This document shows positions 1 to 60,257 of a DNA stretch of 60,257 bases, piece by piece; position 1 is the first letter of the stretch; each line of letters begins with the position of its first letter. A model generated the notes under the pieces. It was not told where the DNA came from. It did not search any database and saw only the letters and a program-made list of their open reading frames with translations. The DNA is from Flavobacteriales bacterium (GTDB lineage Bacteria; Bacteroidota; Bacteroidia; Flavobacteriales_G; Salibacteraceae): the NCBI GenBank assembly GCA_013204105.1, contig JABMOM010000046.1:1-60257 (forward strand). The letters are read 5' to 3'. The position numbers and the translations under genes are program-made.

Positions 1-798
1 CAAGCTTTCGTCGACATTGACGACCGTTTCCATTGCCTACATAACCCAGGAACTGGCATCGTAGACGCGTTGAATGCTGCGTTGAAACACACTTCCTGTA
101 CATGGGTGACGCGCATGGATGCCGACGACATCATGCCTCCTGAGAAACTGGAGTGGATGGCCAGTGCATTGGATAAACGCAAAGACTGCGTTGTGACCGG
201 AAGGGTGCGTTATTTCAGTCCAGCTCCAGTATCTGAAGGCTATAGAGCTTACGAAGCATGGCTCAATGAGCGCATCGACCAACAGGACCATTGGGAGTGG
301 GTATACCGCGAATGCGTCATCGCAAGCGCCAATTGGTTAACCCATCGCGACAATGTTCAATTTCCTACGGATGTGTACCCAGAAGATTATTCGTTGGTTT
401 TCGATTGGTATCGAAAGCAGTTGAACATAATTGGAATAGATCGGGTCACGCATATGTGGCGAGAGCATCTTGGTCGTACTTCACGCCACTCAGCTCACTA
501 TCAACAACCTGCATTCTTCAGAATGAAAACGGCGCGCTTCATTGAACTGGATCGCGATCACACACGTCCGCTGGTGGTATTAGGTGACAATGTCAAAACA
601 GACCTGCTAAAGGAAGAACTCGAAAGCATCGGTGAATCTCCACTACAGATCGAACGCAACGAAGTAAAAAGGATGGATTTGGTTGTGAACCCACAGGTGC
701 TCGTCGGCGTCTATCCTGCTCTTAGCGATCGCCACCGTTTAGAAGAATGGTTGAAAGCCAAGGGCCTGAAAATGGGGATAGATTGGTTTTATACGTGA
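1..798 (+). CDS. Family 2 glycosyltransferase, 5' end missing
   Basis: The frame is open from base 1, so the start lies outside the window; 265 codons are visible. A short Asp-rich stretch followed by RMDADD at about visible residues 38-43 is the GT-A nucleotide-sugar and metal binding region of family 2 glycosyltransferases, which transfer sugars to polysaccharide or lipid carriers in the cytoplasm. The last 80 or so residues (from about residue 185) go beyond a minimal GT-A fold: they open with a strand-like hydrophobic run, VVLGDN, and read like a small extra alpha/beta domain of unknown role. No membrane segment is visible. The acceptor cannot be told from the sequence. Family assignment is secure, specificity unknown. 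Confidence 0.85.
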   Translation, partial: QAFVDIDDRFHCLHNPGTGIVDALNAALKHTSCTWVTRMDADDIMPPEKLEWMASALDKRKDCVVTGRVRYFSPAPVSEGYRAYEAWLNERIDQQDHWEWVYRECVIASANWLTHRDNVQFPTDVYPEDYSLVFDWYRKQLNIIGIDRVTHMWREHLGRTSRHSAHYQQPAFFRMKTARFIELDRDHTRPLVVLGDNVKTDLLKEELESIGESPLQIERNEVKRMDLVVNPQVLVGVYPALSDRHRLEEWLKAKGLKMGIDWFYT

Positions 799-864
799 TG
801 TATCAAATTCTTAACGTAGATGTAGCAACACCCAAGTTAGATTTCTATTTCTTTGCACCTAGCT

Positions 865-1140
865 ATGATGCGAGCATTACTGAGCATATTTCTGATTTTC
901 AACCTGATGAATCTCTCCATAGAGATCTGGAATTGTTCCGTCTTGTTGGCAGAGCTCAACGAAGAAGCAGAGCGAGTGATTGAGGATCCTGTCTCCAACG
1001 ACGCACTGACCATCCAAGACATTTCTACTTTATTGGCTTCAGAACCTTGGCTGGCCGATTACCGCAACCACCACATCGACGAATTTTCGCAGAGTTGCGA
1101 TTATTTTGAAATTGACTCACCGCCTCCCGATTTAGGCTGA
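865..1140 (+). CDS. Small putative exported protein, unknown function
   Basis: A 91-residue product when read from the first of two adjacent ATG codons. The N-terminus (MMRALLSIFLIF) is hydrophobic and resembles a signal sequence or single membrane anchor; the rest is acidic and contains two cysteines, and it ends in a proline-rich SPPPDLG tail. No family recognised. A TATTTCTTTG string lies about 10 bases before the start and looks like a relaxed Bacteroidota -7 element, which favours an expressed gene. It lies between the glycosyltransferase and the SulP gene on the same strand. It could be a spurious frame, but codon use and the promoter-like element argue for a real small gene. Confidence 0.5.
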   Translation: MMRALLSIFLIFNLMNLSIEIWNCSVLLAELNEEAERVIEDPVSNDALTIQDISTLLASEPWLADYRNHHIDEFSQSCDYFEIDSPPPDLG

Positions 1141-1212
1141 TTTTAACAGGCGTGGATGCGTTGGCAATCCACACGAATCAGTTTCAAATCGTTCAAGCAT
1201 CAATTTTTTCAC

Positions 1213-2856
1213 ATGTTCAAACACATTGGTAAAGACCTGTCCGCAGGTCTCATCGTATTTTTAGTCGCCGTTCCCCTTTGCCTTGGTATTGCCCTAGCTT
1301 CAGGTGCTCCACTTTTTTCAGGAATCATCGCCGGCATCATCGGAGGTATTGTGGTAGGAGCCATTAGCGGCTCCACGCTCGGGGTCAGCGGTCCTGCAGC
1401 TGGCCTAGCTGTAATTGTTGCGGATGCCATCCTCAGGCTAGGTACAAATAGCGAAGGCATCTTCAGTATGGAAGTAGGTTTTCCGCTGTTCTTGACCGCC
1501 GTGGTGATAGGTGGCATAATCCAAATCGGATTGGCCTTTGCCCGAGCAGGAATCATCGGCTATTTCTTCCCCAACGCCGTAATCAAAGGCATGCTTACAG
1601 GCATTGGCATCATCATCATTCTGAAGCAGATCCCGCATGCCTTGGGCCATGATGTTATCGCCGAAGGATTAGACAGCTTTTGGCAAAAGGACGGCGAAAA
1701 CACCTTTTCGGAACTCTGGATCGCAATGGGTGATATCAACCCCGCCGCATTTATCGTGACCCTGCTGTCGCTCGGAATTCTCATTCTTTGGGAGCAAGGA
1801 TTCATGAAGCGCATTAAATTCTTTCAAATCATCCAAGGACCACTGGTAGTTGTAGTGTTGGGCATCATTGCGAGCAATTTATTTGCTTCCATTGAAGGAT
1901 TCTCGTTTGCGCAAGATGAAATGGTCGGACTCCCCATCGCCTCAGAAGAAGGTGGGTTCATTGCATTACTCACCTTCCCAGACTGGAGTGGACTTTTCAT
2001 CAAGGATGTTTGGGTGATGGGCTTTACCATCGCCGTCGTTGCCAGCTTGGAGACCTTGCTTTGCGTAGAAGCAAGCGACAAACTCGATCCAGAAAAAAAC
2101 GTCACCCCTACCAACCGCGAGCTCATCGCTCAGGGGACTGGAAATATCGTTTCCGGTTTGATCGGCGGCCTTCCGATCACCCAAGTGATCGTGAGGAGTT
2201 CTGCAAACATTCAATCCGGTGGCAAGACCAAATTGTCAGCGATCTTTCACGGTTTTCTACTTGTCTTCACCGTACTAGCCATTCCAGATGTGATGAACAT
2301 GATTCCTCTATCTAGCTTGTCGGCCATTCTCTTCTTGGTCGGATACAAATTGGCAAAGCCATCGATTTTCAAGCAGATGAGCAAGCAGGGAAGGACTCAA
2401 TTCATCACCTACATGATCACCGTAGTCAGCATTGTTTTGACAGACCTTCTGCTCGGTATTTCTATCGGCTTGGCGGTAGGTATCTTCATGATCCTTTACA
2501 AAAATTACAGTGTTCCCTTCTCCTTTTCAGAAAAGATCGATCCGGGCAAGCCGATCGAAATCCAGCTTTCGGAGAACGTCACCTTCTTGAACAAAGCCAG
2601 CCTGATGCAAGCCTTGAAAGTGATTCCCGATGGAAGCGAGGTAATCATTGATGCTACGCAATCGCATTACATTCACCCTGACATCATCGAGATCATCCAC
2701 GACTTCATTGACCACAGCAAAATACACGGCACTAAAGTGACGGTGATTGGTGACTTCGACGAGGTGAACTTTAACCACCTGGAGTATTTCAAGCACAAAG
2801 TCTCTCAAGATAGCACGGTTAAAACGCCGTACTTAGAATCGGTTTTGAAGAATTGA
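1213..2856 (+). CDS. SulP/SLC26 family inorganic anion transporter with STAS domain
   Basis: About 547 residues from the chosen ATG; an in-frame ATG at 1156 would add 19 polar residues not usual for the family, whose N-terminus normally begins just before the DLSAG-like segment seen here. The first 430 residues hold 10-14 hydrophobic segments typical of SulP transporters, including VPLCLGIALASGAP in the first core helix. The last 110 residues form a cytoplasmic STAS-like domain (ENVTFLNKASL then a strand-helix pattern). Family members carry sulfate, bicarbonate or other anions. The convergent neighbour is a beta-carbonic anhydrase sharing a bidirectional terminator, which makes bicarbonate a plausible substrate; that is inference, as sulfate cannot be excluded. 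Confidence 0.9.
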   Translation: MFKHIGKDLSAGLIVFLVAVPLCLGIALASGAPLFSGIIAGIIGGIVVGAISGSTLGVSGPAAGLAVIVADAILRLGTNSEGIFSMEVGFPLFLTAVVIGGIIQIGLAFARAGIIGYFFPNAVIKGMLTGIGIIIILKQIPHALGHDVIAEGLDSFWQKDGENTFSELWIAMGDINPAAFIVTLLSLGILILWEQGFMKRIKFFQIIQGPLVVVVLGIIASNLFASIEGFSFAQDEMVGLPIASEEGGFIALLTFPDWSGLFIKDVWVMGFTIAVVASLETLLCVEASDKLDPEKNVTPTNRELIAQGTGNIVSGLIGGLPITQVIVRSSANIQSGGKTKLSAIFHGFLLVFTVLAIPDVMNMIPLSSLSAILFLVGYKLAKPSIFKQMSKQGRTQFITYMITVVSIVLTDLLLGISIGLAVGIFMILYKNYSVPFSFSEKIDPGKPIEIQLSENVTFLNKASLMQALKVIPDGSEVIIDATQSHYIHPDIIEIIHDFIDHSKIHGTKVTVIGDFDEVNFNHLEYFKHKVSQDSTVKTPYLESVLKN

Positions 2857-2859
2857 TCC

Positions 2860-2896
2860 AACAAAAAAAGGGCCGCATGAGTGGCCCTTTTTTGTT
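2860..2896. terminator. Bidirectional intrinsic terminator
   Basis: A perfect inverted repeat with an A-tract, a GGGCC/GGCCC core, an 8-base loop and a T-tract lies between the convergent transporter and carbonic anhydrase genes, giving a U-run after the hairpin on either strand. Confidence 0.9.
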
Positions 2897-2911
2897 GTTG
2901 TAATAGCAAGC

Positions 2912-3538
2912 TTAATCCAACCTGTAAATCTCCATTATCTTGGAAAGAATGTGCGGAAAATCAATTTTCAAATCGATAATACTTCCTGACTTTAAATCAA
3001 ACACCCACCCATGAACAGTCAAATTTCTCTCGCGGTATGCCTTCTGCACAACTGAAGTTTTGATCACGTTGACACATTGCTCCTGCACGTTCAATTCGAC
3101 CAATCGATTGTATTTGTCGTTCTCGACTTCGATTTTATTCAATTCATCGCTATGTATGCGATACACATCACGAATGTTTCTGAGCCAAGGATTGAGTATA
3201 CCCAGATCGGCTGATTGCATTGCTGCTTTTACCCCGCCACAATTGTAATGTCCACAAACCACTACATGGTTAACCTTTAAGTGCGTAACAGCGAAATCGA
3301 TCACTGACATCACATTCAAGTCTGTATTGGGCACCATGTTGGCAATGTTTCGATGCACGAAGGCATCTCCAGGACTGATTCCCATGATCTCCTCTGCACT
3401 CACACGACTGTCGCTACACCCGATGTATAATATTTCGGGTGATTGGCCTTTGGCGAGGTGATCGAAATAATGCTCATCGATTTTCAGCTTTTCTTTAACC
3501 CAAGCTTTGTTGTTCTCAAAAATCTGCTCAATATTCAT
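2912..3538 (-). CDS. Beta-class carbonic anhydrase
   Basis: A 208-residue enzyme interconverting carbon dioxide and bicarbonate. The zinc ligands and catalytic pair are all visible: Cys41 and the Asp43/Arg45 dyad in GCSDSR, then His97 and Cys100 in CGHYNCGG. Length matches bacterial beta-CAs. The ATG at 3538 was chosen over a TTG nine codons upstream because family members begin close to this point. There is no signal peptide, so it is cytoplasmic. It is convergent with a SulP transporter; the two could cooperate in bicarbonate uptake or internal pH/CO2 balance, but they are not an operon. A promoter candidate with TTG and CATCTTTG 20 bases apart lies just upstream. Confidence 0.95.
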   Translation of the reverse strand: MNIEQIFENNKAWVKEKLKIDEHYFDHLAKGQSPEILYIGCSDSRVSAEEIMGISPGDAFVHRNIANMVPNTDLNVMSVIDFAVTHLKVNHVVVCGHYNCGGVKAAMQSADLGILNPWLRNIRDVYRIHSDELNKIEVENDKYNRLVELNVQEQCVNVIKTSVVQKAYRERNLTVHGWVFDLKSGSIIDLKIDFPHILSKIMEIYRLD

Positions 3539-3562
3539 AGTTCTGTTGGCTTTAAATCGCTT

Positions 3563-3593
3563 CAAAGATGTGCGCTGAGGATGTATTTCACAA
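3563..3593 (-). promoter_or_regulatory. Promoter candidate for the carbonic anhydrase gene
   Basis: On the minus strand TTG (3593-3591) and CATCTTTG (3570-3563) are separated by 20 bases, one mismatch and one base of spacing away from the Bacteroidota consensus TTG-N19-TAnnTTTG. The predicted start of transcription is about 20 bases before the ATG. Confidence 0.55.
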
Positions 3594-3839
3594 ATTAGAA
3601 GTTCAATTGGATATGTTTTAATGGCACGCTAAAAATGCATGGATCCGTCTTTGGGCATCCAGCTCATTTCAAAATGCCACAAGCAAGCACGAATTCTCAG
3701 AATTAAAAAGGGCGAATTGAATCACTTCTTTTACGTTCGATAAAACATAGGTTGCTACGTGCGCTCTTTTCCAAGTAATCGTTTGGGATTGCATAGTTGG
3801 AAAAGCGCCCGTTCTTTTGCAGAGTTCAATAGGAAGAAA
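3594..3839. other. Divergent intergenic region, no gene seen
   Basis: Together with the promoter just before it, this separates the carbonic anhydrase from the porin by about 300 bases. I see no credible reading frame or RNA. It holds a near-perfect small palindrome, AATTCT-C-AGAATT (3692-3704), and a weak -7-like TACGTTCG (3732-3739) that could serve the porin gene. Confidence 0.4.
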
Positions 3840-5171
3840 ATGAGAAAACAACAGCTATTCTTAAAGGCCGTCACTTGCTTAGGCATGGTGCTCCTTTCCA
3901 CTTCAGTTATGTCACAAGGCATCCCACAGGTCAAGTATAAGCTCAATGAGGATGGCTCAAATTACGTGCGATTCACAGGGCTCAATCAGGTTTGGTTGCG
4001 GCACACCGAGCTTAATCAAGGATCTACGCTTTTCGGCGACCCCGTTGAAAATATCACGGACATTGGAATCCGCCGCTTGCGCTTTCAGGTCATCGCTCAA
4101 TTGACTGATCGGGTATTTTTTTACGCTCAATTTGGTCACAACAACTTTTCTTTTCTCCAACCCCGGTATACGGGGTCCTTCTTTCACGATGCCATCACTG
4201 AGTTGAAACTGCATGAACAGCACCTTTCTTTAGGAGCAGGGCTTACTGGGTGGAGTGGATTGAGCAGGTACGCTTCTCCGAGTATTGGGAGCATGTTGAC
4301 CTTAGACGCGCCGCTTTATCAACAAGCCACGAATGGTCAAAATGATCAATTCCTCCGTAAATTGAGTCTATACGCCAAAGGACAAGTGGGTATATTGGAC
4401 TATCGATTAGCGGTTACCAAGCCCATGGCCGTTCAAAACGCTACCGGTGGTGCGCCGCTTCTCAATCCAGAGATGATCACCTTCAACACTCAGCCCGCTA
4501 ACTTTCAGTACCAAGGCTACTTCAAGTTTCAATTGCTCGACCAAGAGTCAAACTTGACGCCTTACAGCACTGGTACCTACCTGGGTCAAAAAAAGGTGTT
4601 AGCCATAGGGCTAGGTTTTATTCAGCAAAGCGACGCGATGTGGAAAACCGACGCCTTGGGCGATACGAATCGTGCGGATATGCGGCTAATGGGAGCTGAC
4701 GTCTTTTTCGACGTTCCACTCAATGCGGAAAGCGGCATGGCATATACCTTTTATGGGGCGTATACCTTCTACGATTTCGGACCGGGCTACGTACGAAATG
4801 TGGGAGTCATGAACATGGCCAATGGAACCAATGGCAAAGGCACCTTCAACGGCTCTGGAAACGCATTTCCGATGATCGGGACTGGCAATAGTCTATACCT
4901 GCAAACGGGGGTCGCATTTGGTAAAAATGTGATCACCGAGGGCGGAAAATTGCAGCCGTACGCTGCTGTACAGTATTCGGTGTTTCGAGGATTGGACGCA
5001 GCCATGCTTATGGCTGAAGGTGGAATGAACTGGTACCTGGACGGAACGACTGGATCTAAGGTGAGCGTGAACTACCAAAGTCGACCCATTTTTGATGCAA
5101 ATGGTGAAGGACAATTCGTGGAAATTGCTCGGCGCGGGATGATTCAGTTGCAATACCAAATCAGTTTTTAG
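3840..5171 (+). CDS. Putative outer-membrane porin (beta-barrel)
   Basis: A 443-residue exported protein. The N-terminus has a charged start, a hydrophobic core (FLKAVTCLGMVLLSTSV) and a signal peptidase site near MSQG. The mature part alternates polar and aromatic residues as in beta strands, with RRLRFQVIAQL resembling the strand found in phosphate-selective and related porins, and it ends in Phe (LQYQISF), the usual C-terminal signature of barrel proteins inserted by BAM. The start at 3840 was chosen because it places the signal peptide at the N-terminus; the longer frame adds 27 unlikely residues. Substrate unknown. It stands alone between divergent and spaced genes, so no operon hint. 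Confidence 0.75.
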   Translation: MRKQQLFLKAVTCLGMVLLSTSVMSQGIPQVKYKLNEDGSNYVRFTGLNQVWLRHTELNQGSTLFGDPVENITDIGIRRLRFQVIAQLTDRVFFYAQFGHNNFSFLQPRYTGSFFHDAITELKLHEQHLSLGAGLTGWSGLSRYASPSIGSMLTLDAPLYQQATNGQNDQFLRKLSLYAKGQVGILDYRLAVTKPMAVQNATGGAPLLNPEMITFNTQPANFQYQGYFKFQLLDQESNLTPYSTGTYLGQKKVLAIGLGFIQQSDAMWKTDALGDTNRADMRLMGADVFFDVPLNAESGMAYTFYGAYTFYDFGPGYVRNVGVMNMANGTNGKGTFNGSGNAFPMIGTGNSLYLQTGVAFGKNVITEGGKLQPYAAVQYSVFRGLDAAMLMAEGGMNWYLDGTTGSKVSVNYQSRPIFDANGEGQFVEIARRGMIQLQYQISF

Positions 5172-5242
5172 GTTGGGGTACTTTTAGTACAGACAATCAT
5201 CCACGGTGCCTGAAGCTTTCTTTACCCTATTTTCACCTCCTT

Positions 5243-6055
5243 ATGTCAAAAGAAGCTTACATCCTAGGCACCCATAATGAAGAATTAGACCGTCTTGGGT
5301 TTCAGCATCGGGTTTGGGCAGATGCTGCACACGCCCTTTGGCACAAGGCCAACTTCCGTGGTGGACAGCACATACTGGATCTTGGATGCGGCCCAGGTTT
5401 TGCGTCGTTTGACCTTGCAGGAATCGCAGGGCATCACGGACTAGTGACCGGCGTAGACCGATCTGCTGAATACATTGAATATGCGCAACAAAAATCGGAA
5501 GCCAGCGGTGTTCAAAACACTCGTTTCATGCATTCCGATTTCGCTGGCATGGAGCTCGGAAAAGAGCAATTTGATGCGGCTTACGCGCGATGGGTCTTCT
5601 CTTGGATTACCGATGTGGATGAGACCATCGTTAAGGTAGCTGCATCCTTGAAGCCCGGCGGCGTATTTGCCGTCCAGGAATACTTGCAATGGGGAACCTT
5701 TCAGATGGTCCCTGAACATCCAGATGTGCGTGTGATGATTGAAGCCTGCCGCGAAAGCTGGCGAATGATGGACAGTGAGATCGATATCGGCCGGACGCTT
5801 ACCGAGCGTTTTGAGAAGGCCGGACTATCGATTAGCCACGTGGCACCGCTGGAACGAACGGCGAGGGTCGACAGCCTGACTTGGCAATGGCCTACGGGGT
5901 TTTTGCGCATTTATGCAGTGCAATTGATGGCATTGGGACTCATTACGCAAGGTCAGCTCGAGCGCTATCTTGAGGTGCTGCCTGAAATCGAAGGACAAAA
6001 CAGCGCCTTTCTTGTGACCCCTCTGATGGTGGAGATCATTGGCATAAAACAATAA
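5243..6055 (+). CDS. Class I SAM-dependent methyltransferase
   Basis: A 270-residue soluble protein. Motif I of the Rossmann methyltransferase fold is clear (ILDLGCGPG, residues about 44-52), followed by the acidic ribose-binding position (TGVDRS) and a motif with HSDF that would contact the adenine. The C-terminal third is variable and would hold the acceptor site, which I cannot identify; similar proteins act on small molecules or quinone precursors. No signal peptide. It is followed after 27 bases by the TerB-like gene on the same strand, so the two may be cotranscribed. Confidence 0.85.
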   Translation: MSKEAYILGTHNEELDRLGFQHRVWADAAHALWHKANFRGGQHILDLGCGPGFASFDLAGIAGHHGLVTGVDRSAEYIEYAQQKSEASGVQNTRFMHSDFAGMELGKEQFDAAYARWVFSWITDVDETIVKVAASLKPGGVFAVQEYLQWGTFQMVPEHPDVRVMIEACRESWRMMDSEIDIGRTLTERFEKAGLSISHVAPLERTARVDSLTWQWPTGFLRIYAVQLMALGLITQGQLERYLEVLPEIEGQNSAFLVTPLMVEIIGIKQ

Positions 6056-6082
6056 TTCGAGCTTTTTAATCATCTTGTCCTC

Positions 6083-6487
6083 ATGGATCTGAACCACGAA
6101 CAGAAATTGAGTCTCTTGCATGAACTCATACGCATTGCCGGAGCAGACGGCGAGCACCGCGATGAGGAGTACGACATGCTGCATCTTGTTGCACAGCACC
6201 TCCAAGTAGAGCCAATGGAAATGGAATCATTATTCTCCGTTTCTGTCGATTTTCACCCTCCAAAAGAAGAATCACGCCGAATAGTAATCTTCTATCACAT
6301 GCTGCGCATGGTATGGGCTGATGGTGAGTTCGATCCCGATGAGGAAACCCTATTGCGAGATCTGGGTGCAAAGCTTGGCTTGCGTTTGCAAGCGATCGAC
6401 ACGACCATAGCTCGGTCGAAAATTTATCCGAATGGCAGCATCCCTGAATCGGAATTTCTGCAAATCTTCCAGCTGCATCACAATTGA
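6083..6487 (+). CDS. TerB-like (tellurite resistance family) protein
   Basis: A 134-residue helical protein of the TerB family. Two similar acidic segments, GADGEHRDEE and WADGEFDPDEE, mark the two metal-binding repeats (A-D-G-E followed by D/E residues) of the TerB/DjlA fold. Family members are cytoplasmic or membrane-associated, and their biochemical role is poorly known; tellurite resistance is only where the family was first named. It follows the methyltransferase by 27 bases. A second TerB-type domain in this window is fused to a J-domain at 59.0-59.7 kb, so there are two separate users of this fold nearby on the chromosome. Confidence 0.85.
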   Translation: MDLNHEQKLSLLHELIRIAGADGEHRDEEYDMLHLVAQHLQVEPMEMESLFSVSVDFHPPKEESRRIVIFYHMLRMVWADGEFDPDEETLLRDLGAKLGLRLQAIDTTIARSKIYPNGSIPESEFLQIFQLHHN

Positions 6488-6592
6488 TGGTTCATCCCTT
6501 CAATGCTCCGTAAAGATTAGCCTTGACCCGCTCCTCCTTCTCGCACAGATTTGGGTGTTGCATGTTTTACTTTCGCCCACACAATTTCATTT

Positions 6593-7708
6593 ATGCGTAT
6601 TCTGAAATACACCATCCTCACGGTGCTTTCTCTTGTGGCCGTGGGATTCATGGCCGCCGTTATCATCCTGCAATTGCCTCAATTCGGTACTAGACCACAG
6701 GGACAGTACCTAGCCGCTTTGCAGCAATCTGCTCAGCACAACGGAGAAGTCTTCGTCAATGAAGAAGGTGCCACTGCTGACATGGGAGGGCGCACATTGT
6801 TGAATGTAATCAAGGCCTACATGAATGCCCCGGAAGGAAGGCACCCGGATTCGTTGCCCATTCTCCATCCAGACCCAGCAGACGTGGCGCAAGACAGCCT
6901 TGGAGAATACCACCTCACTTGGTTTGGGCATTCGTCCTTTCTTCTTGAAGTCGACAATAAGAACATTCTGTTGGACCCTATGCTTGGACCTGCGGCAGCA
7001 CCCTTTAGTTTTCAGGTAAGGCGCTTTAGCCAAGACTTGCCAATCACCATGGAAAACCTTCCCCAGATCGATGCAGTGATTTTCTCTCACGACCACTACG
7101 ATCACTTGGATCACACCACTATACTAGCCATCAAAGACAAGGTCAGCCATTTCTATGTTCCACTTGGGTTAAAAGGCCACCTCGTTGGCTGGGGCGTAGA
7201 CTCCAACGCTGTAACTGAACTGGATTGGTGGGAAGAAGTGCAAATGGATGACATCCGCCTAGCCTGCACGCCTTCACAGCATTTTTCCGGCCGCGGTCTC
7301 ACCGACCGAAACACAACGCTTTGGTGTTCTTGGGTCATCACTACCCCTGAGCAGAACATCTATTTCAGTGGTGATTCAGGTTACTTTAAAGGGTTCAAAT
7401 CCATAGGCGAGAAATACGGCCCTTTTGATCTGGCCCTGATCGAGTGTGGACAGTACAATGAATTATGGCAAGCCATCCACATGCTTCCAGAACAATCTGC
7501 CCAAGCAGCGGTGGATTTGAATGCGAAAGCGATGATTCCAATACATTGGGGAATGTTCGAATTGGCTTTGCACCCTTGGAAAGAACCAGCGGAGCGGGTT
7601 ACGGTAAAAGCCAAGGAATTAGGCATGCCTTTACTAACCCCTAAGATCGGTGAGCGTCTTGCTATTAGAGAAGAACTGACTACTGATGAGTGGTGGAATG
7701 CTTATTGA
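6593..7708 (+). CDS. Metallo-beta-lactamase-fold hydrolase, NAPE-PLD/UlaG-like
   Basis: A 371-residue protein with one N-terminal membrane helix (residues about 5-28), so likely anchored to the inner membrane with the catalytic domain outside or inside. The metal site is visible: HDHYDHLDH (HxHxDH), an earlier GHSSFLLE, YFSGDSGY and the late PIHWGMF, an arrangement typical of the NAPE-hydrolysing phospholipase D and UlaG lactonase branch. The substrate in bacteria is unknown; phospholipid cleavage is possible. The ATG at 6593 was chosen over an upstream TTG because it begins directly with the membrane helix; a -7-like TACTTTCG sits 17 bases upstream. The next gene begins 16 bases after the stop. 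Confidence 0.85.
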   Translation: MRILKYTILTVLSLVAVGFMAAVIILQLPQFGTRPQGQYLAALQQSAQHNGEVFVNEEGATADMGGRTLLNVIKAYMNAPEGRHPDSLPILHPDPADVAQDSLGEYHLTWFGHSSFLLEVDNKNILLDPMLGPAAAPFSFQVRRFSQDLPITMENLPQIDAVIFSHDHYDHLDHTTILAIKDKVSHFYVPLGLKGHLVGWGVDSNAVTELDWWEEVQMDDIRLACTPSQHFSGRGLTDRNTTLWCSWVITTPEQNIYFSGDSGYFKGFKSIGEKYGPFDLALIECGQYNELWQAIHMLPEQSAQAAVDLNAKAMIPIHWGMFELALHPWKEPAERVTVKAKELGMPLLTPKIGERLAIREELTTDEWWNAY

Positions 7709-7724
7709 TGATAGACGCTGCAGA

Positions 7725-8303
7725 ATGAAAATGTACAGACACATAGGAGTAGCACTCTTTGCGCTCATTGCGGTGAGTTTCATTTCTCCGCAGGGGTTAG
7801 TTGCCCAGGATTTCAGCGGAGGACTTGAACAAGAAGAAACCGAAGCACCCCAAGAAGAAGAGGAATACAGCCTCAAGGAGCACATCAGATTAGGAGGCAA
7901 CGTGGGTGCCCAGTTCGGCAGCATCACATTTATCAATGTTTCACCAATGCTTGGTTATCAGTTTAACAAACGCTTCTTGTTGGGCATGAGGGGTACCTAC
8001 CAGTATTACAAGATCCAAGGGTATAATCAATTGTCTAGCAACGTCTTCGGCGCAAGTGGTTTTGGACGATTCTTCGCATTTGAGAATATCTATACGCATG
8101 CTGAGTACGAAGTATTGAACGGTTATTTCGATCGAAGCGGTGAACGCATCAACCTGCCCTTTCTATATTTTGGCATTGGCTACCTCCAGTCTATATCGAA
8201 CAACGTAGGTATAAGCGCCACCGCACTCTATGAAGTACTCCGCTTCAACACGTCTCCGTCTATCCTCCCAATGATACGGGTGGGAATCGTAGTAAGCCTA
8301 TGA
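7725..8303 (+). CDS. Exported outer-membrane barrel-like protein
   Basis: A 192-residue product with a clear signal peptide ending near LVAQD, then an acidic linker rich in Glu (EQEETEAPQEEEE), then about 140 residues of alternating strands with glycine/aromatic content (GYQFNKRFLLGMRGTYQYYK) that look like a small outer-membrane beta-barrel. It ends with a strand, MIRVGIVVSL. Start 7725 was chosen because it directly precedes the signal peptide and clears the stop of the hydrolase gene by 16 bases; the second ATG at 7731 is equally possible. No specific function can be assigned. Confidence 0.7.
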   Translation: MKMYRHIGVALFALIAVSFISPQGLVAQDFSGGLEQEETEAPQEEEEYSLKEHIRLGGNVGAQFGSITFINVSPMLGYQFNKRFLLGMRGTYQYYKIQGYNQLSSNVFGASGFGRFFAFENIYTHAEYEVLNGYFDRSGERINLPFLYFGIGYLQSISNNVGISATALYEVLRFNTSPSILPMIRVGIVVSL

Positions 8304-8343
8304 AGGCGAGTATGTATACTTGTATCGTAAAATCAATGCTATC

Positions 8344-8829
8344 ATGACACGTTTATTGATCCTTTCCGTCGCCTGTGGAATGCTGCTTCTAACTTCGAAC
8401 ATCCAAGCGCAGGGCGGCTGTTCAACGCTACTCGAATCGATCGATGATGCTCCGATGGAGGAAGTCTCGACGGAGTTTCGACGGTTGAAATCATACAACA
8501 ACCCTTACTGCGATACCACGGGCAGTGATTTTGAGAAGCTCATGAAAAAATTGGGCGATCAGCTCGTAGAAGTGGGCGCCACGAAGGATCAAGTCTTGAG
8601 CAGCATGGGAGAGCCATACTACCAAGGCGCTTTGGCCGATTACGAGAACCAAAAACTGACCATAGGGCGAGATGGAAAACCAACAGGAAAAGCCCTCCCT
8701 CCCTCTTACAAGATCCCAAGTGGCGATTATTTCATCGTTTACCTCTGGCGAAAGAAAGATTACTTGGTCTTTGCACTGAAAGGCGACAAGACTGCCGAAT
8801 CACGTTGGTGGGAAAAAGGAAAGTATTGA
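8344..8829 (+). CDS. Secreted protein of unknown function
   Basis: A 161-residue protein with a signal peptide (LLILSVACGMLLLTSNIQAQ) and a mature region of about 135 residues containing two cysteines that could pair (GGCSTLL and NPYCDTT). The mid-part resembles small lipocalin-like or BamE-like proteins only in general shape (KDQVLSSMGEP followed by strands), since the V..lGxP pattern is a feature of the SmpA/OmlA superfamily; this is a suggestion, not an assignment. It ends right at a strong bidirectional terminator. Confidence 0.65.
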   Translation: MTRLLILSVACGMLLLTSNIQAQGGCSTLLESIDDAPMEEVSTEFRRLKSYNNPYCDTTGSDFEKLMKKLGDQLVEVGATKDQVLSSMGEPYYQGALADYENQKLTIGRDGKPTGKALPPSYKIPSGDYFIVYLWRKKDYLVFALKGDKTAESRWWEKGKY

Positions 8830-8867
8830 GCATAAAAAAAGCCCCTTTTCGGGGCTTTTTTTTATGC
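8830..8867. terminator. Bidirectional intrinsic terminator
   Basis: A near-perfect inverted repeat GCAT-A(7)-GCCCC / TTTTC / GGGGC-T(8)-ATGC between convergent genes. On the minus strand the outer stem contains the stop codon of the small membrane protein gene (8862-8864), so termination begins before translation has cleared the hairpin. Confidence 0.9.
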
Positions 8868-9194
8868 TGATGCTGTTGCTTCGTGAGAAGGTACGCCGCA
8901 TCGATCTGCGAACTTGGCTTTGAAGGCATCTCGTTGATCCGGAGACATGGTATCCCAACGATGCTTCATCCGATGTTTCCACCAATGACTCCTACGTCCG
9001 CGGGTCAGACCACCGAACAACAACCGGCTCAATGCAATCAAGCCCAATGCCTGCCAAAAAGTGAGCGTTCCGAAACCCACCGCTGCGGGTAAGATCCAGT
9101 TCCACAACGCCATTACAGCCACTCCTGAAGCAACGATAAAGATCCCGCCGAGCAAGACTGCCTTCAGTATCCATTTGAATGATTTCTTTTTCAT
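8862..9194 (-). CDS. Small membrane protein paired with ECF sigma factor
   Basis: A 110-residue protein with two hydrophobic helices (residues about 8-32 and 35-60) followed by an Arg/His/Trp-rich segment and a C-terminal stretch, MSPDQRDAFKAKF, that resembles the helix repeated in periplasmic metal-responsive proteins. It begins 17 bases after the stop of the sigma factor gene and should be cotranscribed. By position it may act as the partner or anti-sigma of that factor, but no zinc-binding anti-sigma motif is present, so this is inference only. The stop codon lies inside the terminator hairpin. Confidence 0.65.
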   Translation of the reverse strand: MKKKSFKWILKAVLLGGIFIVASGVAVMALWNWILPAAVGFGTLTFWQALGLIALSRLLFGGLTRGRRSHWWKHRMKHRWDTMSPDQRDAFKAKFADRCGVPSHEATASA

Positions 9195-9211
9195 GTTTTT
9201 AAATTTTATGG

Positions 9212-9799
9212 CTAATTCGCCTGTTTATCTGTTACCATTTCTCTGTACATAGGCTCCAGTCGATTTCTCAGGTGCACTACAGCATACCGCTTTCTGGAAA
9301 TGAGCGTATTGACCGCTTCGCCTGTTTCCTTGGCTAAGGCTTGAAAGGACCGTCCTTCCATCTCGTGTTGTTCAAAGACCCACCGCTGCGCCATTGGCAA
9401 TTCAGCAAGGGCATCCTCTAAAACTTCCAAGAACAGTTCGCTCATCCAGACATCATCTGGAGCGGGTCGATTTGAAACAGCTGTGTCCCAAATCATACGC
9501 TCCCCCTCATGAAACCGATGCTCACTGATAGGTCTTCGCTTTCGGAAGAAATCGACGATCTTGTGCTTTGCCACTGCATATAACCACGCAACGGAATCTT
9601 CAACCGACTCTCCATCAGAGCCGAGCTTCACGTATTGCTCCAGTACATCTTGCAAAAGATCTTCTGCATCTTCCACGTCATCGATTTGCTTTCGGATAAA
9701 ACCAAGTAATCTTCCTTTCTCCAATTTCACTTTCTCCGCAAAACCGTCGAGACCTGGATTTTCGCTTTGGATACTATGTATTTCTGAAATGATTTCCAT
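9212..9799 (-). CDS. ECF-type RNA polymerase sigma factor
   Basis: A 195-residue sigma-70 family regulator. Region 2 is seen in VEDAEDLLQDVLEQY and WLYAVAKHKIVDFFRKRR (residues about 41-90), the -10 recognition helix and core-binding segment; region 4 is seen in LPMAQRWVFEQHEMEGRS followed by a helix-turn-helix (about residues 135-180). No region 1 or 3, as in ECF factors. It probably drives a small regulon in response to envelope conditions together with the small membrane protein downstream. The product is acidic and lacks a transmembrane part. Stimulus unknown. Confidence 0.9.
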   Translation of the reverse strand: MEIISEIHSIQSENPGLDGFAEKVKLEKGRLLGFIRKQIDDVEDAEDLLQDVLEQYVKLGSDGESVEDSVAWLYAVAKHKIVDFFRKRRPISEHRFHEGERMIWDTAVSNRPAPDDVWMSELFLEVLEDALAELPMAQRWVFEQHEMEGRSFQALAKETGEAVNTLISRKRYAVVHLRNRLEPMYREMVTDKQAN

Positions 9800-9932
9800 T
9801 CAAGTTGAGGTCGAACAAGTCCCCAAGATATTTTATCCATGTTGCAAAACGCTGATTCTTAAGTACGAACGGTCAGAGCTTATGCTGAAAGGAATGTTGA
9901 ATACTCCCATGACTTCGTGAAACAAGTTTTAT

Positions 9933-9962
9933 TTGTCGTTACACTTAATGTTCATACATTTG
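9933..9962 (+). promoter_or_regulatory. Perfect Bacteroidota promoter with no gene behind it
   Basis: TTG (9933-9935), exactly 19 bases, then TACATTTG (9955-9962), matching the TTG-N19-TAnnTTTG consensus at every defined position. No reading frame follows; a terminator lies about 25 bases downstream of the expected start site. Confidence 0.7.
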
Positions 9963-9967
9963 GAATC

Positions 9968-10030
9968 TATTTCATAGTAGGTGGGTTTAAAGCCTCGGTG
10001 TTCCGCTCGGTTCACCGGGGCTTTGTTTTT
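9968..10030 (+). ncRNA. Candidate short RNA of about 60 nt
   Basis: Predicted transcript from the perfect promoter just upstream to an intrinsic terminator: 12-base stem AAAGCCTCGGTG/CACCGGGGCTTT (9989-10000 and 10013-10024, one G-U pair), a 12-base loop, then GTTTTT. Only about 20 bases precede the hairpin. It resembles no RNA family I recognise. It could be an independent small RNA, or a leader whose terminator controls readthrough into the lipoprotein gene at 10088; the separate TAAGTTTG element at 10061 argues for independence. Position and structure are seen; expression is inferred. Confidence 0.5.
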
Positions 10031-10060
10031 CCTGATACGCCGTTTTCACGTTCTTCCCTT

Positions 10061-10068
10061 TAAGTTTG
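10061..10068 (+). promoter_or_regulatory. -7 promoter element for the lipoprotein gene
   Basis: TAAGTTTG matches TAnnTTTG and lies 19 bases before the ATG of the lipoprotein gene. There is no TTG at the ideal -33 spacing. Confidence 0.5.
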
Positions 10069-10087
10069 CTTCCCTAATTCCCTCCCA

Positions 10088-10612
10088 ATGAAAAAAATCC
10101 TGATCGTACTTTTCTTCCCGAGCTTCATGTTGGCATGTAGTGAAGGTGGAGCACCCTCCTCTCAAGCAGAAACTACCTCGGCTGAAGAGGCTGAAACCAG
10201 AGATATCCCATCCACACAAGAGACACTGGTCCAGGGACACGCAGAGGGCCGCACGACGAATCCCGACCACGCCGGTCCAGCAGAAATGAGACCTCCCGAA
10301 TTCGACCCTAGAGGCGCTGAGACCTCAGCGTATACATCAGAAGCCGCGAAAGAAGCCGAACAAAATCTTATGCAAGCCGAACAAAACTTAGACACTCGCA
10401 GGAGGAAAATCGAGGAAGCTCGGCAAAAGGTTGAAGCGCAAATGCAAGCAAGTGAGATTTCCCAAGAAGAGTTCATCAAAAAGGTCACTGCACTAGAGAA
10501 TGATCAAAAAAGCCTCGAACGAACGATGGAAGATCTCATGAAAAAACGAGAAGAGATGGATCGCATGCGCACGAAAGCAGAGGATGAAGCCGCTGGATTC
10601 AGGGGCAAATAA
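10088..10612 (+). CDS. Coiled-coil lipoprotein
   Basis: A 174-residue lipoprotein: signal peptide with a lipobox ending LAC at Cys17, then an 80-residue low-complexity acidic linker, then a long charged helix (residues about 85-165) with heptad-like Glu/Lys/Leu spacing that should form a coiled coil. It is expected in the periplasm, attached to a membrane. No family recognised. The nearest comparison is with Lpp-type or spacer lipoproteins that bridge membrane and cell wall, but there is no peptidoglycan-binding signature. It has its own promoter element and follows a candidate short RNA. Confidence 0.75.
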   Translation: MKKILIVLFFPSFMLACSEGGAPSSQAETTSAEEAETRDIPSTQETLVQGHAEGRTTNPDHAGPAEMRPPEFDPRGAETSAYTSEAAKEAEQNLMQAEQNLDTRRRKIEEARQKVEAQMQASEISQEEFIKKVTALENDQKSLERTMEDLMKKREEMDRMRTKAEDEAAGFRGK

Positions 10613-10617
10613 CGAAT

Positions 10618-10636
10618 GAAGCCTTGAGGAGGCTTC
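10618..10636. terminator. Weak hairpin between convergent genes
   Basis: GAAGCC/GGCTTC stem with a 7-base loop just after the lipoprotein gene. It has no clear T-run, so it is a poor intrinsic terminator, though its position between convergent genes suits one. Confidence 0.35.
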
Positions 10637-10649
10637 TCAATCCACCGAT

Positions 10650-12083
10650 TTACAATTTAAATAGACGCTTACTGGCATGCCCGTCGGCACTGCGTAGAGA
10701 AAGGATATACACTCCAGATGGGAGCCTCGAAATATCCAACCGTGGCTGATTCGCGTCCATTTTACCGTCCATGATTGTACGTCCTATTTGGTCAAGCACC
10801 GTATAGTCCACCAAACCTCGTAATCCTTCAACCCGCACGATACCGTAACTAGGATTTGGAAACACACGAATCTGATGTTCTTCTCCGGTGTGCTCAATCG
10901 CAGCAGGCCAGCCAAACTCCAGTCGCTTGTAGCGGATGGATGCGTCGAAGATGTCGCGGTATACGAGATCAAATCCCCCGTTCGAATACGCAACATCGGG
11001 TCCATTATAAATGCCCGAAGAATCCTTGACAATGTCAATCGGCAGCGTAAAATTATCTCCTCCATCTACAGACAACATGACTACACTCGTCGTGATGGGA
11101 CTTTCGATTTGCTCGAAGACAATTGCAATAGTATCTCCAGATGCCGCTATACGCGGTGTGTACTGGGAAAGATCAGAACCGGCTAGAAAAGCGGAAGTCA
11201 CCTCATTGGTCGTTGGGTTCAGTACGCTGGAAAGCACTTGGGGATGACCAGAACCAGAAGAAGACCATACGGTATGCACTCCTTGCGAAGTAAAGGATGC
11301 GTCTGGCCCTGTTGAGGGACAGCCTGCGATATACCAGTCGCTCGGGTCGATATCAAAAACCGTATCCGTATGATCGTCTTCATTCCTAATGTGGGCATAC
11401 CAAATGTCCCGGATGTTGGCGTCGTTGTTTCGGAAGAACGCTAAGGTGGCATCCTGTCCCGAAAGCAAATGCGCCGGACAACAATCACACACTTCATGAG
11501 GAGCATCTTCTGAAAACGACACCAGGCCAGAAAATGAGCTAGCCCCATCCATGGAACGAGCTACGACATATTGCGGATCAGCATAGTTGCTATTGTACGC
11601 CATCAACATGATGGCAGGGTTCCCTTGCTCGTCCAAAGCTACAGTGGGTAAAAAAGGAATGATGGAATCCGGAAGCGCTAATTGTTGCGGTGTTGTCCAA
11701 CTCGAACCTCGGTCATCTGACATGGTCCAATAGACCTTCGCTTCTAAGTAGGGAGTCGTCATGAAGGTAACGAACAATCGATCCCCTTCAGCTGCTATGT
11801 CTGCTCCGCCATAATTGGCCGCAAAGACACTCCCAATCGATTGATTAAGCTTGAACGGCTCATCAAAAGGCCCTTCGCCATCCTTCTTTGAGAAATAAAG
11901 GCTTCCGTTTGGTTTAGACCAAATCACACCAACGCCTTGATTGAAGGATACCACGTGCGGGCGGATGTTTCCATATTCAGCTGCGTCAACAACTACCTCA
12001 CTCTCCGTAAAGTAATAATCTGGCTGTGCCAAGGCAATCGATGCGCTCAGCGTCAGGCAAGAAATCAGAAGGGAATTTTTCAT
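10650..12083 (-). CDS. Sialidase-like (BNR) beta-propeller protein, type IX secreted
   Basis: About 477 residues. A signal peptide (LLISCLTLSASIALAQ) is followed by repeated S-x-D-x-G-x-S/T-W type turns (SDDRGSSWTTPQ, SMDGASSFSG, SVDGGDNFT), the Asp-box/BNR pattern of six- and seven-bladed propellers. The last 75 residues are a T9SS type A sorting domain: VFPNPSYGIVRVEG then a strand pattern ending KRLFKL. The protein should cross the outer membrane through T9SS and be released or anchored at the surface. A double-Cys motif (CDCCP) lies mid-protein. Whether it is an active sialidase is unclear; Asp boxes alone do not show catalysis. Start 12083 was chosen over TTG at 12089. Confidence 0.85.
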   Translation of the reverse strand: MKNSLLISCLTLSASIALAQPDYYFTESEVVVDAAEYGNIRPHVVSFNQGVGVIWSKPNGSLYFSKKDGEGPFDEPFKLNQSIGSVFAANYGGADIAAEGDRLFVTFMTTPYLEAKVYWTMSDDRGSSWTTPQQLALPDSIIPFLPTVALDEQGNPAIMLMAYNSNYADPQYVVARSMDGASSFSGLVSFSEDAPHEVCDCCPAHLLSGQDATLAFFRNNDANIRDIWYAHIRNEDDHTDTVFDIDPSDWYIAGCPSTGPDASFTSQGVHTVWSSSGSGHPQVLSSVLNPTTNEVTSAFLAGSDLSQYTPRIAASGDTIAIVFEQIESPITTSVVMLSVDGGDNFTLPIDIVKDSSGIYNGPDVAYSNGGFDLVYRDIFDASIRYKRLEFGWPAAIEHTGEEHQIRVFPNPSYGIVRVEGLRGLVDYTVLDQIGRTIMDGKMDANQPRLDISRLPSGVYILSLRSADGHASKRLFKL

Positions 12084-12134
12084 AAGCAACTATTGTCAAA
12101 ATAGTTCGCAAAAGATAATACTGATATTTGGAAC

Positions 12135-12587
12135 ATGAGACGATTGAAGTGGCCTTTACTCCTTGCGAGCTCCTTATTTATCGCTTGTGGCCAGCCAACA
12201 AGCGAGTCGAAAAGAGAGGAATCACGCTCGGACAGCGTGATGGTGGTGAATGGTGTGGAGCGCACAGAACTCGCTCTGCTCATGCGGAAAATGTACGATG
12301 AAATGGCCCTGGTCAAGGATTCCATCAAGCTAGGTTACACGGTGAAAACGAATTTCTTAGAAGAGTATAAACGGATTCAAACAGCCCATGCCACGGAACC
12401 CGAAAAGATCGATGCTACGTACAAGGCCATGGCCGAAGCATTCCTGATCAATTATGAGATGTTCGAGACCTCACAAGATGAGCAGGCAAAAGCCTTCAAT
12501 GGCATGCTGCAAAATTGCCTGGTATGCCACGAAAACAAATGTCCGGGTCCGGTCAAAGCGATTAAAAAACTTCGCATCAAACCCTAA
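12135..12587 (+). CDS. Haem c-binding lipoprotein (cytochrome c-like)
   Basis: A 150-residue lipoprotein with lipobox LFIAC (Cys18). The middle is helical, and near the C-terminus there is one CxxCH haem-attachment motif, NCLVCHENKCPGP, followed by a Lys-rich tail, as in the small cytochrome c'-like or haem-binding proteins of Bacteroidota. It would carry one covalent haem in the periplasm and could take part in electron transfer or gas sensing. It is followed after 8 bases by a 64-residue exported peptide gene and shares a short divergent promoter region with the T9SS propeller gene. No methionine axial ligand can be pinned down by eye. Confidence 0.8.
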   Translation: MRRLKWPLLLASSLFIACGQPTSESKREESRSDSVMVVNGVERTELALLMRKMYDEMALVKDSIKLGYTVKTNFLEEYKRIQTAHATEPEKIDATYKAMAEAFLINYEMFETSQDEQAKAFNGMLQNCLVCHENKCPGPVKAIKKLRIKP

Positions 12588-12595
12588 ATCAACCC

Positions 12596-12790
12596 ATGAG
12601 AATTCTTTTCATCTTGGTTGTGCTTGCTAGCACCTTAGCGGGAGGTAGCGCATCCTACAAAACCATCCTGCTCACATCCGATATTTCAAAGGCGGAAGCA
12701 AAGATGTCAAAAGAGGGCGCCAACGCAGGAGTGGTGTGCACCCAAGGCATACAGTACGAGATCTTTTCGACCCATAACATTGAGGGCTAA
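12596..12790 (+). CDS. Small exported peptide, unknown function
   Basis: A 64-residue product starting 8 bases after the stop of the haem lipoprotein gene. It has a short signal peptide (ILFILVVLASTLAGGSA) and about 45 mature residues with one cysteine. Nothing is recognised. The close spacing and codon content suggest a genuine cotranscribed gene rather than chance, and it could act with the haem protein. It ends 17 bases before the stop of the convergent propeller gene. Confidence 0.5.
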   Translation: MRILFILVVLASTLAGGSASYKTILLTSDISKAEAKMSKEGANAGVVCTQGIQYEIFSTHNIEG

Positions 12791-12807
12791 CTCCTATTTC
12801 AGGCAGA

Positions 12808-15552
12808 TCATCTGATCACCAGCGGCTCAATAACCCAATGGGCACCTTGCTTCACTTCAAGGTAGTACGTCCCTGATCGCAGTCCTTTCAAATCCAACTG
12901 AGGCTCGGCTTGAACGGATTGAATGTTAAGTTTGAAATGTTTGACTTCCCTGCCCACTTGATCATAGACCATCGCCTTCACCTCCCCTGCTTCAAATCCT
13001 TGAAGTTGAAGGGTCACCAAACCGTTGCTCGGATTAGGGAAGATCGACATACTTTCTTTCGCCGCCATTTCGGCAACGCCCTCAGGTGTAGGAGGAGTGG
13101 TAGTATCGATCAAGGAAACATGGCCTGCATACATCCCTTTCCCGTGCGTTCCTGCTACCAACCACCCGTCAGAACCTCGGTACTTAAGCATGTCGACTAC
13201 GGCATTCCCCATGGTCTGGGAACCTTGCATCACCCATTCGGTGTTCTCCCCTTCGAGCTTGGCGGTAGAGAAAACACCAACACTGGTACTGACAAAATAG
13301 ACGTCGCTGTTCGCACCCGTTGGAACGAAGCTCGCCCAACGCAAAGAAGGGCCATTACCAATGAACCAGAGGCTTTCAGGAACTCCTGGATCTGTTTCCC
13401 CTGCCAAGTTTCCTTCGATATCGACCCAATCCGCGCCACCATCCTCCGTGTACCAAATGCTTCGACAGTTGTAGTTACTGAATACCGCAATCGCCTTCAT
13501 CGGATCAAAAGGATGCACCGCGATGCATGACGTATAGCCGCCGTTAGAAATACTGTCGCTTGCCGGAATGACTTGTGCACTTTCAAAAACATGGGCACTG
13601 TCTAAGCGGAAAACTTTACCACTTGAGGTCCCTACATAAACGATTCCTGCGTCGCTTGGACTCGATGAGATCGCCGTGATGCCGTTGTCAAGAGAAGCGA
13701 TCAACTTCCAATCACTGAAAAGGGTCGCACTATCGGTCTCGGTGATCTTCGTGTTTCGCCATATGTTATAACCATTGGGCAGGTACATGATGTCGTTGTC
13801 TGCTCTATCGAGGGTGAAAGGATGCACGAACAAGTATCCCCCATTCACCTGCTTTGGCATGACGTTATAAGCTCCGTTCTTTTGCCCATTTGATGCGATT
13901 TCACATCGTTCAATGTTGGCGTATTGGGTACTGATGTAGTAATGACCTCCGCCATCCTCCACTTCACAATAGGCGCCATCTCCACCTCGCACATGCGTCC
14001 ATAAATGCTCTTCATCTGCCACATTGGTCCAGTGGGTTCCACGGTCTTGCGTGCCGCCAATGGCAACCTCACTCCCCATGGTGCCCTGGTCGATTGCGAT
14101 GCCGTAGAATTGGGTTACGTTGTAACCGTTCAGGAGCCCTTCCCATTGCATCGTATCGAGCATGCAGTTCTGGGCTACGTGCACTCCTGCGTCTGTAGTA
14201 CTGATCAATACATCCGAATCGTCCGGACGGAATGCCAGGTTCTGTTGATCTGGATAATGCTTTCCACCTCCATTGAAATAGTTATAAATGGAATCTCCAT
14301 CGATGGAGTATCCACCAATCTGGTTTACTTGAAAAGTGTCAGCAAATGCATTGTTTGAGCGGTAAAGGTTGTTGTTCCCCAAAAAGAGCACGTCTTCGTC
14401 ATCTGGCTTAACGCCCAATGCCATGTTGTATCCGCCCTGCATGCTGAAGCTTGAACTTGCAAGTCCAGAAGTGCGATTCTGCCAGTCACCGCCGCTTCCC
14501 GTTCCATCACCATCGATATATTCATATCGCCACAAGATGCCACCATTGACTCCAGCGCTAGGCGCATAACTGTAGAAGAAAACAATCTTTTCATTCGACG
14601 GAGCAACGGCTATGACCGTTCGCCGGTGGCTTCCAGCGAGGGCGCTTGGACTGATCTTCACCCAATCAAACCCATCGGTAGATCTCCAAAAACCTCTATT
14701 CGCGGAGGCATCGCTTGAAATCGAAGCATAAAAAACGCCGTCTGTAGTAGTCGAAACACGGGAAAAGTCACAAGAAGAACCTGACCTGAGCACGATCTTC
14801 CAGGTCTCACCTCCATCACTGCTTCGGGCGATACCCTTCTTCATCGCTGCGAAAACGATGTCGCTATCATTTCGAGTCGGATCCATGCATAGGTTATGTA
14901 TAACCTCCCAATCCGAAGACTTGTGTTGCAGCGGCCCTGTACTTTGTAGGTGGTTCCATGTGACCCCGTTGTCCATAGACTTCCAGATTCCACTCCCTCT
15001 GTAGATCGCGCTGAAACTTTTTGATGCCGAATTACCAATGGTCTCGCCGGAGCCGTAGTACCATGTTTCATTCTTTCCATTTCGAGGATCTTGAATGATA
15101 TAAGAAGTAGCTGGATGGTCCATGCTGCGCGTGACATTCGTCCAGGATTGCCCTGCATCCGTGGTTCTCCAGATTCCTCCCGTGACACCTCCAACGATGT
15201 AGGTATCTGGGTTCAATCGGTCGATCGCGATGGCGCGGGTTCTCCCTCCGACATTGTAAGGACCAATGCTTTTGAAATCCACTGCGATTGAATCGCGCAT
15301 CACGTCGGCCCTTGGGAGACGACTCGCGTACACCATTTCACGCATCCGAATGTTCGGTGGAATTTCACCCGTTCGCGGATCAACCAATCTGTTGTACAGA
15401 TATTCCCAACGGCCATCGTTGTCAACTGATTCCTGTGTCGCCCTATCCATCTCGCTGGATGAGGGGAGGTTTAAAGTCAAGGCTGTGCATACTGCCGTTG
15501 CAGCTAGAACTAGGCTCATTGCTATCCACTTCCAAAGTCTTTTCGTCATCAT
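12808..15552 (-). CDS. Large VPS10/BNR-type beta-propeller protein, type IX secreted
   Basis: A 914-residue exported protein. After a signal peptide comes about 750 residues of repeated propeller blades with GWR(S/T)TDGG/AGQSW-like turns (TTDAGQSWTNV, SMDNGVTWNHL, SSDGGETWKIV, TEDGGADWVDI) as in sortilin/VPS10 and photosystem-stability-factor type proteins. The C-terminal 75 residues are a T9SS type A sorting domain beginning SIFPNPSNG. Likely role: large secreted adhesin or hydrolase of unknown substrate. Its ATG overlaps the TGA of the upstream lipoprotein gene by 4 bases (ATGA), so the two are translationally coupled and probably work together at the cell surface. Confidence 0.85.
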   Translation of the reverse strand: MMTKRLWKWIAMSLVLAATAVCTALTLNLPSSSEMDRATQESVDNDGRWEYLYNRLVDPRTGEIPPNIRMREMVYASRLPRADVMRDSIAVDFKSIGPYNVGGRTRAIAIDRLNPDTYIVGGVTGGIWRTTDAGQSWTNVTRSMDHPATSYIIQDPRNGKNETWYYGSGETIGNSASKSFSAIYRGSGIWKSMDNGVTWNHLQSTGPLQHKSSDWEVIHNLCMDPTRNDSDIVFAAMKKGIARSSDGGETWKIVLRSGSSCDFSRVSTTTDGVFYASISSDASANRGFWRSTDGFDWVKISPSALAGSHRRTVIAVAPSNEKIVFFYSYAPSAGVNGGILWRYEYIDGDGTGSGGDWQNRTSGLASSSFSMQGGYNMALGVKPDDEDVLFLGNNNLYRSNNAFADTFQVNQIGGYSIDGDSIYNYFNGGGKHYPDQQNLAFRPDDSDVLISTTDAGVHVAQNCMLDTMQWEGLLNGYNVTQFYGIAIDQGTMGSEVAIGGTQDRGTHWTNVADEEHLWTHVRGGDGAYCEVEDGGGHYYISTQYANIERCEIASNGQKNGAYNVMPKQVNGGYLFVHPFTLDRADNDIMYLPNGYNIWRNTKITETDSATLFSDWKLIASLDNGITAISSSPSDAGIVYVGTSSGKVFRLDSAHVFESAQVIPASDSISNGGYTSCIAVHPFDPMKAIAVFSNYNCRSIWYTEDGGADWVDIEGNLAGETDPGVPESLWFIGNGPSLRWASFVPTGANSDVYFVSTSVGVFSTAKLEGENTEWVMQGSQTMGNAVVDMLKYRGSDGWLVAGTHGKGMYAGHVSLIDTTTPPTPEGVAEMAAKESMSIFPNPSNGLVTLQLQGFEAGEVKAMVYDQVGREVKHFKLNIQSVQAEPQLDLKGLRSGTYYLEVKQGAHWVIEPLVIR

Positions 15553-16046
15553 TTTAGTTTTTCGTATTCACCCACCCGATATTGATCAGGGTGATCTGAA
15601 GTGTAGGGTGTATTCAACGTTGATTTAAAGAATTCTCCGATGCTTAAACCATCGAAATGGGTATTCAGTTCAGGGAACAAGTCTTTTGTAGGATCGAGCG
15701 TAAAATCAAAATGAACCTTCAACACATCTCCCGCCTCAAACTGACCGTGAAAATCGCTGCCGATTTGTGTCACCGCCATCAATTCAATTTCCGCCTCACA
15801 AGGGTGGGTATCGCAAGGGTGGTCATCGCCTTCAAAACGATCTGCATCCAGCCATGTCTTCACCACCTTACCAATCACCATTGTTCCCGTAGGTCCTTCG
15901 ATTCCACCCATCTTCTCATCTTCAACTACTGCAGTGCTCGACGTTGTCACTTTTTGCACTTCCCCCACATGGTCAGCGCTGCGGCGATGACAGGCAGAAA
16001 AAGACAAAACAAGCATCAAAAGGAGGAAAGCGTTCGGCCGGTTCAC
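15549..16046 (-). CDS. Lipoprotein coupled to a T9SS propeller gene
   Basis: A 165-residue lipoprotein with lipobox SFSAC (Cys19). The mature part is mostly beta (GTMVIGKVVKTW, DVLKVHFDFTL) and carries two cysteines in HPCDTHPCEAE. This arrangement resembles small OB-like or Ig-like periplasmic domains but no family can be named. Its stop codon overlaps the start of the 914-residue propeller gene, which indicates shared expression and perhaps a role in secretion or attachment of that protein. Confidence 0.7.
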   Translation of the reverse strand: MNRPNAFLLLMLVLSFSACHRRSADHVGEVQKVTTSSTAVVEDEKMGGIEGPTGTMVIGKVVKTWLDADRFEGDDHPCDTHPCEAEIELMAVTQIGSDFHGQFEAGDVLKVHFDFTLDPTKDLFPELNTHFDGLSIGEFFKSTLNTPYTSDHPDQYRVGEYEKLK

Positions 16047-16250
16047 GGATCAAAAATACACCCTGCCATCGAAACCAATCGAGGCATTGAATGGCTGTCC
16101 CTAGAATAATCGCTTCTTCCATCTACGTTAGGGCATATCCATTCGTCTATTCTTAAAATAAATCAGTCGTCTCATCGTACTTTGAACATGTCATTGCTGT
16201 ACGTCTAAACGGAAAACCACATTTGCACCACGGATTCTAAACCACCATCT

Positions 16251-16890
16251 ATGAAATATTTCGCCTTGCTCCTTTTGACATTCTCTTTCGTCTTTAGCAC
16301 TTACGCGCAGATTGAAGAAAGCGCTGTTTCTCCAATCCCTCAAGCAGACGAAGACCGATATCGAAACCTAGACAACTCTGTTGGTTTTGGGATTGTAGGA
16401 GGAGGTGAACTGATGGGAGGAATGTACCCAATGCCTGGATTAGGCTACAAACGATACACAAAGGAAGGCGCCTTCCGTAATGCTCGGTGGGATCATAAAC
16501 ACCAATACGCAAAGTGGACAGTGGGGGTCCTCCAATTACGATGAGTCGGCTTTCAGTGCTCGCGTGGGTTATCAATACCATGTACTTGCAGGTCGATTCA
16601 TGCCGATCATCGGAGTAGATTTAGCCGGTGGGTTTTACCATATGAAACAGATGGGGTTTGACCAAGTGAATGAAACGAGGAATACCATGATCGGTTTGAG
16701 CCCTAACGTTGGATTGGAGTTCTTCATAAACAATCGCCTCAGCTTCCTGATCGATACGCGTTTCGACTTCTCCTTTCAAAATTATTACCAACGCTCTGAA
16801 TCGCCGAATTTCTTCAATACGACCAAGTCGCAAGGAATGCAGACACACATATCCCCGATCAGTTCCTTTATGGCGATCTTTCATTTCTAA
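16251..16890 (+). pseudogene. Outer-membrane beta-barrel gene with a single-base frameshift
   Basis: Two overlapping frames make one barrel protein. The first (from ATG 16251) has a signal peptide ending STYAQ and the first strands, then loses sense and stops at 16544. The second frame (from about 16480 to 16890) continues strand after strand (GYQYHVLAGRFMPIIGVDLAGG-like pattern, with a final MAIFHF). Removing one A at 16479/16480 joins CGT to ATG CTC GGT and gives a continuous protein of about 212 residues. There is no long homopolymer at the site. Either the gene is broken in this strain, or the extra base is a sequencing error. Function would be a small outer-membrane barrel. Confidence 0.7.
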
Positions 16891-16918
16891 GGAAAATATT
16901 CTGCTTTATAAATGTAAA

Positions 16919-16955
16919 TAGCTTGCCTCAAAGCTGCTTAGGAAGCTAATTTTTC
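16919..16955 (+). terminator. Candidate intrinsic terminator after the barrel gene
   Basis: TAGCTT(G)CC pairs with GGAAGCTA across a 13-base loop, with one bulged G, followed by ATTTTTC. Its place 29 bases after the barrel gene stop fits a terminator. Confidence 0.5.
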
Positions 16956-16983
16956 TATTTTGGAATGACCTAACGAAACCACC

Positions 16984-17520
16984 ATGTCAAAACGAAACGT
17001 CATTCTCTACATCGCAGCATCGCTGGACGGATACATCGCAGCTCCTGATGATGATCTCAGCTTCTTAGAAGCGATGGCACTTGAAGGCGAAGATTACGGA
17101 TATCAAGCCTTTGTCGAAAGCATTGATACCGTCATTCTCGGCAGAAGGACCTTTATGTGGGTTAAGAACCAGACCGGGGCCTTTCCACATCTTGACAAAG
17201 ACACCTACGTTATTTCCAGGAAGATTGGCGGAAGTGAAGATGGAGTGACCTACTGGCCAGGGTCGATCCGGGAGCTCGTAGATGAATTGCAATCCAAACC
17301 AGGTGGAAATATTTACTGTGACGGCGGAGCTGCAGTAGTGAATGAAATGCTGCGCACAGGATGCATTGATGAGATCATTCTCTCCGTCGTACCCGTGCTT
17401 TTGGGAGCTGGCATCAGACTCTTCCATGAGGGCATTCCAACAGCAAACCTAGCCTTGCTGTCATCCCAATCCTTCACTTCAGGTTTGGTCCAATTACGTT
17501 ATCGCGTGATCAGACCGTGA
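16984..17520 (+). CDS. Dihydrofolate reductase-like family protein (RibD C-terminal fold)
   Basis: A 178-residue cytoplasmic reductase-fold protein. It begins VILYIAASLDGYIA, the usual first strand and loop of the family (S-x-D-G-x-I/A), and has ILGRRTFMW (the G-R-x-T/R helix) and a GGAAVVNEML element near the NADPH site. These correspond to the YyaP/YwjB group related to both DHFR and the RibD reductase domain. The substrate is unknown and it is not expected to be the housekeeping folate enzyme. It is monocistronic, with unrelated neighbours. Confidence 0.85.
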   Translation: MSKRNVILYIAASLDGYIAAPDDDLSFLEAMALEGEDYGYQAFVESIDTVILGRRTFMWVKNQTGAFPHLDKDTYVISRKIGGSEDGVTYWPGSIRELVDELQSKPGGNIYCDGGAAVVNEMLRTGCIDEIILSVVPVLLGAGIRLFHEGIPTANLALLSSQSFTSGLVQLRYRVIRP

Positions 17521-17621
17521 GTCCCACTTCTTTGCTCATGGTAAATACTTTAGTCCCTTAGATTCGGTGGAAATTCCTCATTTCATTCTTGTTCCATAGC
17601 TTTCAATCCAACCATAGCACC

Positions 17622-18479
17622 ATGCATCGAAACACCCTCTTCTCAATCGCCATTGTAAGTACCACCCTCTTTTCCTTGATTTCTTGCTCCGGCAGCAGTG
17701 ACCATTCTTCAGAAACGGCAACAGCAGATTCTACCGTCGCTCCCGCAGCACCAAACGTGATCGGACAAGAGGTGACCTATGAAGCAGACAGCATTACGAT
17801 GAAGGGATACCTCGCCTATGATGCAAGCATCGAGGGTAAAAGGCCAGGGGTGATCGTGGTGCATGAATGGTGGGGACACAACGAACACACCCGGAATGCA
17901 GCTGATAAATTAGCAAAGGAAGGATACGTGGCATTCGCCTTAGACATGTATGGCGACGGAAAGACTGCTGAACACCCAGAAGACGCCGGCGCTTTCGCCG
18001 GTGCGGTAATGCAGAATTTTGACGGAGCTCAAGCGCGCTTCAACGCAGCGCTTAAAGTGCTCATTGACGATGCACATTCCGATCCAGAGCATTTGGCAGC
18101 CATTGGATACTGTTTTGGAGGTGGTGTGGTTTTGAACATGGCAAGACAAGGTGCCGAACTCGATGCAGTAGCTACTTTTCACGGCAGCATTGGCCCGATT
18201 GAACCGGCGCAACCTGGAGTCGTCAATGCCCGCTTGTTGGTCATGAACGGTAAGGATGATCCTTTCGTTTCAGCAGACGCAATCGCGTCTTTCAAAGCGG
18301 AAATGGACAGTGCTGGCGTTGAGTATGAGTTCGTCAATTATCCAGGGGCGGTGCACGCCTTCACGAATCCAGCGGCGACCGAAAAGGGAAAGAAATTTGA
18401 ACTTCCCTTGGCTTACAATAAGGAAGCCGACGAAAAGAGCTGGGCGAAACTGCTTGCGTTCCTGGCCGAGGTGTTTTAA
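17622..18479 (+). CDS. Dienelactone hydrolase family lipoprotein
   Basis: A 285-residue alpha/beta-hydrolase. The nucleophile elbow GYCFGG carries the catalytic Cys of dienelactone hydrolases, with the acid in GKDDPF and the His in GAVHAFT, so the full Cys-Asp-His triad is present. Near the N-terminus VIVVHEWWGHNEHT provides the oxyanion region. Unlike the cytoplasmic DLH enzymes, this one starts with a lipoprotein signal (lipobox LISC), placing it in the periplasm. Substrate unknown. The ATG at 17622 was chosen because it places the signal sequence at the N-terminus; the upstream TTG adds 11 unlikely residues. Confidence 0.9.
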   Translation: MHRNTLFSIAIVSTTLFSLISCSGSSDHSSETATADSTVAPAAPNVIGQEVTYEADSITMKGYLAYDASIEGKRPGVIVVHEWWGHNEHTRNAADKLAKEGYVAFALDMYGDGKTAEHPEDAGAFAGAVMQNFDGAQARFNAALKVLIDDAHSDPEHLAAIGYCFGGGVVLNMARQGAELDAVATFHGSIGPIEPAQPGVVNARLLVMNGKDDPFVSADAIASFKAEMDSAGVEYEFVNYPGAVHAFTNPAATEKGKKFELPLAYNKEADEKSWAKLLAFLAEVF

Positions 18480-18506
18480 TGTTTTCAGAAGGGGTGAGAA
18501 CTTCAA

Positions 18507-19991
18507 TCAGTCTACCCAAAGAACTGAATTATAGGCTCCATATTCATTGTGTTCCTTCTGTGGATTGTTTGGATCGTGGATCCAATTCCCATCAACGATG
18601 AACTTATACAGGCCTTTTCCTTTTGGAAGGAATACTTTAATCTTCCACCCTTCTTCGACACGCGTCATTGTATAACCTGAAGTTGACCAAGCGTTAAAAT
18701 TTCCGCTGAGCGCAACCCGCTCGGCTTCCCCGTATCCTTCCAAAATAAACTCCCTGTTTGCGCCTACGGATCGAACAGAGTTCACAGCTTCATTTTCCCC
18801 AGCAGTGACCTGGTTGACAGGGTCAATAATCCACTGATCATCAACGATAAACTTGTACTCATAATTTCCAGGCCCCAAGACGTAAGGTAAATACCAACCC
18901 GCTGCTGAAGGATGCATAACGAGTTCGCTTTCGCTCCAACCGATGAAGGATCCCGTTAAGATCACCTGTTCTGCATCTTTATGCCCTTTCAATTCAAACT
19001 GGATCGGCTCACCCACTTCTAATACGGAGTTGAGCACGCCGTTTTCATCGCTGCGTTGCACGGGATTGGTCGGGTCAAGGATCCACTCTTTTTCGCCGAA
19101 CCACCCACCTTCATCGAGCACAAACTTGTAACGATAAGTGCCCTCCACCAGATAGACGGGAAGCGTCCAAGCATTGGAATTCTTGCGCATTTCTGGATTG
19201 CTTTCATTCCAAGCAGTAAAATCACCAGAAAGCACCACCTTCTCTGATGATGTATGTCCTGGAAGGGTGAATGAATGATTGATTTTTACATAGAGGTTGT
19301 TTTCGTTGCCGAACTTGGCATTCTCTTTCGGATCCCAATTCCAAACATGTCCAAATCCGTCGTAATAGGTTTCGGTGTTCATAGGATCGAGGATCCAACT
19401 TCCGTCCACCACGAACTTGTATCCCCAAACACCCGGAGATAGATCTATCTCTACTACCCACCCATCAGCCATCTTTTGCATTGGATAGGAAAGGGTGCTC
19501 CAATTGCAAAAATTCCCAGAGAGGTACACTTCCTCAGCATCGGCATAACCCTGTAAGAAAAACCTTGTTTGTCCATTGCGCAGGTCTTGAAGGTGCTTCA
19601 TTCGCCTTTCGTTGAAACCAAAAGGAGCCAGACTGTGATTTGCATTAGAAGACACGTCTACTCCCCCCTCTATTTGAATTTCATTGTACCCCCAATCCAC
19701 ACCGTCAAATGAAGCCAATGTGCGTTTCAGAATCAATTTTTCTTCGGTGCAATCTTCTACTGACCAATCACCTCGGCTCATGCCTTGAGTGGGCATGCCA
19801 TTGAAGGTGCTGTCAAAACCAAGGGAAAAAAGACAACTGTCTAGTGCGTCTTTCTCCATGCTAAGATCAATCTCTTGGAAGACGACCTTGCCTTCAATTC
19901 TGAACTTGATATGCTGATCTTGGGCCAAGCTCCAAGCCGCAATCAATAAGAACAGCACCAAAGAAATGATATGTCTCCTCGTTTGATTCAT
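18507..19991 (-). CDS. Secreted protein with four tandem glycogen-binding-like (CBM48/E-set) domains
   Basis: A 494-residue exported protein (signal peptide ending SLAQ). Residues about 25-140 form an unassigned N-terminal region. Then four clear repeats follow at about 143-236, 240-326, 331-410 and 414-494. Each repeat reads F-x-L-x-G, then V-x-L-(S/T)-G-x-F-x-x-W, a W near the middle, Y-x-Y/L-K-F-x-V/L-D, W-I-x-D-P-x-N and an N-S-V-x-x-V end. This is the pattern of the AMPK-type glycogen-binding/CBM48 domain, which normally occurs once, fused to a catalytic domain; here there is none and no T9SS tail. Likely role: binding of alpha-glucan or similar polysaccharide outside the cytoplasm. The ATG overlaps the stop of the upstream aspartic protease gene (ATGA). 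Confidence 0.8.
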   Translation of the reverse strand: MNQTRRHIISLVLFLLIAAWSLAQDQHIKFRIEGKVVFQEIDLSMEKDALDSCLFSLGFDSTFNGMPTQGMSRGDWSVEDCTEEKLILKRTLASFDGVDWGYNEIQIEGGVDVSSNANHSLAPFGFNERRMKHLQDLRNGQTRFFLQGYADAEEVYLSGNFCNWSTLSYPMQKMADGWVVEIDLSPGVWGYKFVVDGSWILDPMNTETYYDGFGHVWNWDPKENAKFGNENNLYVKINHSFTLPGHTSSEKVVLSGDFTAWNESNPEMRKNSNAWTLPVYLVEGTYRYKFVLDEGGWFGEKEWILDPTNPVQRSDENGVLNSVLEVGEPIQFELKGHKDAEQVILTGSFIGWSESELVMHPSAAGWYLPYVLGPGNYEYKFIVDDQWIIDPVNQVTAGENEAVNSVRSVGANREFILEGYGEAERVALSGNFNAWSTSGYTMTRVEEGWKIKVFLPKGKGLYKFIVDGNWIHDPNNPQKEHNEYGAYNSVLWVD

Positions 19992-20917
19992 AGGATAGGA
20001 CAAAAGGTAAGTGTTCGTTTTTTAAAATTCAGGACCATGGCACCGCGTGCAAGTAGGTCAAAACCGATCATTCCATCGATCGGCACACCAAAGGCATTGC
20101 TCATTCTAGAGAGGTCAGAAATCACCACGCGGCAATTGGTCAGTGGTACCCCAAAATCAACGCTTGTCAGGTTACCTTGCAATACATAAACTGCCTTACC
20201 TGAACTACCCATCAGCGGCATGCTGTTCGTAATGGTGACCGCCTCAAAGACATCGTCCTTGAGGGTATTAGAAAGAATGGTGATTTCCGCTCCGGTATCG
20301 AAACAAAAGGTCAGCTTTTGGTCATTGATTTCGCCTTTGAGCAGAAGAACGTTGTTTTTAATCTTGAAATCGAAATCGACCGGCGAAGAAGCGCAAGCCG
20401 GAAGTGGTGCAACAGTTGCACCCTCCTTATTGATGCGGTGCAATTCTAATGCGAGACTCCGAAGGTCCAAGCGCATTTCAAGCTGGAGAAACATGTTTAA
20501 CCCAAGCAAGCCTAAGATCTTTACTCCTCGACTGTTCTCGATGGCGCCCAAGTCTGTGAGGTCGGCTTCTAGGTCGTCAAATTTGAGAGAACGCAATTCA
20601 AAGGATGTCACATTGATAACGTTCACTGTATCACTTCCCCCATTTACGTCGCTCATCACGCGCCGCTCGGTCACTTGACCATCACCGAAATAGGTTTCGT
20701 TGAGGACGAGATATGGCGCCCCTGTGTCGAGAATAAAGTAGCCCAATTGCCCATCGACTTTGGCTTCCATGAGCACCAGGTTCCCCGCCCGCTTAAGCGG
20801 CACCCTGATGAATTCGAACTCACCCAGCGGATCAGGTGCCTTGCCCAACTCAACCGTAGCCATTGCCCTTCCTGTGAAGAACAGACAAAACGAGAAGAAG
20901 AGCACGAAACGCAGCAT
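19988..20917 (-). CDS. Exported pepsin-like (retropepsin-type) aspartyl protease
   Basis: A 309-residue protein with a signal peptide (LRFVLFFSFCLFFTGRAMA). Two lobes are each complete: the first has the catalytic FILDTGAP at residue 64 and the hydrophobic-hydrophobic-Gly loop in ILGLLGLNMF; the second has CFDTGAEI at residue 207 and GMIGFDLL. So one chain carries both DTG active-site halves that retroviral proteases supply as a dimer. Expected location is the periplasm or outside. The ATG at 20917 lies 4 bases after a perfect -7 element TATTTTTG, giving an almost leaderless mRNA. Its stop overlaps the start of the four-domain glycogen-binding-like gene, indicating a joint function. Confidence 0.85.
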   Translation of the reverse strand: MLRFVLFFSFCLFFTGRAMATVELGKAPDPLGEFEFIRVPLKRAGNLVLMEAKVDGQLGYFILDTGAPYLVLNETYFGDGQVTERRVMSDVNGGSDTVNVINVTSFELRSLKFDDLEADLTDLGAIENSRGVKILGLLGLNMFLQLEMRLDLRSLALELHRINKEGATVAPLPACASSPVDFDFKIKNNVLLLKGEINDQKLTFCFDTGAEITILSNTLKDDVFEAVTITNSMPLMGSSGKAVYVLQGNLTSVDFGVPLTNCRVVISDLSRMSNAFGVPIDGMIGFDLLARGAMVLNFKKRTLTFCPIL

Positions 20918-20921
20918 CGCA

Positions 20922-20929
20922 CAAAAATA
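20922..20929 (-). promoter_or_regulatory. -7 promoter element for the aspartyl protease operon
   Basis: TATTTTTG on the minus strand matches TAnnTTTG exactly and ends only 4 bases before the ATG, so transcription would begin at or near the start codon. Confidence 0.6.
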
Positions 20930-20993
20930 AGCTTCGAGCATATAGACGCTAAAGGCTTTGTAACCTAGACATATTCCGCGCTGAGCTCGCTCA

Positions 20994-21001
20994 TATTTTT
21001 G
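20994..21001 (+). promoter_or_regulatory. -7 promoter element for the beta-CASP nuclease gene
   Basis: TATTTTTG on the plus strand matches the consensus and lies 27 bases before the ATG at 21029. The divergent promoter for the protease operon lies 65 bases away. Confidence 0.55.
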
Positions 21002-21028
21002 TCTACGTATGAGGAGCAATTTTGAGCT

Positions 21029-22411
21029 ATGAAAAGCTCCAATTGCACCCTATCTTTCTTTGGTGCGGCCGGCACTGTTACCGGCTCCAAAACGCTAGTG
21101 ACCTTCAATGGAAAGCGCGTACTTATTGATTGCGGTCTTTTCCAAGGCCTCAAGGCGCTCCGTGCGCAAAACTGGCTTGATTTCGCAATTCCTCCCAAGG
21201 AAATCGATGAAGTCATCTTGACCCATGCGCACCTCGACCACTGTGGTTATTTACCGAAGTTGGTACGTCAAGGTTTTTCAGGTCCCATTCATTGCACGCA
21301 GCCTACAGCCGACCTAGTAAAAATCATTCTGGAGGACAGCGCCAAAATTCAGGAAGAAGAAGCCGATAGGGCAAATCGACACGGTTATTCTTCACATGCG
21401 GAGGCGAAGCCGTTGTACAACCTCGAAGACGTGCAGAATGTGCTTCCACTCATAGTCGGGCACGAATACAGCGAATGGATATTGATCAACCCCAGCTTTA
21501 AATTCCAACTGCACACGGCCGGACACATCTTGGGTTCCGCCATGATTGAAATGATCGTAGGAGAAAAGACCATCGTCTTTTCGGGAGACTTGGGAACATC
21601 CGAACCGCTTCTACTTACCCCACCTAAACATTTGAAACGAGCCAATCTCCTGGTACTTGAATCCACTTACGGTGATCGGCTGCATCCAGAAACTCCTGCC
21701 TACGACGATGTCAAGGTGGCGGTTTTGTCCGCAGCCAAAAAGAACGGAACCCTCATCATTCCAACTTTTGCCGTGGAGCGTGCTCAAGAAATCATTTACC
21801 TCCTAACGCTCCTCAAAGCCAAAGGGGACATTCCCGACCTTCCCATATTCTTAGACAGTCCCATGGGCATAAATGCCACAAAGGTCTTTCTGAAGTATCC
21901 TTCCTGGCATGCCATAGGCGAAAAGCGCTGTCAAGATATGTGCAACGGCATACACCTCATAAAAGATGCGGCGCACTCGCGTTCCGTTCAGGCCGACGAT
22001 AGTCCGAAAATTGTCTTGGCAGGAAGCGGAATGATTACAGGTGGACGGGTTCTGCACTACTTGTACAAGCACCTCTCAAATCCTGAGAGCACCCTCCTGC
22101 TGGCCGGTTTTCAAGCCGCAGGAACAAGGGGGAGGCAAATCCAAGAAGGAGCAAATGAGATCAAATTTTTCGGGGCATGGCATCCCGTGCGCATGGAGGT
22201 ATTCCAAACAGCATCCCTCAGCGCCCATGCAGACCAGGCTGATTTGATCGACTGGACCGCTCAGTTTGACAAGCGCCTCACCAAGGTTTTACTCAACCAT
22301 GGTGAACCCATGGCTAGCCATACACTGGCCCTGCAAATACAAGACAAATTGGGCATTTCAGCAGAAGTAGTCCAACCGAATGTGACCTATGAGATGGAGT
22401 CGATTTTGTAA
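21029..22411 (+). CDS. Beta-CASP metallo-beta-lactamase RNA/DNA processing hydrolase
   Basis: A 460-residue cytoplasmic nuclease-fold protein. Metal ligands: THAHLDHCG (HxHxDH), FHTAGHILG-type segment (HTAGHILGSAM), VFSGDLG, and a late SLSAHADQADL. The beta-CASP insert lies between, with LESTYGDR and IPTFAVERAQE motifs, as in the CPSF-73/YSH1-like bacterial enzymes. Such enzymes cut or trim RNA, with zinc. Length and motif order match the standard single-domain bacterial group. No signal peptide. It has a promoter element at 20994 and stands apart from the preceding divergent protease operon. Confidence 0.9.
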   Translation: MKSSNCTLSFFGAAGTVTGSKTLVTFNGKRVLIDCGLFQGLKALRAQNWLDFAIPPKEIDEVILTHAHLDHCGYLPKLVRQGFSGPIHCTQPTADLVKIILEDSAKIQEEEADRANRHGYSSHAEAKPLYNLEDVQNVLPLIVGHEYSEWILINPSFKFQLHTAGHILGSAMIEMIVGEKTIVFSGDLGTSEPLLLTPPKHLKRANLLVLESTYGDRLHPETPAYDDVKVAVLSAAKKNGTLIIPTFAVERAQEIIYLLTLLKAKGDIPDLPIFLDSPMGINATKVFLKYPSWHAIGEKRCQDMCNGIHLIKDAAHSRSVQADDSPKIVLAGSGMITGGRVLHYLYKHLSNPESTLLLAGFQAAGTRGRQIQEGANEIKFFGAWHPVRMEVFQTASLSAHADQADLIDWTAQFDKRLTKVLLNHGEPMASHTLALQIQDKLGISAEVVQPNVTYEMESIL

Positions 22412-22501
22412 ACTAGGCAGCAGATAAATCCGTATCCTTGAAAGCTGAATTTCGAAGCATAAAAGGCGATTAAAACGCCGAAAAGCCGAAATGAAAAACA
22501 G

Positions 22502-24400
22502 ATGAAAAAACGGGTATTTGTAACTGGAGCTAATGGTATGCTCGGAGCGAGCGTCGTACGCACCTTGATACAAGATGGATGTGAGGTGCACGCGTTGATC
22601 TATCCAGGAAGCAACACTTCCGTGATCGAGGGGGTAAACATGCGGGTAAGTGAAGGAGATCTTTGCGCAGACCTTCCGCTCGATGAATGGCTAAAAGATT
22701 GTGACTACATCATACATTTAGCTGCATCAACCTCAATTTGGCCAAGGCGAAACAAGCATGTTTGGGCGGTGAACTACGACGCCACGTTAAAGCTTGTTGA
22801 AGCGGCGACAAAGGCTGGAATCAAGCGTTTCGTGCACATCGGAACCGCGAATTCGTTCGACGCGGGAACACAGTCCAACCCGGGTGTCGAAAAAGGCTCC
22901 TACAGAGCCGCTAAATATGGATTCGACTACATGGATTCCAAGCATGCGATTCAAACAGAACTCTTAAGAAAATTCAAAGAAGAAGCCTTCCCCGTTGTTG
23001 TCGTAAACCCAACCTTCATGCTCGGGCCGTACGACTCTGGTCCCTCTTCGGGAAAGTTGATCCTGAACGCATTGGAAGGCAATGTTCCAGGATACTCGGA
23101 AGGCGGTAGAAACTTCGTCTATTCAAAGGATGTTGCCCGAGCAGTAGTCAACGCCATTGATCTGGGGCGTCCAGGAGAATGCTACCTAGCTGCTGGCGAA
23201 AACCTTACCTACAAACAATTCTTCACCTTGGTGTTCGAACGATTGGGCCAAAAGCGGAAGCTCAGAAAAGTACCCCACTTCTTGACCTTAATCGGCGGTG
23301 GAGCGCTCTCCATCTGGTCTAGGTCCACGGGCGTCCCCCCAAGACTCAGTTTTACAATGGCCCGCATGAGCAAGGCCGGAAGCTATTTTTCCAATGGCAA
23401 GGCGCTGGCTGAATTACAGATGCCAGAAACGCCTATTTCCCAAGCAATCGATGAATGTGCAACGTGGCTCCGCAATAATGGCTATGTAAAACTGGGGAGC
23501 GGCTTTGCCGGCAAGACCATTGTCATTACGGGTTCAACCCAAGGAGTAGGGAAAACACTAGCACACGCTTTTCTCTCGAAGGGAGCGAATGTTGTACTCA
23601 ACGGGCGATCCGCGGCAAAGGCTGAGCACTTAAAACACGAATTCAGTTTTGCACGGAACAGGGCGGTTTATGCTCCGGCAGATGTATCCACGGAAGAGGG
23701 CGCACAGCAACTCATAGAAACGACGCTTCAAACCTTCGGCAGAATAGATGTACTGATCAACAACGCTGGCATGTCGTCTTATGGAGACCTTGAAGACAGT
23801 GCCCCGAAAGTGATCCGCGAAGTGCTCGATTCGAACGCTACAGGATCCTTGCTCGTTACCCACTTCGCGCTTCCGCATTTGCGTCGAACAAAAGGTAGCG
23901 TGCTGTTTATTTCAAGTCTCGCGGGTCTTCATGGCTTAGGCGGCCATTCGATCTATTCGGCAGCCAAGATGTCCATGATTGGATTGGCCCAGAGTCTTCG
24001 CAAAGAAATGCAACGTCACGGTGTTTTTGTGGGCTATACATGCCTTGGATTCACGGAAAATGACGGTGTAAAGAGGACATTGGCGCCGGATGGAACCTTA
24101 GAGCCCGTTCCATCTCGACCAGGTATTCGCCCTGCAACCCAGCAATACGCGGTCAATAAGATCATGAAGCAGCTTCAGCGTAAAAAATTCAGATCGGTAC
24201 ACACCTTTCCAGGCAGGCTCCTCTTCATAGTAACGCGCATTTCTGAGGGCGTCACCATGTTTGCCATGAAGAAAGGCTATGATGCTGAACGTAAGTTTTT
24301 GGAGAAGCTCAACCGAAAGCGACGAGAGACGGAGTCCATCTCAATCGCCAAAAAAGAAGCGAAACCAAGTGGTTCTTTCCAAGAAGCGCAGCTGAAATAG
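22502..24400 (+). CDS. Fusion of two short-chain dehydrogenase domains (epimerase-type plus classical)
   Basis: A 632-residue protein made of two NAD(P)-dependent oxidoreductases. Residues 1 to about 325 are an extended SDR/epimerase domain with TGANGMLG at 8-15 and a YMDSK (YxxxK) near residue 143. Residues from about 335 to 610 are a classical SDR with TGSTQGVG near 343, NNAGMSSYG, and a YSAAK near 485. The tail is Lys/Arg-rich. Both active sites look intact, so two successive redox steps on one carbon skeleton (lipid, sterol-like or polyketide-like) are possible; the substrate is not known. It is a stand-alone gene; a small GGCG/CGCC hairpin lies about 20 bases before the start. The fusion itself is the odd feature. 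Confidence 0.85.
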   Translation: MKKRVFVTGANGMLGASVVRTLIQDGCEVHALIYPGSNTSVIEGVNMRVSEGDLCADLPLDEWLKDCDYIIHLAASTSIWPRRNKHVWAVNYDATLKLVEAATKAGIKRFVHIGTANSFDAGTQSNPGVEKGSYRAAKYGFDYMDSKHAIQTELLRKFKEEAFPVVVVNPTFMLGPYDSGPSSGKLILNALEGNVPGYSEGGRNFVYSKDVARAVVNAIDLGRPGECYLAAGENLTYKQFFTLVFERLGQKRKLRKVPHFLTLIGGGALSIWSRSTGVPPRLSFTMARMSKAGSYFSNGKALAELQMPETPISQAIDECATWLRNNGYVKLGSGFAGKTIVITGSTQGVGKTLAHAFLSKGANVVLNGRSAAKAEHLKHEFSFARNRAVYAPADVSTEEGAQQLIETTLQTFGRIDVLINNAGMSSYGDLEDSAPKVIREVLDSNATGSLLVTHFALPHLRRTKGSVLFISSLAGLHGLGGHSIYSAAKMSMIGLAQSLRKEMQRHGVFVGYTCLGFTENDGVKRTLAPDGTLEPVPSRPGIRPATQQYAVNKIMKQLQRKKFRSVHTFPGRLLFIVTRISEGVTMFAMKKGYDAERKFLEKLNRKRRETESISIAKKEAKPSGSFQEAQLK

Positions 24401-24490
24401 TCCGCCTTAAAAGATTCCCAAGAAGCTTTAAGAATTCGAGCCCTCACCGAGAATAAGTCCTAAGGATAAAAGGATCAAGGATTCACGCTA

Positions 24491-27400
24491 TCACATATTC
24501 CGCCTGTACTGACCTCCAACTTCAAACAGTGAGTTGGTGATCTGTCCGAGTGAACAGTACTTACACACCTCGAGAAGCTCTTCAAACATGTTGCGGTTGT
24601 TGATGGCAGCTAGCTGCAAATCGCGCAACAATTTTTCTTGTCGGTCCGCATATGCTTCTTGCAGGTGATTCAGCATCTTGATCTGGTATTCCTTTTCTTC
24701 GGTTGTCGCACGGATCACCTCCTTAGGCAAGACGGTAGGACTTCCTTTTGAACTCAGGAAGGTATTCACACCAATGATCGGGAATTCACCCGTATGTTTC
24801 AAGGTTTCATAGTACAGGCTCTCTTCCTGAATTTTACTCCGTTGGTACATCGTTTCCATTGCACCCAGCACCCCTCCTCGTTCTGTGATGCGGTCGAATT
24901 CGGTCAATACTGCTTCTTCAACCAGTTCGGTCAATTCTTCAATGATGAAGGATCCTTGCAAGGGGTTTTCATTCTTGGCCAAGCCCAGTTCTTTGTTGAT
25001 GATCAACTGGATCGCCATCGCTCGACGAACGCTCTCTTCTGTCGGAGTAGTAATCGCCTCGTCGTATGCATTGGTATGCAGAGAATTACAATTGTCATAG
25101 ATCGCGTACAAGGCCTGAAGGGTCGTTCGGATGTCGTTGAAGTCGATCTCCTGTGCATGCAAACTGCGACCGCTGGTCTGGATGTGATACTTCAACATCT
25201 GCGCGCGTGCGTTGGCACCGTACTTATTCTTCATGGCCTTTGCCCATAAACGGCGAGCTACCCTTCCGATCACGGCGTACTCAGGATCTATGCCATTGCT
25301 GAAGAAAAAGCTGAGGTTGGGACCAAAGGCATCGATGTCCATGCCTCGACTGAGGTAGTACTCAACGTAGGTGAATCCATTCGCCAACGTGAAGGCCAGC
25401 TGGGAGATTGGATTTGCACCTGCTTCGGCGATGTGGTATCCACTGATCGAAACTGAGTAGAAGTTTCTCACCTTATGGTCAATGAAGCTTTCCTGCACAT
25501 CCCCCATCAATCGAAGGGCGAATTCAGTGCTGAAAATGCACGTATTCTGAGCCTGATCTTCCTTGAGAATATCAGCTTGAACGGTTCCCCGAACAACGCT
25601 CATCGTTTCGGTTTTGATCTTCTCGTACACTGCCTTTTCCAGCACCTGATCTCCCGTAACCCCGATCAGCATCAGACCTAGGCCATCGTTACCTTCTGGT
25701 AATTCACCTTGGTATTTTGGGCGCTCGAGTCCACGGTCCTCCCAAAGCACTTTAAGTCTGGCTTCTACTTTCTTTTCAAGCCCATTGGCGACGATGTATT
25801 TTTCGCATGCTTGATCAATTGCTGCATTCATAAAGAACCCGAGCAACATCGGGGCGGGGCCATTAATGGTCATGGACACCGACGTCTTCGGATCCGACAA
25901 GTCGAATCCCGAGTAAAGCTTCTTAGCGTCGTCGAGGCAGCAAATGCTTACCCCTGAATTGCCCACTTTTCCATAAATGTCTGGGCGATGATCTGGGTCA
26001 TTTCCGTAGAGAGTAACCGAGTCAAACGCCGTACTCAAACGTTTTGCGGGCATTCCCAAACTCACGTAGTGAAAGCGGCGATTGGTTCGTTCAGGTCCAC
26101 CTTCTCCTGCGAACATCCGCGTTGGATCTTCTCCCTCTCGCTTGAATGGAAACAAGCCAGCGGTGTATGGAAATTGACCCGGAACATTCTCTTGCAAACT
26201 CCAGCGCAAGATGTCTCCCCAACTTCTGTACTTGGGTGTTGAGATCTTTGGGATCTGTGAGTGGCTTAAGCTTTCCGTATGCGTCTTAATCTTGATCTCT
26301 TTATCGCGCACGCTGAAGGTGTAGAACTCATCCTTGTAGCGTTGCATTTGCGCAGAGAAGTCTTGAAGTAGATCCCAATTGTGTGGATCCAAGTCCTTCT
26401 TGATCAGCTCCAGCTTCTTCTCAATGGCAGATACCAGGTCCTGCCCTTTATCGTCCTTCCCGATTTCCTCAATGGTTCGGGTCATTGCATACAGCTTATC
26501 TGCAATTTCGCTTTGGTCGTCTACCCATTTGTCGTAGGCACGATTGCTCTCTGAAATCTCGCTGAGGTAGCGTGTTCGAGCTGGTGGAATGATGAAAATC
26601 TTTTCACTCATTTCATCGGTGATCTCGAAGGTCGATTGGAGCTCCGTAGCCCCCGCTTTGTCGACCATTAAGTCCATGATCGCCTTGTAGAGCGTATTCA
26701 TACCAGGGTCGTTGAACTGGCTCGCGATGGTTCCATACACGGGTATATCGTCCACCTTAGCATCCCACAGTTGGTGATTGCGTTGGTACTGTTTTTTTAC
26801 ATCGCGTACCGCATCCAGCGCCCCTCGCTTATCGAATTTATTCACGGCTACGATATCCGCAAAGTCAAGCATATCAATCTTTTCCAATTGAGTGGCCGCA
26901 CCAAATTCAGGTGTCATCACGTACAAACTGGCATCGCTGTGATCCAGAATCTCGGTGTCGCTTTGTCCAATTCCTGAGGTTTCAAGAATGATCAGGTCAA
27001 ATTGGGCGGCTTTAAGAATGCTCAGCGCCTCTTTGACGTGCTTGCTCAAGGCCAGATTGCTCTGCCGCGTAGCTAGTGAACGCATATAGACCCTATCATT
27101 CCGGATGGCATTCATTCGGATACGGTCGCCAAGTAGTGCCCCACCAGTCTTACGCTTAGAAGGATCCACCGAAACAATGGCAAGGGTCTTATCCTTAAAA
27201 TCGATCAAAAAGCGACGAACGAGCTCATCCACTAGTGAACTCTTTCCTGATCCACCCGTGCCGGTGATGCCCAAGATGGGAACCTTGCTCTTCTCCGCGA
27301 GTTGATGGATCTTGGCGAGTTCATCTTTGAACCCCTCCGGGTTATTTTCCGCTGCCGAGATCAGTCGAGCTATCGATCCTCGGTCCTTCGTGGACAGATG

Positions 27401-27868
27401 TGAAACTTCTCCATTCAGGTTGACACCCGTCGCGAAGTCACATTGTTCGAGCATGTTGTTGATCATGCCTTGTAAACCCATAGAACGACCATCATCAGGA
27501 TGATAAATCTTGGAAATACCGTAGGCGTGAAGTTCCTTTATCTCCTCGGGGAGAATAGTGCCGCCCCCGCCTCCAAAAATTTTAATATGACCCGCCCCTT
27601 TTTCCTTTAAGAGGTCGTGCATGTACTTAAAGTACTCCATATGGCCTCCCTGGTAGCTCGTCATCGCAATGGCCTGAGCATCCTCTTGGATCGCACAATT
27701 CACAACTTCTTCTACGCTTCGATCATGTCCGAGGTGGATCACTTCTGCACCTGTACTTTGAATGATCCGGCGCATGATGTTGATCGCGGCGTCGTGACCG
27801 TCAAACAGCGAAGCTGCGGTAACAATGCGGATTTTATTCTTGGGTTGATAGGGAGCTACTTGCTGCAT
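24491..27868 (-). CDS. icmF: Fused isobutyryl-CoA mutase (IcmF)
   Basis: A 1125-residue adenosylcobalamin enzyme that interconverts isobutyryl-CoA and n-butyryl-CoA, with its G-protein chaperone built in. Order of domains: B12-binding domain at 1-135 with the base-off histidine in [10 protein letters not shown] (His25) and GGGGG; the MeaI-type GTPase at about 185-420 with P-loop [12 protein letters not shown] near 203; a linker; and the TIM-barrel mutase from about residue 545 to the end. Length and order match known IcmF. Such fused enzymes act in branched-chain amino acid and fatty acid metabolism. Start 27868 was chosen since the upstream TTG adds 12 residues not seen in the family. A perfect -7 element, TACTTTTG, lies 24 bases upstream. 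Confidence 0.95.
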
Positions 27869-27892
27869 AGGAAGTACTGATTTTGCGGTCTG

Positions 27893-27900
27893 CAAAAGTA
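27893..27900 (-). promoter_or_regulatory. -7 promoter element for icmF
   Basis: TACTTTTG on the minus strand matches TAnnTTTG exactly, 24 bases before the ATG. The -33 position lacks a TTG; a perfect inverted repeat overlaps it instead (next entry). Confidence 0.6.
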
Positions 27901-27919
27901 ACAAACCGGAAGGGTTGAT

Positions 27920-27944
27920 GGGTGTTTTCCCTTGTAAAACACCC
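27920..27944. repeat. Perfect 9-base inverted repeat upstream of icmF
   Basis: GGGTGTTTT and AAAACACCC separated by 7 bases, centred about 45 bases before the predicted icmF start site. It may be an operator or the terminator hairpin of the preceding minus-strand gene; it lacks a following T-run, which favours a protein-binding site. Confidence 0.5.
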
Positions 27945-27979
27945 GCGCATTACAGGACAGAGGTCAATCTAAATATTCT

Positions 27980-28525
27980 CTATTTCACCTTGGGCACGAG
28001 CTGCGCACCTCCACTGCCTTTGGATTGCATTTTTGGTGTTCCTCTATCCCCAGAACCTGCAGGTTGCGAAGACTGCTCCTGCTTGGATGCTGGTGCACTT
28101 TGCTCCGAGGCTCCAGAGGAGGAGCTGCCTTTCTCTGACTTGCCCTCAAGTTTCTGCAGGCGCTCTCGCTTCTGCATGCCATCGACATCTCCCATTGGCC
28201 TGGTTCTTTCACCGCCTCCTAGGGGGTTTTGCTGCAAAATGTATTGGTAGTGATAGTGAAAGCTCTTTCCGTGCTTGTGGGTCGAAACGTTGGAGGATTT
28301 CACCTCATACCCATCTGTACGGTAGTTTTCGATGATCCTGATCAACTTGGTCTTTGCTGTGATGATGTCATCGAACTCTTCGGTTTCAATGGTCTGTTTC
28401 GCCTCCATGATGTGAATGGCAGCAGTGTTCTCTTCAGAACGCTCAGAATAATCAATGAACATGGTCTGCGCTTGCACCGCTGCGCTGAAAAGAATAGTGG
28501 TGATCAAAAATAAAATCGTCTTCAT
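27980..28525 (-). CDS. Secreted protein with low-complexity C-terminus, unknown function
   Basis: A 181-residue protein with a signal peptide ending AVQAQ. Residues 22-100 look folded (helices and strands, HKHGKSFHYHYQYI); residues 105-181 are Ser/Gly/Gln/Lys-rich and probably disordered. The His-rich HYHYQY stretch could bind metal but there is no supporting motif. The gene sits between icmF and the GT39 gene, all on the minus strand, with 75 bases to icmF that contain the inverted repeat. No family recognised. Confidence 0.6.
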   Translation of the reverse strand: MKTILFLITTILFSAAVQAQTMFIDYSERSEENTAAIHIMEAKQTIETEEFDDIITAKTKLIRIIENYRTDGYEVKSSNVSTHKHGKSFHYHYQYILQQNPLGGGERTRPMGDVDGMQKRERLQKLEGKSEKGSSSSGASEQSAPASKQEQSSQPAGSGDRGTPKMQSKGSGGAQLVPKVK

Positions 28526-28583
28526 GGTAGTTCAAATAAGAGTGGAAAGATAAACAGACTTAGGGCTTGCATCCATGTCGACT

Positions 28584-30428
28584 TCAATTCACTTTCGGGT
28601 TATCCGAAAACAAACCATAACGACCTTCAACGCCACGGTACGTATTCACCTGTAAATACTCCACAGCAAAAGAATCCCGCTGAGGGTTCCATATGTACGT
28701 GTTCAACGTGCCGCCCACTTCGTAACCAGGCAGATCCCGGATGTCTCCTCCAAGGAGAACGTACTGTGAAGGAGCGGCTTGCCGAAAATTCTTGAGGTAA
28801 GCAGACCGCCGTTCTTTTCTGCCATCGTTGGAGGTCCATTCATAAACGAGTTGGGCATTTCCCACCAATCCAGCAGAGAAAGCGGCGTTCACACATAGGT
28901 AATGGTATCCATCCCTGTCTGAAAGATCTACAGTGAGCGAATGTCCGTAGTCCTCGCCCCCTAAGCTTTCTGATGCCGAATTAACACCTAAGTGCATGGC
29001 ACTGGAGCCCTCGCCTCTCCACAAAAGGTGTGCGCTGGCGGTGTGATAGGCCCGCCCTGTAATAAAAGCCGGGAAATACCATTGTGCGGCGGCTAGGTAT
29101 TCTGGTTTTGACGCCGGTGTGGTCACGATCAAGATCCCATCCGCCGAGCTTGTATCGAGGTAATGACTCCACAGTCCTTCATTCCAAATCGGCTCGATCC
29201 AATCGACCTTCGAATAATCGGCAATCCCTTGCTCTTGAAGAAATTCCACAGCGTCTAGTCTCAAGTCCATCAGCAAGCGGATCTTCTTGCCCTGCAGGTC
29301 TGGATGCAATTCTTTTTCCACTTCTGCTACATAGCGCAACGGATCCTGGTATTCGGTGCGCAGGTTTGTGGCCACGTGCTGACGCGCAGAGAAAAGTTCA
29401 TAGGTGCCGATCAAGAGCACGAATACAGCGATAAACCTCACCGATTCTCCATGGAATGCTTGTCCAAAGCTGGCGACCAAGAGCAAGAGAAAAGGAAATA
29501 AAAAGAACATGCTCGCATGATGCATCAAGGCGCTTACACGATGGGAATAAACGAAGACCAATAGAAAGGGGATCAACCACATGCCGGCCAGCATTGTCCG
29601 CTTCATCCAATCCTCTCTGCTCCACCTAAATTTGCCGATAGATGAGAAAATTACAAACAGAACCAGTCCTCCGATGATCCAAGAATGGTTAAAGCTCATG
29701 GCGATTAAGCGTTTCCAAAAATCAGCGCTTGGAGGTTGTAGCCAGTCGCCAACGCCCCCCAGAGAAAGGTGATACAAGGTGATGTTCAAGTGGGGCAGCC
29801 AAATCAAGGCAGCCAATAAACCACCAATCACCAACCATTTTCGTTGGTGTTTTTCGGCCTGAAACACGGTAATCATCACGCTCACCACCACGATTTGGAG
29901 CAGTGCCATGTAATGAGTATAGCCACAAAGAGCCGCTGTTGCCGCAAAGAACAAGAGGTCTCGAAGTTTATTGGTCCGGATGTAGTTCAGGAGGAACCAA
30001 GTCGCGCTTAAGACAAAGAGCATCCCAAAGGCGTACGGTCTGGCCCATTGACTGAAAATCACACCGTACTGCAAGACCGCCATAAAGGATGCCGCCAACC
30101 ATCCCACGCGAGCGGAGAATAAGGCTTTGCCGACGCCGTACAAGAGCCCAACAGATGCTATACCGCCGAGGATGAATGGAAGCTTAACCACACCCGGATG
30201 GTATCCGAATGCGCCAGTCCACACCCAAAGGAACCATTGCACGAATCCAGGATGACCATCGACTCTTACGCCTTGGGCAATCAACTCAGAGAAGGAATCA
30301 AAACGGGTTCTTAGCAGGGCACTGATCTCATCATGATGAAAATCCATCCATGGGAAACCATAGAATCGCACTCCTGCTGCAAACGCCAGAATAATCAGCA
30401 GAAATAGGTGTGAAGAGGGCCTCTTCAC
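28584..30428 (-). CDS. GT39 family integral-membrane glycosyltransferase (PMT/ArnT-like)
   Basis: A 614-residue membrane enzyme. The first luminal loop carries the catalytic pair Asp33-Glu34 in DFHHDEIS, the hallmark of polyprenyl-phosphate sugar dependent mannosyltransferase-type enzymes. About 10-11 membrane segments follow up to residue about 355; the rest (365-614) is a soluble domain of mostly beta strands facing the periplasm. It would transfer a sugar from a lipid-phosphate donor onto lipid or protein. It begins 4 bases after the stop of the methyltransferase gene, so the two form an operon, possibly for surface glycan synthesis. Confidence 0.85.
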   Translation of the reverse strand: MKRPSSHLFLLIILAFAAGVRFYGFPWMDFHHDEISALLRTRFDSFSELIAQGVRVDGHPGFVQWFLWVWTGAFGYHPGVVKLPFILGGIASVGLLYGVGKALFSARVGWLAASFMAVLQYGVIFSQWARPYAFGMLFVLSATWFLLNYIRTNKLRDLLFFAATAALCGYTHYMALLQIVVVSVMITVFQAEKHQRKWLVIGGLLAALIWLPHLNITLYHLSLGGVGDWLQPPSADFWKRLIAMSFNHSWIIGGLVLFVIFSSIGKFRWSREDWMKRTMLAGMWLIPFLLVFVYSHRVSALMHHASMFFLFPFLLLLVASFGQAFHGESVRFIAVFVLLIGTYELFSARQHVATNLRTEYQDPLRYVAEVEKELHPDLQGKKIRLLMDLRLDAVEFLQEQGIADYSKVDWIEPIWNEGLWSHYLDTSSADGILIVTTPASKPEYLAAAQWYFPAFITGRAYHTASAHLLWRGEGSSAMHLGVNSASESLGGEDYGHSLTVDLSDRDGYHYLCVNAAFSAGLVGNAQLVYEWTSNDGRKERRSAYLKNFRQAAPSQYVLLGGDIRDLPGYEVGGTLNTYIWNPQRDSFAVEYLQVNTYRGVEGRYGLFSDNPKVN

Positions 30429-30432
30429 TGGG

Positions 30433-31218
30433 TCATGATTTGGTCGCCTTCATGTATATGGACTGATAATCATCGTTGCGAGGTGGGAATGCGGGGTAGC
30501 ACTCTAAAAGCTTGCCTTCATCCACACGTTCTAATTGCGTAAATCCAGCTTGTGTCAAGGTCCATTCGAGCAAGCCCTGATCAAATAGATTGCGGTGCTC
30601 TAGTTCTTGGTGGAACATGTCGTTCATGAAATGTTGGTTCGGCATGCCATTCAATCCCCAATGTGGAAGGCGTTGTTTTCGATCTTCCACCATGTCATCA
30701 TTCCCCTGTTCGACGTACGACTTGGCTACCTTTTCCATGTCTGGGGTGGACAACCAAATCTCACCGCCTATTCTCAGGCAGCGATGGCACTCTTGCAACA
30801 AAGGGATGAGTTCATCTTCTATCGTCAGGTGCTCAATCACATGTTGGCTCACAATCGCCTCAAACTGACCATCAGCAAATGGCAAGGAACCTCTTGCAAT
30901 GTCCAAGTTCACATCACTATCGAAGAGGTCTACATTCAACCACCCTTTCAAATGCCGATCTCCACAGCCCAAATGAAACTTGGTCAAGTCCGTTTCAAAT
31001 TGTTTGGGAGCTCCTATCCTGCACTTCCACCGCTTGAATTCGTAGTTCAACGAACGCGCCAATTCGTATTGACGTTTGGACAACCTTCCCTTCAGAAATG
31101 CTTTCATATTTCGCGCTCGGATTAAGGGCAAATGTAGCCATTCGGACTTCCTGAAACGCACTAGCTGTGTGACTTTTGTCACGGTTTCCTTGTCAATCTG
31201 AATGTTGAGCAAGGTCAT
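30433..31218 (-). CDS. SAM-dependent methyltransferase
   Basis: A 261-residue protein with a class I methyltransferase core from about residue 78. Motif I is HLGCGDRHLKGW (residues 82-93), the acidic strand-2 position is NVDLF, and a VEHL/QHVIEHL segment follows, as in enzymes modifying sugars or glycolipids. The first 37 residues are basic and could be trimmed if the internal ATG (M38) is the true start. It is the first gene of an operon with the GT39 transferase, which suggests modification of a surface glycan or lipid. Confidence 0.8.
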   Translation of the reverse strand: MTLLNIQIDKETVTKVTQLVRFRKSEWLHLPLIRARNMKAFLKGRLSKRQYELARSLNYEFKRWKCRIGAPKQFETDLTKFHLGCGDRHLKGWLNVDLFDSDVNLDIARGSLPFADGQFEAIVSQHVIEHLTIEDELIPLLQECHRCLRIGGEIWLSTPDMEKVAKSYVEQGNDDMVEDRKQRLPHWGLNGMPNQHFMNDMFHQELEHRNLFDQGLLEWTLTQAGFTQLERVDEGKLLECYPAFPPRNDDYQSIYMKATKS

Positions 31219-31240
31219 GGTTTAGGCTATGGTCTAATTC

Positions 31241-31248
31241 TACTTTCG
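31241..31248 (+). promoter_or_regulatory. -7-like element for the sulfur module
   Basis: TACTTTCG differs from TAnnTTTG at one position and lies 30 bases before the ATG of the quinone oxidoreductase gene. The same octamer occurs 17 bases before the gene at 6593. Confidence 0.4.
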
Positions 31249-31278
31249 AAGTGTAATAAAAAGCCAAATCAAGGACTC

Positions 31279-32517
31279 ATGAAAAAAGATATCGTCATAC
31301 TAGGAGCCGGAACCGCAGGAACCATGATGAGCAATCACTTGCGCAGGGCACTAGCCGATGACTGGTCTATCACCGTGATCGACCAACGCACTGAACACCA
31401 TTACCAACCCGGCTATCTCTTCGTTCCTTTTGGTGTCTACGAACCCGAAGAAATCGTAAAACCCATCGAAAAATTCATTCCTCACGGCGTGGATTTGGTG
31501 TTGGGAGAGATCGATCGCATTTATCCGGATCACGACAAGGTGGTGATGGGTGATGGTAAAGAATACAACTATGACATTCTCATTATCGCCACCGGAACAA
31601 ACATAGCTCCTGAAGAAATCGAAGGCATGATGGGCCCTCATTGGCACAAGGATGTGTTTGACTTCTATACCCTAGAAGGCGCGGTAGCCTTGCGAGATAA
31701 GCTCAGGAAATGGGAAGGCGGCAAGATGGTCATCAACATTGCCGAAATGCCGATCAAATGCCCAGTGGCCCCACTTGAACTCGCGTTTCTTGCCGATGCC
31801 TACTTCGAGCATCGCGGCATGCGCGACAAGGTGGAACTCGTATTTGCCACTCCGATGAGCGGAGCGTTCACCAAGCCTAAGGCGACTGAAAAACTCGACT
31901 ACTTGTTAAAGGAAAAGAACATCAAAATCGTGCCTGACTTCAACATCATGTCCGTGGATGGCGAGAACAAGACCATCACAGATTACGGTGGAGAGGAAAT
32001 CAGCTACGACATCCTCGTATCTGTTCCAACAAACAAGGGAAGCGATCTCATGGAGCGCTCAGGCATCGGAGATGAAATAAACTATGTTCCGACCGACCGA
32101 GGTACGCTTCAGACTAAAGTGAAAGAAAACATTTTCGCGATCGGGGACGCGACCAATATTCCAGCTTCAAAAGCCGGATCCGTGGCCCACTTTGAGGGTG
32201 AGATCCTATTGGAAAACATCCTTCGCTACGTCAAAGGCGAAGCTTTGAAAGAGGAATTTGACGGACACGCGAACTGCTTCATCGAGACTGGACACGGCAA
32301 GGCCTTATTGATCGATTTCAACTACACCCATGAACCGGTCACTGGAACCTTCCCCTTCCCAGGCGTAGGTCCTTTGAGTCTTCTCAAAGAAAGCCGCATG
32401 AACCACATGGGAAAAATGGCCTTCAAATGGATTTACTGGAACATGCTGATCACTGGCAGACACTTGCCGTTCGTATCGGCTCAAATGACAGAGGCCGGAA
32501 AGGTCTTTGACGATTAG
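31279..32517 (+). CDS. Sulfide:quinone oxidoreductase-like flavoprotein
   Basis: A 412-residue FAD enzyme. Residues 4-15 are the FAD dinucleotide-binding GxGxxG (ILGAGTAG), IFAIGDATNI near 285-295 is the second FAD contact, and NYDILIIATGTN closes the first domain. Two cysteines only are present, Cys161 in KCPVAP and Cys333 in ANCFIETG; these line up with the two redox cysteines that form the polysulfide bridge in sulfide:quinone oxidoreductases, while the third cysteine of many SQRs is missing. The C-terminus has a short amphipathic segment (FKWIYWNMLITGRHLPF) that would sit on the membrane near quinone. It is the first gene of a three-gene module with DsrC/TusE-like and DsrE-like proteins. 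Confidence 0.85.
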   Translation: MKKDIVILGAGTAGTMMSNHLRRALADDWSITVIDQRTEHHYQPGYLFVPFGVYEPEEIVKPIEKFIPHGVDLVLGEIDRIYPDHDKVVMGDGKEYNYDILIIATGTNIAPEEIEGMMGPHWHKDVFDFYTLEGAVALRDKLRKWEGGKMVINIAEMPIKCPVAPLELAFLADAYFEHRGMRDKVELVFATPMSGAFTKPKATEKLDYLLKEKNIKIVPDFNIMSVDGENKTITDYGGEEISYDILVSVPTNKGSDLMERSGIGDEINYVPTDRGTLQTKVKENIFAIGDATNIPASKAGSVAHFEGEILLENILRYVKGEALKEEFDGHANCFIETGHGKALLIDFNYTHEPVTGTFPFPGVGPLSLLKESRMNHMGKMAFKWIYWNMLITGRHLPFVSAQMTEAGKVFDD

Positions 32518-32561
32518 CTCACAAAACAATAACAACAGAAACCAAACACAATCAAAATATC

Positions 32562-32870
32562 ATGGAAAAGACAATGGCAGGAACGGCAATCCGAGTGACC
32601 GAAGAAGGTTACTTGGAAGATTTCAATCAATGGTCCGCAGAAGTGGGCGCCGAAATCGCCGCAGAAGAAGGCATCACGATGACAGACGAACACTGGAAGG
32701 TGATCGACTACATCCAAGACCAATACAAAAACGAGGTACCACTTACCATCCGAAAGGTTGGAAAGAGCGGAGTCATCGATATCAAAGGATTCTATGCGCT
32801 CTTCCCCGGTGGCCCGTTAAAGAAGGCGAGTAGAATCTCTGGGATTCCAAAGCCAGTTAGTTGCATCTAA
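32562..32870 (+). CDS. DsrC/TusE-like sulfur carrier protein, single-cysteine form
   Basis: A 102-residue carrier. It keeps the DsrC/TusE fold signatures (GYLEDFNQWS, HWKVIDYIQDQY, GGPLKKASRISGIPKP) and the flexible C-terminal arm ending SCI, with the sulfur-carrying Cys101 as the penultimate residue. At the position of the second arm cysteine of true dissimilatory DsrC, 11 residues earlier, it has Ser90. So it should carry a persulfide but not form the intramolecular trisulfide of DsrC; this resembles TusE-type relay proteins. It lies between the SQR-like gene and the DsrE-like gene, with gaps of 44 and 19 bases, which argues for a joint relay. Confidence 0.9.
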   Translation: MEKTMAGTAIRVTEEGYLEDFNQWSAEVGAEIAAEEGITMTDEHWKVIDYIQDQYKNEVPLTIRKVGKSGVIDIKGFYALFPGGPLKKASRISGIPKPVSCI

Positions 32871-32889
32871 TCCAATTAAACAAGAAATC

Positions 32890-33402
32890 ATGGAATTATT
32901 ACAGCCTGTAAAAGAAGAAAAGACCAAAAAAGAAGCGAAGATCAATAAGGTGATGATCATCGTTTCTAAGGCAACCTTAGAGAATGTCTATGCCAGCTTT
33001 ATTCTAGCAAATGGAGCTCGCATGGAAGGCATCGAATCCGAATTGTTTTTCACCTTCTTCGGACTTGAAGCCATTACCAAATCGAAACTCGAGCACTTGC
33101 ACGTAGCAACCGTGGGCAATCCCGCCATGCACATCCCAACCATGTTGGGTGGACTGCCTGGAATGGAGGCCTTTGCTACTACAATGATGAAAAAGGAGAT
33201 GGAGAAGCTCGATATTCCACCAGTGGATGAGTTTCTGGAGATCCTTTCTGCCTCAGGAGTGAAAATGTGGGCCTGCAAATTGGCCATGGACATGTTTCAC
33301 TTGGAAGAAAAAGACCTGATTGACGACTTGGAAGGAGTCTTGACGGTTGGAGATTTTTACAACCGAGCACATGGAGAAGGAACCCACCTCATGTTCATAT
33401 AA
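32890..33402 (+). CDS. DsrE/DsrF-like sulfur-transfer protein (DsrE2 type)
   Basis: A 170-residue protein of the DsrE/DsrF/DsrH-like group. It opens with a Lys-rich 20-residue segment, then VMIIVSKATLENVYASFILA (the first strand and helix of the fold), FFTFFGLEAI, and a single Cys129 in MWACKLAMDMF, the expected persulfide-carrying position. Longer than E. coli TusD, it matches the DsrE2 forms that occur next to sulfur-oxidation genes. It should take sulfur from, or hand it to, the single-cysteine DsrC-like carrier just upstream. Confidence 0.85.
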   Translation: MELLQPVKEEKTKKEAKINKVMIIVSKATLENVYASFILANGARMEGIESELFFTFFGLEAITKSKLEHLHVATVGNPAMHIPTMLGGLPGMEAFATTMMKKEMEKLDIPPVDEFLEILSASGVKMWACKLAMDMFHLEEKDLIDDLEGVLTVGDFYNRAHGEGTHLMFI

Positions 33403-33461
33403 AACCCGAACATAGTAGGACGATCAGACGGCCTGTGGATCATTCCACGGGTCGTTTGTCT

Positions 33462-34421
33462 TTAGATCCGTTTTGCCTCAAGGTAGCTGTTGCGGTCCGG
33501 TGAAGACCTAGAAAACAATTCACCTAAGAATCCTGCAACGAATAGTTGAACACCCACGATCATAGTGGTCAGCGCGAGATAGAACCAAGGTCGATCTGTG
33601 ATCAAAGGTGCCTTGATTTTTAAGTTCAAGTAAAAGAGTTTTTCCGCTCCCAAGTAAACTGTCAGGAGAAAACCGATCAAAAACATCAGCGTTCCGATCA
33701 ATCCGAAAAGGTGCATCGGCTTTTTACCAAATCGCCCCATGAACATGATGCTCAAAAGGTCGAGTGGGCCATTGATGAACCGCATCAGACCGAACTTGGT
33801 CGTTCCATACTTCCGCTCTTGATGTTGGACCACCTTTTCGCCGATCTTGTTGTAGCCCGCCCATTTTGCGATGACCGGAATATACCTGTGCATCTCTCCG
33901 TAGACCTCGATCGACTTGATCACATCCTGCTTGTAGGCTTTCAACCCACAGTTAAAATCGTGCAGGTGAATACCACTCATGCGACGCGTAGCCCAATTAT
34001 AGAGCTTGGTTGGGATCGTCTTAGAAATGGGGTCGTAACGCTTCTTCTTCCAACCTGAAACCAAATCGAATCCTCCGTCAATGACCATTCGATAAAGCTC
34101 TGGGATTTCTTCTGGACTGTCTTGGAGGTCAGCATCCATGGTCACAATCACTTCCCCGCTAACCGCCTCAAATCCCACATTGAGCGCAGCGGACTTCCCA
34201 TAATTTCTTTTGAACTTGATGCCCCGAACTCCCGGATCCTGAGCTGATAGTCGCTCGATCACCTCCCAAGAGTCATCGCGGCTTCCATCGTCAATGAACC
34301 AAATTTCATAGCGAAATTCATTGGCCACCATGACCTTGCGTATCCAATCGTGCAGTTCTGGAAGCGACTCCGCTTCATTCAGCAAGGGAATTACGATCGA
34401 TATGTGGGGCTGATCACTCAT
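33462..34421 (-). CDS. Polyprenyl-phosphate family 2 glycosyltransferase (DPM1/GtrB-like)
   Basis: A 319-residue enzyme. The GT2 core (residues 1-225) has SIVIPLLNEAESL, WFIDDGSRDDS and the TMDADLQDSPEEIP motif of dolichyl- or polyprenyl-phosphate sugar synthases. Two membrane helices near residues 230-255 and 275-300 anchor it in the inner membrane. It is likely to make a lipid-phosphate sugar donor used by GT39-type transferases such as the one at 28.6 kb. Start 34421 was chosen since the TTG at 34430 gives only three more residues. It overlaps the stop of the DUF4199 gene by 8 bases, so the two are coupled. Confidence 0.9.
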   Translation of the reverse strand: MSDQPHISIVIPLLNEAESLPELHDWIRKVMVANEFRYEIWFIDDGSRDDSWEVIERLSAQDPGVRGIKFKRNYGKSAALNVGFEAVSGEVIVTMDADLQDSPEEIPELYRMVIDGGFDLVSGWKKKRYDPISKTIPTKLYNWATRRMSGIHLHDFNCGLKAYKQDVIKSIEVYGEMHRYIPVIAKWAGYNKIGEKVVQHQERKYGTTKFGLMRFINGPLDLLSIMFMGRFGKKPMHLFGLIGTLMFLIGFLLTVYLGAEKLFYLNLKIKAPLITDRPWFYLALTTMIVGVQLFVAGFLGELFSRSSPDRNSYLEAKRI

Positions 34422-35001
34422 TGTCGACAAATGTCGGAGGTTTTTGCTTTAGTAGCGTCGCCACAATCAGCGCGATGATAAAGCCGGATACCGTCTTCCT
34501 CCAAAAATCCATCATGGCGAAAGAACCCAAGTCGCGTTGTTTGATCAATTCCATTTGCTCGTCAAGGTTGAGGAACATAGACTCGCCAGCCTCCTTCGTC
34601 AATTCGAGCACGCGCAAGTCATAGGTATTGGCAAAATCAACAAAACTACCATCGATGGTGCTTCCGAAAAGGAAAACCAACATGCCCGCCAAGGATGCAT
34701 AAATGAAGGTAAACATGACACCTACTTGAAAAGCCCTTCCAAACAAGATGAATCCTTCCCCCTCCTCCATCTTGTAGCGCTTGACCGCTTTGTACATAAA
34801 GATCGCTGGAATCGCCAAGCCGATCATGCGCACGGATCCAAATGGGTGGATACGAATCGTCATGGCTTCTCGAAGGAATTCTTCTTTAAAATCGACCAAG
34901 ACGAATTCCGCTCCCATGGCGAAATACAGCACAAGAAACCACCCGAAAGCGATGACTCCTGCTAAACTACCGCCGTTTAAAATGCTTATGTACCGGTTCA
35001 T
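34414..35001 (-). CDS. DUF4199 domain-containing membrane protein
   Basis: A 195-residue protein with four hydrophobic segments (near residues 12-30, 60-75, 92-112 and 168-188) and the typical DUF4199 pattern: GGSLAGVIAFGWF in the first helix and a charged helix before the last one. DUF4199 genes commonly sit next to a GT2 gene in Bacteroidota, as here, and overlap it; the function is unknown but probably linked to lipid-sugar formation. A -7 element TACCTTTG lies 24 bases upstream. Confidence 0.85.
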   Translation of the reverse strand: MNRYISILNGGSLAGVIAFGWFLVLYFAMGAEFVLVDFKEEFLREAMTIRIHPFGSVRMIGLAIPAIFMYKAVKRYKMEEGEGFILFGRAFQVGVMFTFIYASLAGMLVFLFGSTIDGSFVDFANTYDLRVLELTKEAGESMFLNLDEQMELIKQRDLGSFAMMDFWRKTVSGFIIALIVATLLKQKPPTFVDNE

Positions 35002-35024
35002 ACTGCCATTTTTCAAAAGGAGCA

Positions 35025-35032
35025 CAAAGGTA
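35025..35032 (-). promoter_or_regulatory. -7 promoter element for the DUF4199-glycosyltransferase operon
   Basis: TACCTTTG on the minus strand matches TAnnTTTG exactly, 24 bases before the ATG. At the -33 position 19 bases further upstream there is GTG instead of TTG. Confidence 0.6.
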
Positions 35033-35054
35033 ATATTCGATCCATGAAGGACAC

Positions 35055-35084
35055 TTGTAAAACAGTCGGTGAATTGTACCTTTG
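35055..35084 (+). promoter_or_regulatory. Promoter of the SRP RNA gene
   Basis: TTG (35055-35057), exactly 19 bases, TACCTTTG (35077-35084): a full match to TTG-N19-TAnnTTTG, ending 7 bases before the RNA's 5' stem. It is divergent from the DUF4199 promoter. Confidence 0.8.
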
Positions 35085-35091
35085 CACCCTT

Positions 35092-35192
35092 AAGGGCAAG
35101 TCTTACGCGACCAGCTCCTGGTGAACTCCCCCAGGTCAGGAATGAAGCAAGGGTATCCGGTCGTAGCGGTGCGATGTAAGTAGCTTGCCCTT
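35092..35192 (+). ncRNA. ffs: Bacterial signal recognition particle RNA (4.5S type)
   Basis: About 101 nt. The ends pair perfectly (AAGGGCAAG with CTTGCCCTT), and the apical part has the universal SRP domain IV: GGTCAGGAATGAAGCA at 35134-35149, that is GGTCA, the GGAA tetraloop at 35139-35142, then the asymmetric loop with AAGCA. The intervening CGACC/GGTCG stem and the GGTGCGATGTAAG string near the 3' end also fit. It joins Ffh to target membrane proteins. It is of the short bacterial form without an Alu domain. Exact ends are within a few bases. Confidence 0.95.
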
Positions 35193-35273
35193 ATTTTGTG
35201 CCCAATAGTCTGAGAATGTGGACGAAAGTGTTGAAAAGAAGCACCTCCCATTCAGGAATCCAGTTCTGGGGCT

Positions 35274-35290
35274 ATCTACCTTCGGTAGAT
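35274..35290 (+). repeat. Perfect hairpin overlapping a start codon
   Basis: ATCTACC and GGTAGAT with a 3-base loop form a 7-bp stem whose last two bases are the A and T of the ATG at 35289. The mRNA could hide its own start codon. See the corresponding finding. Confidence 0.5.
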
Positions 35291-37676
35291 GTTTTTCCGC
35301 GGCTCCATCTCCCTTCTTTGCTTGCTCTTTTTGAGCCTAATTTCCTCTGCCCAACTCGTATTCAACAAGACCGAGCACGACTTTGGAGCCATCTCCCAAA
35401 GTGCTGGACAATTCGAACAAGACTTCATTTTTCGAAATACTGGCGATCAAGTAGCAAAGATCTTATCCGTACGCTCTGTTCATCCGTCGTTGAATTTCAT
35501 TTTCACCCGCTCAGAGGTGCTCAAAGGCGAATACGGATTCGTCAAGGTGAAGATTTACCCTGCATCCTTAGAAGGTCTCTTTCATGACGAGGTGTACATC
35601 ACCATGCAATACGGGGAGGAGGTGAAGAGTGAGGTGCTATACCTCCGCGCTAACATTGACCCTGCAGGAAAGACCTCCGATGATCGCGCATTCGAGGACG
35701 GTGCGATCAGCACCTCTGTGGAAGTTTCCCCTAGCGACATTGAAACCATGGAGGGATTCCTCGGTGGAGACCGGTTGAGTCAGGCTGAATCAGAGATTTC
35801 ATACTTGAAAAAACAGGTTCAAATGAAGAGTGATCTGATCGCCAAATTGAGCGACGACCTCTTCAAGAAACAGGCACAAGAACAGGAGAATTTTGAGCGG
35901 CTAGAGTCCTTGGAGAAAACATTGAAAGACAACCAGACGCAAGGAAACAGTGGGGCACTAGAACAGTTGCAAGAGCTTACGCAGCGTCTGATTGATATGC
36001 GTTCATCCGACAGCCTGCTGCGGCTAGAGATCACGATTCAAGAGGCGGAATACGAACAATTAAGAGCCGAAGCGGATTCAGCGCGTGCCTATGCCCAAAA
36101 CCTCAGTCAACAGTTGCAAGACCGCTTTGAAAGTGAAGCGCGGGCTATGGAAAAGGCAGAACAACTCACGCGCGACCTCAAGGTAAAAGAAGCAACAGAG
36201 AAGCAGCAACAGGCGAAAATCGATTCACTCAGTCAAATCCTTGCCCTTGCCGGCGATGACATAGCCATCTCCGAGGAAATTAGCCGATTGAAATCAGAAC
36301 TCACCTTGAGGAGAAAAGAGCAAACGCTGCAAGAGAAACATGCAAAACAACAAAATGCACGGATCGATGCCCTAAAGCAAGAGAACGATTACTTCAAGCA
36401 AAATGCTGACAGCCTGCAAGCATTTGCGGAAAGTAGCGCCGATGAAAACGAGAAATTGCAAGACCGGCTGGATGCAAGTAACCAACGCATCGGAGATTTC
36501 GAAGCCATGATAGACAGCCTGCGCATGCAAACGGCGAACATTGATGTCACCGAGCAATCTTCTGTGGTGGAGCTGGAGCGCCTGCGCCAAGAGCTAGCGA
36601 CGATTGAATCCCAAGACAGGGCTTTGAAACAGCAAATTGCCTCAAAGGAGGATGAATTGAATACGCTTCAAGTGGAGCGAGATGAAGCAAAGAAAAACAT
36701 GGATGCGCTGGAAAGGGCCACCACCAAGCAGCAAGAGCATGCGCAAAACCTGCTCCACCGTATCAATAGTCTTTCCACTAAGGAAAGCGAAGCACAACTG
36801 GAAGTTAAATCACTCAGGCTTCAACTCAAGCAGAGCGAATACCGCGAAGACAGCACGCGGCAATCGGTCAATAGCTTGGTGGAAAAAATCAGTGCCGGTG
36901 AAGCGTCCATTGAGTCGCTGTCTGATGAGATCAACACCAAAGAAGGTGAGCTCTTATCTATGCGCCAAGGCAAGCGTATAACCGAGCAGCTCCTGCGGGA
37001 TGCGCAACAGAAGTTAACCACGGACGATGCCTTGATCGATTCCCTGACACAAGCACTCTCCCACAAGAGCGATGGCACGTCCATGCTTCAAAACGACATC
37101 GTAAACCTGCAAAAACAAGTGCTAGCTTCAAAAAACAGGGAAGAAGACTACAAAGACAGGGCAAGCGAACTCGAGGCGCGGCTTCAAAACGCCCATCTGA
37201 GCAACGACTTGACCTTCCAAGAATTGAAAGGAGACGTCGATGCCATGCGTGAGGAACGGGATGAATACAAAGACAAGTATAAAGACTCACAAAAGGAGAT
37301 CGATCGCTTGCAGGCAGAGCTGATGGAAAGCAAACGAAACGAAGAAAATGCCCTCGCCTTTGCGAACGAATTGCAAACAGGAAAGAATACCAGGCCTGTT
37401 AAAAACGCGACGAAACCCGTCGTATTCTATAGCGTGAATGTCTTGACAAGTGAACGTCCCGTAGATATCGCATCTCGTTTCAAAGGAGAGTCCGTTCGAG
37501 AATACATGGAAGGGGATAATTATCGATATGCCATCGGCGAGCACGCAACCTTGAAGCAGGCGATCCAGCAAAAGGAAGAACTCAAAGCAAAAGGCTACGA
37601 ACTGGCATTCATCGTGGCATTCAAGAACGGACAACGGATCTCACTCAAAGAGGCGATGGAAACAGCACAACGTTGA
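35289..37676 (+). CDS. Exported long coiled-coil protein with DUF1573-like and SPOR-like ends
   Basis: A 795-residue protein. Signal peptide 1-21 (FFRGSISLLCLLFLSLISSAQ without the first Met); residues about 22-125 form an Ig-like region resembling DUF1573 (HDFGAISQSAGQFEQDFIF); residues about 160-690 are an almost continuous coiled coil rich in Glu, Gln, Lys and Leu; the last 85 residues (VVFYSVNVL onwards) end in a SPOR-like module, RYAIGEHATLKQAIQQKEEL and AFKNGQRISLKEA. It would span a large part of the periplasm and could link envelope layers or scaffold peptidoglycan-associated complexes. The shared C-terminal module recurs in two envelope proteins at 45.5-49 kb. No downstream operon partner. 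Confidence 0.75.
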   Translation: MFFRGSISLLCLLFLSLISSAQLVFNKTEHDFGAISQSAGQFEQDFIFRNTGDQVAKILSVRSVHPSLNFIFTRSEVLKGEYGFVKVKIYPASLEGLFHDEVYITMQYGEEVKSEVLYLRANIDPAGKTSDDRAFEDGAISTSVEVSPSDIETMEGFLGGDRLSQAESEISYLKKQVQMKSDLIAKLSDDLFKKQAQEQENFERLESLEKTLKDNQTQGNSGALEQLQELTQRLIDMRSSDSLLRLEITIQEAEYEQLRAEADSARAYAQNLSQQLQDRFESEARAMEKAEQLTRDLKVKEATEKQQQAKIDSLSQILALAGDDIAISEEISRLKSELTLRRKEQTLQEKHAKQQNARIDALKQENDYFKQNADSLQAFAESSADENEKLQDRLDASNQRIGDFEAMIDSLRMQTANIDVTEQSSVVELERLRQELATIESQDRALKQQIASKEDELNTLQVERDEAKKNMDALERATTKQQEHAQNLLHRINSLSTKESEAQLEVKSLRLQLKQSEYREDSTRQSVNSLVEKISAGEASIESLSDEINTKEGELLSMRQGKRITEQLLRDAQQKLTTDDALIDSLTQALSHKSDGTSMLQNDIVNLQKQVLASKNREEDYKDRASELEARLQNAHLSNDLTFQELKGDVDAMREERDEYKDKYKDSQKEIDRLQAELMESKRNEENALAFANELQTGKNTRPVKNATKPVVFYSVNVLTSERPVDIASRFKGESVREYMEGDNYRYAIGEHATLKQAIQQKEELKAKGYELAFIVAFKNGQRISLKEAMETAQR

Positions 37677-37706
37677 AGTCTTCCCTCCTCACTTACCACA
37701 CACCTT

Positions 37707-37714
37707 TACATTTG
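37707..37714 (+). promoter_or_regulatory. -7 promoter element for the aldo/keto reductase gene
   Basis: TACATTTG, a full match to TAnnTTTG, 18 bases before the ATG at 37733. No TTG at the ideal -33 spacing. Confidence 0.5.
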
Positions 37715-37732
37715 TCGAAAGAATAGAACGGT

Positions 37733-38710
37733 ATGGAATACAAACGACTCGGTAAATCAGGCGTACAAGTCAGCGCCCTCTCCTTTGGTTCATGGGTGAC
37801 CTTCGGCAATCAAGTCGAAAGTGGCATCGCACGTGAATGCATGCATTACGCTTACGACAATGGGATCAACTTCTTCGACAACGCCGAGGTCTACGCCCAA
37901 GGAAAATCTGAAGAGGTAATGGGCAAGATCATTTCGGAAGCCGGTTGGTCGAGAGACAGCTACCTCGTTTCATCTAAGGTGTTTTGGGGGGGTGAAAAGC
38001 CCAATCAATCAGGACTGAGTCGAAAGCACGTAATGGAGGCTTGCCATGCCGCCCTGAAGCGCCTGCGCGTAGATTATTTGGATCTCTACTTCTGTCATCG
38101 TCCGGATAAGAGTACCCCGATGGAAGAGACCGTTTGGGCCATGCACAATCTAATCCAACAAGGGAAAGTACTCTACTGGGGAACAAGCGAATGGAGCGCG
38201 CAAGAAGTGCAAGAAGCGATGATGGTGGCTCGAGAAAATCACCTGATTGGCCCAACCATGGAGCAACCGCAGTACAACATGTTGGTGCGCAAAAAGGTGG
38301 AAGTGGAATTCTACAAATTATTCCGAGACTATGGCTATGGAACCACCATCTGGTCTCCCCTCGCAAGCGGAATCTTGACAGGTAAGTACAACAACGGCAT
38401 ACCGAAGGGTTCGCGACTCACCCTCGATGAACTTTCATGGCTCCGAGAGAAATTGCTGAATGATGCAAACATTGCCAAGGTGGTGGAGCTGAACACACTC
38501 GCGTCGGATCTAGGAACCACTCCCGCCAACTTAGCCATTGCCTGGTGTCTTAAAAACCCATTCGTAAGTACAGTAATCACAGGAGCTACCAAACTTGATC
38601 AACTAAAGCAGAACTTGGGATCCTTGGATGTTGTAGGAAAGCTGACCGATGACGTCATGGATCGCATCGAGGGTATTCTTGACAACAAACCGTCAATGCC
38701 CGCCTATTAA
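37733..38710 (+). CDS. Aldo/keto reductase (Kv-beta/YghZ-like)
   Basis: A 325-residue NADPH-dependent reductase with the (beta/alpha)8 fold. The catalytic tetrad is visible: FFDNAEVYAQGKSEE (Asp and Tyr), VSSKVFWGG (Lys) and YFCHRPD (His). The cofactor region near the end (STVITGATKLDQLKQNL) matches the group related to the potassium channel beta subunit and E. coli YghZ. Substrate is probably an aldehyde or methylglyoxal-type carbonyl, not established. It is followed after 7 bases by aat, so the genes may be cotranscribed. Confidence 0.95.
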   Translation: MEYKRLGKSGVQVSALSFGSWVTFGNQVESGIARECMHYAYDNGINFFDNAEVYAQGKSEEVMGKIISEAGWSRDSYLVSSKVFWGGEKPNQSGLSRKHVMEACHAALKRLRVDYLDLYFCHRPDKSTPMEETVWAMHNLIQQGKVLYWGTSEWSAQEVQEAMMVARENHLIGPTMEQPQYNMLVRKKVEVEFYKLFRDYGYGTTIWSPLASGILTGKYNNGIPKGSRLTLDELSWLREKLLNDANIAKVVELNTLASDLGTTPANLAIAWCLKNPFVSTVITGATKLDQLKQNLGSLDVVGKLTDDVMDRIEGILDNKPSMPAY

Positions 38711-38717
38711 CGCCCTC

Positions 38718-39407
38718 ATGAGCACGAAGTCGAGAAGCGATGAAGCGTATGCATTTCCAGCCGTAGATCAAGCCGATGAACAAGGCTTCCTCGCCTATGG
38801 TGGGGACCTATCTCCCGAACGGCTTATCAGCGCATATGAATCGGGTATCTTTCCCTGGTATGAGGAAGGCCAACCCATTTTGTGGTGGAGCCCTCCACAG
38901 CGTATGGTGCTCTATCCAGACAATTTTCGCGTCTCCCGCTCACTCAAACAAACCCTCCGATCCGGAAAGTTTGAAATACGCATCGATACCGCATTTGAGC
39001 GCGTAATCGAAGCGTGCGCCGCCATCGAGCGCGATGGTCAGGCAGGCACCTGGATTACCCCGGAGATGGTGCAAGCGTACAAGCACCTTCATCATTTAGG
39101 ATTTGCTCACAGCTTCGAATGCTACGCAGAGAATGAACTGGTAGGAGGATTATACGGCCTCTCCCTGGGTAAAACCTTTTTCGGCGAATCGATGTTCAGC
39201 CGTACGAACGATGCGAGCAAGGTGGCCTTCTCCGCACTAGTCTCCTTTGCAAAGAAGGAAGGTTTTTCGTTCATCGACTGTCAATTGTACACCGAACACT
39301 TGGCATCCCTCGGCGCCGTTGAGATGCCAAGGGCACAATTTCAGCAAGAGCTGAAGTCGGCGCTTGCTGCTGAATATCTCATTGGTAATTGGACTTCTCA
39401 TGCCTGA
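38718..39407 (+). CDS. aat: Leucyl/phenylalanyl-tRNA--protein transferase
   Basis: A 229-residue enzyme that adds Leu or Phe from aminoacyl-tRNA to the N-terminus of proteins with basic N-termini, marking them for the ClpS/ClpAP N-degron pathway. Family signatures: FPAVDQADEQGFLAYGGDLS at the N-terminus, ESGIFPWYEEGQPILWWSPP, and the late SLGKTFFGESMFS and FIDCQLYTEHLASLGA. Start 38718 gives the standard length; the longer frame reads into the preceding gene. It overlaps the next gene by 8 bases (ATGCCTGA) and follows the aldo/keto reductase by 7 bases. clpP lies at 51.5 kb. Confidence 0.95.
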   Translation: MSTKSRSDEAYAFPAVDQADEQGFLAYGGDLSPERLISAYESGIFPWYEEGQPILWWSPPQRMVLYPDNFRVSRSLKQTLRSGKFEIRIDTAFERVIEACAAIERDGQAGTWITPEMVQAYKHLHHLGFAHSFECYAENELVGGLYGLSLGKTFFGESMFSRTNDASKVAFSALVSFAKKEGFSFIDCQLYTEHLASLGAVEMPRAQFQQELKSALAAEYLIGNWTSHA

Positions 39408-40728
39408 ATCGATTCCAAAGGCATTCATATCATCCTTGACAGCACACTTTGGAGAAGACACAGCGGATCGTGTCCTGAAGGCATTAGAGACAGCTACAAG
39501 TGTCTCCATTCGACTCAATCCTAGAAAGTCGGCCCATGTACTCCCGACGAAACGCAGGGTCCCTTGGGCTGCGCAAGGCTACCTTTTGGATTCACGGCCA
39601 AACTACGCACTCGATCCTTGTTTCCATGGAGGGAGCTATTACGTGCAGGACTCCTCAAGCATGGTACTAGAGCTTCTGCTCAATCGATGCGCTCCTCCTA
39701 GGCAGGGCACCTACCTCGACGCTTGTGCTGCACCCGGTGGTAAATCAACCATCCTATTGGATTACCTCGACGGCGAAGGATTCCTTGTCGCGAATGAAGT
39801 GGATGGAAAGCGGAATGCCGTGTTGCGAGAAAACCTCATGAAGTGGGGGCATCTCAACCATGGAATAACCTCCCTTTCAACCGATCGATTCAAGGATTCA
39901 GACGCGCGCTTTGATGTGATTCTCATCGATGCGCCTTGTTCGGGTGAGGGAATGTTCAGGAAGGATGCTTTTGCGCGCAGCCAATGGTCCGAAGAGCTAA
40001 TCGACAGCTGCATACGCACGCAGCAGAACATTCTGCAGGATCTCATACCTGCATTAAAGGACGATGGACTGCTCATCTATGCCACTTGTACGATGAACCG
40101 CAAAGAAAATGAAGAGCAAATCTTGCATCTACTGGACACGGGAACATTTGAACTCGCCAATCCGGACCTTTCAGATCTAAAAGACTTCGTCCTACCCGCC
40201 CTGCACGGCAATGCCATTATTGGCCATTATCTGCTACCAGGTATTTCTACAGGTGAAGGTTTGTTCATCGCCGCATTGAAGAAAAAAGGATCCTCCGAAT
40301 CGGATCCATCATCTTCCATTGTGCATCGCCTGAAGAATGCGGATCAGGCTTTTGAACGCACCTTTCCTTCCCTTACCCCATTCGCACTTCACTTTTGGGA
40401 ATGGAAAGAAGAAAATTACGGGATACAAAACGCAGCCTATGCACCAGACGTATTCTATAAGCGTCTTGGCCTTCCATGCTATCAGATCAAAGGAAAAGAT
40501 GTCATTCCCATGCACGGATTAGCCATGATGGAGAGCAATATTGACCACCTTGCTGTAGATCATGAAAATGCATTGCGCTATTTGAGAAAAGAAAGTATTT
40601 ATTTGCCGCACGAAATGCCGAAGGGATGGTACCTGATCAGTTACGAAGGGATCAAACTTGGCTGGTTGAAAGCAATTGGAACACGAACAAACAATTATTA
40701 CCCGAACGGGTTAAGACTGAGAATTTAG
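39400..40728 (+). CDS. RsmF-like rRNA cytosine-C5 methyltransferase
   Basis: A 442-residue NOL1/NOP2/Sun-family enzyme. The SAM site is in DACAAPGGKSTILL; the two catalytic cysteines are in IDAPCSGEGMFRKD and YATCTMNRKENEEQ. The N-terminal RNA-binding part (residues 1-95) and a C-terminal PUA-like extension (from about residue 285, ending NYYPNGLRLRI) match RsmF rather than RsmB. It is expected to make 5-methylcytosine in 16S rRNA. Start 39400 overlaps the stop of aat by 8 bases, so translation is coupled; the next gene, a ferredoxin, starts 3 bases after the stop. A three-gene operon is likely. Confidence 0.9.
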   Translation: MPESIPKAFISSLTAHFGEDTADRVLKALETATSVSIRLNPRKSAHVLPTKRRVPWAAQGYLLDSRPNYALDPCFHGGSYYVQDSSSMVLELLLNRCAPPRQGTYLDACAAPGGKSTILLDYLDGEGFLVANEVDGKRNAVLRENLMKWGHLNHGITSLSTDRFKDSDARFDVILIDAPCSGEGMFRKDAFARSQWSEELIDSCIRTQQNILQDLIPALKDDGLLIYATCTMNRKENEEQILHLLDTGTFELANPDLSDLKDFVLPALHGNAIIGHYLLPGISTGEGLFIAALKKKGSSESDPSSSIVHRLKNADQAFERTFPSLTPFALHFWEWKEENYGIQNAAYAPDVFYKRLGLPCYQIKGKDVIPMHGLAMMESNIDHLAVDHENALRYLRKESIYLPHEMPKGWYLISYEGIKLGWLKAIGTRTNNYYPNGLRLRI

Positions 40729-40731
40729 ATC

Positions 40732-41004
40732 ATGGCAGAAGTAACGATCATCATAGACGACAAAGAACACACCATCCAAGTAGGTTCTGAAACGATTCTT
40801 GAAGCAGCTTTGAAAGCGGGAGTCGATGCGCCATTCTCTTGTAGAAGTGCCATTTGCTCTACCTGCATGGCGCAATTGATAGAGGGAACAGTGGAAATGG
40901 AAATGAACCATGTACTGACCGACGAGGAGCTGGAAGAAGGCTTTATCGTGACCTGTCAATCTCATCCTACTACCGACAAGGTCAAGATTTCTTACGACTA
41001 CTGA
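40732..41004 (+). CDS. Plant-type 2Fe-2S ferredoxin
   Basis: A 90-residue electron carrier. The four cluster ligands are Cys37, Cys42 and Cys45 in SCRSAICSTC, and Cys75 in VTCQSHP, the C-x4-C-x2-C...C pattern of the plant/adrenodoxin-like fold. It resembles the domain found in phenylacetate and other oxygenase reductases, here free-standing. It begins 3 bases after the stop of the methyltransferase gene, so it is in the same operon. Partner enzyme unknown; it ends 7 bases before the convergent DUF3108 gene. Confidence 0.9.
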   Translation: MAEVTIIIDDKEHTIQVGSETILEAALKAGVDAPFSCRSAICSTCMAQLIEGTVEMEMNHVLTDEELEEGFIVTCQSHPTTDKVKISYDY

Positions 41005-41011
41005 CCCAGTC

Positions 41012-41797
41012 TTAGCTTCCGAGCGGAAACTTCAATCCGTGGTATTCCTTCAGTTCAGATCGAATGGATCCAACCCGTATTTGAGATTCGATGTAAATCG
41101 GAATCAGATTGCGGTCCTTGGTCACCCAAACTTTCATTCGTTCCCCGGCTTTAAAGATCGTTCCCTCCACCAGTAACGGTGCGAACACATAGCACTCCAC
41201 CTCACCCAAGTCGTCATGATCATAGGTATCTGTCCCTAAGAATCGGATGTGCAATTCGAATATCTCCTGATCCACGACCATCCGAATCGGGATTTTCTCA
41301 CCTATCTCTTTATGCGCAAAATCAATGTTGCGCGATGCGTATACAAGGCTCAAGACATCGAAACTATTGCGCAAGACATCAAACGTATCCAGCTCTACTG
41401 GGTTCTCCTTGACCTTCAAAACGCTGTAAATCACGCTATCGCGGTAATTATAGAGGTTATCCTCATAGAAGTAAAACCCTCCCTCACTCACATCTCGCTT
41501 GAAGCGAAAGGGTCTCAAATCTTTTTTACTCGCATAGGATTCATAGGTGTCTCTCACTTGAAAGAACCAGTCGTAGCGCGAGTAGGTAGTTCCGTACCCT
41601 TTAAAACGGTAACAATCCTTCCCTAAGAAAATGTCGTCGTGTACTGAGAAAGTCACTTCTCCAGCCCCCACCCATACCCCCATCAGGTAGTAATAAATGC
41701 CATATCGAAGGGACTCTCCAGCCTTGAATGGATGTGTTTGCCCTTTTATAGATAGGGCAACAACAACGAGCAAGATGCTAAGAAAGACTTGTCTCAT
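41012..41797 (-). CDS. DUF3108 domain-containing exported protein
   Basis: A 261-residue protein with a signal peptide (VFLSILLVVVALSIKGQ). The DUF3108 pattern is clear: FKAGESLRYGIYYYLMGVWVGAGEVTF-like opening in which a strand pair contains G-V-W-V-G-A-G, a YDWFFQVRDTYESY segment, and GERMKVWVTKDRNLIPIYI near the end. DUF3108 proteins are periplasmic beta-rich proteins of unknown function. The ATG sits only 5 bases after the T-run of a terminator hairpin, and no other promoter is seen, so transcription may begin within that T-rich element. Confidence 0.85.
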   Translation of the reverse strand: MRQVFLSILLVVVALSIKGQTHPFKAGESLRYGIYYYLMGVWVGAGEVTFSVHDDIFLGKDCYRFKGYGTTYSRYDWFFQVRDTYESYASKKDLRPFRFKRDVSEGGFYFYEDNLYNYRDSVIYSVLKVKENPVELDTFDVLRNSFDVLSLVYASRNIDFAHKEIGEKIPIRMVVDQEIFELHIRFLGTDTYDHDDLGEVECYVFAPLLVEGTIFKAGERMKVWVTKDRNLIPIYIESQIRVGSIRSELKEYHGLKFPLGS

Positions 41798-41802
41798 GGC
41801 GC

Positions 41803-41829
41803 AAAAAAAAGCGGGTGATCTACCCGCTT
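41803..41829 (-). terminator. Intrinsic terminator after the DUF1573 gene
   Basis: AAGCGGGT / GATCT / ACCCGCTT, an 8-bp stem with a 5-base loop, followed on the minus strand by an 8-T run. It ends 5 bases before the ATG of the DUF3108 gene, which is unusual for a gene in the same direction. Confidence 0.85.
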
Positions 41830-41837
41830 GTAAATTA

Positions 41838-42407
41838 CTAAGAATCTTCTTTCTCCGGCTCCACCATCGCGGAGATCTTCAGGACCGTCTCACCCGGCTC
41901 CGTATTTGCTGTGATGGTGACCGTTTTAGATTGACTACCTCGCTGGGTGCCAGGCTTGTACACTACTTCAATCTGAGCCGTCTCCCCAGGAGCTACCGGT
42001 TCCTTAGGATACTTTGGCACGGTGCACCCGCACGATCCTTTTGCATCTTGGATGATCAATTGGTTGGGTCCCGTATTGACAAACTTGAATATATGCTTGT
42101 TCTCAGAATTCTGCTTGATGGTCCCAAAATCGTGCTCCATTTGTTCGAAAGCGAGCGTAGTAGGTGGACCAGCTGGTTTTGCTGGTTGAACCACTTCGGT
42201 ATTACCGGTGGGTGCATCGAAGGTCTTGCTTACCGTGTTGGGAGCTTCAAATTGACCATCCGCACGGGATGATTCTACCAGAGCTGTATTTGAGCTCGGT
42301 GTGTCGATCACTCTGCCGGATCCACTGTTTGTGAATACGAAGTAAGTATTGATAAGCGTCAACGCTGCAACGCCGTACAAGATGTAATCTTTGATCTTAT
42401 CGTTCAT
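41838..42407 (-). CDS. DUF1573 domain-containing protein
   Basis: A 189-residue protein with one N-terminal membrane anchor (residues about 8-24), a Ser/Pro-rich linker and a DUF1573 domain at about 95-185: MEHDFGTIKQ, then a CGCTVPKYPKEPVAPGE segment (the SCGCT motif typical of the family), then KTVTITANTEP. Such domains are Ig-like and face the periplasm. Function unknown; the CGC motif suggests metal or disulfide chemistry. It is followed by a strong terminator. Confidence 0.9.
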   Translation of the reverse strand: MNDKIKDYILYGVAALTLINTYFVFTNSGSGRVIDTPSSNTALVESSRADGQFEAPNTVSKTFDAPTGNTEVVQPAKPAGPPTTLAFEQMEHDFGTIKQNSENKHIFKFVNTGPNQLIIQDAKGSCGCTVPKYPKEPVAPGETAQIEVVYKPGTQRGSQSKTVTITANTEPGETVLKISAMVEPEKEDS

Positions 42408-42440
42408 GTTTGTTTTGTTTGATTGCGAATGTAATGCTTG

Positions 42441-44045
42441 CTAACGAAGTCCTAATTCTTTCACCGTACCTTCATTGATTGCTGCGAGCGTGGCTACCAC
42501 GTCGTCGTCATAAGCCGTCATGGCCTGATAGAATGCTTCCCTACCAAATACGTATCGGGCGAGTGGAATCTTGACGAATCGTTCTACCATTTCAGCATGT
42601 GCTTCAAGGGCTCCATCCTCTATTTCTATGCCTCGTTTAGCAATAAAACGCTCAATGGACGTCAGCTGCTCTGCTCCCAAATGGAAATCTTGTATGAAGG
42701 CATTCACATTGCCTGATGCATCCTTTATTAGCTCTCCTTCCTTCAAAGCCAGGTCAAGGGCAAAACCATCAAACAGGCTACTGCGTCGCATGGCAATGAT
42801 CACTTCAGGGTAATGGGTCGTATCCTGCGAAACAAAGACGTCAGGTACGATGCCACCTCCTCCATATACTTTTCGCTTGGAAGGGGTGAAATAAATCAGG
42901 CTATCCACAATGTCTATGGAGTCCGCAGACAACAACTCTCCGCTGAGGGTGCGTTGCCGAATCTCCTCTCTGTATACATCTACTCCTTGTTCATAGGGGC
43001 GCTGAATGCTCCGTCCAGTAGGGGTGTAATAGCGTGAGATGGTCAAGCGCATCGCCGACCCATCGCTGAACTCTACCGTACGTTGCACCAATCCTTTGCC
43101 ATACGACCTACGACCAATGATTAAGCCTCTATCCAAGTCTTGGATCGCGCCTGCGAGGATCTCACTGGCAGAAGCCGAATTTGCATCGATGAGCAAATAC
43201 AACGCGCCGTCGGTATACCTTCCTCCTGAGTTAGCAAAGGTTTCGCGCTTGTCTTGATGCAAACCTTGGGTATAAACGATCAACTTGCGATCCTCAAGAA
43301 ACTCATCGGCGATCTTTATCGCCATATTCAAGTACCCACCGCCATTTCCACGGAGGTCGAGGATGAGGTTCTTTACCTTTTCTTTCTTCAGTTCATCCAA
43401 TCCATCCCTAAAATCGGAGAGACTTGAAGCGCTGAACCGCTCCAATTTGATGTATCCGGTACGATTGTCGATCATGAAACTCGCGGGTACGCTGCTTACT
43501 TCGACCTCACTTCGCTCGATGATGAGGGTCATCGAGCGCCGATCCGGATGGTTTCTAAGGATGTCAAATTCCATTTCATCGCTTTCCGCTGCCTTGATCT
43601 TTCGCGAGACATTTCTAGATGAAATATCGATGCCCGAAATCGTATCATCGGCAATGGCAATGATCTGATCACCCATTAATATGCCCGTTTTCTCAGCCGC
43701 CCCTCCAGGGATCAACTCCAAAATGGTCATGGTATCATTAATCATGAGAAAGCGTACCCCAATGCCCTTGAACTTTCCTTTGAGGGGCTCATTCGCGCGC
43801 TCATAAGCGTCTTTGTCTAAATACACGGAATGAGGATCCAATTCTTCCAGCATTCTTCGCATCCCTTCTTCTACGATGGCTTTGGTCTCCACTTCATCTA
43901 CGTAGTTCTGATCCAGGTTTTTCAGGAACTTCTCAAGCTTTTCGATATCGTTTTCAATATCGTTTTGAGCCCTTATCGCCGATGGCGAAAAAACGCTCAA
44001 TACGAAAACCAACAACACAGAGATGGGAATGGATCTAAGAATCAT
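42441..44045 (-). CDS. S41 family C-terminal processing protease (CtpA type)
   Basis: A 534-residue periplasmic serine protease. A signal sequence (ILRSIPISVLLVFVLSVF) is followed by a PDZ domain (about residues 75-170, KFKGIGVRFL and GDQIIAIADD), then the S41 catalytic core: NLILDLRGNGGGYL, the nucleophile in DANSASASEILAGA at about 288-299, and the Lys base in RRSYGKGLVQ near 317. It would trim the C-termini of exported proteins. The C-terminal 110 residues form an extra helical region. Start 44045 gives the correct signal peptide; a 12-residue longer frame is unlikely. Gap to the next minus-strand gene, 60 bases. Confidence 0.9.
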   Translation of the reverse strand: MILRSIPISVLLVFVLSVFSPSAIRAQNDIENDIEKLEKFLKNLDQNYVDEVETKAIVEEGMRRMLEELDPHSVYLDKDAYERANEPLKGKFKGIGVRFLMINDTMTILELIPGGAAEKTGILMGDQIIAIADDTISGIDISSRNVSRKIKAAESDEMEFDILRNHPDRRSMTLIIERSEVEVSSVPASFMIDNRTGYIKLERFSASSLSDFRDGLDELKKEKVKNLILDLRGNGGGYLNMAIKIADEFLEDRKLIVYTQGLHQDKRETFANSGGRYTDGALYLLIDANSASASEILAGAIQDLDRGLIIGRRSYGKGLVQRTVEFSDGSAMRLTISRYYTPTGRSIQRPYEQGVDVYREEIRQRTLSGELLSADSIDIVDSLIYFTPSKRKVYGGGGIVPDVFVSQDTTHYPEVIIAMRRSSLFDGFALDLALKEGELIKDASGNVNAFIQDFHLGAEQLTSIERFIAKRGIEIEDGALEAHAEMVERFVKIPLARYVFGREAFYQAMTAYDDDVVATLAAINEGTVKELGLR

Positions 44046-44105
44046 GCTTTCGAATTTACCGAAATAAGGGATTGACTGCATGCCGTTTAGAATTCAGTAA
44101 CAATT

Positions 44106-45113
44106 CTATTTAGGAAGGTGAAGCTCCAATCGAGCTGGCAGATGATCGGAATACCCTCCATAGAAGGCCGAGCTTCCATAAAATCGATTGGGATACAAGC
44201 GATGGTCGCGTTTATTCTCGTACATCATCCAATCATACCAAACGAAATCACCCCGTCTAGGATCAGGTGACCAGCTGTGATAATACAGTAAACGTCGATT
44301 GACAAGAATGTGATCCAAGACAGCCCACTCACTTCTGTAAACGTGACTTCCAGCGTCTAACTCCAAATACTGTTCGTGCATGTTCACAAGGCAAGGGTCA
44401 TGCTTTGGATCATCACACTTGCTGAGTTGAAGTACACTCTCGTCGTCTGGATGATCGTTCAAATCACCCATTAAAAGGACAGAGCACTCAGGGTATTCTT
44501 GTGAAACGGAATCGATCAAATCCATGCAATTGCGCGAAGCGATCATGCGTTTTTCATTAGATGCTTCCCGTCCACCGTACCGAGAAGGCCAATGATTCAC
44601 GAGCACCAGAAACGGATACTCGGTGTAGTTTTCTTTCAAAACCGCCCAAAGTATCCCCCGCGTAGATTCAGATCTCCCTCCAAGTTCTATGCGTCTCAAT
44701 CCAGCATGCAGGATGCTGAATTGAATGGTATCATACATCAGCGCGTTATCAATCCCCCGGCGATCTGGTGACTCAAAATGGATGATCGCAAGATGATGTG
44801 GTACACCAATGTTCGACCTAAGGCCTTCCAGCACTCTTAGGTTCTCCACTTCACAGAGGCCCAACAATTCAGGACTAGCGCCGTTAAAACTTGAATCAAT
44901 GACCTTCCCAAGGTGCTTCAATTTTAAAGCATATCGCGCTGCTGAGTGCTGCAATTTCCCGGCTGGTGTGTAGTCCTCGTCAAAGGTATCGGGAGCATCG
45001 ATCGTGTCAAATAAGTTCTCTGTATTGTAAAAGAGGACACGGATAACATCATCTTGGGCACATACGAAACCGGATGAAAACAGAAAGAAAAGAAGGTTGA
45101 TACACCTCCGCAT
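44106..45113 (-). CDS. Endonuclease/exonuclease/phosphatase family protein
   Basis: A 335-residue exported metal-dependent hydrolase. The EEP motifs are in order: FYNTENLFD, CEVEN, VLVNHWPSR, LLMGDLNDHP, and YSDHLPARLEL with the catalytic HLP. This combination is typical of large exported Bacteroidota EEP proteins of unknown substrate; phosphodiester cleavage is likely. A signal peptide (CINLLFFLFSSGFVCAQ) places it in the periplasm or outside. Start 45113 was chosen since it begins with the signal peptide; the earlier frame start adds 14 residues. Confidence 0.9.
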   Translation of the reverse strand: MRRCINLLFFLFSSGFVCAQDDVIRVLFYNTENLFDTIDAPDTFDEDYTPAGKLQHSAARYALKLKHLGKVIDSSFNGASPELLGLCEVENLRVLEGLRSNIGVPHHLAIIHFESPDRRGIDNALMYDTIQFSILHAGLRRIELGGRSESTRGILWAVLKENYTEYPFLVLVNHWPSRYGGREASNEKRMIASRNCMDLIDSVSQEYPECSVLLMGDLNDHPDDESVLQLSKCDDPKHDPCLVNMHEQYLELDAGSHVYRSEWAVLDHILVNRRLLYYHSWSPDPRRGDFVWYDWMMYENKRDHRLYPNRFYGSSAFYGGYSDHLPARLELHLPK

Positions 45114-45133
45114 GGTATCGATGACAACAAATG

Positions 45134-45156
45134 AAAAAGGTGGTCTAACGACCACC
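45134..45156 (-). terminator. Intrinsic terminator after the small Cys-rich gene
   Basis: GGTGGTC/GACCACC with a 4-base loop, followed by five Ts on the minus strand. It lies between the Cys-rich protein gene and the EEP gene. A -7-like TTCATTTG begins in its T-run (45135-45128). Confidence 0.8.
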
Positions 45157-45179
45157 CTATCCCATTCAATTAATGTGTT

Positions 45180-45455
45180 CTATTTCGCAGGCTCAGCACT
45201 AGCAGCACGCTTCTGGCGGGTGGTACCTTCCTTGTTTTTACCCGTGGCTTCTCCTTTGTCCTCACACGCTTTCTTCTCAGCGGGAGAACATGACTTTCCA
45301 GCCATTCCTGCACAGCAGCCCGCTTTGGGACTTGATGCGGGCTTCACTTGAACAACCGAGGGAGCTTTCTCACTAGAGGAGGACTGTTCAACTGACTGTC
45401 CTAACGCCATGCTGCTCACAAAAACGGTAGCAGCGATCAAAATCATCTTTTTCAT
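45180..45455 (-). CDS. Small exported Cys-rich protein
   Basis: A 91-residue product with signal peptide MKKMILIAATVFVSSMALGQ, a Ser-rich start, a Cys-rich centre (GCCAGMAGKSCSPAEKKAC, four cysteines within 18 residues) and a basic tail. Similar small CC-rich exported proteins are common in Flavobacteria and probably bind metal, but no enzyme family is involved. It begins 5 bases after the stop of the 725-residue SPOR-like protein gene, so it is in that operon, and ends before a terminator. Confidence 0.65.
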   Translation of the reverse strand: MKKMILIAATVFVSSMALGQSVEQSSSSEKAPSVVQVKPASSPKAGCCAGMAGKSCSPAEKKACEDKGEATGKNKEGTTRQKRAASAEPAK

Positions 45456-45460
45456 TGCAA

Positions 45461-47638
45461 TTACTTTAAGAGGTCAATGCCTTCATTGGCAGAAATGATA
45501 TTTCCATTGTACTCAGCTGCGATAAAGGCGTCTGGGAATCCAAACGCAATCAACTCATTCTTCAATCCACTCGCCTCGTCGTAGCTGTTAAATTCTCCGG
45601 TGAAATAGCGGGTTGCACCATCGTCACCTTCCCTTTGGTCGATGCGCCCTAAGCTCATCATCTTATCGAGGATATCTGTAGGTATCTGACCTGCATATGC
45701 CCCGACCTGTACCTTGAATTTCACTTTTCCAAAGTTGGCGGAATTGGCGCTATTCAACGGCACTACGTTGCTTGCTGGGGTAGCTCCCACATCTTGAAGT
45801 AAGGCCCTATTTCCTTGCTTGAATGGAATTACGTGTGCACCATCATGGCCTTTCTGAAGCAAATCAATCTTGCGCTCCGCTGCTTGCTGATAGGAAGTAA
45901 ATGCGCCAGAGTAATAACGGGTCAATCCATCCGCCGTGGTTATGACAAGTAGGTCATTCACGTCATCGAAAATGTCGTCTGAAAGCTTGTTCGCAAAGGC
46001 TCCAATTTGAATTCTGTACACGGAGACATCACCGTACTGTTCATCTGGAGCGGCTGTCAGACTTCGTTCATCAATTGGTCGATTGAGGGTGTACTCATTC
46101 TTACTCAAAATCAAACGCTCTGGTGGCGGCAAAGTCTTGTTCTTTTGGATCGCCTCGGTAACGCTCATGCCTAAGGTCTCTCGAGAAATCATATCCTGCT
46201 CAATGGTAGATACACGTGAGGTTTCGCCTTCTGCGCTTGTTTCCAATACGTCAGAGGTTGCAATACCGCTCGTTTCTAGATCGATCTTACGCTGCAAGGC
46301 ATCCGGCATGTTTTCAAAATTACCTACCTCAATAATCGTCTTACCATTTTCCTCTCGGGTGGTTACGTCTGGCATACTGAGCAGCACATTCGCTAAGCTA
46401 TCATCCACCCCTTCTTCAAACTCACCGATCTTAACCGTGAATTTCTTCTTTGGACGAATGGTCTTTCGCTCCACGGTCTCCTGGGAGTAACTGGTATTGG
46501 TATACTGGGAGTACATGCCACTTTCGTCCGTATACTCCAGGAACATTTGCTCGATCAGCTCGTCGGTAAGTGCAACGCCGTTCGTGTCCACCACGGCGTC
46601 TTCAGGCGAGTTTAATTCCAAGTCTCGGTAATCTGCAATGCCGTCACCGTCGCTATCCAATGGACAGCCGGCAGCATCGACTTCTACGCCGATTGGAGTG
46701 GATGGACAAAGGTCCTCCATATCTGGAATGCTATCCAGGTCGGTATCGGCCATGTCTCCACCAGAGAAGTCAGGAACTTCTTCATGCGGGACAGGCGTAA
46801 GATCATAGGTCAAACGCATGAATGTATGGAGGAACTTATCAGATCTCGTATTTCCTTGACGCACCCCCCTAGAGTCTTCTGTAACCCCATCGATGTAATC
46901 TGTGAAGGTCCAGTGGTATTCCATTCCCATCTGAAAGCTCGTCTTCTTGTTCATGATGAGATTGAATCCCACGCCCACAGGAATGGCAAATGCGCGCTCT
47001 GGGTAATTGCCTAGTCCATCAGCATTGCTGGCACGAATGTCTGTTTCATAGTGGTAATCACGGGTAATTTCAACGGCCGCTTCCAAGTATTCCTTCGCCT
47101 CAGGCAAATTACGTATCGTACCGTCTGACCAATAGAAATACGGATTACCGTAAGAGTCGATCAGATCCGTCTTGGAAAGGAACTCAAAAGCTTCAAACCC
47201 TACAGAAACGAAAGGTTCCAAGGAATGATCTGGCTTGAGTAAGTGTGAAAAATTATAGGATAAATTGACGCCTCCCGCGGTAATCTGGCTTTCAAAGTTC
47301 AGGTTGCGCTCGAGGGTCCTTTCGTCCGCCGCTAGTTTACCCCGCAGCATATAGAAATTCAAATCTAGGTAGCTCGTGATCGGCTGGGCCACGTTTACGT
47401 GAAAAGAAAGTTTGTTTTGAAAGGGATTGAAGTAACTCCTGCTGCCAACCAAATCACCTTGGTAGTTCATCATTCCACCGCCAATGGAAATACGAGGACG
47501 AATGTTCCATTCTGTCACTTCAGTGGAATCTTCAGACGAATCCGACTGAGACAGTGCCGTGGGCAACAGAAACATCATGCCGATCATCAGCAAAGCCAAA
47601 GGCCTACCGTAGAGGGAAAGATGGTCCTGGAGTCTCAT
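45461..47638 (-). CDS. Outer-membrane barrel protein with calcium-type repeats and three SPOR-like domains
   Basis: A 725-residue protein. After the signal peptide (residues 1-30) a beta-barrel-like domain runs to about 285 (SIGGGMMNYQGD, LTYDLTPV). Then two thrombospondin-type 3 calcium-binding repeats appear (DTDLDSIPDMEDLCP and DSDGDGIADYRD, about 297-338). The C-terminal half has three related SPOR-like modules at about 405-470, 545-620 and 645-725, each with a KV/RIQ(V/I)GxF strand, RYFTG/RYYSG and a Y-x-x-A helix. Such modules usually bind bare glycan strands of peptidoglycan. The layout would tie the outer membrane to the cell wall. Its upstream neighbour ends in the same module. Confidence 0.75.
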   Translation of the reverse strand: MRLQDHLSLYGRPLALLMIGMMFLLPTALSQSDSSEDSTEVTEWNIRPRISIGGGMMNYQGDLVGSRSYFNPFQNKLSFHVNVAQPITSYLDLNFYMLRGKLAADERTLERNLNFESQITAGGVNLSYNFSHLLKPDHSLEPFVSVGFEAFEFLSKTDLIDSYGNPYFYWSDGTIRNLPEAKEYLEAAVEITRDYHYETDIRASNADGLGNYPERAFAIPVGVGFNLIMNKKTSFQMGMEYHWTFTDYIDGVTEDSRGVRQGNTRSDKFLHTFMRLTYDLTPVPHEEVPDFSGGDMADTDLDSIPDMEDLCPSTPIGVEVDAAGCPLDSDGDGIADYRDLELNSPEDAVVDTNGVALTDELIEQMFLEYTDESGMYSQYTNTSYSQETVERKTIRPKKKFTVKIGEFEEGVDDSLANVLLSMPDVTTREENGKTIIEVGNFENMPDALQRKIDLETSGIATSDVLETSAEGETSRVSTIEQDMISRETLGMSVTEAIQKNKTLPPPERLILSKNEYTLNRPIDERSLTAAPDEQYGDVSVYRIQIGAFANKLSDDIFDDVNDLLVITTADGLTRYYSGAFTSYQQAAERKIDLLQKGHDGAHVIPFKQGNRALLQDVGATPASNVVPLNSANSANFGKVKFKVQVGAYAGQIPTDILDKMMSLGRIDQREGDDGATRYFTGEFNSYDEASGLKNELIAFGFPDAFIAAEYNGNIISANEGIDLLK

Positions 47639-47712
47639 TCCTTTAAGTTACATAGGGTTAAGAGACGCTAAGGTAGTGAAAGCCTCAACACGATACAATT
47701 TAATGTACTGCA

Positions 47713-49068
47713 TCACTTGAACCACTGCTGATTCGAGATCATCAGTGCCTCTTGAACCGTGATTCTTTCACCTGCATTATAAGCCGTCACAAATGGTCCT
47801 GGGAAATTGTGTTGGGCGGCTAGTAGGGATTCTCTTTTATCCCTTGCTTGCTTGTAAACGTTGAACTGACCTGTGATGTACTTCACCCACCCTTCATGGT
47901 TGTCAAGTACATAGGCCTCTTGAAATTTATATGTCTCTCGCAAGTATGTCTCTTCTACCACCTTATGCCCAGCGACGATCTGCACCTTGTATACGATGCC
48001 GGTTTCAGGTGAAGGAATGTCCGTAACCCTTTCTGGAATCACCGTTTCCTCTGCCGAAGCTGTCTGCTCAGGAATATTCACTTGCTCTTCCATTAGCTCT
48101 TCAACCTGGGGGTTAACCGCTTCGTCCGGGGTTGCCATTTGTTCTGGCTCCGCTTCATCTATTTGTGGAGTTTCTTCTGCTCCAACATCGGCGATTTCTA
48201 GATCAGACGAATCAGCTGACTGCTCTGGCGCTGTCACTTCCTCCACTTGAGCGATCGAGGCAGCTTCATCGATCTCAGTTCCCAAGATCGCTACCGTCTT
48301 TGTCTGATTCTCATCCAAGAATGCGAAATTACCTTCCATGGATTGCAGTTGAGCAAGCACATCACCGCTAGCTTTCACCGAGTAAGCTATTTTCAGCTGA
48401 TCTCCTTCCGGAATGCTCATCCAAACGAACTTGGCCTTTTCATCCACCTGGCTGAAGACTGATTTCTCTCCTGTCAACATTTCCGCTTCCGCTCCAGCAG
48501 GTAAATATTCTTCGAGCTTGGAAAATCCATAAATCCCTTGTTTGTCAATGGTGAGATCGACCCGATAGGATCCGCCACCTTCGTCCGTGACCTGACGCGA
48601 AACTTCCGCCAATGCTGGTAATTTCGCTTCCTCTACTTCGTCGCTGATGACTCGAACGGTTCGATTCGGTATGTCATAGCTCTTGCGCTCATTGTCTTGA
48701 ATGTAGGAGAATTTCCCTTCAACGACCGCTTGCTCAGGCGCATCTGCATAAGCAGTCAAGGCATAGGTAACCTTGACCTCATCTATCTCTGGTAGCGCCA
48801 TCCAGATGAACTTCATCTTGCCATCGGCGAATGTGAAGCTAGCTTCAGCCGTTTCCACTGGCTTGGCTTCAAAGCCTTCCGGAAAATCTTGTTGGTATTT
48901 GGCAAACCCGAAAAGGTCACCTTTTTTTATGATCACATCAACGATGTAGGTGGAGTCTTTCACCAACTCATCCGGGAGGTTCGACTCGATCTCGATCCCG
49001 TCCGAAAGGAAGATCGTCACGAAGGACATAGAGACGAGGTGAAATAGAAGGATGAGTTGCTTTAGCAT
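47713..49068 (-). CDS. Exported two-repeat protein with a SPOR-like C-terminus
   Basis: A 451-residue protein. After a hydrophobic N-terminus come two homologous beta-rich repeats at about 40-135 and 168-260; they share (I/T)I-K/D-K-x-x-(L/I)-(F/Y)-GF-(A/S)-K and AKF(V/I)WM-x-(I/L)PE. Then an acidic, Pro/Glu-rich linker (about 275-355), and finally a SPOR-like module of 90 residues (YKVQIVAGH, KYITGQFNVYKQARDK, GERITVQEAL). It precedes the barrel-SPOR gene by 74 bases on the same strand, so both may be one operon working at the cell wall. No catalytic motif. Confidence 0.75.
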   Translation of the reverse strand: MLKQLILLFHLVSMSFVTIFLSDGIEIESNLPDELVKDSTYIVDVIIKKGDLFGFAKYQQDFPEGFEAKPVETAEASFTFADGKMKFIWMALPEIDEVKVTYALTAYADAPEQAVVEGKFSYIQDNERKSYDIPNRTVRVISDEVEEAKLPALAEVSRQVTDEGGGSYRVDLTIDKQGIYGFSKLEEYLPAGAEAEMLTGEKSVFSQVDEKAKFVWMSIPEGDQLKIAYSVKASGDVLAQLQSMEGNFAFLDENQTKTVAILGTEIDEAASIAQVEEVTAPEQSADSSDLEIADVGAEETPQIDEAEPEQMATPDEAVNPQVEELMEEQVNIPEQTASAEETVIPERVTDIPSPETGIVYKVQIVAGHKVVEETYLRETYKFQEAYVLDNHEGWVKYITGQFNVYKQARDKRESLLAAQHNFPGPFVTAYNAGERITVQEALMISNQQWFK

Positions 49069-49178
49069 GTGTCCAAGGGATTGGTTTCCTTGGAAAACAA
49101 ATCTACCCCGCTATGCACGGGCCTTTCCGCACCCTAAGCCACAATTACAAACAGATTTCTGTTAATTGGTGAAAACGA

Positions 49179-49886
49179 TCAGAAGTTGGGCTTAATAACG
49201 GAACCGAGGTAGAACTCTCGAATAATATGCACGACTTCATCGGCATTATCCACCACTTGCAAGAGATCTAAGTCTTGAGGGGACACCATATTCTCCTCAA
49301 TCAAACGATCCTTGATCCAATCTATCAAACCACTCCAGTACTCTTTCCCGACTAATATAACGGGGAATCGATCACTCTTACCCGTTTGGATGAGGGTCAA
49401 AGCCTCGAAAAGCTCGTCCATGGTGCCAAAGCCACCCGGTAGCACTACGAAACCCTGGGCGTACTTCATGAACATCACTTTTCGTACGAAGAAATAATCA
49501 AAATGCATCAACTTATCCTTGTCGATGTAGCTGTTGGCTTCTTGCTCAAAAGGTAATTCGATGTTCAAGCCAACGCTATGGCCTTTTCCGCGCTTAGCTC
49601 CCTTGTTTGCCGCTTCCATAATGCCGCCGCTACCGCCGCTGATGATGCCGAAGCCTTCACGGGTAATCCGATACGAAATCTCCTCGGCTAGTGCATAGTA
49701 GGGATGATCCTCCTTTAGGCGTGCAGATCCAAACACGCTCACGCACGGTCCGATTTTGTACAAGGTCTGAAATCCCTCAACAAATTCAGCCATGATCTTG
49801 AATACCATCCAAGAGTCATTGGTCTTGATCTCATTCCACCCCTTTGGCTCAATAGAGTTTCCGTTCGAGTTTTCGTTTGTAGTCAT
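49179..49886 (-). CDS. LOG family protein (TIGR00730), nucleotide phosphoribohydrolase
   Basis: A 235-residue cytoplasmic protein with the two LOG signatures: SGGSGGIMEAANKGA (residues about 80-94) and LPGGFGTMDELFE (near 150). The family includes cytokinin-activating and general nucleotide 5'-monophosphate phosphoribohydrolases. The activity in bacteria is broad, so the physiological substrate is uncertain. It overlaps the stop of the upstream membrane protein gene by 4 bases (ATGA), suggesting cotranscription. Confidence 0.9.
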   Translation of the reverse strand: MTTNENSNGNSIEPKGWNEIKTNDSWMVFKIMAEFVEGFQTLYKIGPCVSVFGSARLKEDHPYYALAEEISYRITREGFGIISGGSGGIMEAANKGAKRGKGHSVGLNIELPFEQEANSYIDKDKLMHFDYFFVRKVMFMKYAQGFVVLPGGFGTMDELFEALTLIQTGKSDRFPVILVGKEYWSGLIDWIKDRLIEENMVSPQDLDLLQVVDNADEVVHIIREFYLGSVIKPNF

Positions 49887-50287
49887 GCTTGTTTTTTTCT
49901 AAGGACCAAAGAAAGGACTGCTGCACTGATGATGGCGATGAATAAAAACCCCATCGACTCCATGAATATCAGGGAAAGCACCCATTTCACATCAGGTACT
50001 CCTTCTGGAATACCTTCTAGGAACATTTCCTTAAAGACCAGCATCAGAAGACCATTGACCAAGGTTGCGAGTACAAGTGAGTTGAAAGCGCTTAAAAAGG
50101 CGAAACGAAAAGGGAAGAATGCCTCGTTTCTCGCCTTCAGTGGATAAATAATCAAAAAGCTACCCACCACTGCTACCAGTATCCATCTCCAAAGGGATGA
50201 TAGATCGGTCAAGTAAACAAATTGCAAGAGGATAGCGCCGAAGGAAACCATACCTAGAGGAATTCCGTATCTTAAGGAGTCAATCAC
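49883..50287 (-). CDS. Four-helix membrane protein, possibly DUF4199-like; start uncertain
   Basis: About 134 residues from a GTG at 50287, which begins right after a -7-like TATCCTTG and before MIDSLRYGIPLGM. The product has about four membrane segments separated by short loops and a helix shape akin to DUF4199 proteins, but no defining motif. An ATG at 50428 would extend it by 47 residues but would overlap the first codons of the divergent lipoprotein gene and read through a poorly coding stretch, so it was rejected. Its stop overlaps the start of the LOG gene. Confidence 0.6.
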   Translation of the reverse strand: MIDSLRYGIPLGMVSFGAILLQFVYLTDLSSLWRWILVAVVGSFLIIYPLKARNEAFFPFRFAFLSAFNSLVLATLVNGLLMLVFKEMFLEGIPEGVPDVKWVLSLIFMESMGFLFIAIISAAVLSLVLRKKQA

Positions 50288-50413
50288 GGCACAAGGATAA
50301 TCAAGAATATTGCAAAAAAGGGCCGTTGGCGCTTCCAGCAAAGCCAATTTCTCAGAATTCAGATATTCGCGCCTAACTATAGTACGCAGTACGTCGTCTA
50401 CTAGGACGAAAGC

Positions 50414-51403
50414 ATGAAGAAGAAGCATTTTATATTGGGATGGTTAGTGATGGGGATTATTCTCATGGCAGGATGCAAGAAGAATGACGAACCTCTTGCT
50501 ACCCCTCCGGAGGATGAGATTGAAGTACCGGACGCCGAAGGCGTCGTGTATGCATCTAACGCGAGTTCGAACTTTGAAATTTGGAAGTTAGAAGGCGAAT
50601 CCAACGAGCAGCTGACCCAGTTTAACGATGTCGATGCCTGGTGGCCTCGGTATTCATCCGAAAATGCAGCCATTTTGTTTTACTCTTCTAAAGGAAGCAG
50701 GGACATCAACGATTACACATCGGCCGAACTGAACGTCATGGAGGTAGATGGAAGCAACATCAAGACCATCATAGCAAAAGGCGCCAATGGCTGGGAACAG
50801 CATGGACTGGCAAATTGGTCCAACGACGGTAAAAGCATCGTAATTGCTGCTGAGGATCCGGAAATTGGGAGATGGCAGATCTACGTCTGCGACCGCTATG
50901 GTCAAAACCCAATCCGCATTTCAACGCGTAGCGCGGTGGATTACCTAGATCCTGTTTTTGACCTGGATGACCAATCCATTCTTTGCGTGACAGTGCCCGA
51001 AGGTGAAACGAACACGGAAAGCAACTATGAAGTCATTCGATTGCACGTTGCTGATGGCCTAGAGGAGCGTCTCACGAACAATGGACGACGAGATCAACAC
51101 CCAGCGCTCGCTCCAAATGGTTCGCACATCGTGTACGAAAGCCTCATTGATCCCGATTACTTGTCCATAGGTAAATGGGCATTGATGGAAGTCACACTTT
51201 CGAGCGGGAACGAAAGCACACTTCTTGACAACGACCACATCAATCTCTTTCCTCGCTATTCAAAAGACGGTGAACACGTTATCTACACCCGCCTGAACGT
51301 AGAATCATTCGCAATGACAGTGGGTCGTGTCAATCGCTCCTCGGGCGAATCAAAGCTCTTGGTTTCTGAGGAGTATCAGTGTATGAATGCAGACCCATTC
51401 TAG
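50414..51403 (+). CDS. TolB-like beta-propeller lipoprotein
   Basis: A 329-residue lipoprotein with lipobox LMAGC (Cys21). The mature protein has repeated propeller blades of the TolB/WD40-like type: NWSNDGKSIVIAAEDP, PALAPNGSHIVYESL and PRYSKDGEHVIYTRL each follow the S-x-D-G-x-x-I-x-Y/F pattern. It is likely a periplasmic or surface protein that binds a partner. No TolA/Pal neighbours are present. It is divergent from the membrane/LOG gene pair. Confidence 0.8.
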   Translation: MKKKHFILGWLVMGIILMAGCKKNDEPLATPPEDEIEVPDAEGVVYASNASSNFEIWKLEGESNEQLTQFNDVDAWWPRYSSENAAILFYSSKGSRDINDYTSAELNVMEVDGSNIKTIIAKGANGWEQHGLANWSNDGKSIVIAAEDPEIGRWQIYVCDRYGQNPIRISTRSAVDYLDPVFDLDDQSILCVTVPEGETNTESNYEVIRLHVADGLEERLTNNGRRDQHPALAPNGSHIVYESLIDPDYLSIGKWALMEVTLSSGNESTLLDNDHINLFPRYSKDGEHVIYTRLNVESFAMTVGRVNRSSGESKLLVSEEYQCMNADPF

Positions 51404-51453
51404 GCGTTCACCTTCAGTGGTCATTTTCCATTCCTTTTCAAGAAAAAATCACG

Positions 51454-51461
51454 TAGGTTTG
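51454..51461 (+). promoter_or_regulatory. -7 promoter element for clpP
   Basis: TAGGTTTG, an exact TAnnTTTG match 23 bases before the ATG of clpP; the -33 position has TTC-like bases instead of TTG. Confidence 0.5.
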
Positions 51462-51484
51462 GCTCCAATTAATGCGAGTATTCC

Positions 51485-52081
51485 ATGATGGACTTAAGAA
51501 TGGCAGACAAGAAAGAAGAAGGAAAGGATAAGAAATCTGAGCAGTCAATGATCAGTGAGAAATTCTTAGAGAAAAGACTCGTTTTTCTCTGGGGAGGCGT
51601 GGACGATGATTCGGCCAAGCACGTGATCAATCGGCTCCTGTACCTTGAGAGCGAAAAACCTGGAGAACCCATTGAGTTTTACATCAATTCACCGGGTGGA
51701 TACGTGACCTCAGGCTTAGCGATCTACGACACCATGCAAATGATTTCGTCTCCTGTACACACCATCTGTATGGGACTAGCGGCTTCTATGGGATCGATCT
51801 TGTTATCGGGAGGAGAAAAGGGCCACCGTAAGATCTTTAATCATGGTCGGGTCATGATTCACCAACCGAGCTTAGGGGGATTTCAAGGTACTGCGAGTGA
51901 TATTGAGATCCAGACAAAGGAGATCATCAAGACCAAGGAGCTCAGCGCTCACATTCTTGCGGACAATTGCGGACAAAAGTTTGACAAAGTAATGAAGGAC
52001 TTCAATCGAGATCATTGGCTCAATGCGGAAGAGTCTATCAAGTACGGGATTGTGGACGGTGTCCAATCTACATTTAAGTAA
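51485..52081 (+). CDS. clpP: ClpP serine protease subunit
   Basis: A 198-residue subunit of the ATP-dependent Clp protease. The catalytic Ser101 is in GLAASMGSILLSGG, His126 in VMIHQPS, and Asp177 in NRDHWLNAEE; FYINSPGGYVTSGLAIYDT is the conserved helix before the site. The first 30 residues, rich in Lys/Glu, are longer than in many ClpP proteins and might be a short propeptide or reflect an early start; the second ATG, 3 bases on, is equally possible. No clpX or clpA lies next to it; the orphan response regulator follows after 23 bases. The aat gene at 38.7 kb feeds the N-degron route. Confidence 0.95.
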   Translation: MMDLRMADKKEEGKDKKSEQSMISEKFLEKRLVFLWGGVDDDSAKHVINRLLYLESEKPGEPIEFYINSPGGYVTSGLAIYDTMQMISSPVHTICMGLAASMGSILLSGGEKGHRKIFNHGRVMIHQPSLGGFQGTASDIEIQTKEIIKTKELSAHILADNCGQKFDKVMKDFNRDHWLNAEESIKYGIVDGVQSTFK

Positions 52082-52104
52082 AAACGACCCTCAAAACTTT
52101 TGGC

Positions 52105-52497
52105 ATGAAAGTCTGCGTGATCGATGACGATGATATCTATCAGTTCTTGTTAAAAAAGGAGCTTAAGCACACGAATTTGGTGGATCGCATCAACGTCTTC
52201 ACGGATGGGCAAAAAGCAATCGACTATTTCTTAGAAAATCGCCACAGCGAAAGCCATCTACCCGATGTGATTTTTCTTGACATCAACATGCCGATCATGA
52301 ACGGTTGGCAGTTTCTCGATGAATTCAAAATGCTTAAGCAGAGGCTGAATAAGAAGATTACGATCTATCTGGTAAGCAGCTCATTCGATGATCGTGACAT
52401 TTCCCGTTCAAAGGAATATGCGGAGGTCACGGATTACATCATCAAGCCTGTGAAGCGGTCCAACCTGATTTCTGTGTTGGAAGAAATCACCGAGTGA
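52105..52497 (+). CDS. Single-domain response regulator (receiver only)
   Basis: A 130-residue CheY-like protein. The acidic pocket is in CVIDDDDIYQ (Asp8-11), the phospho-acceptor in FLDINMP (near residue 65), a hydroxyl residue in LVSSS and the conserved Lys in IIKPV. There is no output domain. It follows clpP by 23 bases, so the two may be cotranscribed, though their functions look unrelated. No histidine kinase is in the window. It is probably a target for a two-component or phosphorelay system elsewhere. Confidence 0.9.
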   Translation: MKVCVIDDDDIYQFLLKKELKHTNLVDRINVFTDGQKAIDYFLENRHSESHLPDVIFLDINMPIMNGWQFLDEFKMLKQRLNKKITIYLVSSSFDDRDISRSKEYAEVTDYIIKPVKRSNLISVLEEITE

Positions 52498-52521
52498 CCC
52501 GGTTTACGGAGCTGCTGCACA

Positions 52522-53433
52522 TCACCTTCCTCCGTCGTTAATCCCGCCATACTTATTGGAATTCGCGGGGTCGACCGTTTCCAACAACGTGATCAATTCG
52601 TTTTTCTCGCTGGCCTCTGCTTTTGTGAACAGCTTGATGATCTCATCATTCTTTGCCGTATAAAAGAGCCTTGTATTGAAGGAGTTCGGCTCAGCCTTAT
52701 GTACTTTCTGAGTGAGTTTCAGCGCCTCAAATACAGCACTTCGCCCTTTCTGCACATTCTCACTCATTTGATCAAACCCCTGGCGGTGGTACATATACAC
52801 ACAGTCTCTCAAGGGCTTAAAACGATCGTTCAAGTAATTCTGAACAAGCCAGTAGCGGTTGTTTCGTGAGGAGAACGACAACCATCCCCCTTGCCCTGAA
52901 GTTTGCGCATTACTCACGATCTGCTGGGCTTTTTGCCAGTGCTCTTGACCTCCGTATAAGGAATACGAATCATTGTCCATGGCTAGGATGACATACGCGT
53001 AATATCCAAGAATAGATGTCAATTCAGTCAGGTAAGCGTTGGATGAAAAATCGAGGACATCGAATTGGAGGTACTTGAAAACCACCGATTCATCTTGGTA
53101 TCGAAAAAGCGGACTAGAATACGTAGATCCGTAAATCGGTCGCGAAGAAGAAATCTGAAACGTCGCCTCATACGTGTCGGTTGAGATGCGTTTATTGATT
53201 TGTATTAGGAGACTGCAATCGATCCGCTCTGAAGGTCGGTATTTGTCATTGGTCCATCGCCTTGAATTCATGAACTCATAGACCGAACGCTGCATGGCTT
53301 CAAAGACCGTATTGTCATTGATCGCGATCTGCTGACTGTTGATCTGCACTTGACAGTTGAGTTCTTGCGATAGCGCCAGAAACGGCATCATCAGCATCAA
53401 ACCCAACATTCCGATACGCGACATTCTCATCAT
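52522..53433 (-). CDS. DUF4835 family exported protein
   Basis: A 303-residue protein with a signal peptide (IGMLGLMLMMPFLALSQ). The mature part begins ELNCQVQINSQQI and contains CSLLIQINKR, TSILGYYAYVILAMDNDSY and GGQEHWQKAQQIV, all typical of DUF4835 proteins that occur downstream of coaBC in Flavobacteria. Function unknown, probably at the envelope. It starts 1 base after the stop of coaBC, so it belongs to that operon. In many Flavobacteria recN follows; here the gene is convergent with the response regulator, and no recN is present. Confidence 0.9.
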   Translation of the reverse strand: MMRMSRIGMLGLMLMMPFLALSQELNCQVQINSQQIAINDNTVFEAMQRSVYEFMNSRRWTNDKYRPSERIDCSLLIQINKRISTDTYEATFQISSSRPIYGSTYSSPLFRYQDESVVFKYLQFDVLDFSSNAYLTELTSILGYYAYVILAMDNDSYSLYGGQEHWQKAQQIVSNAQTSGQGGWLSFSSRNNRYWLVQNYLNDRFKPLRDCVYMYHRQGFDQMSENVQKGRSAVFEALKLTQKVHKAEPNSFNTRLFYTAKNDEIIKLFTKAEASEKNELITLLETVDPANSNKYGGINDGGR

Positions 53434-53434
53434 C

Positions 53435-54628
53435 TTAAAGCATCCTTTCAATCTCATCCAGTATATCCGCTGCAACTTCAGTTTTCAGTTTTAACTCCCC
53501 TTCCCTCACTTGGTCAGGAAAAACAAAGGTCACCTTGTTCGTGTCCGTTCCAAAACCCGCACCTGCGTCACGAAGCGAATTCAAAACGAGCAAGTCTAGG
53601 TTTTTATTTTCCAATTTCCGCCTTGCATGTGCCAATTCATCATCGGTCTCTAGCGCAAATCCAACCAAGAGCTGCTTTTCCTTGATGGCTCCGCAATGGG
53701 CGAGGATGTCTTCCGTTTTCTCTAGTTCAATAACAGCGAGGTCAACGACTTCCTTTTTGAGTTTCTTTTCGGCAATCGTCGCTGGACGATAATCCGCTAC
53801 AGCAGCAGACATGATCAGTACATCTGTGTCCTTGAAAAGTGTTGTTACTTTTTCGAACATATCCTTCGCCGAAACCACATCATAGCGATGTACCATAGGA
53901 TCGTGCTGCAGGTGGGTTGGACCTGAAACCAAATGGACATCCGCGCCACGATCTGCCGCAGCTTGGGCGAGGGCGAACCCCATCTTGCCAGATGAGTGGT
54001 TGCCTATATAACGCACCGGATCGATCGCTTCGTAGGTGGGCCCCGCTGTAATGAGTATTCGTTTCCCTTTCAATTTGGACCTTGGATCAAAGTGATCGGC
54101 GATGGCATCGAAAATCTCTTCAGGTTCCATCATCCGGCCTTTACCTGTCAATCCACTCGCGAGCTCGCCTTCCCCAAAAGGAAGGACGCGTACGTGCTTC
54201 TCTTCGAGCGTTTCAAGGTTCTTCTTCGTTGTCCAATGGTCCGACATATCCAAGTCCATCGCAGGTGCCACCATAATAGGACAACTGGCACTCAAATAGA
54301 CAGCGATGAGCAGGTTGTCACATTCTCCACTGACCAGCTTTGACAAAGTATTGGCCGAACATGGAGCAATGACCATCAGATCTGCCCATTTGCCCAATGC
54401 CACATGATTTGCCCATTCCCCTGTTTCCTCATTCTCTACGTAGGCACTGTGAACGGGGTGTTTGGAGAGCGTAGAAAGCGTCAAGGGGGTCACAAAAGAC
54501 AAAGCCGATGGTGTGAGTACAACTCGCACATCGGCTCCAGCTTTGGTCAACACTCGCACGAGCGTTGCAGTTTTATATGCTGCGATACTACCGGTAACTC
54601 CAAGCAGTATCTTTTTTCCCTTCAGCAT
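53435..54628 (-). CDS. coaBC: Phosphopantothenoylcysteine decarboxylase/phosphopantothenate-cysteine ligase
   Basis: A 397-residue bifunctional coenzyme A enzyme. The CoaC flavoprotein half (1-185) has ILLGVTGSIAAYK, LMVIAPCSANTLSKLVSGECDNLL and the active-site VAPAMDLDM; the CoaB half (186-397) has ILITAGPTYEAIDPVRYIGN, NHSSGKMGFALA and a dinucleotide-like SGPT segment. Ligase and decarboxylase convert phosphopantothenate to phosphopantetheine. It lies in the conserved order bamD, rpoZ, coaBC, DUF4835 with gaps of 1-10 bases. The length is that of the classical bifunctional form. Confidence 0.97.
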   Translation of the reverse strand: MLKGKKILLGVTGSIAAYKTATLVRVLTKAGADVRVVLTPSALSFVTPLTLSTLSKHPVHSAYVENEETGEWANHVALGKWADLMVIAPCSANTLSKLVSGECDNLLIAVYLSASCPIMVAPAMDLDMSDHWTTKKNLETLEEKHVRVLPFGEGELASGLTGKGRMMEPEEIFDAIADHFDPRSKLKGKRILITAGPTYEAIDPVRYIGNHSSGKMGFALAQAAADRGADVHLVSGPTHLQHDPMVHRYDVVSAKDMFEKVTTLFKDTDVLIMSAAVADYRPATIAEKKLKKEVVDLAVIELEKTEDILAHCGAIKEKQLLVGFALETDDELAHARRKLENKNLDLLVLNSLRDAGAGFGTDTNKVTFVFPDQVREGELKLKTEVAADILDEIERML

Positions 54629-54638
54629 GAGGGATGTA

Positions 54639-54995
54639 TCAGGATTCTGTTTCTTCCGTATTCTCCTCGATCTCTGGACGACGGAAATAAACCTTATCAG
54701 CCAAGAATTCTTCCATGGCGAGGATTGAAGGCTTTGGTAAGCGCTCGTACATCTTGGAGATCTCGATCTGCTCGCGGTTCTCGAAGATCTCTTCGAGGCT
54801 GTCGGTTACAGAAGCAAATTCTTGCAGCTTCGCATCAAGCTCCTGCTTGATCTGGGTGCTGATCTGGTTTGAACGCTTAGAAACGATGGTGATCGCCTCA
54901 TAAAGGTTACCACACTTCTCCTCCAAGTGCTCAACGTCGCGGGTCACTGCACTCGTGGGTGCTTCGTATCGTTGGTATTCTTTCAATAAATCCAT
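54639..54995 (-). CDS. rpoZ: RNA polymerase omega subunit (Rpb6 type)
   Basis: A 118-residue subunit of the RpoZ/Rpb6 family found in Bacteroidota. The core has CGNLYEAITIVSKRSNQIS, in which the helix with an R-S-N/R-x-I is the conserved contact to the beta' subunit, followed by a charged helix and an acidic, variable C-terminus. It assists assembly of the polymerase. It overlaps nothing: the upstream bamD stop is 1 base away, the downstream coaBC start 10 bases. Confidence 0.9.
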   Translation of the reverse strand: MDLLKEYQRYEAPTSAVTRDVEHLEEKCGNLYEAITIVSKRSNQISTQIKQELDAKLQEFASVTDSLEEIFENREQIEISKMYERLPKPSILAMEEFLADKVYFRRPEIEENTEETES

Positions 54996-54996
54996 A

Positions 54997-55803
54997 TCAG
55001 CTTATATTCTTTGTTTCTTGAAGTAACTCTGACAATTGTGAGTATAAATCTTCAGCTTCCTTGACAAATTTACTCTGTGGAAAACGGTCGACAAAAGTAA
55101 TGTATGCATCCATAGCCTCTTCAATTCTCTCTACTTTTTTGTCGTCTACACTATTGATCGCCAAGAGATAACCGCTCTTAAACTCTAAAAAGTAGCATTC
55201 CTCGCGGTAACGACTGCTAGGATAGCTTTGATTAAAGTTAGAGAAGGCACGCTGCGCAGCCCTGTAGGTCTCCATCTTGTAAAACAAGATCGCCGCTTTA
55301 TATTCCTTCAATTCCAATTTAAAACGAAGCTCATCGAGCAGAGAATTGCAACTATCAATGCGAGCGCTTTCAGGGTGATCAATGGCGAACAATTGCAGCG
55401 AGCGCAGGGCACGTTCGGTATCCCCTTGATCCAACGACCATTTTGGGGACAGCATATAGTTACAGTATGCCGATAGAAACTGGGTTTCTTCTGCGTACTC
55501 AGAGTTTGGATAACTCCGATAAAATTGACTGAATCGATGGCCTGCTAAAATGTAGTCCTTCAACTTGAAATCCGACTTCGCTTGGTAATAAGCGATGCGC
55601 TCCCCTTTATCCGTGCCTCGATAGACGATGTACAGTTCCTCAAACAATGGATAAGCGCGCGTAACCTTACCATCTTTATAATATTCAAGCGCCTGATCGT
55701 ACTTGTATTGCATGTCGTCACTTTTCAACACCTTACGGTACTCCGTACAGCTTGAAAGCATGATCGAGATCAACAAGAATATGGTGAAGTATGCCCTTTT
55801 CAT
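54997..55803 (-). CDS. bamD: Outer-membrane assembly lipoprotein BamD
   Basis: A 268-residue lipoprotein with lipobox LSSC (Cys19). The mature part is a string of TPR-like helices (YDQALEYYKDGKVTRAYPLFE, YIVYRGTDKGERIAYYQAK, FSQFYRSYPNSEYAEE) as in BamD of the BAM complex that inserts barrel proteins into the outer membrane. It is the first gene of the bamD-rpoZ-coaBC-DUF4835 operon. A full -7 match, TAGTTTTG, lies 8 bases before the ATG, which would give an almost leaderless mRNA. Confidence 0.92.
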   Translation of the reverse strand: MKRAYFTIFLLISIMLSSCTEYRKVLKSDDMQYKYDQALEYYKDGKVTRAYPLFEELYIVYRGTDKGERIAYYQAKSDFKLKDYILAGHRFSQFYRSYPNSEYAEETQFLSAYCNYMLSPKWSLDQGDTERALRSLQLFAIDHPESARIDSCNSLLDELRFKLELKEYKAAILFYKMETYRAAQRAFSNFNQSYPSSRYREECYFLEFKSGYLLAINSVDDKKVERIEEAMDAYITFVDRFPQSKFVKEAEDLYSQLSELLQETKNIS

Positions 55804-55811
55804 GAAGCGTG

Positions 55812-55819
55812 CAAAACTA
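55812..55819 (-). promoter_or_regulatory. -7 promoter element for the bamD operon
   Basis: TAGTTTTG on the minus strand matches TAnnTTTG exactly, 8 bases before the bamD ATG. Confidence 0.6.
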
Positions 55820-55897
55820 ACGGTCTGAATGATACTAACGTGTTAATAAATGCTGGAGTATAGGGGCCTTTCAACGCATTAGCGTACCATAGATTAC

Positions 55898-55905
55898 TAA
55901 CTTTG
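55898..55905 (+). promoter_or_regulatory. -7 promoter element for the alpha-oxoamine synthase gene
   Basis: TAACTTTG, an exact TAnnTTTG match, 33 bases before the ATG. Immediately after it, GCGCT-AAATTA-AGCGC (55905-55920) forms a small hairpin covering the predicted transcript start. Confidence 0.55.
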
Positions 55906-55938
55906 CGCTAAATTAAGCGCTAAACCAAATCTCTATAT

Positions 55939-57183
55939 ATGAAGGATATTTTTGAGAAAATTCGGGAGAACCGTGGACCCTTGGGGCAGTATAGCCAAGT
56001 AGGTCATGGATACTTCTTCTTTCCCAAACTGGAAGGTCCTATATCAAACAAGATGATCTTCAGAGACAAAGAGGTCTTGACTTGGAGTTTAAACAACTAC
56101 CTCGGTCTTGCCAATCATCCTGAAGTGCGAAAGGCCGACGCCGATGCTGCAGCAGAATGGGGTCTTGCCTATCCGATGGGAGCCCGAATGATGTCAGGTA
56201 ACTCAAACTATCACGAACAACTTGAATCCGAACTTTCCTCTTACGTAGGAAAAGAAGACACCATTCTTCTCAATTACGGCTACCAAGGAATGTCTTCGAC
56301 CATCGATGCTTTGGTGGATAGAAATGACGTGATAGTCTACGACAGTGAATCCCACGCATGCATCATGGATGGCATGAGAATGCACGTTGGTAAGCGATTC
56401 GTATACCAGCACAACGACATGGACAGCCTTAAGGTTCAGTTGGAACGAGCTAACAAATTGGTTGCGAACACCACCGGCGGCATCCTCGTAATCACCGAAG
56501 GCGTATTTGGAATGGCTGGAGACCAAGGAAGGTTGAAGGATATTGTCGACCTCAAATCAGACTACAATTTCCGCCTCTTTGTAGACGATGCCCACGGCAT
56601 TGGAACCATGGGGCCAACAGGAGCTGGTACAGGTGAAGAACAAGGGTGCATGGATGGAATCGATGTTTACTTTGGAACCTTCGCGAAGTCCTTTGCGCTG
56701 ATCGGAGGATTCATCTCAAGCGAGGAAAAAATCATCGAATACCTACGCTACAATACGCGATCGCAAATTTTCGCAAAGTCTCTTCCAATGCCGCTGGTAA
56801 TCGGGGCCTTGAAACGACTCGAACTGATGCGGAATGATCCTTCGCACAAGGAGAATCTTTGGAAGATCGTTCGTTCCCTCCAAAGCAAGCTTTTGGACAA
56901 TGGATTCAACCTTGGCCGCACCAATTCACCCGTAACGCCTGTCTTCTTGAGCGGTGGGCCGTTTGAAGCCGCCAATGTAATCCTTGACTTAAGAGAAAAC
57001 CATGGAATCTTCTGTTCGATGGTAATCTACCCAGTAGTTCCAAAGGATACGATCATGCTTCGCTTGATCCCTACCGCCGTGCATACGGAAGAAGATGTGA
57101 ACTATACCATCGAGATCTTCAAAAATGTAAAGGACAAACTCGAGAATGGACACTACGCGAAAGACAAGATTGTCTACGCTTAA
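55939..57183 (+). CDS. Alpha-oxoamine synthase family PLP enzyme (BioF/KBL/SPT-like)
   Basis: A 414-residue PLP enzyme that condenses an amino acid with an acyl-CoA. Family signs: WSLNNYLGLANHPEV, PMGARMMSGNSNYHEQLE, VDDAHGIGTMGPTGAG and the PLP lysine in TFAKSFALIGGF. The group includes 8-amino-7-oxononanoate synthase, glycine C-acetyltransferase and serine palmitoyltransferase. There are no bio or tdh genes nearby, so the substrate is open; serine palmitoyltransferase for sphingolipids is a fair option in this phylum but not shown. A strong terminator follows, so it is monocistronic. Confidence 0.9.
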   Translation: MKDIFEKIRENRGPLGQYSQVGHGYFFFPKLEGPISNKMIFRDKEVLTWSLNNYLGLANHPEVRKADADAAAEWGLAYPMGARMMSGNSNYHEQLESELSSYVGKEDTILLNYGYQGMSSTIDALVDRNDVIVYDSESHACIMDGMRMHVGKRFVYQHNDMDSLKVQLERANKLVANTTGGILVITEGVFGMAGDQGRLKDIVDLKSDYNFRLFVDDAHGIGTMGPTGAGTGEEQGCMDGIDVYFGTFAKSFALIGGFISSEEKIIEYLRYNTRSQIFAKSLPMPLVIGALKRLELMRNDPSHKENLWKIVRSLQSKLLDNGFNLGRTNSPVTPVFLSGGPFEAANVILDLRENHGIFCSMVIYPVVPKDTIMLRLIPTAVHTEEDVNYTIEIFKNVKDKLENGHYAKDKIVYA

Positions 57184-57205
57184 TCCTCCTAGAAACTATA
57201 TTTTG

Positions 57206-57231
57206 GGGCCGGCTTCGAACCGGCCCTTTTT
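57206..57231 (+). terminator. Intrinsic terminator after the alpha-oxoamine synthase gene
   Basis: GGGCCGG / CTTCGAA / CCGGCCC followed by five Ts. The T-run continues into a -7-like TTTATTTG (57229-57236) that could serve the next gene. Confidence 0.9.
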
Positions 57232-57265
57232 ATTTGTGTTAATACAACAAACAATTTAAAATCAA

Positions 57266-58114
57266 ATGAATAAGATCTACACTACCATCGCCGCGGCGAT
57301 TATCACCCTGGGAGTAAATGCTCAGGACTTACCTAAACCTAGCCCATCCGCCATGGTTGAGCAGACCGTAGGATTGACAGACATTGCCGTTACCTACTCA
57401 CGACCAGGCGTCAATGACCGCACCATTTGGGGCGAGCTTGTTCCTTACAATGAAGTTTGGAGGGCGGGAGCCAATAAAGCGACGCTTTTCTCTATCAGTG
57501 CTGACATCAAGATTGAAGGCAATACGCTTGCTAAAGGCGATTACTCACTCTTCATTCTACCAAAGGAGGATGGCCTTTGGACCCTTATCTGGAACAAGGA
57601 AACAGAGCTTTGGGGATCGGGTGACTACAAAGAAGAAAACGACGCATTGCGCATCGATGCACCGGCTGAGGCCATTGACTGTGGTTCTGAGCGTCTCGAG
57701 TATCGGTTTATCGATGTGGACATGAGTACTACTCAATTCGCAATGGATTGGGCTGGAAAGCGCATTCAGGTTATGATCAGCGCGGATCCGACTGCACAAG
57801 TGAAAGCCAACATTGCCCAAGCCATCGAAGAGGCTAAGGATGATGAGCTGTGGCGCGTTTACCGCAGCGCAGCAAGCTATGCAGAAGACAACAGCATGAC
57901 CAAGGAAGGCTTAGAATGGATTGCCAAATCAGTGGAGTTGAAAAATGACAACTGGTACAGCTATTGGGTCTATGCCAATTTATTGGGTCAAAACAATGAG
58001 TTCAAGAAAGCCATTGAAATGGGCAAGAAATCGATCAAAATTGGAAAAGAAGGAGAAAACTTCAGCTACGAAGAACGTATCCAAGCCGATATCGACGCGT
58101 GGTCTAAGAAGTAA
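57266..58114 (+). CDS. DUF2911 domain-containing exported protein
   Basis: A 282-residue protein with a signal peptide ending VNAQ. The DUF2911 domain (20-175) opens with PSPSAMVEQTVGLTDIAV and VTYSRPGVNDRTIWGELVP, followed by WRAGANKATLFSISADI and the WTLIWNKE strand; the remainder (180-282) is a helical, TPR-like region including SYWVYANLLGQNNEFKKAIE. Function unknown; such proteins are periplasmic or surface exposed. A bidirectional terminator follows. Confidence 0.9.
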   Translation: MNKIYTTIAAAIITLGVNAQDLPKPSPSAMVEQTVGLTDIAVTYSRPGVNDRTIWGELVPYNEVWRAGANKATLFSISADIKIEGNTLAKGDYSLFILPKEDGLWTLIWNKETELWGSGDYKEENDALRIDAPAEAIDCGSERLEYRFIDVDMSTTQFAMDWAGKRIQVMISADPTAQVKANIAQAIEEAKDDELWRVYRSAASYAEDNSMTKEGLEWIAKSVELKNDNWYSYWVYANLLGQNNEFKKAIEMGKKSIKIGKEGENFSYEERIQADIDAWSKK

Positions 58115-58130
58115 GCGCGGCATACATCAT

Positions 58131-58164
58131 AAAAAAAGGGGATCGAATGATCCCCTTTTTTTTT
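58131..58164. terminator. Bidirectional intrinsic terminator
   Basis: A(7)-GGGGATC / GAAT / GATCCCC-T(9) between the convergent DUF2911 and FKBP genes. U-runs occur in both directions. Confidence 0.9.
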
Positions 58165-58180
58165 GTCTTGTACTGAACGA

Positions 58181-58957
58181 TCATTCAACCGTTAATAATT
58201 CTACATCAAACACCAAGGTCTCCCCTGGACCAATCGAATTGCCCGCACCTTGATCGCCATAGGCCAATTGACTGGGGATGAAAAACCTGTACTTTGATCC
58301 TGGCGTCATCAATTGCACTCCTTCTGTCCAGCCTTTGATGACTTGGTTCAGTCCGAAAGTGGCCGGTTGTCCGCGCTTATAGCTGCTGTCGAAAACCGAT
58401 CCATCCAACAAGCGTCCTTCGTAGTGAACGCTCACCTTGCTCGTAGCCAGTGGTTTTTCGCCGGCCCCTTCTTGGAGCACTTCGTATTGCAGTCCACTTT
58501 CCGTAGTGGTTACTTCTGTACGCTCGCTGTTCTTTTCTAGAAAAGCAGCACCATCTTTCTGCGCCGTCGCCGCGCGCTCTTGTATCATCCTTCCCATATA
58601 TTCATTCAGATACTCCTGCGCCTGCGTACCGTTCATTTCTGGTTCTCCTCCTAACAATGCATCCGCTACCCCTTTGGAAAGCGCAGTATAATTGATCCGC
58701 TTGATGCCTTGGGCCTTAAAATTTTCTCCGAAGGAAATCCCAAACGCATAGCTCAACTTGTCCAAGTCTTTCCCTAAATCCACATCAGCGCCATACAGGT
58801 CGATCAGCATTTCTTGGTTCTCGAGGACCTGATCCACTTTGGCAGTCGTCTCTTGTTGTTGCTTCAATATTTCATCTTGTTTCGGAGCCGTAGCTTTTTG
58901 AGCCAAGGCCATCGCCGAAACTCCAACCATACAGGCGATCATTACTATTCTCTTCAT
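58181..58957 (-). CDS. FKBP-type peptidyl-prolyl cis-trans isomerase
   Basis: A 258-residue periplasmic foldase. Signal peptide MKRIVMIACMVGVSAMALAQ; residues about 25-130 are the helical dimerisation/chaperone part of the MIP/FkpA group (LSYAFGISFGENFKAQGI); residues 140-258 are the FKBP catalytic domain with VSVHYEGRLLDGSVFDSSY, IKGWTEGVQLMTPGSKYRFFIP and LAYGDQGAGNSIGPGETLVFDVEL. Start 58957 was chosen since it begins with the signal peptide; longer frames read into the upstream gene. It begins 10 bases after the TerB/J-domain gene stop, so it is in one operon with it. Confidence 0.95.
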   Translation of the reverse strand: MKRIVMIACMVGVSAMALAQKATAPKQDEILKQQQETTAKVDQVLENQEMLIDLYGADVDLGKDLDKLSYAFGISFGENFKAQGIKRINYTALSKGVADALLGGEPEMNGTQAQEYLNEYMGRMIQERAATAQKDGAAFLEKNSERTEVTTTESGLQYEVLQEGAGEKPLATSKVSVHYEGRLLDGSVFDSSYKRGQPATFGLNQVIKGWTEGVQLMTPGSKYRFFIPSQLAYGDQGAGNSIGPGETLVFDVELLTVE

Positions 58958-58967
58958 CTCTTTATTT

Positions 58968-59687
58968 CTATTTTGATAGGTTGTCATATGCTTCTTGCAC
59001 TTGATTAAATTTCTCTCGAGCCGCCTTGAGTACATCGTCACCCACGTCACCGAGGCGATCTGGGTGGTACTTTTTCGCCATTTTTCGATAGGCGGTCTTT
59101 ATTTCTTGCTGTGTAGCTCCTTTTGCAATTTCCAATATGCGATAGTGACGGTCCGTGTCCATATCGTACATCGCTTCTAAGGACTCCAGGTCCTTTTGAG
59201 AAATGCGCAGTAAGCGCGCGATGTGCATAGCGGTTTCCCATTCGGTCTTATGCAACTCACCATCTGCATTCGCTATTCCCAGCAAGAAATGCATGAGTTG
59301 AAGTCGCTGCGGGTGACTCATAAATGCGTCGATCTGATGACAAACCGAGGCGAGTGGGATATCCTTTTCTAGCAGGTCTTTCAAAACGCGAAGAAGTTCC
59401 AAGGATTTTGCTTCGCCGAATTGAGTGACGAGAAATTGCTTTACGTACGTCAATTCTGATTTAAGCACCTTTCCATCGGCCTTCATCATCGCGGCCGCTA
59501 GTACCAGCAAGCTCACGGCAAAGTCACCCGCGTGCGTCTGATTACCGGGCTGATCGCCAGGTCGCACAACCTGAAGGCTTGCGTTATCCCATAGGTATCC
59601 AAGCGAAAAACCCACGAGCGCACCTATCGGTCCTCCAAAGGTCCATCCGAGGGCTCCCCCTAACCACTTTGCGTACTTATTTGCCAT
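58968..59687 (-). CDS. TerB-like plus J-domain protein (DjlA-like)
   Basis: A 239-residue co-chaperone-like protein. Residues 1-40 have a hydrophobic, glycine-rich segment (LGGALGWTFGGPIGALVGF), possibly a membrane anchor; residues 50-165 are a TerB-like helical domain with the KADGKVLKSE and NADGELHKTE acidic repeats; the C-terminus is a J domain with the HPD motif in KKYHPDRLGD. It should stimulate an Hsp70 partner at the inner membrane, as DjlA does. It precedes the FKBP gene by 10 bases. A perfect -7 element lies 11 bases upstream, so the transcript is nearly leaderless. Confidence 0.92.
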   Translation of the reverse strand: MANKYAKWLGGALGWTFGGPIGALVGFSLGYLWDNASLQVVRPGDQPGNQTHAGDFAVSLLVLAAAMMKADGKVLKSELTYVKQFLVTQFGEAKSLELLRVLKDLLEKDIPLASVCHQIDAFMSHPQRLQLMHFLLGIANADGELHKTEWETAMHIARLLRISQKDLESLEAMYDMDTDRHYRILEIAKGATQQEIKTAYRKMAKKYHPDRLGDVGDDVLKAAREKFNQVQEAYDNLSK

Positions 59688-59698
59688 TGTAAAGCCGC

Positions 59699-59706
59699 CA
59701 AATATA
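59699..59706 (-). promoter_or_regulatory. -7 promoter element for the DjlA-FKBP operon
   Basis: TATATTTG on the minus strand matches TAnnTTTG exactly, 11 bases before the ATG. Confidence 0.55.
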
Positions 59707-59736
59707 ATTGTTAACATTGCGGGAATACGGAGCAAA

Positions 59737-60159
59737 ATGCCAAAGGTCTTTAAATATCATCCCCCACCCATTCCATCTGCGGGAGTCTACTACTTCACAT
59801 CGGATGCTGGCGTGGATTACGAAGTTCGCTTTGGCAGGAAGCAGGGCAACATACTTGCGGTCAACATCGTATTCGGCGTGTTGAATGACGAATATGACGG
59901 TGAGGAGTATGTTCTGACGAACAAAGGGGAGTTCTATTCAGTTATGGCTACGCTCCAAGTGATCATTGCTGATTTCCAGCGTAAGAACCAGAGTGTACAT
60001 ACCTACGAATTCTCAGGCGAACCAAGGGATGAAAGTGAAAGCTTGGACATGCCCACAAAGCGAACCACCTTGTACCTCAAGTACTCCAAAAAGATCTTCC
60101 CAATCAGCGATTGGAAGCACACTATGTCTGGCAACAAAGTTTCAATCGAAAGATTGTAA
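59737..60159 (+). CDS. Conserved hypothetical protein
   Basis: A 140-residue acidic protein with no signal peptide or membrane segment. It starts PKVFKYHPPPIPSAGVYYF, has a beta-rich first half (YEVRFGRKQGNILAVNIVF) and a helix-strand second half. The pattern of a receptor-binding or phage-like small protein is not evident. A near-consensus TAACATTG lies 21 bases upstream. I do not recognise the family; the gene is divergent from DjlA and followed by tRNA-Ser. Confidence 0.65.
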   Translation: MPKVFKYHPPPIPSAGVYYFTSDAGVDYEVRFGRKQGNILAVNIVFGVLNDEYDGEEYVLTNKGEFYSVMATLQVIIADFQRKNQSVHTYEFSGEPRDESESLDMPTKRTTLYLKYSKKIFPISDWKHTMSGNKVSIERL

Positions 60160-60187
60160 TCAGATTCGGATAATTCTTCTAAACGTT

Positions 60188-60195
60188 TACTTTTG
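60188..60195 (+). promoter_or_regulatory. -7 promoter element for the tRNA-Ser gene
   Basis: TACTTTTG, an exact match to TAnnTTTG, 12 bases before the first base of the tRNA. Confidence 0.6.
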
Positions 60196-60207
60196 CGCAC
60201 CCATTAA

Positions 60208-60257
60208 GGAGAGGTGGGTGAGTGGCTGAAACCACATGTTTGCTAAACATGCGTGCG
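60208..60257 (+). tRNA. tRNA-Ser(GCU), 3' part outside the window
   Basis: The acceptor strand GGAGAGG, TG, a D arm GGT...ACC and the anticodon arm CATGT-TTGCTAA-ACATG are present. The anticodon is GCT (reads AGC/AGU), so serine. The long variable arm expected of tRNA-Ser would begin at GCGTGCG, where the window ends. Only the first 50 bases are visible. Confidence 0.92.

Follow-up and report, generated by a model that had tools for sequence, protein, structure and literature searches.

A type III sulfide:quinone oxidoreductase, a single-cysteine DsrC/TusE-family protein and a DsrE-family protein are encoded by a conserved gene trio, probably a sulfide oxidation operon, of Bacteroidota

The stretch of DNA that we analysed (hereafter the window: 60,257 nt, contig JABMOM010000046.1 of a Flavobacteriales bacterium) contains three consecutive genes which, taken together with their counterparts elsewhere, form a real and widely conserved operon of the Bacteroidota, most likely devoted to sulfide oxidation and sulfur relay. 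They code for a type III sulfide:quinone oxidoreductase (SQR), for a small sulfur carrier of the DsrC/TusE family and for a DsrE-like protein (Table 1). The architecture itself is already known with TusA as the carrier; what is new here is that a TusE-type DsrC occupies that place. A search by title and abstract of the open-access PMC literature found no description of an SQR-TusE/DsrC-DsrE operon in Bacteroidota (the literature in print may differ).

Table 1. Position and main characteristics of the three genes in the window
Gene product	Position	Strand	Characteristics
Type III sulfide:quinone oxidoreductase (SQR)	31279..32517	+	412 aa; Cys161 and Cys333; NF049943, 641 bits
Single-cysteine DsrC/TusE-family sulfur carrier	32562..32870	+	102 aa; penultimate Cys101, Ser90; PF04358, TIGR03342
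DsrE-family (PF13686) protein, probable sulfurtransferase	32890..33402	+	170 aa; Cys129; PF13686, 115 bits

Family assignment of the three proteins

The three ORFs, all on the same strand, are separated by 44 bases (SQR to carrier) and 19 bases (carrier to DsrE-like protein), i.e. in the order and with the gaps given by the original prediction. The cysteine inventory also agreed with it for the two small proteins, Cys101 and Cys129 being the single cysteine of each; in the SQR, the cysteines are Cys161 and Cys333. No sigma-70 promoter was found upstream of the operon (2.8 were expected from shuffled sequences); the four matches to a Bacteroidota-type promoter pattern in the window (1.4 expected) and the six terminator-like sites (2.8 expected) all lay elsewhere than, respectively, upstream of the operon and after its third gene.

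The SQR is well above the cut-off (525 bits) of the NCBIfam model NF049943 (type III sulfide quinone reductase, selenoprotein subtype). In a PDB sequence search the top match was human SQOR (E 9e-51), with both cysteines opposite SQOR cysteines, and human SQOR again came first (TM 0.86) when the AF2 model of the protein (mean pLDDT 93) was submitted to Foldseek. The family model, the fold and the two cysteines all place the protein in the type III class, the catalytic cysteines of which are located near positions 159 and 331-339 in the portions of PMC13047784 and PMC10989961 cited here. The window enzyme is thus a type III SQR, predicted from its sequence to carry out sulfide-dependent quinone reduction. 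It is not of the selenoprotein subtype: the selenocysteine site of NF049943 is HxxU (according to a table of PMC13188914) and the window SQR has a cysteine there (HANC333), which led us to reject a selenoprotein reading. None of the 73 over-cut-off NF049943 matches among 296 genomes (see below) contained an in-frame stop. The cysteine form is therefore common, and the 'selenoprotein subtype' name that annotation gives it may be wrong.

The carrier scored 97 bits against PF04358 (cut-off 24.9) and 82.7 bits against TIGR03342 (cut-off 53.5), matched DsrC structures in the PDB sequence search and has the penultimate cysteine; it thus fits the TusE/DsrC/DsvC family. It was far below the TusE equivalog PRK11508 (68.4 bits versus a cut-off of 191), and it is not a dissimilatory DsrC either, since the second C-terminal cysteine is replaced by Ser90 and its own genome gave no dsrA match. 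The DsrE-like protein belongs to the DsrE/DrsE_2 family by its PF13686 score (114.7 bits, cut-off 25) and its conserved Cys129; it was below the DsrE2 equivalog NF047629 (102 bits versus 210). Its top PDB match, in the sequence search as well as in the fold comparison, was 2QS7 (SSO1126), the protein named DsrE2B in the cited part of PMC4175335; the AF2 model used was only fair (mean pLDDT 72, residues 71-99 below 50).

Conservation of the trio as a set

The carrier search of 60 genomes (the window's own and 59 relatives) gave 13 matches, or 12 once a weak one was discounted (G021: 31% identity over 42 residues, with one stop). The SQR-carrier-DsrE-like order was kept in all 11 loci around the carrier matches in other genomes of the class; five congener loci had flanks similar to those of the window and six had different ones, the three genes remaining side by side throughout. 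In named genomes the carrier had 414 relatives, and the 80 best were analysed; eight of the 11 class loci recur among them, so that the two counts overlap. All three genes were present in the same order in 77 of these best 80 of 414. The SQR gene was upstream in 77 (some of them contig-cut or split) and the gene for the DsrE-like protein was downstream on the same strand in 80 of 80. As to the three loci without SQR, two (L060 and L067) start less than 100 bases from the carrier and one (L070) has another gene upstream; each of these genomes has an SQR of the same family on another contig, of full length for L070 and L067 and, for L060, as a fragment of 58 residues where a contig ends. Chance ORFs are ruled out by the family matches together with the recurrence in 11/11 class loci and 77/80 named loci. 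The named relatives include Flavobacteriaceae, Saprospiraceae, Chitinophagaceae and Cyclobacteriaceae, together with one Ignavibacteriota and one Kapaibacterium.

A sample of 296 genomes of the phylum led to the same picture. NF049943 was over cut-off in 73 of them and DsrC in 76, against 0 and 1, respectively, of 14 control genomes. One family, f36 (64 members as listed, which leaves 232 genomes outside it, a total perhaps a few genomes off), is treated separately below; by gene content, it probably corresponds to the green sulfur bacteria. Outside f36, the DsrC gene adjoins the SQR gene in 28 of 28 SQR genomes and an SQR is present in 28 of 29 DsrC genomes. A PF13686 match lies at most 263 bases from the carrier match in all 28 trio genomes. 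Conservation as a set, the check that the original prediction had named, was therefore borne out both by the named loci and by these 28 genomes. PF13686 was over cut-off in 79 of the 296 genomes (28 with the trio, 40 of f36 and 11 others): since these 11 lack the trio, the family alone is no marker for it. The pairwise distances of the three proteins, calculated over 87 non-redundant complete trios (from 103 loci plus the window, itself included), were correlated, with r values of 0.79, 0.80 and 0.85 reached in 0 of 1000 permutations, in a calculation which ignores shared ancestry.

A variant form has 731-835 bases between the SQR and carrier matches (7 of the 28 genomes). A DUF1641 homologue was detected by tblastn in that gap in the six loci fetched (L158, L161-L165), and the protein found at the same place in L101 is a DUF1641 protein by Pfam; L071 also has a DUF1641-type gene between SQR and carrier.

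Conserved residues and interrupted copies

In the best 80 named loci the four cysteines were invariant wherever aligned: C161 in 75/75, C333 in 77/77, C101 in 80/80 and C129 in 79/79. Position 90 of the carrier was Ser in 41 of these loci, Thr in 38 and Ala in one, and never Cys. Ser90 is thus ordinary and expected, because such a replacement has been published for genomes without DsrAB, where the second DsrC cysteine is almost always Ala, Ser or Thr (as stated in the cited part of PMC3397948). The penultimate cysteine was retained in 12 of 13 trio carriers from the phylum sample. The exception, L166 (carrier at 5487-5795 of that locus), ends in ASYV, with a tyrosine codon (TAC) for the penultimate cysteine, while its SQR and DsrE genes are open.

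A few copies were interrupted, among them two of the 11 class loci. In G007 (locus L015) the SQR gene and the carrier gene each contain an in-frame TAG, and the SQR of G009 (L014) has a frameshift; these could be due to assembly error or to decay. A stop fell inside an alignment in three of the 80 loci: L026, from the genome of G007, L039 and L073. Because of their in-frame stops, the L015 carrier and SQR were left out of the carrier (A1) and SQR (A3) sets, respectively.

Genomic context and distribution within the genus

The window's own genome (96% complete) gave no match to dsrA, TusA (PF01206) or SoxB; the idea of a dsr remnant was rejected on the empty dsrA search. The prediction that no dsrAB, sHdr, tusA or rhodanese gene is near the trio held for 20 other proteins of the window that were compared with Pfam (drawn from 71 ORFs of at least 120 aa, several of them overlapping): none belonged to the rhodanese, TusA, Dsr or Hdr families. 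Another contig of the same genome (C30, locus L184) carries two rhodaneses, an MBL-rhodanese fusion, TauE/SafE and Crp-type genes. The window also contains a SulP-type sulfate permease gene (1156-2856, about 28 kb from the trio) and a gene (18507-20003) whose product has four carbohydrate-binding stretches of the AMPK1 type (PF16561).

Within the genus the trio is patchy (7 of 13 genomes). Its slot is bordered on one side by a PMT-type/methyltransferase pair and on the other by a glycosyltransferase gene. In five of the six trio-less congeners, and in G006, where the trio is elsewhere, the slot is filled by a gene of about 578 codons (L199-L203 and L205), the product of which has TPR repeats by Pfam in L201; the gene is in pieces in L200. 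In the sixth trio-less congener (G008), the neighbour of the glycosyltransferase gene is a SulP-family gene. This difference in slot occupancy indicates that, within a single genus, the cassette has been acquired, lost or relocated.

Proposed mechanism and alternatives

We find it rather probable that the trio is one operon for cytoplasmic sulfide oxidation, with sulfur relayed via the DsrE-like protein to the carrier, and that it serves detoxification. The SQR would oxidise sulfide on its Cys161/Cys333 pair and send the electrons via FAD to quinone, the quinone of Bacteroidota being menaquinone. The DsrE-like protein would take the sulfane sulfur on Cys129 and pass it to the C-terminal Cys101 of the carrier, which would hold it in protein-bound form and deliver it to a consumer. 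The most likely candidates for that role would be the rhodanese and MBL-rhodanese (persulfide dioxygenase-like) proteins encoded, with a TauE/SafE exporter, elsewhere in the genome. The net effect would be detoxified sulfide plus some gain of electrons. With the set conserved in the best-scoring named loci, the best inference that can be drawn is a relay, as first proposed from the window, that leads from the SQR to a carrier with a single thiol. Rhodanese, MBL-rhodanese, TauE/SafE and Crp-type genes are found beside the trio in four of the 80 loci (L090, L098, L102 and L104; by clustering, with Pfam on proteins of L090 and L102), a set that contig C30 of the window's genome also carries. MBL-rhodanese is present at E <= 1e-30 in 56 of the 60 relatives with or without the trio, so that its link with the trio, which rests on these four loci, is only suggestive. 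The L166 carrier, with its tyrosine in place of Cys101, goes against the mechanism.

The transfer step has a precedent in A. vinosum, where in vitro sulfur moves from DsrE-Cys78 to DsrC-Cys111 and the second DsrC cysteine is dispensable (cited part of PMC3397948). This precedent in a homologous pair, and the strict conservation of the penultimate cysteine, argue against a regulatory or protective role, in which the DsrE/DsrC pair would sense or buffer the SQR persulfide with no delivery to an enzyme; such a role would agree with the lack of a dedicated consumer gene in the operon and with the behaviour of DsrE2B, unreactive with six sulfur compounds in the experiments quoted from PMC4175335, and we consider it unlikely. 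We also see little chance, slightly less than for a regulatory role, that the operon mainly supports supplementary lithotrophy, harvesting electrons from sulfide with zero-valent sulfur stored or excreted as the product. Genes for NiFe hydrogenase (small subunit) and its maturation follow the trio in eight of the 80 loci, of the Muricauda/Flagellimonas type (L041, by Pfam; L042, L047, L050, L052, L055, L056 and L065, by clustering), the trio of G064 lies beside SoxY and the flavoprotein of flavocytochrome c sulfide dehydrogenase, and elemental sulfur is the product proposed for Methylacidiphilum (in the part of PMC10205796 cited). Against this stand the variable flanks at other loci and the absence of SoxB and dsrA matches from the window's genome. 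The wording 'rather than for energy' of the original prediction was not borne out, given that the SQR feeds quinone and that some relatives have the trio beside these hydrogenase, SoxY and flavocytochrome c genes.

The other use first suggested, supply of sulfur for tRNA, fared worse. The carrier would then play the part of TusE in E. coli and feed tRNA 2-thiouridine or cofactor synthesis, the SQR taking the place of cysteine desulfurase as the sulfur source. With 43% identity, the carrier is indeed nearer to TusE of E. coli than to the two-cysteine DsrC of f36 (32%), and MnmA was over cut-off in all 12 trio genomes among the 60 relatives; it was also over cut-off in 38 of the 48 without the trio. 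A biosynthetic relay sits poorly with a trio restricted to part of the genus, and the carrier falls well short of the TusE equivalog. TusA (PF01206) was over cut-off in none of the 60 genomes, as against 11 of 14 control genomes. The patchiness of the trio, the absence of TusA and the independence of MnmA from the trio all argue against tRNA supply, and we regard the biosynthetic relay as very unlikely.

Coming back to the sulfide-oxidising relay, it is conceivable, and we propose it tentatively, that the one-cysteine DsrC is a dedicated acceptor of SQR sulfur via DsrE, neither Dsr nor Tus, and that the operon moves as a unit. If true, the DsrC/TusE fold would have a third role, present in many Bacteroidota, perhaps hundreds (to judge from 77 of the best 80 of 414), and dsrC would have to be used with caution as an indicator of dissimilatory sulfite reductase metabolism. 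TusE-family proteins in genomes devoid of dsrAB are easily misread as parts of tRNA thiolation; the tight linkage to SQR across Bacteroidota indicates that sulfide oxidation is the process in which many of them take part. Isolates (Flagellimonas, Allomuricauda) would then offer a genetically simple relay in which SQR-to-carrier transfer is directly testable.

Relation to dsr clusters and to other known systems

All 44 genomes (of 296) with dsrA over cut-off, and all 14 with SoxB over cut-off, are of f36. An SQR of the same clade and dsrC lie at most 5 kb apart in 5 of the 43 f36 genomes having both. In one of these clusters (L153), an SQR (NF049943 over cut-off, 640 bits) is followed by a cobB/dsrN-type gene, a two-cysteine dsrC, dsrA and dsrB, with a tusD/dsrE homologue farther on. 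The likeness to the window trio is in the SQR and the nearby DsrC-family gene; the f36 DsrC differs in having two cysteines and in accompanying dsrAB. Loci L153-L157 gave no match to the window DsrE-like protein, although in other f36 genomes a PF13686 protein with a higher score is encoded near dsrC. In 9 of the 14 genomes with SoxB (e.g. G120, G163 and G079), an SQR of this same clade lies no more than 5 kb from SoxB, which implies that the SQR can work without a neighbouring DsrC. In the SQR tree the trio SQRs are split from those of f36 (support of only 0.42), and in the carrier tree the trio carriers cluster with one extra sequence (support 0.74). The pathway had been described as 'pared-down': the f36 clusters that join this SQR clade to dsrC make this possible, while the trees give no order of origin, the SQR tree, at its support, not settling whether the trio or the dsr arrangement is older.

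The window trio is best read as a version, with a TusE-type carrier, of the SQR-TusA-DsrE2 operon found in Methylacidiphilum fumariolicum SolV; the latter is about 1.7-fold up in sulfide-adapted cells (as given in the cited part of PMC10205796). Both consist of three genes, that for a type III SQR coming first, that for a small carrier second and that for a DsrE-type protein last; the carrier is TusA there and of the DsrC/TusE family here, in a comparison made by description. The DsrE4 group also has a DsrE-family gene linked to, and downstream of, SQR, but its prototype is archaeal (Metallosphaera) and its description in the cited part of PMC4175335, by which alone it was compared, includes no DsrC. 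With E. coli TusE the carrier shares the penultimate cysteine, the second-cysteine position being Thr in TusE; TusE works with TusA and TusBCD in tRNA thiolation (PMC3397948, part cited), whereas the window carrier is linked to SQR in a genome where TusA was not found. A haloarchaeal arrangement, TusA-SQR-like-DUF1641 plus DsrE-TusA (L149), combines an SQR-like enzyme, DsrE and a single-thiol carrier, and includes DUF1641, which one form of the trio also has; it differs by an SQR identity of about 33%, by TusA as the carrier and by having DsrE-TusA on the opposite strand. On both haloarchaeal plasmids (L149 and L150), the DUF1641 gene follows the SQR-like gene.
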